The translations under genes were made by a program, and so were the position numbers. A stretch of 30,112 nt of DNA from a virus. Of this stretch, positions 1 to 30,112 are shown piece by piece (position 1 is the stretch's first letter; every line of letters starts with the position of its first letter). The DNA lies in the IMG/VR virus record IMGVR_UViG_3300045303_000166, positions 1-30,112 of that record. One strand, given 5' to 3'. Below the pieces are notes generated by a model that saw only the letters and a program-made list of their open reading frames with translations, had not been told where the DNA came from and made no database searches.

Positions 1-127
1 GACGAAGGCCGCGGCCGACTCGATCGGCTCGGGCGGCATGTCGCCCGACGAAGCGCGCCGGAAGTACTTCGGCCTCGGCCCCGTCACCGGGGGCCATACG
101 CCGTACATGCAGCAGCAGATGTTCTCG
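1..127. repeat. Terminal direct repeat, left copy (circular-overlap)
   Basis: The first 127 bases are identical to the last 127 (29986-30112). The repeat lies inside the portal reading frame, and the frame is preserved when the two copies are merged. This is what an assembler produces from a circular or circularly permuted molecule, and 127 is a common largest k-mer size. A true short terminal repeat of the virion DNA is possible but less likely, because it would interrupt a gene at an arbitrary point. Confidence 0.95.
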
Positions 128-277
128 CTCGAGGCGCTCGCGCAGCGGGATGCCGATCATCCCTTTGCGAAGCCGAAGCCTGCCCCGGCGGCCGCGCCGG
201 CGGCGGGGCAGCTGCCGCCCGGCCAGGTCGCCGCCAGCGTGCGCCATTTGCTCGCGAAAGCCTTGAAGGCGGCATGA
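2..277 (+). CDS. Portal protein, C-terminal part (continued from the right end)
   Basis: Continuation of the portal gene that begins at 28868. The frame is open from base 2, and bases 2-127 encode the same residues as the end of the window. After merging the repeat, the last 49 residues are unique to this end. The visible text MSPDEARRKYFGLGPV is the end of the clip/stem region, followed by an Ala/Pro-rich tail (KPKPAPAAAPAAG) like the flexible C-termini of many portals. The ATG at base 38 is an internal methionine, not a start. The stop overlaps the next start (ATGA at 274-277), implying translational coupling. Confidence 0.9.
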   Translation, partial: TKAAADSIGSGGMSPDEARRKYFGLGPVTGGHTPYMQQQMFSLEALAQRDADHPFAKPKPAPAAAPAAGQLPPGQVAASVRHLLAKALKAA

Positions 278-876
278 CTGAGGACGACGTCGCCGCCGTC
301 GTCGAGGGGATCGCGCCCGTCGTGCGCGACTTCGTGCGCGACGTCTGCGCCCAGGCGGCGGCCGAGATCGCCGCGCTCAGTGGGCGCCTGATGGTGGCGG
401 AAACGCAGCTCGCCGCGGCCGTCGAGGGCGTGGCGCCGATCAGCGCGCTGCGCGAGCGGCTCGCCGTGCTCGAGACGCGTGCACCGGTGCCAGGCCCGCC
501 CGGGCCCCCGGGCCGTGACGGGGTGGACGGTGTCGGGTTCGAAGGGCTCGGTGTCGAGCAACGCGACGAGCGCTCGTTCACGATCACCGCGGCGCATGGG
601 GAGTGCGTGAAGGAGATCGGGACGGCGCGGTTCGCGCTCGACCTCTACCGCGGCGTCTGGACCGAGGGCCGCACGTATGAGCCTGGCGACGGGGTGACCT
701 GGAGCGGCTCGGAGTGGCACTGCCAGACGACGACCACGACGAAGCCGGGCGAAGGGTCGAAGGCCTGGACGCTGAAGGTGAAGCGCGGCCGCGATGGCAA
801 GGATGGGAAGGACGGCCCGCCCGGGCCCGCCGGCCGCGACTGGCAGCAGGTGTACGACGACACGAGGCGGCGATAA
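274..876 (+). CDS. Collagen-like protein with a chitin-binding-type module
   Basis: This 200-aa protein has four visible parts. Residues about 1-70 are helical and coiled-coil-like. Residues 74-88 are collagen-type G-X-Y triplets (GPPGPPGRDGVDGVG). Residues about 122-166 resemble the aromatic fold of CBM5/12 (ChtBD3) modules, with W129, Y135, PGD, W143, W148 and W165. A second G-X-Y block follows at 172-188 (GRDGKDGKDGPPGPAGRD). Collagen triplets trimerise phage fibres, and CBM5/12 modules bind polysaccharide. From its place between portal and connector I infer a virion-surface or head-fibre protein, perhaps attaching particles to polysaccharide. Its role in the head operon is not proven. The start overlaps the portal stop by ATGA. 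Confidence 0.7.
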   Translation: MTEDDVAAVVEGIAPVVRDFVRDVCAQAAAEIAALSGRLMVAETQLAAAVEGVAPISALRERLAVLETRAPVPGPPGPPGRDGVDGVGFEGLGVEQRDERSFTITAAHGECVKEIGTARFALDLYRGVWTEGRTYEPGDGVTWSGSEWHCQTTTTTKPGEGSKAWTLKVKRGRDGKDGKDGPPGPAGRDWQQVYDDTRRR

Positions 877-879
877 GCC

Positions 880-1209
880 GTGGCGACCTTCCTGACCCTC
901 GACCAGGCCAAACGGCGATTGCGGCTGCCCACCACGTCCGACGACGTCGACCTGCAGGCGTTGGTCGATCAGGCCGAGGCGCAGGTGGTCCAGTGGTGCT
1001 CGACGTCGGCCCGCGCGAAGGCGCTCGTTGACAGTTGGGACGCCGGGACGGTGCCGCTCGTCGTCGTGGCCGCGATCCTGATTCAGACCGCCGAGATGGA
1101 CCGGTTCCGCGGGGATGACCCGCAGGGACCGCCGCGGCAGGCCGGCGAGGAGCTCGCCACACCCGTGCGGGAGCTCCTGCGCGCGTATCACGATCCGGTG
1201 TCCGCATGA
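880..1209 (+). CDS. Head-tail connector (HK97 gp6-like)
   Basis: A 109-aa protein starting with GTG at 880. The N-terminal TFLTLDQAKRRLRLP followed by DVDLQALVDQAEAQVVQW is the pattern of the Phage_connect_1/gp6-like adaptor family ('Lt-l-eeAK-hLri...dd-lL-~LI~aAe'). These proteins form a ring under the portal that extends the DNA channel. The order portal, gp6-like, head closure, gp10-like and terminator is the standard siphovirus neck module and supports the call. Confidence 0.8.
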   Translation: MATFLTLDQAKRRLRLPTTSDDVDLQALVDQAEAQVVQWCSTSARAKALVDSWDAGTVPLVVVAAILIQTAEMDRFRGDDPQGPPRQAGEELATPVRELLRAYHDPVSA

Positions 1210-1550
1210 TCAGCGCGGGGCTCCGGCGCCATCGCCTGACGGTGCAGACGCCCGGCGCGAATGTGCCCGACGGCCGCGGCGGCTGGACGTCGACGCCGAC
1301 GACCCTCGCCGACGTCTACGGCGAGATCGTGCCGGCGACGGTGCAGCAGATGGAACAGGTGATCGGCGGCGCGGTGCAGGCGGCGGCCTCCCATCTCGTC
1401 ACCATCCCCTACGTGCCCGGCGTCACGGTCAAGAGCGCGATCGTCTTTCACGACGGCGCGACGGATCGCCGGTTCACGGTCTCGAGCCTGAGCGATCCGG
1501 CCGAGCGGCACGTGCAACTCGTCTGCGCCTGCGAAGAGGTGCTGTCGTGA
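1206..1550 (+). CDS. Head closure (head-tail joining) protein
   Basis: A 114-aa protein resembling the Phage_H_T_join/SPP1 gp16 family. It has an N-terminal GLRRHRLTVQTPG, a D-G-R-G-G-W turn, then beta-rich segments ending in RRFTVSSLSDPAERHVQLVC, the typical 'r-y-I-~-v-~dp-erh-L-l-c-e' ending. Members close the connector after packaging and provide the surface for tail docking. The start overlaps the connector stop (ATGA at 1206-1209). Confidence 0.8.
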   Translation: MISAGLRRHRLTVQTPGANVPDGRGGWTSTPTTLADVYGEIVPATVQQMEQVIGGAVQAAASHLVTIPYVPGVTVKSAIVFHDGATDRRFTVSSLSDPAERHVQLVCACEEVLS

Positions 1551-1966
1551 GCGTGCGCGTCCTGCTCCAGGGCAACAACGAGCTCCGGAACGCCTTGAAG
1601 CAACTGCCGGCGGACCTCAATCGCCAGGCGCGGGACATCGTGCACGGCGCCGCGACGGCCACGGCGGCGACCCTGCGCAGCGTCTACCCGCGGGGCGCGA
1701 CGGGCGCCCTGCGCGACGGCGTCACGGTCACGACGTCCGACAGCGTCACGACGACGACCGCCACGGTCCGCAGTCGCGCGAAAGAGGCGGCCTGGTGGGA
1801 GTACGGGACACAGGTCCGGCGCACGGCGGCGGGCTTCAACCGCGGCGCGATGCCCGCGGCGACGGGGCACGGCCTGATCAGCATCGCCGCCCGTGAGCGG
1901 CGGCAGATGACGGCGCAGCTCGTCGAGCTCGTGCGGGCGGCCGGCTTTGAGGTCAGTCAGTCATGA
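1547..1966 (+). CDS. HK97 gp10-like neck/tail-completion protein
   Basis: A 139-aa protein. I chose GTG 1547 because it overlaps the preceding stop (GTGA) and the homologous text starts there. The open frame continues upstream to 1115, but that part is a shadow of the previous genes. Family signs are the N-terminal LQGNNELRNALKQLP, a helix ending in ...ATLRSVYPRGATGALRDG, and the central WWEYGTQVRRTAAGF, equivalent to the conserved 'vEfGT~~~paqPF' loop. Proteins of this family act at the neck, joining tail tube and head. Confidence 0.8.
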   Translation: MSVRVLLQGNNELRNALKQLPADLNRQARDIVHGAATATAATLRSVYPRGATGALRDGVTVTTSDSVTTTTATVRSRAKEAAWWEYGTQVRRTAAGFNRGAMPAATGHGLISIAARERRQMTAQLVELVRAAGFEVSQS

Positions 1967-2376
1967 GTGAATCGAGCGCGCTCGACGCGGCGATCCTGGC
2001 GGCGCTCGGGGATGCGACGCTCGTCGCGCTCTGTCCCGATGGCGCCTGGTGGCAGGCGGCGCCGGAGGGCGCGACGCGGTTTGTCATCGTGTCCCTGCCG
2101 ACGACCGAGGATGTCTACGAACAGGGCCGCGAGGCGTACGAAAAGCCGACCTATCTGGTCAAGGCGGTCCGGAAAGAAACGACGACCGCGAACGTGGACG
2201 CCGCGGCGGCGCGGATCCGCACCGTGCTCGAGGCCCTGACGACCGCGACCGGGTATCACCTGATGCAGGTGCAGCGGGTCGAGCGGGTCAAGTACGCCGA
2301 TCCGGATCCGGCCGACGCCGCCGTCCAGTGGCAGCACAGCGGCGGCCTCTACGAAGTCCTGGCGGAGCCGGTCTGA
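1963..2376 (+). CDS. Tail terminator / tail completion protein (DUF3168-like)
   Basis: A 137-aa protein. It begins with short helices (ALDAAILAALGDATLVAL). A beta segment follows (TRFVIVSLPTTEDVY), then EKPTYLVKAVRK, a helix, and a final strand set ending in GGLYEVLAEPV. This is the layout of the DUF3168/SPP1 gp17-like terminators that cap the tail tube and bind the neck. The ATGA overlap at 1963-1966 and its position right after the gp10-like gene agree. The gene after it is unexpected, because a tail tube gene would normally follow. Confidence 0.7.
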   Translation: MSESSALDAAILAALGDATLVALCPDGAWWQAAPEGATRFVIVSLPTTEDVYEQGREAYEKPTYLVKAVRKETTTANVDAAAARIRTVLEALTTATGYHLMQVQRVERVKYADPDPADAAVQWQHSGGLYEVLAEPV

Positions 2377-2870
2377 TGCATCCCGCCGCGTACCGCTTCG
2401 TCGCCGCCATCGTCAGCGCCGGCCAGGTGCCGCCCGGGCCGGTTGTCGAGCTCGGCGGCCGCGACGTCAACGGCTCGATCCGGTCGCTGTTCTGGGCGCC
2501 GTACGTCAGCGTCGACATGGAACCCGGGCCTGGCGTCGACATCGTCGCCGATGCCGCCACCTATGCGCCGCCGCAGCCCCCCGCCTGCGTCGTCTGCTGC
2601 GAGGTGCTCGAGCACGCCCTCACGGCGCCGGCCATCGTCGCGAACGCGGGCGCGATGCTGCAGCCGGGGGGCTTGCTCATCGTCACCGCGGCCGGCGCGG
2701 GCCGGGCGCCGCACTCGGCGGTCGACGGCGGCCCGCTGCGGCCCGGCGAGTACTACCGCAACGTCGAGGCCAATGACCTGCTCTGTTGGCTCGCCGGGTT
2801 CGTCCAGGTGCGCGTGACCACCAACCGCGCGGCCGGCGACATCTACGCGACGGCGAGGACACCGCGGTGA
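2376..2870 (+). CDS. Class I SAM-dependent methyltransferase
   Basis: A 164-aa protein starting at ATG 2376, whose A is also the last base of the preceding stop (TGATG). Methyltransf_11-type signs: motif I region PVVELGGRDVNGS (about residues 22-34), an acidic residue after strand 2 (YVSVDMEPGPGVDIVAD), motif IV with CVVCCEVLEH, and the strand LLIVTAAG. This fold transfers methyl from S-adenosylmethionine, but the substrate cannot be read. It directly precedes a glycosyltransferase with a 4-base overlap (GTGA), so the two probably act on the same substrate, either a virion glycan or a host surface sugar. Both are cargo within the tail operon. Confidence 0.75.
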   Translation: MHPAAYRFVAAIVSAGQVPPGPVVELGGRDVNGSIRSLFWAPYVSVDMEPGPGVDIVADAATYAPPQPPACVVCCEVLEHALTAPAIVANAGAMLQPGGLLIVTAAGAGRAPHSAVDGGPLRPGEYYRNVEANDLLCWLAGFVQVRVTTNRAAGDIYATARTPR

Positions 2871-4039
2871 GGATCCTGCTGGTGCATCCAGGCGCCTCCT
2901 GGTCGACGGCCGACGTCGAGGACGGGCTGCGCGAGGGCCTCGAGGCGCAGGGCGCCACGGTCGTCCGCTACCGCCTCGACGGCCGGATCGAGCGCGCGCA
3001 CAGCTGGCTGCGGACGGCGTGGCGCGGCGCCCGCAAACGCGACCCGACCCTGATTCCGCCGACCGCCGCCGACGTCTGCTACCTGGCGAGCACGGACGCG
3101 ATCGCGGTCGCGCTCCGGCATCAGGTCGACGTCGTGCTGGTGGTCAGCGCGATGTTCTTTCATCCGGACGCCGTGATCCTGATGCGTCGGGCCGGCCTGC
3201 GCGTGGCGGCGCTCTTCACCGAGTCGCCGTACGACCTGGCGCGCGAAGTCGAGATGGCCGCGCGGGTCGATCGCAGTTGGACGAACGAGCGGACCTCGGT
3301 CGACGCCTTCGCGGCCGCCGGCGCGTCGTGCGGCTACCTGCCGCATGCCTGGCATCCGCGGCGCCATGCGCCAGGCGCGCAGGCCGGGGACGACGACGTC
3401 GCGGCGCATGATGTGGTCTTCGTCGGCTCGGGCTTTCCGGAGCGGGTCGCCTGGCTCGAAGCCGTCGACTGGACCGGCGTCGATCTCGGCCTCTACGGCC
3501 ATTGGACGCTCGCGCGGCGGTCCCCGCTGCGCCGGCACGTCCACGGGAAGACCGTCCCGAACACGACGGCCGCGGCGCTCTACCGCCAGGCGGCGATCGG
3601 GCTGAACCTCTACCGCCACGCGGACGGCGCCGAGTCGCTGAACCCCCGAGCCTACGAGCTCGCGGCGTGCGGCTGCTTTCATCTCAGCGACGCGCGGGCC
3701 GAAGTGGGCGAGGTGTTCGGCTCGCGCGTCCCGATCCTCGAAGATCCGAAGACCACCGGCGATCAGGTGCGGTACTGGCTGGCGCATCCGATCGCGCGGG
3801 CGACGATCGCGGCAGAACTCCCGGCGTGCGTCACGTCGTCGACGTGGACGGCGCGCGCGGCGACCGTGCTCGAGGACTGTCGAGCACTGATACAGGAGAC
3901 AGGCTATGCCGAAGTACGCCGGGAAGGACGGAGTCGTCTACATGTCGACGAGCGGGTCGACGGTGGCGACCGTGATCTGCCTCAGCAAGTGGTCGCTGGA
4001 CATGGAAGCGGAGCAGATCGACACCACCTCGTTCTGTGA
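2867..4039 (+). CDS. Glycosyltransferase, CgeB-like (GT-B fold)
   Basis: A 390-aa protein starting at GTG 2867 and overlapping the methyltransferase stop. The N-terminal VRILLVHPGASWS and LFTESPYD are the first Rossmann domain. The C-terminal domain has HDVVFVGSGFPERVAWL, LGLYGHW, then LNLYRHADGAESLNPRAYELAACGCF and a GEVF...ILEDP segment. This is the CgeB/Glyco_trans_1_2 pattern, in which the 'N-R-~-~E~-A-G' region contacts the nucleotide sugar. The enzyme would transfer a sugar to an unknown acceptor. The frame runs 134 bases into the tail tube gene. The last 44 or so residues are Arg/Asp/Gly-rich with no family resemblance and look like overlap-driven extension, so the end may have lost its original stop. 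Confidence 0.75.
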   Translation: MRILLVHPGASWSTADVEDGLREGLEAQGATVVRYRLDGRIERAHSWLRTAWRGARKRDPTLIPPTAADVCYLASTDAIAVALRHQVDVVLVVSAMFFHPDAVILMRRAGLRVAALFTESPYDLAREVEMAARVDRSWTNERTSVDAFAAAGASCGYLPHAWHPRRHAPGAQAGDDDVAAHDVVFVGSGFPERVAWLEAVDWTGVDLGLYGHWTLARRSPLRRHVHGKTVPNTTAAALYRQAAIGLNLYRHADGAESLNPRAYELAACGCFHLSDARAEVGEVFGSRVPILEDPKTTGDQVRYWLAHPIARATIAAELPACVTSSTWTARAATVLEDCRALIQETGYAEVRREGRSRLHVDERVDGGDRDLPQQVVAGHGSGADRHHLVL

Positions 4040-4298
4040 CACCAACCGCACGTCGGTCCTGGGCATGAAGAACGTGGGCGGCAGCCTGAGCGGCTTCTAC
4101 GATGCCGCGGACGACAAGTTGTTCCAGGCCGCCGATGCCGTCGACGGGACGAAGCTGTACCTGTACCCGACGAAGAACGTGCCGACGAAGTACTGGTACG
4201 GGCCGGCGTGGGTCACCGCCTCGATTGAGGTCGACGTCAAGGGCGCGATCACGATCGACGGGAAATTCACCGCCAACGGGAGCTGGGGACGCCTGTAG
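3906..4298 (+). CDS. Major tail tube protein
   Basis: A 130-aa protein with start ATG 3906 preceded by the Shine-Dalgarno-like caggaga at about 3894. The N-terminal GKDGVVYMSTSGSTVATVICLSKWSL, the D-T-T-SFCD segment, the loop SVLGMKNVGGSLSGFYD and the C-terminal strands IEVDVKGAITIDGKFTANG match small siphovirus tube proteins. These stack as hexamers around the DNA path. Its place, followed by chaperone G/GT and then tape measure, supports this. Its 5' end overlaps the glycosyltransferase frame by 134 bases, which suggests the sugar genes were inserted just upstream. Confidence 0.8.
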   Translation: MPKYAGKDGVVYMSTSGSTVATVICLSKWSLDMEAEQIDTTSFCDTNRTSVLGMKNVGGSLSGFYDAADDKLFQAADAVDGTKLYLYPTKNVPTKYWYGPAWVTASIEVDVKGAITIDGKFTANGSWGRL

Positions 4299-4321
4299 TC
4301 ATCGCCGGCGCCGTCGCCGAG

Positions 4322-4546
4322 GTGCGGTGGGTGTATCACCTGGCGGCGACGCTCGGCCGCTGGTCGCTCGACGCCGGCGTCTTCACCGGGCGGATCGTCA
4401 CGACCGATCCGTACCGGCTGCAGCAGAAACCACTGACGCTGGTCATCCCGCGCGCGGGGCGGCCGTTCGAGTGGCGCTTGACCGACGTGGCGATCGTGGG
4501 TGAGGAGCTCACCGGCCACGTCTCGATTCCGACGGAGGCCGAATGA
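4322..4546 (+). CDS. Small protein between tail tube and tail chaperone
   Basis: A 74-aa protein that is not recognised. The start is most likely GTG 4322. The frame stays open upstream into the tube gene without a good start, so the N-terminus is uncertain. The sequence is beta-rich (VFTGRIVTTDPY, LTLVIPRAG, DVAIVGEELTGHVSI), compatible with a small virion or assembly protein. The stop overlaps the chaperone start (ATGA at 4543-4546), so it belongs to the tail operon. Confidence 0.6.
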   Translation: MRWVYHLAATLGRWSLDAGVFTGRIVTTDPYRLQQKPLTLVIPRAGRPFEWRLTDVAIVGEELTGHVSIPTEAE

Positions 4547-4917
4547 GCCGGTGCCGCTTCGTGCAACCCAAAGTCGTCCGACTGCCGCTCACCGACGGCG
4601 AGTCGGTCGACGTCAAGCGCGAGCTCTCGTACGGCGAGCAGACCGCCATGTTCGCGCGGATGCGGACGCAGTTCAGCGCCGGCGCGGTCCCGCAACTCGA
4701 CACGACGCAAATCGGCCGCGCCAGGATGGGCGCGTATCTGGTCGGATGGTCGTTCGTCGACGCCGAAGGGACGCCGGTGCCGGTGAGTCCCGCCGCGATC
4801 GACAACCTCGACATCGACACGGCGCGCGAGCTCGGCGCCGCGCTCGAGGCGCACGAGGAGGCGATCGCCGAGGAAAAAAAACAGTTGATCGCGACCGCCT
4901 CCGGAACGAGCTCGTAA
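4543..4917 (+). CDS. Tail assembly chaperone, short form (lambda G-like)
   Basis: A 124-aa protein placed between the tail tube and the tape measure, the invariant position of gpG. It starts VVRLPLTDGESVDVKRELSYGE, as in chaperones that resemble a tube-derived beta region followed by helices. An A8 run at 4874-4881, 37 bases before the stop, encodes E-K-K and is a -1 slippery sequence. Gp G coats the tape measure during tail assembly and is absent from the virion. The longer product is listed separately. Confidence 0.8.
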   Translation: MSRCRFVQPKVVRLPLTDGESVDVKRELSYGEQTAMFARMRTQFSAGAVPQLDTTQIGRARMGAYLVGWSFVDAEGTPVPVSPAAIDNLDIDTARELGAALEAHEEAIAEEKKQLIATASGTSS

Positions 4918-5027
4918 TGTGCCGCTATATGGCGTGGACGCTCGACGACCTGCGCGCCTGCTCGACCGAGGAAGTCGAGGCGCTCTATCAGCTGATCCTC
5001 GCCGAGGCGCCGCCGCATGGCCGTTAA
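4543..5027 (+). CDS. Tail assembly chaperone, -1 frameshift fusion (lambda G-T-like)
   Basis: Slipping back one base on the A-AAA-AAA heptamer at 4875-4881 moves ribosomes from the short form after Lys113 into a frame open to 5027. This gives a 161-aa fusion whose 48-residue tail ends in DLRACSTEEVEALYQLILAEAPP. The T-like part overlaps the tape measure start (5017), exactly as in lambda-like tails, where the GT form recruits tube protein to the tape measure. An alternative is restart at ATG 4917, which overlaps the stop (TAATG) and would give a free 36-aa protein. The slippery run and the conserved gene order favour frameshifting. Confidence 0.8.
4874..4881 (+). promoter_or_regulatory. A8 slippery sequence for programmed -1 frameshift
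   Basis: Eight consecutive A in a GC-rich genome, read as GAA AAA AAA in frame 0. The heptamer A-AAA-AAA allows both tRNA-Lys anticodons to re-pair in the -1 frame. It is placed near the 3' end of the gpG-like gene, the known site of tail-chaperone frameshifting in many siphoviruses. Confidence 0.75.
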
Positions 5028-6765
5028 CGCCACGTTCACCGCGGACTTTTCGGACTTCCTGACGGCCATCGACCAGGCCGAAGTGGCGCTCGTCGATTTC
5101 GGGAAGGGCGCGAGCACGGTCGAAAAAAAGCTCAACCAGATGGTCGACAACTTCTCGGGTCGCAAGTTGATCCAGGAGGCATCGCTGCTGACCATCGCCG
5201 TCGAGAAAGCCGGCGGCGTCGCGGCGCTGACGGCGAAGGAACTCGAGGTGGTCGGCAACAAGGCGAACGAAGCCGCCGACAAGATGCACCGCCTCGGCTA
5301 CGAAGTCCCGGCCGGCTTGCAAAAGCTGGCGACGGCGGCGAATACGAGCACGACGGCGACGGGCGGGCTCGTCACACAGACGCGCGCGTTCGACAGCCTG
5401 CTGCAGCAGGTCGGCGTGAACATTACGCCGGTGAGCAAGGCGATCGACGAAATCGCGTCGAGCGCCGGCCAGAGCGCCTCGCAACTCGGCCTGATGGGCT
5501 CGGCGGGGCTGGTCGTCGGCGCCGCAATGGCCGGGTGGGAATTCGGGCGCGCCATCGCCGGCTTTCTCGACCTCGACCGGGCGGTCGAGGAAACCTGGCA
5601 GGCGATCCTCGGGCTGCCCTCGGCATGGGAGCAGGCCGCCGGCGCCATCGACGACGAGCTCCTGCGCCTCGAGAAAGGGACGGCGCGCTACCGCTCGCAG
5701 GCGGTCGAATCCGCGATCGCCACGAAAGCCTGGGCCGACGAGCTCAAGCTGATCCCCGACCTCGACCAGCTGACGAAGGATCTCGACTCGCACAACTTCT
5801 CGCTGCAGACGCTCAGTGCCCGCTACGGCGTCAGCGTCGAGGCGCTGCAGTTCTTCACGCGGGAACAACGCAACGCCGCCGAGGCGACGCGCGACGCGGC
5901 GAAGGCCGAGAAGGACGCCGCCGACGCGATCCACGCCAGCAACACGCGGAAGCTGAAAGAAGTGCAGCAGCAGATCGACGCCACGAAGGCGTTCGACGCC
6001 GCGATGGTCGAACTGAACTCGGCCGGCCAGGGCTGGCAGGGGACGCTCGACACGATCAGCGGGACGGTGGTCGAGGCGGTCAAGTACTACCTGCAGGCCG
6101 GTGTGTCGCAGAAGACGCTCGCCGAGGCCTATGCCCTGACCGATGCCCAGGTCAAAGCGATCGCCAGCAGTCTGAAAGACGACGCGCAGGCGACGAAGGA
6201 CGCGGCGGCGGCGCACGACCAGCTGACGGCGTCGGCCGAGGCGACCGCGAAGGCGTACGAGAAGGAAGCCGCGGCGGCCGCAAAACTTCGCAAGGACACC
6301 GAGGACGCCGCGGCGGCGATCGAGAAGCTCAAAGCGGCGAACCGCGCGATGGGGAACTCGACGCAGTACGACCTCTCGAGCGAGTCGGGCCGGGCCGCGG
6401 TGCCGGAAGGCATCCGCGTCTGGCTGCACGATGGCTACTCGCTGGCGCAGGCGGCGCAGATCGACTTCCTGATGCGGTGGGGGCTGCCGATCAATGCCAA
6501 CGATCCGCTGTTCGCGCAGAAGGGGCCGCGGGTGCCAGGGTTCGCCGGCGGCGTGGAAAACTTCGGCGGCGGCTGGGCGATGGTCGGCGAGCGCGGCCCC
6601 GAGCTCGTCAACCTGCCGCGCGGCTCGGACGTCATCCCGGCCGGCGCCGGCGGCGTGGCGATCTATAACACGTTCCAGATCGTCGATACCGAAGCCGGCC
6701 TGGCGCGGCGCATCAGCGGCGAGATCATGCAGCAGATTAAGCGCGGCAAGCAGTTGGGCCTCTGA
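5017..6765 (+). CDS. Tail tape measure protein
   Basis: A 582-aa protein that sets tail length and is ejected with the DNA. It has long Ala/Lys/Glu-rich helical stretches, for example around EATRDAAKAEKDAADA and AKAYEKEAAAAAKLRKD. A hydrophobic segment (GSAGLVVGAAMAGW) lies near residue 160, and a Gly-rich C-terminus carries FAGGVENFGGGWAMVGERGPELV, a hallmark of tape measure ends. At roughly 1.5 angstrom per residue this would suit a short tail of about 85-90 nm (inference). The start overlaps the chaperone fusion by 11 bases. Confidence 0.9.
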   Translation: MAVNATFTADFSDFLTAIDQAEVALVDFGKGASTVEKKLNQMVDNFSGRKLIQEASLLTIAVEKAGGVAALTAKELEVVGNKANEAADKMHRLGYEVPAGLQKLATAANTSTTATGGLVTQTRAFDSLLQQVGVNITPVSKAIDEIASSAGQSASQLGLMGSAGLVVGAAMAGWEFGRAIAGFLDLDRAVEETWQAILGLPSAWEQAAGAIDDELLRLEKGTARYRSQAVESAIATKAWADELKLIPDLDQLTKDLDSHNFSLQTLSARYGVSVEALQFFTREQRNAAEATRDAAKAEKDAADAIHASNTRKLKEVQQQIDATKAFDAAMVELNSAGQGWQGTLDTISGTVVEAVKYYLQAGVSQKTLAEAYALTDAQVKAIASSLKDDAQATKDAAAAHDQLTASAEATAKAYEKEAAAAAKLRKDTEDAAAAIEKLKAANRAMGNSTQYDLSSESGRAAVPEGIRVWLHDGYSLAQAAQIDFLMRWGLPINANDPLFAQKGPRVPGFAGGVENFGGGWAMVGERGPELVNLPRGSDVIPAGAGGVAIYNTFQIVDTEAGLARRISGEIMQQIKRGKQLGL

Positions 6766-9026
6766 TGCCGCTGCAGCCTGCGGTTCTTGGCACGGCGCGC
6801 CTCAACAACTTCCGGCTGAACTATCTGCCGGCGGCGCTGGTGCCGATCCGCAAGACGCGCATCGGGATCTGGATCAACGGCGCGTGGGCGGACTGTGCCG
6901 TGCGCCGCCAGGGGTTTTCGATTCACGACGCGCTCAACGATGACCCGAATACCTGCAGCCTGACCGTCGACGGGACGGCGCCGGTCGTCGGCCAGTCGCT
7001 GCGGATCACCATCAACAGCGACGCGCCGCGGCTGCTGTTCAATGGGACGTTCCAGACCGTGGCGCTGACCTATGAAGGGCTGCCGGGGCAAACGGCGTGG
7101 GCGTGCAGCGCGATCGATGACATCGCGCGCCTCAACCGCCGGATCCCGTTTGGCACCTGGACGCTGACGAGCGCGACGCAGATCGCGCAGTCCCTGATCG
7201 CGAGCTATGCGCCGGGGTTCAATGCGGCGGCGGTCCAGGCCGGCCTCGCCGCCATCTCGATCAACCTGGACGGGAGCGAAGGCTTCTCGTCGGCGCTGCG
7301 GCAGATCGTGCAACTGATTGGCGGCTACTACTACGTCGAGGATCTCGGGCTGCACCTATTTCTCACCGAGATGACCGACACGCCGGACCCGCTGGCGCCG
7401 TACTCGTTTCTCAACACGCCGCCGATCGCCTCGAGCACCGACCTGTCCCAGCTGCGGACGCGCGTCTACGGCAAGGGCCACGGCGAGGCGACGGTGATCG
7501 ATGCCGCCATCGGCGAGACGATCCTGCCGCTCGTCAATAGCGTGATGTTCAACCCGGCCGGCGGGCTGGCGATCGTGCTCACCGACGTCATCGGCTACAC
7601 CGGGATCCAACTCGGGAAGCCTGGGACGGTGGTCGGCCCCTCGGCGGCGCCGCTGGTGGCGCCGTACCTGACGCCAGTGGCCGGCAGCGTCAACTCGGGC
7701 GTGCATCAATACGCCTATGTCTTCGTGACGGGCAGCGGCAAAAGCCTGCCGAGCCCGCCCGCGACGATCACGACGGATACGACGGCCTTGGCCCCGCCGA
7801 CTGGGGCGCCGGCCGTGATTGATAATCCGCCCGCGACCGGCGGGATGAACGCGGGGCAGGTCTATAAGTGGCTGCTCACCCTGGCGACCGATAGCACGCA
7901 TGAAACCACGGCGGGGCCGGCGTCTTCCGGACTGACCGCCACGGTTTACGCCGGATTGCTGCTGCTGTCGACGCCGAGCATGGCGGGCATCCCTCCAGGC
8001 ACGATCGTCAAAATTTACCGGACGCTGGGCAATGGGTCGACGTACTATCTCGAAACCTCGACGACCGCTGGCAACTTTCAAAACAACCACAGCAGCGGCT
8101 TTCTCGTCGGCACGATGAGCGACGCCGTGCTGTCCGCGCAACCCAACCCGCCCGGCGCCAACACCGCGAACTACGGCGGCGCCTCGGTCAGCGGCATCGG
8201 CCTGGGGCCGGCCGGCACGACGGCGCGCGAAGTCTACCGGACGGCAGCTGGCGCCGCGCAACTCAAGCTCCTGACGACGATCGCGAACAACACCTCGACC
8301 GGCCCCTACGTCGACATCCTGGCCGATGCGTCGCTCGGCGCCAACGCGCCGACGAGTGACACGTCGGGGCTGACGACGAGCACCGGCAAGGTCAACGCCG
8401 GCAGTACCTCGATCGAGACGGCGAACGCCGGCGGCTTCAGCGCCAGCGGCGGCTGGGTACAGAACGGCGTGCAGTTCATCCGCTATGCCGGCGTCACCGG
8501 CAACACGCTCACCGGCATCCCGCCGTCTGGCACCGGCGCGATCATCAACACGATGGCGTACGGGGAACATCTCGACCCGGTGCCGGCGCTGACCGGCGTC
8601 GTGTCGATTGACTACCCGATCCCGAAAGGCACGGTCGTCAACATCTGGACGCAGCGCGACGACCTGCCGGCGCAGGCGGCGCAGAAGCTGCTCGACGGCG
8701 GCGACGGCATCTACGAGTACTACGTCTCGGACGAGCGCCGCGGGCTCGACTCGCTCAATGCGCTGTGCGACGCGCACCTCGAGATGTACAGCCGGCCGAT
8801 CGTCACCGTGACCTACGCCACGCGCGACGTCAAAACCAAGTCCGGCAAGACGATCGTGGTGAACCTGACCACGCCGCCGATCAATCAGACGTTGACGATC
8901 CAGGACGTGACGATCACCGAGATCGACGCGGCGCCCGGGACGCCGCCGAAATTTACCGTGATGGCCTCGACGGTGCGGCAATCACTCGAGAGCATTCTGC
9001 GCCGGATGACGGCGCTGCTGGACTAG
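6765..9026 (+). CDS. Central tail hub / tail tip protein with inserted Ig-like repeats
   Basis: A 753-aa protein following the tape measure with a one-base overlap (TGATG). Residues about 1-290 and the last 170 or so look like one hub-type unit (FSIHDALNDDPNTCSLTVDG near the start, SRPIVTVTYATRDVKTKSGK and INQTLTIQDVTITEI near the end). Between them, roughly residues 300-610, lie repeated beta-sandwich-like segments with VNSGVHQYAYVFVTGSGKS, VKIYRTLGNGSTYYLETS and AREVYRTAAGAAQLKLLTTI. These resemble the Ig/FN3-like inserts common in tail-tip proteins and probably contact the cell surface. No protease or lysozyme motif is seen. Assignment rests on position and size. Confidence 0.65.
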   Translation: MPLQPAVLGTARLNNFRLNYLPAALVPIRKTRIGIWINGAWADCAVRRQGFSIHDALNDDPNTCSLTVDGTAPVVGQSLRITINSDAPRLLFNGTFQTVALTYEGLPGQTAWACSAIDDIARLNRRIPFGTWTLTSATQIAQSLIASYAPGFNAAAVQAGLAAISINLDGSEGFSSALRQIVQLIGGYYYVEDLGLHLFLTEMTDTPDPLAPYSFLNTPPIASSTDLSQLRTRVYGKGHGEATVIDAAIGETILPLVNSVMFNPAGGLAIVLTDVIGYTGIQLGKPGTVVGPSAAPLVAPYLTPVAGSVNSGVHQYAYVFVTGSGKSLPSPPATITTDTTALAPPTGAPAVIDNPPATGGMNAGQVYKWLLTLATDSTHETTAGPASSGLTATVYAGLLLLSTPSMAGIPPGTIVKIYRTLGNGSTYYLETSTTAGNFQNNHSSGFLVGTMSDAVLSAQPNPPGANTANYGGASVSGIGLGPAGTTAREVYRTAAGAAQLKLLTTIANNTSTGPYVDILADASLGANAPTSDTSGLTTSTGKVNAGSTSIETANAGGFSASGGWVQNGVQFIRYAGVTGNTLTGIPPSGTGAIINTMAYGEHLDPVPALTGVVSIDYPIPKGTVVNIWTQRDDLPAQAAQKLLDGGDGIYEYYVSDERRGLDSLNALCDAHLEMYSRPIVTVTYATRDVKTKSGKTIVVNLTTPPINQTLTIQDVTITEIDAAPGTPPKFTVMASTVRQSLESILRRMTALLD

Positions 9027-9031
9027 ACCGC

Positions 9032-9841
9032 ATGGCCTTTAACAGAACCGCGTGGACGGCCTTAGTCGATGACGACGGCTCCAATCTCGTCGGTACGGTC
9101 TGGAATAAAGCGCGGATCGCCGGGGTCGGGGCGCCGATCATCCAGACGACGACCAGCACCGGGACCGTGAACGATTTCGCGCTCACCGCCGACTGTTGGC
9201 TGCTGCGCTGCAACAATGCGGCGGCGCTGACGATCACGGGGCTGGCCGGCGGGACCGACGGCCAGGTGCTGTTCATCGAGAGTGTCGGCGGCGGCCCCGT
9301 GTTCCTGGCGCATCAGGCGGCGGGCTCGTCGGTCGCGAATCGGTTGTTCAACATCGCGGGTTCCGCGCCGACGCCGCTCGCGCCGTCGACCGGCCGGGCG
9401 CAGTATGTCTACGACGCGGCCGGGGGCGCCTGGGTGCTGCAGAACCACGAACAAGGCGCGTGGATCACGCCGACGTATGCGGCCGGCAGCTTCACGTCCA
9501 ACGTCGGATCGTGGACGGTGGACGCCGGCGACGTGACGACGTTTGCGTATCGGCTGTCCGGCCGGACGATGACCTTGTCGTGGTACCTGCAAACCACGTC
9601 GGTCTCCGGCACGCCGACGCAACTGCGCATGGCGATCCCCGGGCCGTTTACCGCGGCGAAGGCGGGGCTGTTTCCGATCGTGCATGACGACGCCGGCGGC
9701 GGGAACGCCGGTAGCTTTGCGCTCGTCACCGGCCCCGGCTCGACCACGGTCGACAACTACAAGGCGTATGGCGGCGGCTCGTTCGCGAACGCGACGAACA
9801 CGACGCGCGTCTTCGGGACGATCACGTTTGAAGTGAACTGA
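9032..9841 (+). CDS. Putative tail fibre / receptor-binding protein
   Basis: A 269-aa protein. I chose ATG 9032 because the homologous-looking text starts at MAFNRTAWTALVDDDGSN. The frame is open further upstream only as a shadow of the hub gene. The N-terminal half has a fibre-like sequence (LTITGLAGGTDGQVLFIESVGGG, QYVYDAAGGAWVL), as in trimeric phage spikes. The C-terminal half (GAWITPTYAAGSFTSNVGSWTVDAGDV to the end) resembles a compact beta-sandwich receptor-binding head. It follows the hub by 5 bases, the usual place for host-range determinants. No enzymatic motif is visible. Confidence 0.6.
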   Translation: MAFNRTAWTALVDDDGSNLVGTVWNKARIAGVGAPIIQTTTSTGTVNDFALTADCWLLRCNNAAALTITGLAGGTDGQVLFIESVGGGPVFLAHQAAGSSVANRLFNIAGSAPTPLAPSTGRAQYVYDAAGGAWVLQNHEQGAWITPTYAAGSFTSNVGSWTVDAGDVTTFAYRLSGRTMTLSWYLQTTSVSGTPTQLRMAIPGPFTAAKAGLFPIVHDDAGGGNAGSFALVTGPGSTTVDNYKAYGGGSFANATNTTRVFGTITFEVN

Positions 9842-9851
9842 GGAGGTTCCG

Positions 9852-10145
9852 ATGTCCGTCGGGTTACCCGTGACGAAAGGCGAGATTGACTCGCGCGCCG
9901 GCGACATTGCGCGCGGCTTCCAGGCGGCGTTCGAGAACGTGCTGACGATGCAGACGTACCTCGAGGCGACGCCCAACCCCGACCTGGTGGCGCTCGGCTA
10001 CACCGACCAGGAGGTCGCGACGCTGAAAACCGCCTTCGCCGACCTGACGCAACTCGGCCACATCTGGACCGGCGCCGAGGCGCTCGCGGCGCCGAAAGAC
10101 TTCCGCACGTTCGTGCGCCAGCTCTGGGGGGTCGGGGCGTTCTGA
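9852..10145 (+). CDS. Small helical protein after the tail fibre
   Basis: A 97-aa protein with a very strong ribosome-binding site (gaggagg at 9840-9846). It is mostly helical: EIDSRAGDIARGFQAAFENVLTMQTYLEA, then a second helix pair TDQEVATLKTAFADLTQL. It has no signal peptide or membrane segment. I do not recognise the family. The strong RBS and position between fibre and membrane ORFs suggest an abundant virion or late protein. Confidence 0.7.
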   Translation: MSVGLPVTKGEIDSRAGDIARGFQAAFENVLTMQTYLEATPNPDLVALGYTDQEVATLKTAFADLTQLGHIWTGAEALAAPKDFRTFVRQLWGVGAF

Positions 10146-10228
10146 TGAACACCGACCAGATTCAGAACCTCGCGATCATCGTGATCGTGCTGGTGCTCGT
10201 GATCGCGGTCGTGCGGTGGGAGCGGTAG
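10145..10228 (+). CDS. 27-residue single-span membrane peptide
   Basis: The ATG overlaps the preceding stop (TGATG at 10143-10147). The peptide is a short polar head (MNTDQIQNLA), then an uninterrupted hydrophobic stretch (IIVIVLVLVIAVV) and a basic end (RWER). That is a complete one-helix membrane peptide. Together with the next two-helix ORF it occupies the place where lysis genes are expected, so a holin-like or lysis-modulating role is possible but not shown. Confidence 0.5.
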   Translation: MNTDQIQNLAIIVIVLVLVIAVVRWER

Positions 10229-10241
10229 CAAGGGGGATGGC

Positions 10242-10376
10242 ATGCTGACGGCGCATCTCTTCGCGTTGATCCTCGCGTGCGTCTGTTTCGTGCTCGCGTC
10301 GAAACCGCCGGCCGGGCTGCCGGTGCGGCTCGAGTGGCTCGGGGCGGCGTTCGTCGTCCTGGCGTGGATGATCTGA
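10242..10376 (+). CDS. 44-residue two-span membrane protein, holin-like candidate
   Basis: ATG 10242 has a purine-rich RBS (agggggatgg). Two hydrophobic segments, LFALILACVCFVLA and WLGAAFVVLAWMI, are separated by a short basic loop (SKPPAGLPVRLE). That is the size class and topology of small class II holins. It follows the tail module and the 27-aa membrane peptide. No family match can be claimed. Confidence 0.5.
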   Translation: MLTAHLFALILACVCFVLASKPPAGLPVRLEWLGAAFVVLAWMI

Positions 10377-10384
10377 GGGCCCGT

Positions 10385-11080
10385 ATGCAGAACTACAGTT
10401 CCGTGTTTGCGGACACGCTCGCGCTTTACGAGTCGCTCTATGTGCCCGGCGACCAGGGCGATGCCGCGAAGGGCCAGGTCACGGTGCGCGCCGGCTACAC
10501 CATCAACCAGTACCTCGACCCGCGCGTCGGCTACATCACGAAGTCGCCGGGGCAAACGCAATTCCACGGCGTCGCCGTCGATGCGCTGCTCGACAGTGTC
10601 GACGGCTCGGGCGCGGACTACCTGACCGACGAGCTCCAGCCCGACGGCCGGCGGCTGATCAAGCTCGCCTATTCGGTCTATGCGACGCCGCCGCCCGGGA
10701 CGCCGATCACGAACTGGGTGCAACCGACCGCCGCGTATCTCGAGTATCCCGGGCCGCTGGTGCTCAAAGGCGCCGCGCCGGTCCCGGTGCCGCCCGAGGA
10801 CGGGAAGCCCGACCAGTATCCCGACGATGCGCCGTGGCCGCCGCCGGTCATGCTGCCGACCTGGGCCGAGTCCGGCGTCGAGCTCTACGGCTACGACTGG
10901 TACGCGCAGATGGCCGAGAACGTCGAGGCGATCTACCTCAACCTCCTGTGGCGCTGGTCGGATTTCAAGGGCGCCTCGAACTGGCTCAAGAACATCCGCG
11001 AGGACGACATGACGCCGCCCGAGATGATCGAGGCGATCAAGGTCTCCGACGAATACATGGCGCTGCATCCGGACGAGTGA
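10385..11080 (+). CDS. Conserved-looking 231-aa protein of unknown function
   Basis: ATG 10385 follows the previous stop by 8 bases with a GAGG motif upstream. The open frame extends further left only as a shadow. The N-terminal part has QFHGVAVDALLDSVDG, recalling small phage proteins found near fibres and lysins. The middle is Pro-rich (VPVPPEDGKPDQYPDD), and the C-terminus is helical and acidic (WSDFKGASNWLKNIREDD). There is no signal peptide, and no catalytic triad or lysozyme motif stands out. It could be an accessory virion protein or an unrecognised lysis enzyme. Confidence 0.65.
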   Translation: MQNYSSVFADTLALYESLYVPGDQGDAAKGQVTVRAGYTINQYLDPRVGYITKSPGQTQFHGVAVDALLDSVDGSGADYLTDELQPDGRRLIKLAYSVYATPPPGTPITNWVQPTAAYLEYPGPLVLKGAAPVPVPPEDGKPDQYPDDAPWPPPVMLPTWAESGVELYGYDWYAQMAENVEAIYLNLLWRWSDFKGASNWLKNIREDDMTPPEMIEAIKVSDEYMALHPDE

Positions 11081-11083
11081 CGG

Positions 11084-11482
11084 ATGCCGCAGCTCACGAC
11101 GTCGGATATTCTGCTGATCATCGGCGGCTTTGGCGCGATGCTGGTGTCGGTGATCGGCAGTATCGCGGCGGCGTTCATGGCCTACCAGGCCAAGGACCAC
11201 GCGAAGACCGCGGCCGACAAGACCGAGACGGTCGTGTCGCTCGCCAAGACCATCGAAGCCCAGGGCAACTCGAAAGCGTCGGCGGATAAGACCCAGATCG
11301 CGTCGCTCGAGCAGCAACTGGCGACGATGGTCAACATGTTGACGAAGTCCGAAGAACGGGCGCTGGAGCTCGCGCGCGTCCAGGCCGCCCGCGCGCGCGA
11401 GTATCCGCCGCCCGACCTCACGGCGGTCGCGAACGTGATCACCGAGGCGCTGCACGCCACGCCGCCGCCGCTGACGCCGTGA
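11084..11482 (+). CDS. Membrane-anchored coiled-coil protein (possible lysis accessory)
   Basis: A 132-aa protein. One membrane segment lies near the N-terminus (ILLIIGGFGAMLVSVIGSIAAAFMA). It is followed by a long helical, coiled-coil-like region (KDHAKTAADKTETVVSLAKTIEAQ and SLEQQLATMVNMLTKSEERALELARVQ) and a Pro-rich end. The topology resembles inner-membrane spanin or lysis-accessory proteins, but no partner outer-membrane lipoprotein is nested in it. It follows the 231-aa gene by 3 bases. Confidence 0.6.
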   Translation: MPQLTTSDILLIIGGFGAMLVSVIGSIAAAFMAYQAKDHAKTAADKTETVVSLAKTIEAQGNSKASADKTQIASLEQQLATMVNMLTKSEERALELARVQAARAREYPPPDLTAVANVITEALHATPPPLTP

Positions 11483-11706
11483 GCGACGACCGCCGGCGCG
11501 CGGACACGGCGCATCCGTACCCCCACCTGGCGGTCGAGCAGATGACGGCCGCGCAACGCCTCGAGGTCCAGGACGTCCTGACGGAACGGTTTCACGGCCG
11601 GCGGGATCGGGCGGGGTGGGATCGCCGGTACTGGCGGAGCCAGTCGAGACCGGACCACATCTACGTCCGGTGGCGCGTGCTGCCCCTGACGCGGCGCGTG
11701 GCATGA
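11479..11706 (+). CDS. Small basic protein, unknown
   Basis: A 75-aa protein with a GTG start overlapping the preceding stop (GTGA at 11479-11482). It is rich in Arg and aromatic residues (GRRDRAGWDRRYWRSQ). There is no membrane segment or recognised domain. The tight overlaps on both sides argue that it is translated. The positive charge would suit nucleic-acid binding, which is only a guess. Confidence 0.55.
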   Translation: MSDDRRRADTAHPYPHLAVEQMTAAQRLEVQDVLTERFHGRRDRAGWDRRYWRSQSRPDHIYVRWRVLPLTRRVA

Positions 11707-11858
11707 CCCCCGAGCGTGGAACGGCGCGGGACGGATCCGCCGTGACGGATCCCGAACGGTGGGACGCGATGGCGGCGCTGAAGCACAACCCGCTCCGGTG
11801 CCGTGTGACGGGCTGCCCGATCTGCCGGCAGTACTACGCGATCCTCCTCGCGCCGTAG
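11703..11858 (+). CDS. 51-aa Cys-containing protein at the end of the late operon
   Basis: Starts at ATG 11703, overlapping the previous stop (ATGA). The C-terminus holds CRVTGCPICRQYY, three Cys that could form part of a zinc or disulfide site. It is the last rightward gene. Its final 25 bases overlap the 3' end of the convergent minus-strand gene, so late transcription ends about here. Confidence 0.5.
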   Translation: MTPERGTARDGSAVTDPERWDAMAALKHNPLRCRVTGCPICRQYYAILLAP

Positions 11859-12079
11859 CGATCCAATGTTCTGATCGCTCGGTCGATCGTCTTCATCGTC
11901 GGCGGGGCGATCTCGTAGAGCACGTCGATCGTCGCGACGTCGGCAGCGCCGCGGGCGTTCCAGACCAGGCGGAGCTGCTCGACGATGGGCGCGATATCCG
12001 CGTCCAGGGTGAGAGTCTCGCCCGTCGCCTCGAAATGGATTAGGTGCGCGATCCGTTCGAAGTCGGGGGTCTCAGGCAT
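11834..12079 (-). CDS. Small soluble protein, last gene of the minus-strand cassette
   Basis: An 81-aa protein. I chose the ATG at 12079, which overlaps the stop of the secreted-protein gene (TGATG). The longer open frame to 12556 is a shadow of that gene. The sequence is acidic and helical (IAHLIHFEATGETLTLDADIAPIVEQLRLVWN), with no signal peptide or membrane segment. I do not recognise it. It ends convergent with the late operon. Confidence 0.6.
   Translation of the reverse strand: MPETPDFERIAHLIHFEATGETLTLDADIAPIVEQLRLVWNARGAADVATIDVLYEIAPPTMKTIDRAIRTLDRYGARRIA
11857..11879 (+). terminator. Stem-loop at the convergent boundary
   Basis: AGCGATC and GATCGCT form a perfect 7-bp stem with a 9-base loop, starting at the stop of the last rightward gene. 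There is no T-run after it on either strand, so a simple intrinsic terminator is not certain. It also lies inside the coding end of the minus-strand gene. Confidence 0.3.
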
Positions 12080-12468
12080 CAGCGTGACGTTCGTGGGCGC
12101 TCGTCCCGTGGCCCCGTCCGCTGGCTGGCGTGCCCGTAGGCGTGATAGCCGTAGCCGACGTAGGTCCGCTGCTCCCACGGCGGATCCGTCCAGAGGGACC
12201 CGTCCAGGCGCCTGTCGGGGATTTTCGGGGCGAACGTCCCGAACGGGCCATCGCCCGGCGCCGACCGGAGGATCACCGTCCGGGGTCCTGACGCCGGCGG
12301 CACGTAGACGAACTGCCGCACCTCGAGGCCGCGGAGCTCCTCGGCGGTCGGTGTCCGCGTCCAGGCGACAGTTGTCTGCCGCACGTCCGCATTCGTGTAC
12401 AGCCGGGACTGTGCCGCCGCGGGCAATGCCGTGCACAAGAGACTGGCGATCAGGAACAGGGTTCTCAT
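12079..12468 (-). CDS. Sec-secreted small protein (lysogenic-conversion candidate)
   Basis: A 129-aa protein. Its N-terminus is a clear Sec signal peptide: MRT, then hydrophobic LFLIASLLCTALP, then an A-A-A|Q-S signal peptidase I site at about residues 19/20. The mature part is Pro/Gly/Tyr-rich (QFVYVPPASGPRTVILR, TYVGYGYHAYG) and ends in a basic, polar tail. There is no catalytic motif. An exported protein encoded next to attP and opposite to the lytic genes fits a moron expressed in the lysogen. The function is unknown. Confidence 0.7.
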   Translation of the reverse strand: MRTLFLIASLLCTALPAAAQSRLYTNADVRQTTVAWTRTPTAEELRGLEVRQFVYVPPASGPRTVILRSAPGDGPFGTFAPKIPDRRLDGSLWTDPPWEQRTYVGYGYHAYGHASQRTGPRDERPRTSR

Positions 12469-12501
12469 AGATGCACCTCTGCTGCGATGAGCGTGCCAGG
12501 G

Positions 12502-12885
12502 CTACCACCCTTGCTGTTTCGCGTACGCGGTCATGGCCCTGAGTTCTTCCGCGCACGTCTGCGCCTGCGGTGTGATGACTGGTCGATTGACGTACACGTC
12601 ACATCGCCGATGCCAAGCGTCGCGCTGCTCGGCGAACTTCAGGAACCGTTGATGATCCTCGCCGCAGTAGAGCATTACGACTGGGAGCGCCAAGAGCACG
12701 CCGACGATGAGCGCGATGCGTCCCCAGCGCGTTTTCGCGCGGGCCGTGGGCGGCGCGTCGGCAACGGGCAGCGTCACCGGCTGCGGAGGGGCGGACACAC
12801 GTCCTGGAATCAGATCGCGCCCGCAGTGCTTGCAGACGATGGCGGCGTCCTGGATCTCTTCGGCGCAGAAGCGGCACTTTCTCAT
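12502..12885 (-). CDS. Zinc-ribbon, single-span membrane protein
   Basis: A 127-aa protein. The start ATG at 12885 overlaps the lipoprotein stop (ATGA), and the upstream open frame is a shadow. A CxxC...CxxC zinc ribbon lies at the N-terminus (C4, C7, C18, C21: MRKCRFCAEEIQDAAIVCKH). A Pro-rich linker follows, then one membrane helix (IALIVGVLLALPVVMLY) and an outside domain with several Cys (RRCDVYVNRPVITPQAQTCAEEL). Such cytoplasmic zinc-ribbon/TM proteins are common in bacteria but rarely assigned. In context it is part of an envelope-directed cassette. Confidence 0.7.
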   Translation of the reverse strand: MRKCRFCAEEIQDAAIVCKHCGRDLIPGRVSAPPQPVTLPVADAPPTARAKTRWGRIALIVGVLLALPVVMLYCGEDHQRFLKFAEQRDAWHRRCDVYVNRPVITPQAQTCAEELRAMTAYAKQQGW

Positions 12886-13394
12886 GGTCGCGCAGTCTTC
12901 GCGCCCGTATAGTCCGCGTTGCCCGCGTCCATCCAGACGGCGGCCTGGGCCCAGATGGCCTTGATGCCGGCGTCCGCATCGATCACTCCAGTCCGCTCGC
13001 GCGGGAGCCCGTGCTTGTTCGCGAGCTCGGTCACCTCGTCCAGGTCGCTGAGCAGGGACCCGTGACGGATCTTCAGCGCCCACAGGGCGGCGCTGTCCTG
13101 GTAGAGCGGCAGCGTCCTCGCGTAGTCGTCCACCACGCGGCGCTCCGCGTCGTTGGACGCCTTGTCCCGCGCGATCGCGACTTCCGTGCTGAACTGTTGC
13201 AGCAGCGCCCCGAACTGCGCGTACGTCACGCCGACGCCCGTGCTCGCCTCAACGGCCTTCGCCGATCGGTACAAGGGCTCCAGCTTCTTCTTGTCGACGC
13301 CGCCACAGCCCGTCACGGCCGCGAGCGTGAGCACGGCGGCGGCGAGGAGCGCGCCGCGCCAGACATGCGGCTTCGAGATGCTGACAACCGTCAT
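12882..13394 (-). CDS. Lipoprotein (lysogenic conversion or superinfection exclusion candidate)
   Basis: A 170-aa protein starting with a lipoprotein signal peptide. Basic residues are followed by LLAAAVLTLAA and the lipobox V-T-G-C with Cys30, then G-G-V-D-K-K-K. The mature part is helical (YAQFGALLQQFSTEVAIARDKASNDAERRVVDDYARTLP is split here by the signal-free helices) and lacks enzymatic motifs. Phage-encoded lipoproteins such as those of T5 and TP-J34 block superinfection, but no sequence match is claimed. It is the first gene of the four-gene leftward cassette, 0.14 kb from attP. Confidence 0.7.
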   Translation of the reverse strand: MTVVSISKPHVWRGALLAAAVLTLAAVTGCGGVDKKKLEPLYRSAKAVEASTGVGVTYAQFGALLQQFSTEVAIARDKASNDAERRVVDDYARTLPLYQDSAALWALKIRHGSLLSDLDEVTELANKHGLPRERTGVIDADAGIKAIWAQAAVWMDAGNADYTGAKTARP

Positions 13395-13497
13395 GGATCA
13401 GCGCGTCGGAAAATCGTGAGTGGAGCGTGAATGGGAATCATCGTTTCGTGGCGAAACGCGGTGTTTAGCGGCGGTCGAGCGACGGTCGCGCTGATCC
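13395..13497. repeat. 11-bp inverted repeat flanking a hairpin upstream of the lipoprotein gene
   Basis: GGATCAGCGCG at 13395-13405 is perfectly inverted at 13487-13497. Inside lies a 7-bp hairpin, CGTTTCG-TGG-CGAAACG, at 13442-13458. The block lies between the start of the envelope cassette and attP. It could carry a promoter/operator, a transcription stop for the integrase unit, or arm-type sites for integrase. Confidence 0.6.
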
Positions 13498-13536
13498 CGA
13501 ATTACGCGATTCGTGCCGGAATTCATTGATTTATTG

Positions 13537-13587
13537 TGGTGGACGACGCGAGGCTCGAACTCGCGACCTCCGCGTTGCGAATGCGGC
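13537..13587 (-). other. attP: 3' half of a tRNA-Ala(CGC) gene
   Basis: Read on the minus strand, the block gives an anticodon stem-loop with loop TTCGCAA (anticodon CGC) and variable loop AGGTC. The T-stem GCGAG/CTCGC closes the loop TTCGAGC. The 3' acceptor strand GTCGTCC is followed by discriminator A and CCA. No D-arm or 5' acceptor strand precedes it, so it is not a full tRNA. The position corresponding to U70 fits the alanine identity G3-U70 pair. One anticodon-stem pair (31-39) is mismatched here, as expected near the end of a copied core. Its place beside a tyrosine integrase makes it the phage attachment site. Confidence 0.8.
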
Positions 13588-13659
13588 GCGCACGCCCATA
13601 TTTGCTCACGTTTTCGCGCGAGCGAGGGCGCGTCGGGAGTGGGGCGGGAGTGCGGGGCG

Positions 13660-14031
13660 TCACGACCAGCCGCCGGGGCCGCAGGGGCAACCGGCTACGA
13701 TGCACGCGCCGTCCAGCCCGACGTGCGCGGACGCCGGGTGGCCGCACTTCGGCGTGCGGCAGTCGCAGTCCGGTACCTCACGCAGGAGCCGCCGCAGCGC
13801 CGCCGCGAGCGTCGTAGCATCGGCCGCACCCATCGTCAATCCAATCAGCGCCTCGACCGGAATCATCGCCTCGTGGCACTTCACGATATTTGCGCGGCGG
13901 ACGATGAACGCCGCGTCCTCGCGCGAATAGATGCCGGCACCGTCGAGGGTCGGCGCGTAGCCGAGACTGCCGGGCGCCCACCAGGCCTCGTGCTCCATCG
14001 ACCAGATCACGAACTCGTGAGGGGCCGTCAT
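13660..14031 (-). CDS. Small Cys-rich protein downstream of integrase
   Basis: A 123-aa protein. ATG 14031 overlaps the integrase stop (TGATG), and the longer open frame is a shadow of int. The N-terminal region HEFVIWSMEHEAWWAPGSLGY, followed by an IYSREDAAFIV helix, is like small prophage proteins of unknown role. The C-terminus has a dense Cys/His cluster (CDCRTPKCGHPASAHVG, then CIVAGCPCG), probably zinc-binding. It lies between int and attP in the leftward operon. Confidence 0.65.
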   Translation of the reverse strand: MTAPHEFVIWSMEHEAWWAPGSLGYAPTLDGAGIYSREDAAFIVRRANIVKCHEAMIPVEALIGLTMGAADATTLAAALRRLLREVPDCDCRTPKCGHPASAHVGLDGACIVAGCPCGPGGWS

Positions 14032-15107
14032 CAGGCGCGTTTCCGTTTCTTTACTGGCACAGCGTCGACCGCCTCGAGCAGATCCGCCGTCGTCACCTCG
14101 GTGTAGATCTCGAGTAGGACGTCGGGCTTCTTCCAGTTGCCGAGCCGTTGGACCGCCGGCAGTTTCTTCCCGCGCGTCATCAACAAGTCGGTCGCGCCAC
14201 TTCGGCGAGTGCCCCAATGGAAGGTAATGCCGTTGGCCGTGCGGCCGTAGTCCAGGTCGGCTTGCCCGCAGAGATACTCGAGCCGCTGGCGCACGCTGCC
14301 CGGCCAGTCCCGTTCGTTCAGGGCGCGTCGAAACTTCGGGAACAGGTACCGGCTGGTCGAGGCGTCGATCGCCGTCACCGCGGCCTGGGCGCGCGGGGAC
14401 AGGGCCGTCTCGTAGGGGGTCCCGCCTTTCGGATCGCGGATGTAGAGCAGGGCCCCGGTCCGGTCGCTGTGTTGCAGGTCGAGCAGGTCGCCGAGCCGGA
14501 CCAGGCTATCCCGGCCGAGCACCAGGATGGCCGTGTCCTCGGCATCCTCACAGACGGCCAGGAGTTGCGCGAACTCCTTCTCCGACGTGTACCGGCGCCG
14601 CGGCGGGACCGTGGCGAGGCGGGCCATCCCGCGGATCGGCGACGTCGCCAGATACTTCGGCACGGCATCGCGCAGCATGCCCTTTAACAGATCGACTTCG
14701 CGGTTGATCGTGACGGCCGCGGCCGGCGGTTTGTCCGCCTTCCGAAAGGTGTGATACGCGCGCACGCGATCCTGATCGATCACCGTGAGTAAGTCGGGGC
14801 CGAAGAAGCGGAGGAGTTGCTGCAGGAGCTCGCCTTCGCGCCGCGCGCCTTTGCGATGCGCAATGGTGTCGGTCTTGTACGGCGCGGCGTACTTGGCGAA
14901 CCGGATCGCCGGCTGCGCGCTGGGGAGTTGGTAGAGCCGCGCCGCCAGTTGGTTCATCCGCTGATGGTACCGGTCGGTGGCCAGGCGGCGGCTATCCCGT
15001 CGCTGCGTGGTCGTCTCACCGACGGCAATGTCGGTTTTCTCGCGTTGCTTGGTCGTCTCGAGCCACAGCCACCAGTACGGCGAATCGGGACGACGGAAGA
15101 CGCCCAT
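14031..15107 (-). CDS. int: Tyrosine recombinase integrase
   Basis: A 358-aa site-specific recombinase. The N-terminus (YWWLWLETTKQREKTDIAVG) is an arm-binding-like segment, and residues about 65-160 form the core-binding SAM-like domain. Catalytic positions are visible: R204 in SLVRLGDLLDL, K227 in RDPKGGT, H297 with R301 in FHWGTRRSGATDLL, N324/W325 in LGNWKKPDV and nucleophile Y335 in EIYTEV. H297-x3-R301 is one residue longer than the usual H-x-x-R. It recombines attP (13537-13587) with the matching host tRNA gene. It is translated from an ATG directly after the stop of the upstream gene. Confidence 0.93.
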   Translation of the reverse strand: MGVFRRPDSPYWWLWLETTKQREKTDIAVGETTTQRRDSRRLATDRYHQRMNQLAARLYQLPSAQPAIRFAKYAAPYKTDTIAHRKGARREGELLQQLLRFFGPDLLTVIDQDRVRAYHTFRKADKPPAAAVTINREVDLLKGMLRDAVPKYLATSPIRGMARLATVPPRRRYTSEKEFAQLLAVCEDAEDTAILVLGRDSLVRLGDLLDLQHSDRTGALLYIRDPKGGTPYETALSPRAQAAVTAIDASTSRYLFPKFRRALNERDWPGSVRQRLEYLCGQADLDYGRTANGITFHWGTRRSGATDLLMTRGKKLPAVQRLGNWKKPDVLLEIYTEVTTADLLEAVDAVPVKKRKRA

Positions 15108-15344
15108 TCAGGAGACCCGTTCCCGGCGGCGTTCCAAGCCGCCGCCCGGCGGCGTCCCAATCAAGTTCCGTATCACTTCCTCAACCGTCGCCACAGCGTC
15201 GGGATTGACTCGGCCCAGGACTGGCGCGAGCGTGATAATTCGTTGCACGCCGGCTTCGATCTTTGGACGCAGCCGTGCTTTGGCCTGTGGCAGTTTGCCG
15301 ATCACAAGAAACGGAAGAATCGCTGCATCAGCCGCCCGTCGCAT
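15108..15344 (-). CDS. Small protein between repressor and integrase
   Basis: A 78-aa protein with its stop immediately followed by the integrase start (TGAATG) and its start 3 bases after the repressor stop. It is helical and basic (IGKLPQAKARLRPKIEAGVQRI), then Pro/Gly/Arg-rich. I recognise no domain. The operon position between repressor and integrase makes an integration- or immunity-related role plausible. Confidence 0.6.
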   Translation of the reverse strand: MRRAADAAILPFLVIGKLPQAKARLRPKIEAGVQRIITLAPVLGRVNPDAVATVEEVIRNLIGTPPGGGLERRRERVS

Positions 15345-15347
15345 TTC

Positions 15348-15885
15348 TCACCTCCCACTCGGTGAGGCCGAAGGCTTACTACCGCCATCCTTCTTGTGCC
15401 GTTGCTGTTTGGTGATCTTTTCGTACTCGGTGATCACCTTGATCGTGGACTTCTGCAGCTTCGGCGGTAGCTTACCGAGGCGCCTGGCGACGGCCAACAA
15501 CCAAGGATCAACGGATCGGGGAATCGCCCGGGGGCGATTGAGCGCCATCGTGCGTTTGACTTCGGATTGGATCTTGTCGATGACCCGCTTTTCCTCAGCC
15601 TGGGTGAGTCGGCGTTCGGGGGACACGAGCACGGATTCGAGCGGCACGCCGAAAAATTCGGCGAATTGACGCAAGGTCTCCATCCGCACGTCCAAGCCAT
15701 TCGCCGCACGACTCGCCTTATTGGGCGACATCCCTGTGCCTTCGACGACGTGGGACTGCCGCAGATTTTTTTTCCTTGAACCAATACTGGATGGCGTCGC
15801 CCCAAGGGCCATCCCCCTTTCGCGCCGCCCGTTTAGCCATCCTCGGAGCATAGGAGGCGGACGAGACACTCACCAACTGACTCAT
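15348..15885 (-). CDS. cI-like HTH repressor, interrupted by a frameshift
   Basis: Two overlapping minus frames together make one XRE-type repressor. The first (from ATG 15885) reads MSQLVSVSSA... to GDAIQYWFKEKK, helix 1 of the HTH. The second, open to 15348, continues with NLRQSHVVEGTGMSPNKAS (helices 2-3) and LRQFAEFFGVPLESVLVSPE. A C-terminal helical/basic region follows. The break is at a run of eight A on the minus strand (15766-15773). Seven would restore a continuous protein of about 178 aa. It is either a real inactivating indel, slippage-dependent expression, or a sequence error. The ATG at 15945 lies inside the operator and is less likely as a start. The gene is divergent from the Cro-like gene. 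Confidence 0.7.
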
Positions 15886-15929
15886 AGGCTCCACTACCGT
15901 ATACGTCTCGTCGGTAAATAACAATAGTG

Positions 15930-15945
15930 TTGACGGTATCGTCAA
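15930..15945. promoter_or_regulatory. Operator palindrome in the divergent control region
   Basis: TTGACG-GTAT-CGTCAA is a perfect 6+6 inverted repeat with a 4-base centre, midway between the repressor and the Cro-like gene. Each half supplies a TTGACG box, one per direction, so a dimeric repressor bound here would cover the -35 elements of both promoters. Confidence 0.6.
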
Positions 15946-15958
15946 AACTAACTATGCT
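15930..15958 (+). promoter_or_regulatory. Rightward early promoter (PR-like)
   Basis: A -35 box TTGACG (15930-15935), a 17-base spacer and a -10 box TATGCT (15953-15958) form a near-consensus sigma70-type promoter. Transcription would start near 15965, only a few bases before the ATG at 15968, so the first gene may be read from a leaderless message. The -35 overlaps the operator palindrome. Confidence 0.6.
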
Positions 15959-15967
15959 TCGACAATT

Positions 15968-16234
15968 ATGAAGAGAAAGCCGCGGCGGTCGGTCGATTTA
16001 CGGCTCAAAATCGCGATTGTGCAAAGCCAGCGGACTCAGCGCCGCGTGGCCGTTGAAACACGAATCGGCGAAACGCGCCTCAGTGAGATCGTCGGCCGGC
16101 GCGGCACCCCCCCCTCTGCCGACGAACGCGAACGAATCGCCCGTTACTTGGGACTGCCAGAAACCGATCTCTTTGTCTTGGCTCCTCAGGATGATCTCCA
16201 GGCGACCGCCGATGACGCAGAGGGGACGATGTGA
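15968..16234 (+). CDS. Cro-like HTH regulator
   Basis: An 88-aa protein that is divergent from the repressor and first in the rightward operon. The text LRLKIAIVQSQRTQRRVAVETRIGETRLSEIVGRRGTPPSADERERIARYLGL is an XRE helix-turn-helix (helix 2 RRVAVET, helix 3 ETRLSEIVGR), given here only as a description of residues 11-63. Position and size make it the Cro-type switch protein. No Shine-Dalgarno precedes the ATG. An acidic C-terminal tail follows the HTH. The stop overlaps the next start. Confidence 0.75.
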   Translation: MKRKPRRSVDLRLKIAIVQSQRTQRRVAVETRIGETRLSEIVGRRGTPPSADERERIARYLGLPETDLFVLAPQDDLQATADDAEGTM

Positions 16235-16461
16235 TGGATCGCGCCACCACTACGAGTCCGTACCTCACCGCCGCCGAGGCGCAAGCGTATCTACGGCTCG
16301 GCTCGGCCAATGCGCTCTACCGGCTGGTCCGTGAACACGGCCTCCCGTACTGCCGGAAGGGCCGCCACTACCTCTTCGACCGCCGCGACATTGATGCCTG
16401 GATGCACCAGACAGGGTCGTCGGCCATGGACCTGGTCGCCGTGCCGCGTCGCCGCGCCTGA
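16234..16461 (+). CDS. Excisionase / MerR-like helix-turn-helix protein
   Basis: About 75 aa. ATG 16234 overlaps the preceding stop (TGATG), and GTG 16231 is an in-frame alternative one codon upstream. LTAAEAQAYLRLGSANALY is followed by REHGLPYCRKGRHYLFDRRD and IDAWM, the HTH_17/excisionase winged-helix pattern ('lt~~EaA~yLg~s~~~ly~lv~~~~lP~~r~g~~~~F~~~dld~wl'). In this place it may direct excision by bending attachment-site DNA, or act as an early regulator. A zinc site is not seen. Confidence 0.75.
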   Translation: MDRATTTSPYLTAAEAQAYLRLGSANALYRLVREHGLPYCRKGRHYLFDRRDIDAWMHQTGSSAMDLVAVPRRRA

Positions 16462-16478
16462 TCGAAGGGGAGTCGTCA

Positions 16479-16799
16479 TTGATCACGAAGACGATCGAGA
16501 TCCGCGACCGGCACACGCTGGTGCCCGCCCTGGCGATCCAGGTCTCCGGCGAGGACGGCTACCTGATGCGCCGCGCCGGCTTTCAGTCGCCGATGGTCTA
16601 CCTCGTCAAGCTCGCGACGCAGGAGTGCCGCTACGACCCGTGGGCCTGGGGGGAGCGCACGATGCACACCGCGCACCTGGCGATCCAGGAGACCTTCGAC
16701 GAGCTCGCCGACGGCGCCGTCGTCGACGTGGAATTTCTCCTCGGCGAGACCACGACCCCGAAAGCCAGCGAGCAGCGCACGCACGGGGAGCCAGTATGA
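16479..16799 (+). CDS. Conserved phage early protein of unknown function
   Basis: A 106-aa protein starting with TTG 16479 (L-I-T-K read as M), supported by the RBS aaggggag just upstream and by family-like text starting at this point. It has the pattern TIEIRDRHTLVPALAIQVS, YLMRRAGF, WGERTMHTAHLAIQETFDEL and DVEFLLGE, which I recall as a small protein widely seen in early regions of prophages of GC-rich hosts. No biochemical role is known to me. Confidence 0.65.
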   Translation: MITKTIEIRDRHTLVPALAIQVSGEDGYLMRRAGFQSPMVYLVKLATQECRYDPWAWGERTMHTAHLAIQETFDELADGAVVDVEFLLGETTTPKASEQRTHGEPV

Positions 16800-17098
16800 G
16801 CCTCCCAGATCGCGCCGGACGCGCCTCGACGGGTGGGCTGCTGGGAACCGCCGTGGCCCCGACGGCGGAAGTCGATGCCGTCGAGCCGTTCGGCGCGTAC
16901 GAGCGGGCGGCGCTCGACCTCGCAGTCGGGATCGACCAGCTCGGGCGCGCGATCGATGGCTTCATCTACCAGCAGCTCCGCGCGCACCTCGGGCTCGTGG
17001 CGGCGGCGCAGGCGGTCTGTGCCGCGGAGGGCGGCGCGACCGAGCTCCTGGCGGCGATCGCGCGGCTCCGCGCGGCGCTGGCGGAGGCGGCCCCGTGA
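16796..17098 (+). CDS. Helical early protein, unknown
   Basis: A 100-aa protein from ATG 16796, overlapping the previous stop (ATGA). Residues about 35-100 are almost purely helical and Ala/Leu-rich (YERAALDLAVGIDQLGRAID and AAIARLRAALAEAAP). There are no membrane or catalytic motifs. The open frame upstream to 16310 is a shadow. Confidence 0.55.
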   Translation: MSLPDRAGRASTGGLLGTAVAPTAEVDAVEPFGAYERAALDLAVGIDQLGRAIDGFIYQQLRAHLGLVAAAQAVCAAEGGATELLAAIARLRAALAEAAP

Positions 17099-17358
17099 TG
17101 CACGCCTTTCTCGACCTCTCGGCCGGCTCCTGGTTCTGGCAGATCGCGACGGTCGTCGTGCTACTGGCGGCGGTGGTGGTCATCGCCGGCGCGGCCGGGA
17201 TGCTGTGCGCAGTACTGCTGCGGACCGTCGTCGACGGCTACGGGGTCTGGAAGGTCCGCCGGGCCCGCCGGCGCGTCGCCGCGCTCGATGCGGAGATGGA
17301 CGCGGAGCGGCTCCGGCTCCGGAAGGCCGTCGTCGCGCCTGACTTGAGGCAACCATGA
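17098..17358 (+). CDS. Early single-span membrane protein
   Basis: About 86 aa. ATG 17098 overlaps the preceding stop (TGATG), and GTG 17095 is an alternative. A long hydrophobic stretch (IATVVVLLAAVVVIAGAAGML) is followed by a basic, helical tail (WKVRRARRRVAALDAEMDAE). The positive-inside pattern puts the tail in the cytoplasm. An early membrane protein may act in host takeover or exclusion, but the function is unknown. Confidence 0.6.
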   Translation: MHAFLDLSAGSWFWQIATVVVLLAAVVVIAGAAGMLCAVLLRTVVDGYGVWKVRRARRRVAALDAEMDAERLRLRKAVVAPDLRQP

Positions 17359-17597
17359 CGACGGACCCGGTCGAGGCGCGGATCGCCGAGGAGACCGCCG
17401 CGGACCACGCGACGGCGCGCGTGCGTGGCCGGCACGTTCTCGACGTCACGAACGCCGTCATCGGTGAGCTGCGGGCGAACGGCATGCTCGTCGACCCGGA
17501 TGACGCCCGCGTGGCGCTGTTTCACGTCCTCGCGAATGCGCTCTACGGGACGGACGTCGCCCTCGACATTCCGACGCTGCGCCGGCCACGGACCTGA
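17355..17597 (+). CDS. Small early protein, unknown
   Basis: An 80-aa protein with an ATGA overlap at its start. It is mixed helical and acidic (VRGRHVLDVTNAVIGELRANGM, VDPDDARVALFHVLANAL). No recognised domain. It precedes the recombination genes by 19 bases, with an aaggag RBS for the next gene after its stop. Confidence 0.55.
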   Translation: MTTDPVEARIAEETAADHATARVRGRHVLDVTNAVIGELRANGMLVDPDDARVALFHVLANALYGTDVALDIPTLRRPRT

Positions 17598-17616
17598 CCT
17601 GTCACAAGGAGCATGT

Positions 17617-18540
17617 ATGGCGACCGTCATCGACCACGATCCGATCGACGCCGAGGAACCGTCGCGGACGGAGCTCGCGCTCCGGCGGCCCGACGTCCCG
17701 GTCACCCTCGGCGAGCTCGCGGCACGCAAGGGCGAGGCGCTCGAGATCATCGAGGCGCGCGTGCAGATCCTGACGACACTGCGGAAGGCCGCGATCCGCG
17801 CGACCTCGCCGCCGGACTGGTTGCTGTTCAAAGCGCCCGACGAGCAGGGCGGCCAGGTCGTCGGGTACCTGCAGGACTGCGGCGCCGATCGCGTCCGCGA
17901 CCTGTGGGGGATCGAGGTCTTCGGGGTCAGCGAACCGCTGAAGGTCACGGCGATGGACCCGACGATCTTCCACTACCTGGTCCGCGGCTCCGGCCGCTGC
18001 AAGCTGACGAACCAGGTGCTCGAGGAAGTCGAGGGCGGCCGCTCCTCGACCGATGACTTCTGCCGCGACAAGAAAGGCCTCGACCTCGAGCTCGCCGTGC
18101 GGAAGGCCGCGCGCGCGAACCTCGACGGCAACATCACGCGCGAGCTCGCCGGCATGAAGTCGGTGCCGCTCGACGACATCAAGGCCGCGTGGGAGGGCAC
18201 GCCGAAACGGATCGAGGACTGCCGCCGCGGCCGCGGGTTCGGCACGCACAACGAGCGGCTCGGGGCGCGCAACGAGAAAGCGCCAGACGTCGACCCGCCG
18301 GTCTGTCCGCACTGCGGGACGAAGGGCGCCTACCGGCCGGCGAAGGGCACCCGCGACGCGTTCTACGGGTGCCCGAATTACAGCAAGCACGCTGACAAGA
18401 AATGGATCGTCGACGCGGCCGCGTGGGGCAGGGAACTCGTGCCGACGGGCAAGGACTCCGTGCCGAACGGCAAGGCGACCGGGCCGATCACCGCCGGCGA
18501 GGTGTTCGGCAGCGGGCGTGAGCCGGGGCAGGAGGGCTGA
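17617..18540 (+). CDS. Zinc-ribbon recombination-associated protein (possible ssDNA-annealing partner)
   Basis: A 307-aa protein. ATG 17617 has the RBS aaggag (ATG 17613 is out of frame). The N-terminal 200 or so residues include PDWLLFKAPDEQGGQVVGYL, a GRSSTDDFCRDKKGLDLELA stretch and VRKAARANLDGNITRELAGM, which recalls the 'vrk~A~sN~~~r~v~~l~gl' helix of Rad52/DdrA-like annealing proteins. A C4 zinc ribbon follows (CPHCGTKGAYRPAKGTRDAF then YGCPNYS). It overlaps the Cas4-like nuclease start (TGATG). The exonuclease-annealase pairing typical of phages supports the role, but the family is not certain. Confidence 0.55.
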   Translation: MATVIDHDPIDAEEPSRTELALRRPDVPVTLGELAARKGEALEIIEARVQILTTLRKAAIRATSPPDWLLFKAPDEQGGQVVGYLQDCGADRVRDLWGIEVFGVSEPLKVTAMDPTIFHYLVRGSGRCKLTNQVLEEVEGGRSSTDDFCRDKKGLDLELAVRKAARANLDGNITRELAGMKSVPLDDIKAAWEGTPKRIEDCRRGRGFGTHNERLGARNEKAPDVDPPVCPHCGTKGAYRPAKGTRDAFYGCPNYSKHADKKWIVDAAAWGRELVPTGKDSVPNGKATGPITAGEVFGSGREPGQEG

Positions 18541-19544
18541 TGGAAGCCGACGCCCTGACCCCGACGGCGATCGCCGAGCGCATCGGCAGCGAGTGGGCGC
18601 AGTACTTCGCGCGCTCCTCGCGGCCATTCACGAATCACGAGTACGTCTACGCGAGCGCCTGGCGGACGTGCGAGCGGCGCATGGCCCTCGAGCTCACGCA
18701 CGCCGACGAGCAGCCGGCGTTCCCGCCTGAGGTCCTGGCGAAGTTCCGGCGCGGCGACGATCGCGAGCGCGACCTGCTCGCCGACCTAACCCGCATCGGC
18801 CGCGACGCCGAGCCGGCCTTCCGCATCCTCGGCCAGCAGGAGCGGTTCACGCTGAAGGACCATCAGAGCCGCACGGCGATCGTCGGCAAGGTCGACGCCC
18901 GGATCGAGATCGACGGCCAGCGCGCCCCGCTCGAGGTCAAGGCCTGGTCGCCGCAGTTGACCGATCGGATCGAGACCTTCGCCGACCTGTTCTCGAATCC
19001 GTGGACACAGAGCGGCGGGTATCAGCTGCTCGCGTATCTCTACGGCGCCGGCCAGCCGTACGGGTTCATGCTGCTGGACCGCTCGGGCTTGCCGCGGCTC
19101 TTGCCCGTGGAGCTCGAACCGAACCTCGATCGGATGGAGGAGTTCCTCGCGCGGGCCGAGCGCGTCCTCGACCACGTCGACGCCGGCACCCTGCCGGAGT
19201 ACTACGACGACGCGGCCGAGTGCCGGCGGTGTCCGTTCTACGGCTCGACCTGCAACCCGCCGCTCGGGTCGACGGGCGCGCCGCTGCTCCTCTCCGACCC
19301 CGAGCTCGAGGCCTCGCTCTCCCGGCGCGAGCAGTACAAGACCGCGGCGGAGGAATTCAACCACTACGACCGCCTCGTCAAGGACCGGCTGCGCGGTGTC
19401 GAGCACGCCGTCATCGGCGCCTTCCATATCCGCGGGAAGTGGGGCAAGCAGTCGACCCTCGAAGGCCTGCCGGCGGACCTGAAGAAGCAATACACGGTCA
19501 CCAACCCGAAGGGCCGCTTCACCCTCGACATCGTCAAGCTCTGA
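18540..19544 (+). CDS. Cas4-like PD-(D/E)XK nuclease (RecB-type exonuclease)
   Basis: A 334-aa protein. Nuclease motifs: IVGKVDARIEI (D119), APLEVKAW (E132-x-K134) and GYQLLAYLYG (Q162, Y161). Four Cys, C44 in WRTCERR and C228, C231 and C238 in CRRCPFYGSTC, are placed as in the [4Fe-4S] cluster of Cas4/AddB-type nucleases. It probably resects phage DNA ends for recombination with the preceding gene's product. No CRISPR genes are nearby, so a role in spacer acquisition is not implied. Confidence 0.85.
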   Translation: MEADALTPTAIAERIGSEWAQYFARSSRPFTNHEYVYASAWRTCERRMALELTHADEQPAFPPEVLAKFRRGDDRERDLLADLTRIGRDAEPAFRILGQQERFTLKDHQSRTAIVGKVDARIEIDGQRAPLEVKAWSPQLTDRIETFADLFSNPWTQSGGYQLLAYLYGAGQPYGFMLLDRSGLPRLLPVELEPNLDRMEEFLARAERVLDHVDAGTLPEYYDDAAECRRCPFYGSTCNPPLGSTGAPLLLSDPELEASLSRREQYKTAAEEFNHYDRLVKDRLRGVEHAVIGAFHIRGKWGKQSTLEGLPADLKKQYTVTNPKGRFTLDIVKL

Positions 19545-19559
19545 AAGGTCGGGACGCGT

Positions 19560-19745
19560 ATGGGTGCACGCCGCAGTCAGCTCGACCAGGCGATCGACAA
19601 GATCACCGACGAGATCAAGGTGCTGGAGCTCGCGCGGGAGCGCCTGATCAAGGCGCGCACCGATCGGGACCAGACGTTCGAGGACCCGCAGGACGCCGGG
19701 ACGAAGGCGCCGCGGCCGCGGTCCGTGAAGGCGGCCGGCGCATGA
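19560..19745 (+). CDS. Small coiled-coil protein
   Basis: A 61-aa protein with a GGTCGGGACG-type upstream region and ATG at 19560. SQLDQAIDKITDEIKVLELA forms a heptad-like helix, and the tail is Lys/Pro/Arg-rich. No recognised family. The stop overlaps the next start (ATGA at 19742-19745). Confidence 0.55.
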   Translation: MGARRSQLDQAIDKITDEIKVLELARERLIKARTDRDQTFEDPQDAGTKAPRPRSVKAAGA

Positions 19746-19879
19746 CGGCGGTCCTCCTGGTCGTCGGCGCCGCCGTGTGGTGCGGCTGCATCCTGTGGCT
19801 CGTCTGGCCGAAGACGGTCCGGCTGCCCGAGCGGGTGTCCGACGAATGGCTGATTCAGCATACGCAGCAGGACCGGTAA
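19742..19879 (+). CDS. 45-residue single-span membrane protein
   Basis: ATG 19742 overlaps the preceding stop. One hydrophobic helix (VLLVVGAAVWCGCILWLVW) is followed by a short polar tail. The larger open frame in which it lies is a shadow of the nuclease gene. Translation is supported by the overlap, but the role is unknown. Confidence 0.5.
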   Translation: MTAVLLVVGAAVWCGCILWLVWPKTVRLPERVSDEWLIQHTQQDR

Positions 19880-19885
19880 CCGGCG

Positions 19886-20290
19886 ATGTGGTCGAAGCTC
19901 GATGACGCTCTCCTCGATCATCCGAAGATCTTCACGGCCGGCAAGACCGTGGGCGGCAGCAACGGCCCGGCGTTGGCGCTCGGCTTCTACACGGTGCTGC
20001 TCATGTGGTCGAACCGACATCTCACCAACGGCTTCGTTCCTGAGTCTACGATCGGGGGCTTCGCCCACGTCCGCAACCCTCGCGCCGTCGCTGACGCGCT
20101 CGCGCGCGCGGGGTTGCTGGACCGTGCGCGCGGCGGTTTCCAGATCCACGACTTCAACGAATACAACCCGTCACCCACGAAGGTGAAGGCGCACCGGCGA
20201 GCCGCTCGCCTGCGTCAGCAGCGCCACCGGGAACGCCATGGTCACGGCGTTACTGGCAACGGGCGAAGGCCGAAAACAGGGGAGTCATGA
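19886..20290 (+). CDS. Replication-initiator-like winged-helix protein (possibly truncated)
   Basis: A 134-aa protein. MWSKLDDALLDHPKI, GPALALGFYTVLLMWSNRHL, TNGFVPESTIGGFA, then ADALARAGLLDRARGGFQIH and DFNEYNPSPTKV follow the pattern of N-terminal DnaD/O-like domains of phage replication initiators, normally ending in a basic helix (RRAARLRQQRHRERH here). The frame stops at TGA 20288. The same frame is then open for 72 more codons (to 20509), so a premature stop is possible. Recruitment of host helicase at the adjacent repeat-rich DNA is the likely role (inference). Confidence 0.65.
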   Translation: MWSKLDDALLDHPKIFTAGKTVGGSNGPALALGFYTVLLMWSNRHLTNGFVPESTIGGFAHVRNPRAVADALARAGLLDRARGGFQIHDFNEYNPSPTKVKAHRRAARLRQQRHRERHGHGVTGNGRRPKTGES

Positions 20291-20349
20291 GCCGATCACC
20301 CTGCGGCACCGTTCATGCTGTCACGGCGTTATGGGCCGGTTACAGGCCA

Positions 20350-20424
20350 CGCGCGCGCGCGCGCGCGATCCCGTACCCGTACCCGTACCCGTACCGATCT
20401 CTCTTCGAGAGATCTGGGCGCCCA
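20350..20424. other. Origin-like repeat cluster after the initiator gene
   Basis: Within 75 bases lie an alternating CG run (20350-20367), about four CCCGTA tandem units (20370-20394), and a perfect hairpin GATCTCTC-TTC-GAGAGATC (20396-20414). A palindrome TGGGCGCCCA follows (20415-20424). A 12-base direct repeat, GTCACGGCGTTA, sits upstream at 20241 and 20320. The next clear gene starts at 20559. A replication origin inside or next to the initiator gene is the lambda-like arrangement. Confidence 0.45.
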
Positions 20425-20558
20425 GGGCGCGGAGGAGCGGGCGCGCAGCGCCACGCCGACCCGCGCGGCGGTGGGAGTCAGTACCAACGAAGACGGGTCG
20501 CTGCGTTAGGCGCTACGCGCCACTCCGCGCCCGTCGTCGCGCAACGAGTGTGGGCGTG

Positions 20559-21146
20559 ATGGAGGCGACCGACCGGCGGACGTTCGACCAGGCGTTCACC
20601 AACATGACGCGGGCGTTTCGTCTGCGCTTGAAGCCGACCGAGCTCGAGGAGTTGACGACCACGTATTTCAAGATCCTCGGCGCGGCGCCGCTCGAGGACG
20701 TCCTGGCAGCCGGCAAGACCGTGCTCGAGCAGTCGCGCACGTTTCCGAAGGCGGCCGAGTGGTTCCAGGCGCTGCCGGCCGGCGCGCGCGAGCTGACGAC
20801 GGATTGTCGCGTGATGCCCGCCGACGAGCTCGCGGACTACCACCGCGCCGAGCGGCAGCACTACGAGGACGAGCCATGCAGCTGCCTCGGCTGTCAGCTG
20901 GCCGGCGTCACCGCGCGGCCGTTGCGGTTCGTGCCGGACTTCACCGACCAGGACCGCGCGGAGCTCGCGTACGACAACGTGCGGCGGCGGATCGTGCACA
21001 CCGGGCACTGGGCACACGGCGACGAGCTCGCGCGCTGGTATACCGCCCGGGCGGCGTTCTTCGCGAGCGTGCCTCGCCATTCACCGATGGCTCGGGCGCT
21101 CTTGGTACTGGTGCCGGGCGAGCGCGAACCCGGCGAGGAGGGCTGA
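20559..21146 (+). CDS. Helicase-loader-like replication accessory protein
   Basis: A 195-aa protein from ATG 20559. The larger open frame upstream passes through the repeats and is a shadow. The N-terminal region FDQAFTNMTRAFRLRLKPTE, LEELTTTYFKIL and LEDVLAAGKTVLEQSRTFPK is a helical bundle like those in phage helicase-loader and lambda P/DnaC-type N-termini ('rfFPkpaEw'). A CSCLGCQ metal-binding-like motif follows (about residues 107-113). No Walker A is present, so it is not an ATPase loader. It lies right after the initiator-like gene. Confidence 0.5.
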   Translation: MEATDRRTFDQAFTNMTRAFRLRLKPTELEELTTTYFKILGAAPLEDVLAAGKTVLEQSRTFPKAAEWFQALPAGARELTTDCRVMPADELADYHRAERQHYEDEPCSCLGCQLAGVTARPLRFVPDFTDQDRAELAYDNVRRRIVHTGHWAHGDELARWYTARAAFFASVPRHSPMARALLVLVPGEREPGEEG

Positions 21147-21147
21147 A

Positions 21148-21810
21148 ATGACGGTCGCTGACATCGAACGGATCGGGGCGCCGCAGATTTCGCGGCACGA
21201 CGCGCGCAAGGCATACCTTGAGTACAAGCGCGCGGTGCTGTCGGCGGTGAAGCCCGAGGAGAAGAAGGAATACGAAGGGCTCTGGCGCGGCTACAAGGCG
21301 ATCGCGGCCGGTCAGCAAGTGCTCGACCTGGGCCAGACGATGCAGGCGGCAGGTGTGCAGGACGACACGCTCTACCCGAAGCTGGCGATTTGCCGGGCGG
21401 ATGCGCGCAAGTGCTACGTGGAGATGGCCCGCGACGGGAGTGCCGTGTTCGTCGACGAGGCGCGGCGGTTTAACCATCGCACGCGGCGCGTCAAGCTGCC
21501 GACAGGGACGTTCGCGTCGTTCAACACGCGCTGGTCGGAGAACAGCGGCACGGTGCGCTACAACCCGAGCGGACATCTGGAGAAGACCGGCTGGCGCAAC
21601 GAGGCGACGGCGCTGGTGCCGATCGTACCGCCGCATCTGCATCCGCGTGGCGCGCTGGCGAATTACGACATCCTGTGGGATGCCGTCTGGGCGCCGGCGC
21701 CGCCGAAAGATCCGCTCCTGCTCCGGCACCTGGCCGGGTCACTCTACGCCATCGTGGCGCACTGGGATCTCACGCCCCTCGAGCAAGCCGTCTTGCGCGG
21801 TCGGCTGTGA
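21148..21810 (+). CDS. 220-aa protein of unknown function
   Basis: Strong RBS (cgaggaggg) with ATG 21148. Residues about 15-60 are a charged helix (ARKAYLEYKRAVLSAVKPEE). The middle has RADARKCYVEMARDGSAVF and a basic strand (HRTRRVKLPTGTF). The C-terminus has VPPHLHPRGALANYDILWDAV and AIVAHWDLTPLEQAVL. I recognise no domain. Its place between replication and RusA genes suggests DNA metabolism. It could be a regulator or a replication accessory protein. Confidence 0.6.
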   Translation: MTVADIERIGAPQISRHDARKAYLEYKRAVLSAVKPEEKKEYEGLWRGYKAIAAGQQVLDLGQTMQAAGVQDDTLYPKLAICRADARKCYVEMARDGSAVFVDEARRFNHRTRRVKLPTGTFASFNTRWSENSGTVRYNPSGHLEKTGWRNEATALVPIVPPHLHPRGALANYDILWDAVWAPAPPKDPLLLRHLAGSLYAIVAHWDLTPLEQAVLRGRL

Positions 21811-21814
21811 GCCG

Positions 21815-22054
21815 ATGGCGATCCTGAAGATCTACCAGGACACGCGCGGGCCTGGCACGTGCCGATCGTGCGGCGCCGCGGTCGAATGGGCGGAGCTCGT
21901 CTCCGGCAAGCGGATGCCGTTCGACCCGCCGATCGTCGTCGTGCGCACGCAGGGCAGCCTGCTCGCCGGCGATCGCACGGTCGAGGAGGTTGACACGAGC
22001 GTCACGCTCTCGCACTTCGCGACGTGTCCGGACGCGAAGGACTGGCGGCGATGA
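21815..22054 (+). CDS. Small zinc-binding phage protein
   Basis: A 79-aa protein from ATG 21815, 4 bases after the previous stop. CRSCGAAVEWAELVSGKRMP, followed by an FDPPIVVVR strand and a final SHFATCPDAKDWRR, is a recurring small phage protein with a C-x2-C...H-x3-C metal site. Related proteins of this form occur beside RusA genes in many phages. Function unknown. Confidence 0.65.
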   Translation: MAILKIYQDTRGPGTCRSCGAAVEWAELVSGKRMPFDPPIVVVRTQGSLLAGDRTVEEVDTSVTLSHFATCPDAKDWRR

Positions 22055-22581
22055 CGCTCCACTTCACGGTGATCGGTGTCCCGCAACAGATGGGCAGCAA
22101 GCGCGCGTTCGTGCCGAAGGGCTGGACGCGCCCGATTATCACCGACACCAATCGCAGCCTGAAGTCCTGGCAGCAGCTCGTCGCGGCGGCGGCGCAGGCG
22201 GCGATCCTCGAGCGGCCGGCGACCGAGCGCGCACTCCTCGCCGACGGCGTGCGGCTCACGGTGGCGTTCTACCTGCCGCGGCCGAAGTCGTTGCCGGCGC
22301 GCGTGACGGCGCACACCAAGGCGCCCGACCTCGACAAGTTCGTCCGCGGCGTGCAAGACGCGCTCACGCAGGTCGTGTTTCGCGACGACAGCCAGGTGGT
22401 CGACCTGGTGGCGATGAAACGGTACGCGGCGACGGACGCGGCGCCGCACGCGGAGATCTGGGTCGAGCCGACGGCGGGCGTGGCGGCGCTCGCCCGGAAT
22501 CAACGCGTCTTCGGCGGGCAGCCGTCGCTGTTCACGCGCGGGCTCGGGACGCCGCCGGCGGAGGCGCCATGCCTGGACTGA
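22051..22581 (+). CDS. RusA-type Holliday junction resolvase
   Basis: A 176-aa protein. ATG 22051 overlaps the previous stop (ATGA). The beta-rich N-terminus FTVIGVPQQMGSKRAFVPKG leads to the acidic catalytic centre KAPDLDKFVRGVQDALTQVV (D93, D95) and FRDDSQVVDLVAMKRY (D112, D113). This is the RusA signature 'pD-D-l~K-~~D~L~~~v~~DD~~v'. It cleaves four-way junctions from recombination or replication before packaging. The length is longer than the 120-aa E. coli protein because of an Ala/Pro-rich C-terminal tail. Confidence 0.88.
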   Translation: MTLHFTVIGVPQQMGSKRAFVPKGWTRPIITDTNRSLKSWQQLVAAAAQAAILERPATERALLADGVRLTVAFYLPRPKSLPARVTAHTKAPDLDKFVRGVQDALTQVVFRDDSQVVDLVAMKRYAATDAAPHAEIWVEPTAGVAALARNQRVFGGQPSLFTRGLGTPPAEAPCLD

Positions 22582-22784
22582 GGCCAGCCCCGCGCACGCT
22601 ACTGACGCGCGCCGAGTTCACGGCGTGGCTGCAGCGCAACCGGATCGCGGTGTACGTCTACCCGTACGAGATCGTGCCGTGCAGCTGCGGGGACCACAAC
22701 TGCCACGGGTGGCGCCTCGTGCCGAAAGCGCGGCCGCGGCTCGCGCCGGTCGAGACGCGGACGTCGATGCTCGCGGAGCCCTGA
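22569..22784 (+). CDS. 71-aa Cys/His-motif protein
   Basis: ATG 22569 lies inside the end of RusA (13-base overlap). LTRAEFTAWLQRNRIAVYVY is followed by a compact CSCGDHNCHGW motif, a likely zinc knuckle, and a basic tail. The larger open frame is a shadow. Role unknown. Confidence 0.55.
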   Translation: MPGLRPAPRTLLTRAEFTAWLQRNRIAVYVYPYEIVPCSCGDHNCHGWRLVPKARPRLAPVETRTSMLAEP

Positions 22785-23017
22785 TGACCTCGCTGACCAT
22801 GGCCCTCTCGCCCGCGCTGGCTCGAAGGCTCGCCGGCTGCGCCGATCGGCTCGGGCTCTCTCACATGGAGGTCGCCACCCTCGCCCTCCGGCTCTTCCTC
22901 GCGGCTGAACGAACGAACGAACGAACGAACGAACGAACCCGCAGCGACCAAGCGCGTGAGTCGGCGGAAACGGAGTTGAGATGGCGAAACGTGCGAGCAA
23001 GATCGATCGCAAACTGA
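22784..23017 (+). CDS. Small RHH-like protein containing a GAAC microsatellite
   Basis: A 77-aa protein. ATG 22784 overlaps the preceding stop (TGATG). The N-terminal half (LSPALARRLAGCADRLGLSH and MEVATLALRLFLA) resembles the helices of ribbon-helix-helix regulators. Eight GAAC copies then encode E-R-T-N repeats, and the C-terminus overlaps the next gene to 23017. Because the unit is 4 bases, loss or gain of one copy would change the reading frame and the C-terminus, so the gene is a candidate for phase variation. Confidence 0.5.
   Translation: MTSLTMALSPALARRLAGCADRLGLSHMEVATLALRLFLAAERTNERTNERTRSDQARESAETELRWRNVRARSIAN
22907..22938. repeat. Tetranucleotide microsatellite, 8 x GAAC
   Basis: Thirty-two bases of perfect GAAC repeats in an otherwise complex, GC-rich genome. 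They lie within the small RHH-like gene and about 45 bases upstream of the next start (22981). Tetranucleotide tracts of this length are the kind that undergo slipped-strand changes in contingency genes. Confidence 0.95.
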
Positions 23018-23352
23018 CGAAGCCCGACACCCCGAAGAAGCGCGGCCGCCCGCGGCAGCAGGACCTGATCGAGGATCGCGCCATCAAGCCGCTCGAGGAG
23101 GCGGCCGCGGACTACGCCGATCTGCGCGACGAACGGATGCGCCTCACCGAGCAGGAAAGCGGCCTGAAGGCCAAACTCCTCTCCCTGATGAAGAAGCACG
23201 GCAAGAGCACGTACGACCGCGACGGCGTGCACATCGAGATCGTGCACGACGAGGAAACCGTCAAGGTCCGCATCAAGAAGCCGATCGAGGGCGGCGAGGA
23301 CGTCGACGACGATGCCGACGCGGGCGAACACTCGATCGCCCAGGAGTCGTAA
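22981..23352 (+). CDS. Charged coiled-coil protein with AT-hook-like motif
   Basis: A 123-aa protein from ATG 22981 with gttgag upstream. The N-terminal PKKRGRPRQQD carries the R-G-R-P core of AT-hooks. A heptad-rich helix follows (YADLRDERMRLTEQESGLKAKLLSLMKKHG, described only as residues 41-70). The C-terminal tail is highly acidic (EDVDDDADAGEH). A DNA-associated role is a guess. The start lies in the end of the preceding ORF. Confidence 0.6.
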   Translation: MAKRASKIDRKLTKPDTPKKRGRPRQQDLIEDRAIKPLEEAAADYADLRDERMRLTEQESGLKAKLLSLMKKHGKSTYDRDGVHIEIVHDEETVKVRIKKPIEGGEDVDDDADAGEHSIAQES

Positions 23353-23552
23353 TGAGCGGCCCACCGAAACCGACCAAGAAGCACTCGCGCCGCGACGAAC
23401 TGCCGCAGCTGCTCTACGCCGTGCGCGGGAACCAATGCCAGGACACCTACTTCGCGTACGACACGTTCGAGCGGCACGACGAGGGCTCGACGGTCGGCGT
23501 CTACGAATTGCGGGAAGTGCGGACACTGACCGTGACGCGCACGCTGCGATGA
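23352..23552 (+). CDS. 66-aa protein, unknown
   Basis: The TAATG overlap at its start (last base of the previous stop) indicates coupling. Basic N-terminus (KPTKKHSRRDELPQ), then QDTYFAYDTFERHDEGSTVG and two beta strands ending in RTLTVTRTLR. No recognised domain. Stop overlaps the HNH start. Confidence 0.55.
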   Translation: MSGPPKPTKKHSRRDELPQLLYAVRGNQCQDTYFAYDTFERHDEGSTVGVYELREVRTLTVTRTLR

Positions 23553-23890
23553 TGCCTACCGCCCCCGCGCGCCCCTGTCCGCAGCCCCGGTGCCCCCACC
23601 TCCAGCCCTGTCCGATGCACCCACTGGAGGCTTGGCGTAAGGCTAGGGTCCCGCCGCCTCCCCGTATCCGAGGGCGCCGATTGCAGCAGTGGCGGACCCA
23701 GCTGTTCGCCCGCCAGCCCCTATGCGTGCAGTGCGAGGCGATCGGTCTGGTGCAGGCGGCGGTCATTCGCGATCACATCGTGCCGCTCGCCGAAGGGGGC
23801 CTGGACATCCCCACGAATACCCAGGCGCTCTGTCAGGCGTGCTCGGATGCCAAGACACAACGCGAGTCGCTCCGTGGACGGATGCGATGA
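23549..23890 (+). CDS. HNH endonuclease
   Basis: A 113-aa protein starting at ATG 23549 (ATG 23552 is an alternative). HNH fold visible: C59-x2-C62, the catalytic HIV box with H76 in RDHIVPLAEGG, N90 in TNTQALCQAC with C95-x2-C98, and K102. An upstream Cys-Pro-rich segment (PCPQPRCPHLQPCPMH) may add a further metal site. HNH genes next to terminase are common, and in HK97-like phages the HNH protein works with the terminase in cutting and packaging DNA. Direct proof here is lacking. Confidence 0.88.
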   Translation: MMPTAPARPCPQPRCPHLQPCPMHPLEAWRKARVPPPPRIRGRRLQQWRTQLFARQPLCVQCEAIGLVQAAVIRDHIVPLAEGGLDIPTNTQALCQACSDAKTQRESLRGRMR

Positions 23891-24003
23891 AGGCCGAGAT
23901 GCTCCAGGCACCAGAGGGGGGGACCGTTGGTGTTCGGCGCGCACCCTCCGGAAACCGCTCAGCAGGCTCTTTTTCCAGTTCGCAACAGGGCGGCGGACAG
24001 TGA
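23887..24003 (+). CDS. 38-aa ORF between HNH and small terminase
   Basis: ATG 23887 overlaps the HNH stop (ATGA), and its stop overlaps the small-terminase start (GTGA at 24000-24003). The peptide is Gly/Ser-rich (MKAEMLQAPEGGTVGVRRAP, then a SAGSFSSSQQGGGQ end). The overlaps on both sides suggest translation, possibly just to couple the genes. A longer N-terminus for the terminase starting upstream is an alternative. Confidence 0.4.
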   Translation: MKAEMLQAPEGGTVGVRRAPSGNRSAGSFSSSQQGGGQ

Positions 24004-24482
24004 GACGCACGCGTAAATGGGCCTACGTCGCCCAGGAAGCGACGCGCCTGGCGGACATCGGGTTGTCGCCGACGGAGATCGCCACGCGGTTGGAGGTGGC
24101 ACGCTCGACGGTCCATCGGTGGATGGCCGCGGGTAAGTTGACCGATACCCATCGTCGAGCGGCCGGTGGCGCGGAGGTCCGACCGAGGTCAGCGACGGAA
24201 TGGTCGGCGGCTGTGCGCGCGAACTATGCGTTGGACGCCACCGATGAGGAGCTCGTCACGATGGGCGAAGCGGCGCTCCGGAAGGTGCACGACCCGCGCG
24301 CCACGCCCCAGGTGCAGCTGAGCGCGATGTCTCGGTTCATCGCCATCGTGAAGCAGCTCGCGCTCGTGGCGCGCGCGGCTGAGGCGACGCCGGCGCCTGT
24401 TGAGGCTCCGCCGCCGCCGGCTGAGCGTGCCACTCGGCGCCCGGCCACGGACCCGCGGACGTTCCTGCAGGCGGTGAAATGA
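24000..24482 (+). CDS. Terminase small subunit
   Basis: A 160-aa protein. I chose GTG 24000, where recognisable text starts (RRTRKWAYVAQEATRLADIG). The upstream frame is a shadow of HNH. A helix-turn-helix, GLSPTEIATRLEVARSTVHR, lies about residues 19-38 and is the DNA-recognition part that selects the packaging site. A long helical region and a Pro/Ala-rich C-terminus (PAPVEAPPPPAERA) that may contact the large subunit follow. It directly precedes the large terminase with an ATGA overlap. Confidence 0.75.
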   Translation: MRRTRKWAYVAQEATRLADIGLSPTEIATRLEVARSTVHRWMAAGKLTDTHRRAAGGAEVRPRSATEWSAAVRANYALDATDEELVTMGEAALRKVHDPRATPQVQLSAMSRFIAIVKQLALVARAAEATPAPVEAPPPPAERATRRPATDPRTFLQAVK

Positions 24483-26122
24483 TCCTGACCGTGCCTCAGG
24501 ATGTCGAACTCTACCCGACGCTGGGGCCGCAGGTGTGCGACTTCATCGAACAGAACCTCGTCTTCGGCCCTGGCGACCTGCGCGGCAAACCCGTCGTGCT
24601 CGACGAGGAACGCATCGGACTTATTTACCGGCTGTACGAAGTCTATCCGCGTGGCCACGCGCAACAGGGGCGCCGCCGGTTCAAGCGCTGCGGCCTGTCG
24701 CTCCCCAAGGGCCTGGGAAAGACCGAGCTCGCGGCCTTCGTCGCGGCGTGCGAGCTCCATCCCGATGCGCCGGTACGGTGCGTCGGCTGGTCGCCGAGCG
24801 GCGAGCCGATCGGGGGGCCGGTGACGGATCCGTACATCCCGATGGTGGCGTACAACGAACAGCAGTCCGCGGATCTCGCGTACGGGGCGCTGCGCATCAT
24901 CCTCGAGGAAGGCCCGCTCAAGGACGAATTCGACATCGGCCTCGAGCGCATCATGCGCAAGCGCGGCGACGGCAAGGCGGAGTCGCTCGCGACCAGCCCG
25001 AACGCGCGGGACGGCGCGCGCACGACGTTCTCCGTGATGGACGAGACGCATCGGCTGACGTTGCAGCGGCTCAAGGATGCGCACCAGACGATGCTCGCGA
25101 ACAACATGAAGCGGAAGCTCGCCGATCCCTGGATGCTGGAGATCACCACCGCGCCAGAACCCGGGGCGGGCTCCGTGGCCCAGGGGACGATGGAGTACGC
25201 GGAAGCCGTCGAGAAAGGGACGGTGACCGAGACCGCGTTCTTCTTCTTCCATCGCCAGGCCGGGAACCAACACGACCTGACGACCACCGAGGGCGCGCGC
25301 GCGGCGGTCATCGAAGCGTCAGGGCCAGCGGCGAGCTGGCGCGACATCGACGGGATCGTGTCGCTGCTGAGTGACCCCGGGGTCGACCGCGCGTACTGGG
25401 AACGGGTCTGGTGTAATCGCCTCGTGAAGGGCTCCACGCAGGCCTTCGACGTCGGCCTCTGGCAGAGCCTCAAGCGCGTCGACAATCCGGCGAAGGCGGG
25501 TGACCTCATCACGCTCGGGTTCGATGGCGCGATGTTTCGCGACTCCACCGGGATCGTTGCGACGCATATCGCCACCGGGTTCCAGTGGGTGCCTGGCGTC
25601 TGGGAACGGCCTGCCTCGCTGCCGAAGGAGAAGCCGTGGCAGGTGCCGGTCGAAGAGGTCGATGCGCTCGTCCGTCTCCTTTTCGCGATGTTCACCGTGT
25701 GGCGGATGTACGCCGACCCGCCGTATTGGCAGTCATGGCTGGCGACCTGGGCGGGCGATCCGAAATTGAAGCGTATCGAGGACGGCAAGGAAGTCGAGAC
25801 GGTGATTGAGTGGTGGACGAATCGCCGCCGCCAGATGACCGCCGCGCTGGAGAATTTCACGACCGACATGACGAGCCGCGTGATCTCGCACGATGGCGAC
25901 GCCCGCCTCACGCGGCATCTCGGCAACAGCCGTCGGCACGACATTCCAGGCCAGACCGACGAACAGGACAAGCCGTTCTGGCTCATTCAGAAAGAACGGC
26001 CAGACTCGTCGAATAAGATCGACCTCGCGATGGCGGCGGTCCTGAGTTGGGAAGCGCGGACGGATGCGATTGCCGCTGGCGCCTCGAAGTCGCCGGCCTA
26101 TCAGATGGTCGTGATCGGGTGA
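24479..26122 (+). CDS. Terminase large subunit (packaging ATPase-nuclease)
   Basis: A 547-aa protein. Walker A-like LPKGLGKTEL (residues 75-84), Walker B FSVMDE (184-189) with catalytic E189, and the coupling segment LEITTAPEPGAGS. The C-terminal RNase H-like nuclease has LGFDGAMFRDSTGIV (D349, D355), ADPPYWQS and the last acidic residue near SNKIDLAMAAVLSWEA. It drives ATP-dependent DNA translocation into the prohead and cuts at headful or cos sites. Which packaging type applies is not clear. The circularly permuted assembly leaves headful packaging possible. Confidence 0.95.
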   Translation: MILTVPQDVELYPTLGPQVCDFIEQNLVFGPGDLRGKPVVLDEERIGLIYRLYEVYPRGHAQQGRRRFKRCGLSLPKGLGKTELAAFVAACELHPDAPVRCVGWSPSGEPIGGPVTDPYIPMVAYNEQQSADLAYGALRIILEEGPLKDEFDIGLERIMRKRGDGKAESLATSPNARDGARTTFSVMDETHRLTLQRLKDAHQTMLANNMKRKLADPWMLEITTAPEPGAGSVAQGTMEYAEAVEKGTVTETAFFFFHRQAGNQHDLTTTEGARAAVIEASGPAASWRDIDGIVSLLSDPGVDRAYWERVWCNRLVKGSTQAFDVGLWQSLKRVDNPAKAGDLITLGFDGAMFRDSTGIVATHIATGFQWVPGVWERPASLPKEKPWQVPVEEVDALVRLLFAMFTVWRMYADPPYWQSWLATWAGDPKLKRIEDGKEVETVIEWWTNRRRQMTAALENFTTDMTSRVISHDGDARLTRHLGNSRRHDIPGQTDEQDKPFWLIQKERPDSSNKIDLAMAAVLSWEARTDAIAAGASKSPAYQMVVIG

Positions 26123-26142
26123 GGAAACGAACAACTCCTGCT

Positions 26143-26220
26143 CAGGAGTTTCTTGGACTCCTGCGGCCGGCGACGATTGTCGGAAAAATCGGCCGGCGCA
26201 AATTCCGGTTCACCGTACGC
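26143..26220 (+). pseudogene. Relic of a second major-capsid-gene segment
   Basis: In the 123-base gap after terminase, frame 1 reads QEFLGLLRPATIVGKIGRRK then FRFTVRL. The capsid gene at 27520-27597 reads NEFMEYLRPATILGKIPGFM then KVPFNVS. The bases CCTGCGGCCGGCGACGATT are identical in both (26160-26178 and about 27536-27554). No start codon or full gene surrounds the relic, and the frame breaks up into basic text on both sides. It looks like a fragment of another HK97-type capsid gene left by recombination. Convergence by chance is unlikely over about 18 matching residues. Confidence 0.6.
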
Positions 26221-26245
26221 TTGAAAAGACGAAGAAAGGTCCGCC

Positions 26246-26455
26246 ATGAGCAAGCGAGGGCGCCCGCCAATCGCTGACGTGTCGGCGACCACACGGATTT
26301 CGGTGCGCGTGACGCCGGCACAACGCCTCGAACTCCGACGCGTCGCGAGCGATAACCAGACCGGGATGGCCGGCATCATCCGCGAGGCGGTCAACGAATT
26401 CGTGGGCGATTACGGCGATCGGCGGATTTTTAGGCGCCCAAAACCGTCGAGCTGA
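26246..26455 (+). CDS. Ribbon-helix-helix (CopG/Arc-like) protein
   Basis: A 69-aa protein from ATG 26246, with agaaagg upstream. A basic SKRGRPPIAD lead is followed by the beta strand TRISVRVTPAQ, helix A RLELRRVASDNQ and helix B GMAGIIREAVNEFVGD, the RHH fold. A homodimer would bind an operator. Its placement between terminase and capsid genes is unusual for a regulator. It may control late transcription or be cargo. Confidence 0.7.
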   Translation: MSKRGRPPIADVSATTRISVRVTPAQRLELRRVASDNQTGMAGIIREAVNEFVGDYGDRRIFRRPKPSS

Positions 26456-26470
26456 CCCATCCTCTTACGC

Positions 26471-28366
26471 GTGAGCCTGTCTCGCGCGTACGCCGTTCTG
26501 CACGTCAAGGCTGTCGACACCGAGAAGCGCACGATCGCCGGCACGGCGTCGACGCCAGAACCCGACCGCATGGGCGACGTCGTCGAGCCGCTCGGCATCA
26601 CCTTCAAGAACCCGCTGCCGCTGCTCCTGTACCACAACACGCAGAAACCGGTCGGCCAGGTGACGTTCAAGCCGCCGACGGCCGCGGGCCTCGAATTCGA
26701 GGCGACCCTGCCGACGGTGGAGGAGCCGGGCACGGTGCGCGACCGCATCGAGGAGGCGTGGGTCTCGATCAAGGAAGGCCTGCTCGCCGGCGTCTCGATC
26801 GGCTTCCGCTCGATCGAGGAAGCGTTCAACAAAGAGACGATGGGGTTTCGGTTCCTGAAAACCGAGGTCCTCGAGCTCTCGCTCGTCGCGATTCCGGCGA
26901 ATGCCGGCGCGACCATTTCGTCGATCAAGTCGCTCGACCTGGCCGCGCCTGGCCGTCATTCGTCCCGCGACAGGGACCCCCTTCCGATCGTGCGTGCCGA
27001 CAAGGGCGCGCCCCGCATGGACAAGAAAACGCTTGCCGAACGCATCACCGAGTACGAGCACACCCGCGCCGCCAAGGTCGCCCGCCTCGAGGCGATCCAG
27101 CAGAAGGCCACCGACGAGAACCGGACCAAGACCGAGGCCGAGCGCGAGGAATTCGACAATCTGAACGCCGAGATCAAGTCGGTCGATGCCGAGCTCGTCG
27201 ACCTGCGCGGCCTGGAACGCCTCGCGATCACCAAAGCGACGCCCGTCACCGCCAAGGACTCAGCCGAGGCCAGCGCGCAGCGCGCCGGCGCTCACAGTGT
27301 GCAGATCACCAGTCCGCTGCCGAAGGGGACCGGGTTCATCCGCTACTGCCAGGCGCTCGCGGTTTCGAAGGGCTCGATCATGCAAGCGGTCGAGTACGCC
27401 AAGCGCTGGCACGACTCGACACCCGAAGTGGAACTCGTGCTCAAGGCCGCCGTGGCCGCCGGCACGACGACCGACGCGACCTGGGCGGGCCCGCTCGCGC
27501 CGATCAAACCGCTGACGAACGAGTTCATGGAGTACCTGCGGCCGGCGACGATTCTCGGGAAGATTCCCGGCTTCATGAAGGTCCCCTTCAACGTCTCGGT
27601 CGCGTCACAGACCGCCGGCGGGACCTATGCCTGGGTGGGCCAGGGCGCGCCGAAGCCGGTGGGGAAGCTGGCGTTCGCGACCGTGACGCTCGGCATCACC
27701 AAGTGCGCCGGCATCATCGTCATCACCGAGGAGCTCGCGCGCAACTCGTCGCCGGACGCCGAGGACGTGATCCGGCGCGACATGGTCGCCGGCATCGCGC
27801 AATTCCTCGACACCGAATTCATCGACCCGACCAAGGCCGCCGTCGCCGGCGTCTCGCCGGGCTCGGTGACGAACGGCGTCACCCCGGTGACGACCGCCGG
27901 CCCGACGCCGGCGAATGCGCGGACCGACGTGCAGGCGCTCGCTAACGCGATGACCGTCGCGAACATCTCGACGGCCGGCGCGGTGTTGATTCTGTCCGAG
28001 ACCAATGCCCTGGCGCTCTCGTCCGGCCTGAATGCCCTCGGGCAGCCGCTGTTCCCCGGGATGGCGCAGGACGGCGGGACGATCCTCGGCTACAAGGCGA
28101 TCACGTCGCAGGCCGCGGGCACGACGGTCGCCCTGGTGCAGCCCCAGCAGATCCTCTACGCCGATGATGGCGGCGTGACGATCGACGTCAGCCGCGAAGC
28201 GTCGCTCCAGATGGATTCGGCGCCGGATAACCCCGTGCTGGCGACGACGATCCTGACGTCGCTGTGGCAGATGAACTATGTCGGCATCCGCGCCGAGCGG
28301 TTCATCAACTGGAAGAAGGGCCGCGCTGGCGTCGTCCAGTACACCGTCGCGACCTACACCGCATGA
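26471..28366 (+). CDS. Fused HK97-type prohead protease and major capsid protein
   Basis: A 631-aa protein from GTG 26471. Residues 1-160 are a U35 prohead protease: H55 in LLYHNTQ, S109 in GLLAGVSIGF and the acidic E133/E136 in LKTEVLELSLVAIP. Residues about 183-250 are a charged coiled-coil delta (scaffold) domain. Residues about 275-631 are the HK97 capsid fold, with EFMEYLRPATILGKI and the P-domain near the C-terminus (QILYADDGGVTIDVSREASL). Normally these are separate genes. Here one frame gives both, so the shell subunit must be released by self-cleavage or by internal start at ATG 27017 (residue 183), which has no good RBS. Confidence 0.85.
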   Translation: MSLSRAYAVLHVKAVDTEKRTIAGTASTPEPDRMGDVVEPLGITFKNPLPLLLYHNTQKPVGQVTFKPPTAAGLEFEATLPTVEEPGTVRDRIEEAWVSIKEGLLAGVSIGFRSIEEAFNKETMGFRFLKTEVLELSLVAIPANAGATISSIKSLDLAAPGRHSSRDRDPLPIVRADKGAPRMDKKTLAERITEYEHTRAAKVARLEAIQQKATDENRTKTEAEREEFDNLNAEIKSVDAELVDLRGLERLAITKATPVTAKDSAEASAQRAGAHSVQITSPLPKGTGFIRYCQALAVSKGSIMQAVEYAKRWHDSTPEVELVLKAAVAAGTTTDATWAGPLAPIKPLTNEFMEYLRPATILGKIPGFMKVPFNVSVASQTAGGTYAWVGQGAPKPVGKLAFATVTLGITKCAGIIVITEELARNSSPDAEDVIRRDMVAGIAQFLDTEFIDPTKAAVAGVSPGSVTNGVTPVTTAGPTPANARTDVQALANAMTVANISTAGAVLILSETNALALSSGLNALGQPLFPGMAQDGGTILGYKAITSQAAGTTVALVQPQQILYADDGGVTIDVSREASLQMDSAPDNPVLATTILTSLWQMNYVGIRAERFINWKKGRAGVVQYTVATYTA

Positions 28367-28587
28367 TCGCGATGACCGTGACGCGCGAGGGCTATTACGC
28401 CGGGGGCTACTACCGCCCCGGCGCCGCCCTCGCCGTCGAGGACGCCGACGCCGAGACGCTCGAGCGGGCCGGCTTTGCACAACGCGCGGGGGAGCAGTCA
28501 TGGCCGGAGACTCGATCGACGTCGTCGCCCGCACCTTCCACACCGAAAACGGCAACGCCCACGCCGAAGGCGAGACGTACCCCGTAA
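28363..28587 (+). CDS. Small head-module protein, unknown
   Basis: A 74-aa protein. ATG 28363 overlaps the capsid stop (ATGA). The first 45 or so residues (TVTREGYYAGGYYRPGAALA then VEDADAETLERAGFA) resemble small head-region proteins with an 'r-dgyygg~~r~~G~~l~v~d~~a~~L~~aG~a' pattern. The rest overlaps the next gene by 88 bases and is Ser/Pro/Thr-rich, probably a by-product of a missing stop. Confidence 0.6.
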   Translation: MIAMTVTREGYYAGGYYRPGAALAVEDADAETLERAGFAQRAGEQSWPETRSTSSPAPSTPKTATPTPKARRTP

Positions 28588-28865
28588 CCGATCGCCGACT
28601 GGCGGAAACGCTGCGCGGCATCGGCTTTGTGTCGATTGCGGGATGGACGCCGCCGCCGCCGGATGATCCGGCGACCGGCGCGACCGCCGGCACGCCGGGG
28701 ACGTTCACGCCCGCCGGATCGACGGTGCCGGCAGATTTCGCCGCGCTGGCCGGCGTGACCGCGACGCCGGCGACGGCCTGGCTCACCGGCGAGTCCGTGG
28801 TGCTCGGGGATACGAGCCATGCGCACTGGGACGGAGCGGCATGGGCGGCGGGCCTGGCGGCCTAG
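28500..28865 (+). CDS. Small head-associated protein, decoration-like
   Basis: A 121-aa protein from ATG 28500. The N-terminus (DVVARTFHTENGNAHAEGET and YPVTDRRLAETLRGIGF) resembles the preceding small family. The C-terminal ATAWLTGESVVLGDTSHAHW and DGAAWAAGLAA fit the tryptophan-bearing repeat often seen in proteins after capsid genes. The position between capsid and portal suggests a decoration or head-assembly protein. The start overlaps the previous ORF, and the stop is 2 bases before the portal start. Confidence 0.6.
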   Translation: MAGDSIDVVARTFHTENGNAHAEGETYPVTDRRLAETLRGIGFVSIAGWTPPPPDDPATGATAGTPGTFTPAGSTVPADFAALAGVTATPATAWLTGESVVLGDTSHAHWDGAAWAAGLAA

Positions 28866-28867
28866 AG

Positions 28868-30112
28868 ATGGGACGCGTCCGCCGCTTGGTCGACACGATC
28901 ATCAAGGCGATCGCGCCGGGCCTACGCGAGGTCAACGGCAGCCGCGGCGGCTGGTATCCGCTCGTCGTCCGCGAACCGTATACCGGCGCCTGGCAGGTCA
29001 ACGTCGAGGCCCGCCGCGATCTGGTGCTCGCCTATTCGGCCGTGTTCTCGTGCGTGACCCTGATCGCCTCGGACATCGGGAAGCTCTGTCTCCGGCTCGT
29101 CGAGCGCACCGCGGACGGCGTCTGGATCGAGGCGAGCTCGCCGGCGTTCTCGCCCGTGCTGCGCAAGCCGAACCGCTACCAGACGATCAACAAGTTCGTC
29201 GAGCAGTGGATTAGCTCCAAGTTGATCTGGGGCAACACCTACGTCCTGAAACAGCGCGACCAGCGCGGCGTCGTCGTCGCGCTCTATGTGCTCGACCCGT
29301 GCCGCGTCAAGCCGCTGGTCGCCCCAGACGGCGGCATCTACTATGAGCTGCGCCGGGATGATCTCTCCGGCGACCTCGCCGGCCTCGAGCACGAGAGCCT
29401 CATCGTGCCGGCGCGCGAGATCATTCACGACACGATGATCTGTCTCTTCCATCCGCTGCTGGGCGTGTCGCCAATCTTCGCCTGCGGCCTGGCGGCGACG
29501 CAGGGCCTGGCGATTCAGAACAGCTCGACGACGTTCTTCGCGAAAGGGAGCCGGCCGAGTGCGCTCCTGACAGCGCCGGCGGGGATGACGGCCGAGCAGC
29601 TCGCGCAGGTCAAGGCGGACTGGGAAGCCTTCAACGGCCCCGAGAATGCCGGGCGCGTCGCGGCGGTCACGGCCGACCTGAAATACACGCAGTTGTCGAT
29701 GAACGCCGAGGACGCCCAACTGATCGAACAACTGAAGTGGACGGCGGAGACGGTGTGCTCGTGCTATCACGTGCCGCCCTACATGATTGGCGTCGGGCCG
29801 CCGCCGCCGTACGCCAACGTCGAACCGCTCTTGCAGCAGTACTACTCGCAGTGCATTCAATCGCTGCTGACGAATTTCGAGAAGGTCTACGACGAAGGCG
29901 TCGGGATCCTCGAGCCGGTCAACGGCACGCAGTACGGGACCGAGTTCGACATCGATGATCTGATCTGGATGGACACGGCGACGAAGACGAAGGCCGCGGC
30001 CGACTCGATCGGCTCGGGCGGCATGTCGCCCGACGAAGCGCGCCGGAAGTACTTCGGCCTCGGCCCCGTCACCGGGGGCCATACGCCGTACATGCAGCAG
30101 CAGATGTTCTCG
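28868..30112 (+). CDS. Portal protein, N-terminal 415 residues (continues at base 2)
   Basis: HK97-type portal protein. The dodecameric ring of such proteins sits at one capsid vertex, nucleates head assembly, and is the DNA channel and docking site for terminase and connector. The ATG at 28868 follows the previous gene by two bases. The frame is open to the window end and resumes at base 2, giving 464 aa, a normal length. Family-like features are the N-terminal segment with VNVEARRDLVLAYSAVFSCV, a long middle region with the NPVLRKPN-like motif RKPNRYQTINKFVEQW, and the C-terminal helix-rich region with a PPYMIG motif. It follows the capsid gene and two small head genes, the usual gene order. 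Confidence 0.9.
   Translation, partial: MGRVRRLVDTIIKAIAPGLREVNGSRGGWYPLVVREPYTGAWQVNVEARRDLVLAYSAVFSCVTLIASDIGKLCLRLVERTADGVWIEASSPAFSPVLRKPNRYQTINKFVEQWISSKLIWGNTYVLKQRDQRGVVVALYVLDPCRVKPLVAPDGGIYYELRRDDLSGDLAGLEHESLIVPAREIIHDTMICLFHPLLGVSPIFACGLAATQGLAIQNSSTTFFAKGSRPSALLTAPAGMTAEQLAQVKADWEAFNGPENAGRVAAVTADLKYTQLSMNAEDAQLIEQLKWTAETVCSCYHVPPYMIGVGPPPPYANVEPLLQQYYSQCIQSLLTNFEKVYDEGVGILEPVNGTQYGTEFDIDDLIWMDTATKTKAAADSIGSGGMSPDEARRKYFGLGPVTGGHTPYMQQQMFS
29986..30112. repeat. Terminal direct repeat, right copy (circular-overlap)
   Basis: Exact copy of bases 1-127. Removing one copy gives a closed circle of 29,985 bp. The portal gene then runs without interruption from 28868 across the junction to base 277. 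Confidence 0.95.

Follow-up and report, generated by a model that had tools for sequence, protein, structure and literature searches.

A probable lysogenic-conversion cargo locus between attP and the late genes of a temperate Acidobacteriota phage

Acidobacteriota are among the commonest bacteria in soil, and to our knowledge their temperate phages are almost unstudied. What, then, is the role of four minus-strand genes that lie between the attachment site and the convergent late genes of one such phage? A sequence-only reading had taken this group (11834-13394; genes A to D below, numbered from the attP side) for a lysogenic-conversion cassette of envelope-directed proteins, with a novel exclusion or host-modifying system as a possibility. 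We followed up this proposal in the window, which is the whole viral record of 30,112 bases, and ordered its genes with a codon-usage caller trained on the phage and its relatives.

Genome setting, host and attachment site

The gene order obtained with this caller is that of a temperate tailed phage. On the plus strand, tail and lysis genes fill the left part of the contig up to 11,858, and capsid and portal genes extend to the right end; these names are our reading of the sequences. The caller placed a repressor-like HTH gene on the minus strand (15348-15731) and the early genes on the plus strand from 15,968. A tyrosine integrase is encoded on the minus strand at 14031-15107 (phrog_1, E 3e-23). 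Since the portal gene is apparently split between the contig ends (28841-30112 and 2-277, two halves that do not join exactly in frame), the contig probably represents a circularly permuted and almost complete genome. Gene E (13660-14031, minus strand) lies between attP and the integrase gene, whose stop it overlaps. It encodes a Cys-rich small protein of 123 residues (phrog_6114) whose C-terminus carries the motif CDC..CGHPASAH..C, and a similar C-terminus is encoded in another locus by a small gene (L003:7294-7548) that lies upstream of the one for the zinc ribbon. A conserved gene that directly follows the integrase in related phages (MSKQLLVLEEVxAMLE.IGASK...; copies at L031:5689-6099, L039:1706-2116 and L040:2760-3053) is absent from the window.

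The cassette had been described as adjoining attP, and this proved correct. The attP core, 44 bp on the minus strand at 13537-13580, matches the 3' half of a tRNA-Ala(CGC) gene from the anticodon loop to CCA and lies 142 bp upstream of gene A; homology to the tRNA continues to about 13589 with one mismatch. When the 5' half from a host was joined to the 3' half from the phage, the joined sequence was called as tRNA-Ala. This tRNA fragment also directly follows int in four integrase relatives (L038, L041, L045 and L046). Allowing up to three mismatches, the 44 bp occurred in 15 of 193 genomes from the class of the MAG "Acidobacteria bacterium RIFCSPLOWO2_12_FULL_67_14b", as against none of 185 genomes from the class of Halotalea (Gammaproteobacteria). 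In GTDB the former class is probably Vicinamibacteria. The phage is a temperate phage of soil Acidobacteriota. Integration would leave the restored tRNA-Ala(CGC) at the same distance upstream of gene A and on the same strand, with int and E at the opposite prophage end. As the tRNA reads towards A to D, the cargo would be found immediately downstream of a host tRNA gene in the lysogen.

The leader between attP and gene A (13395-13536, minus strand) is a candidate promoter/operator region. It contains a perfect palindrome with 7-bp arms (CGTTTCG-TGG-CGAAACG, about 13443-13459), which judged from its sequence is a possible operator. The leader contained no sigma-70 match, and a pattern search found no promoter or terminator, such patterns not being decisive for this phylum. 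A pair of 19-bp repeats flanks attP, at 13434-13452 and at 13859-13877 within the gene E region; we considered them as possible integrase arm sites, but the second copy falls inside gene E.

The four genes and their products

All four genes were recovered at exactly the coordinates first proposed. The codon-usage caller preferred their frames over long plus-strand ORFs, and each frame has homologues of its own (A at 52%, B at 44%, C at 42-48% in phages, D in 18 viral loci), so none of the four is a chance ORF produced by GC-rich DNA. The description of them as overlapping one another holds for A and B (4 bp) and for C and D (1 bp), whereas B and C are separated by a 33-bp gap. That the group opposes the lytic genes was borne out: it is convergent with the plus-strand late genes, and D overlaps the last small ORF of the late region (11703-11858, plus strand) by 25 bp. 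Searches of Pfam, PHROGs, NCBIfam and PADLOC assigned no function to any of the four products, and none matched the PADLOC models of known anti-phage defence systems. As anticipated, A, C and D could be placed in no named family, and single-protein searches of 50,697 cultured-phage records with the same three returned no match. Of the structure predictions and profile searches proposed for all four, the profile searches gave none a function, and AF2 models were obtained for A and D, neither of which had a significant fold match in the PDB.

Gene A (12882-13394, minus strand) encodes a lipoprotein of 170 residues that contains MTVVSISKPHVWRGALLAAAVLTLAAVTGC and has, as first described, a VTGC lipobox (LAAVTGC), with Cys30 as its cysteine. 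Its mature domain was confidently modelled as five helices (pLDDT above 90 over most of its length) and had no match in Pfam-A at E<=1. No viral relative of A was found, whether the scans used the single protein or a profile, so its presence in a phage may be recent or transient. Relatives were instead found in Acidobacteriota chromosomes (L060, L108 and L109; L059 is 52% identical), and the stretch fetched for L060 holds ordinary chromosomal genes and no phage genes. Weak matches at L063, L064 and L067 were rejected as loci of other genes.

Gene C (12079-12468, minus strand) encodes the Sec-secreted protein of the cassette, 129 residues long, with a signal peptide ending AAA^QS and the motif QSxxYTNAD directly after the cleavage site. 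In L022, L105 and L107 a homologue is found in the equivalent slot, and across the four phages in which C is found there both the signal peptide and the YTNAD motif are retained. The homologue in L105 adjoins toxin-antitoxin-like genes, among which an MqsA-like gene lies in the slot. C also has one Acidobacteriota chromosomal relative (L068), likewise among ordinary chromosomal genes in the stretch fetched. These chromosomal relatives of A and C (L060, L108, L109 and L068) are 19-39% identical to the phage proteins, similar in size and still equipped with the lipobox or signal peptide, but differ in their surroundings, which are ordinary and free of phage genes where examined. It thus appears that A and C are envelope genes acquired from hosts.

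Gene B (12502-12885, minus strand) encodes the zinc-ribbon membrane protein that had been read from the sequence: 127 residues with an N-terminal ribbon (CxxC-x10-CxxC), a single TM segment preceded by basic residues, and a C-terminal domain with two Cys. The basic residues and the positive-inside rule would put the N-terminus inside and the C-terminal domain outside. B matched the zinc-ribbon families PF13240/PF12773 below their curated cut-offs (E 0.002) and phrog_8436, which has no named function, at E 3e-9; among the 50,697 cultured-phage records it found only zinc-ribbon matches, in two records. Proteins with a B-like ribbon and TM segment are located after int in L002, L004 and L042, and in L002 the C-terminal domain is conserved as well.

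In outline, the topologies of a lipoprotein A and an N-in, C-out protein B fit a pair resembling an o-spanin and an i-spanin, which would make the two genes part of the lysis machinery. We consider this very improbable. Both genes are on the strand opposite the lysis region, where a plus-strand ORF at 11084-11482, likely a lysis-region gene (TM segment plus coiled coil, weakly matching Rz-like spanin and holin PHROGs), is the better spanin candidate. Moreover, the zinc ribbon of B is predicted to be cytoplasmic, A has relatives in bacterial chromosomes, neither protein matched the spanin families of Pfam or PHROG, and the nested or adjacent arrangement of a lysis cassette was not found.

Gene D (11834-12079, minus strand) encodes, as the first description had it, a small soluble protein: 81 residues, no signal, and three helices in the AF2 model (mean pLDDT 80). 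Faint histone-like matches (E above 1, TM about 0.4) were not accepted as evidence, and an apparent match in Halotalea was rejected as chance because it is intergenic. Relatives of D were found in 18 viral loci, and the only clear match from genome assemblies, L052, turned out to be a phage region too. D thus looks like phage property; it belongs to a phage family not described before, which recurs in slots of this kind.

The accessory slot in related phages

In related phages the corresponding position holds accessory genes on the integrase strand, convergent with the late genes. As the final gene of the slot, D directly borders the convergent late genes in eight loci (L012, L013, L014, L019, L024, L027, L028 and L029), and in five others a single cargo gene follows it (L015, L016, L017, L018 and L022). 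Outside the slot, D is found before int (L020), among early genes (L023 and L025) and in the terminase-portal interval (L021/L052). The slot contents comprise C homologues, B-like zinc ribbons, GT87 and PMT_2 glycosyltransferases, lipoproteins and toxin-antitoxin pairs. Beside D we found a GT87 membrane glycosyltransferase (L015:8518-9714, E 3e-24), a PMT_2 membrane glycosyltransferase scoring above cut-off (L018:8470-9705) and an HTH_37 antitoxin (L018); a Big_1 lipoprotein directly precedes D in L012, and a lipoprotein with a zinc-protease-like motif follows it in L016, as does a C homologue in L022. The two glycosyltransferases are strong candidates for receptor-modifying lysogenic-conversion genes. 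By a crude home-made classifier of signals and TM segments, whose simplicity makes the figures indicative only, signal-peptide and lipoprotein genes show a 3.2-fold excess around D (p = 0.01), and its immediate neighbours are enriched in exported or TM genes (p = 0.02), whereas envelope proteins across integrase-matched slots are not significantly enriched (p = 0.2), so that the enrichment is confined to slots marked by D.

The content of the slot turns over even between phages whose integrases are 70% identical. In the sequence examined from the closest integrase relatives (about 70%), no homologue of A, B, C or D was present, which suggests that the four genes are dispensable for the lytic cycle. 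As expected of a moron, the cassette is separate from the modules essential for lytic growth, and what its slot contains differs from one related phage to another. Since its genes recur separately in other phages, a single four-gene system is doubtful, and the cassette looks as if it was assembled gene by gene.

Such turnover would also be seen if A and C, as genes of host origin, and a mobile gene for a zinc ribbon had simply gathered at a recombination-prone slot as neutral passengers with no selected function, and the lack of viral relatives of A and the chromosomal relatives of A and C are compatible with this. We nevertheless regard it as unlikely, because none of the four frames is interrupted and their starts and stops overlap or lie close together, because C keeps its signal peptide and YTNAD motif at the same slot in four phages, and because the C-terminal domain of B is conserved in L002.

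The recurrence of D raises the alternative that the function of the locus centres on D, which would be a small protein of defence, antitoxin or anti-defence type accompanied by varying cargo. Its 18 viral loci, in some of which it stands beside toxin-antitoxin-like pairs (such as that with HTH_37 in L018), and the MqsA-like gene in the slot of the C-bearing locus L105 point in this direction. However, D has no family or fold match and no partner common to all its loci, and we give this alternative slightly less weight than neutral carriage. D-type genes share conserved islands at the start (MPExPDFDQIA), middle (EQLRQVWNARGAAD) and end (LDRALRxLDR) that flank variable stretches. The invariance of the peptide WNARGAAD arises partly by construction, as this peptide was a search pattern; this does not apply to the motifs at the two termini or to the synonymous conservation. 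Codons within the islands are more uniform than codon usage predicts (CCT at codon 2, CTC for the island Leu, CGC-GGC in WNARGAAD). Unrelated ORFs have only an MPESPDF start in common with D, and the D-type genes of L012-L029 and of 11834-12079 often occur as tandem copies. The synonymous conservation of the islands, together with MPESPDF in other ORFs, fits mosaic shuffling by short homology, and the D-type genes are possibly a recombination-driven mosaic family. A more speculative combined view, to which we assign a low probability, is that D is a portable cargo-slot module of Acidobacteriota phages, providing both a partner for envelope cargo and the homology for swapping it, with the cargo expressed behind the tRNA-Ala gene restored by integration. 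Under that view the conserved islands might, with equally little confidence, serve both as functional partner and as the short homologies for cargo exchange.

Probable lysogenic conversion and possible superinfection exclusion

The position and strand of the locus, its changing content and the envelope targeting of its products together make a lysogenic-conversion locus the best reading: A to D are probably moron cargo that modifies the host envelope, in a slot bounded by attP on one side and the late-gene end on the other. Counting against this reading are the fruitless promoter and terminator search, the non-significant enrichment of envelope proteins across integrase-matched slots, the lack of all four genes in the sequence examined from the closest integrase relatives, and the failure to find a viral relative of A. 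The earlier impression of a lysogenic-conversion cassette is upheld in that the accessory slot is conserved and carries envelope cargo in related phages; that the four genes form one joint system is doubtful. A late end beside an att site, antisense to lytic genes, is a described position for such loci (PMC3952083, PMC7067206). Modules at the late end/attR of Streptococcus thermophilus phages (PMC3952083) likewise extend from the late-gene end to the att site, are swapped between related phages and carry small cargo, whereas A to D belong to a phage of a Gram-negative Acidobacteriota host, are antisense to the late genes and encode other proteins.

In the proposed mechanism, the cassette would be transcribed in the lysogen and not in the lytic programme, either from its own promoter in 13395-13536 or by read-through from the tRNA-Ala unit. 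A would be anchored in the envelope, B would span the inner membrane with the ribbon on the cytoplasmic side, and C would act in the periplasm or outside; D would be cytoplasmic, perhaps as a partner or regulator. Jointly or as separate cargo these proteins may alter the host envelope, the likeliest benefit being surface or stress fitness of the lysogen, or resistance to other phages.

A narrower interpretation is that A to D, or A and B alone, are dedicated to superinfection exclusion, with the lipoprotein and the inner-membrane protein blocking DNA entry by other phages. We regard this as possible but distinctly less probable than lysogenic-conversion cargo in general. Three of the four products are targeted to the envelope, and the claim that lipoproteins of other prophages block superinfection is documented for Ltp of phage TP-J34 (PMC3952083); a second precedent is gp15 of HK97, an inner-membrane moron reported to exclude phages in work that PMC11436027 cites. 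Like A, Ltp is a small phage lipoprotein encoded near the integrase and outside the lytic genes. However, A lies on the other side of attP, whereas Ltp lies between int and the repressor, and A shares neither its family nor its layout of lipid anchor, Ser-rich spacer and repeat domain: beyond the lipobox it is predicted to be a single helical bundle. B and gp15 do not align (E<=100), B lies beside attP, and its ribbon precedes the TM segment instead of following it. A little is added by Salmonella phage FSL SP-016, in which a gene for a TM segment and zinc ribbon of the B type (L112:3815-4150) takes the position of HK97 gp15, between a gp14-type gene and the tape measure gene, so that in this phage a protein of this kind serves as a moron. 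Against dedicated exclusion, none of A to D matched an exclusion family in Pfam, PHROG, NCBIfam or PADLOC, and the four genes are not kept together in relatives.

As lysogenic-conversion cargo, the locus is of a familiar kind but is built from four unstudied proteins. The slot, with D as its marker gene, offers a handle for listing what phages add to the envelopes of Acidobacteriota. These additions include glycosyltransferases, lipoproteins and secreted proteins, and the small proteins among them are candidates for phage exclusion.
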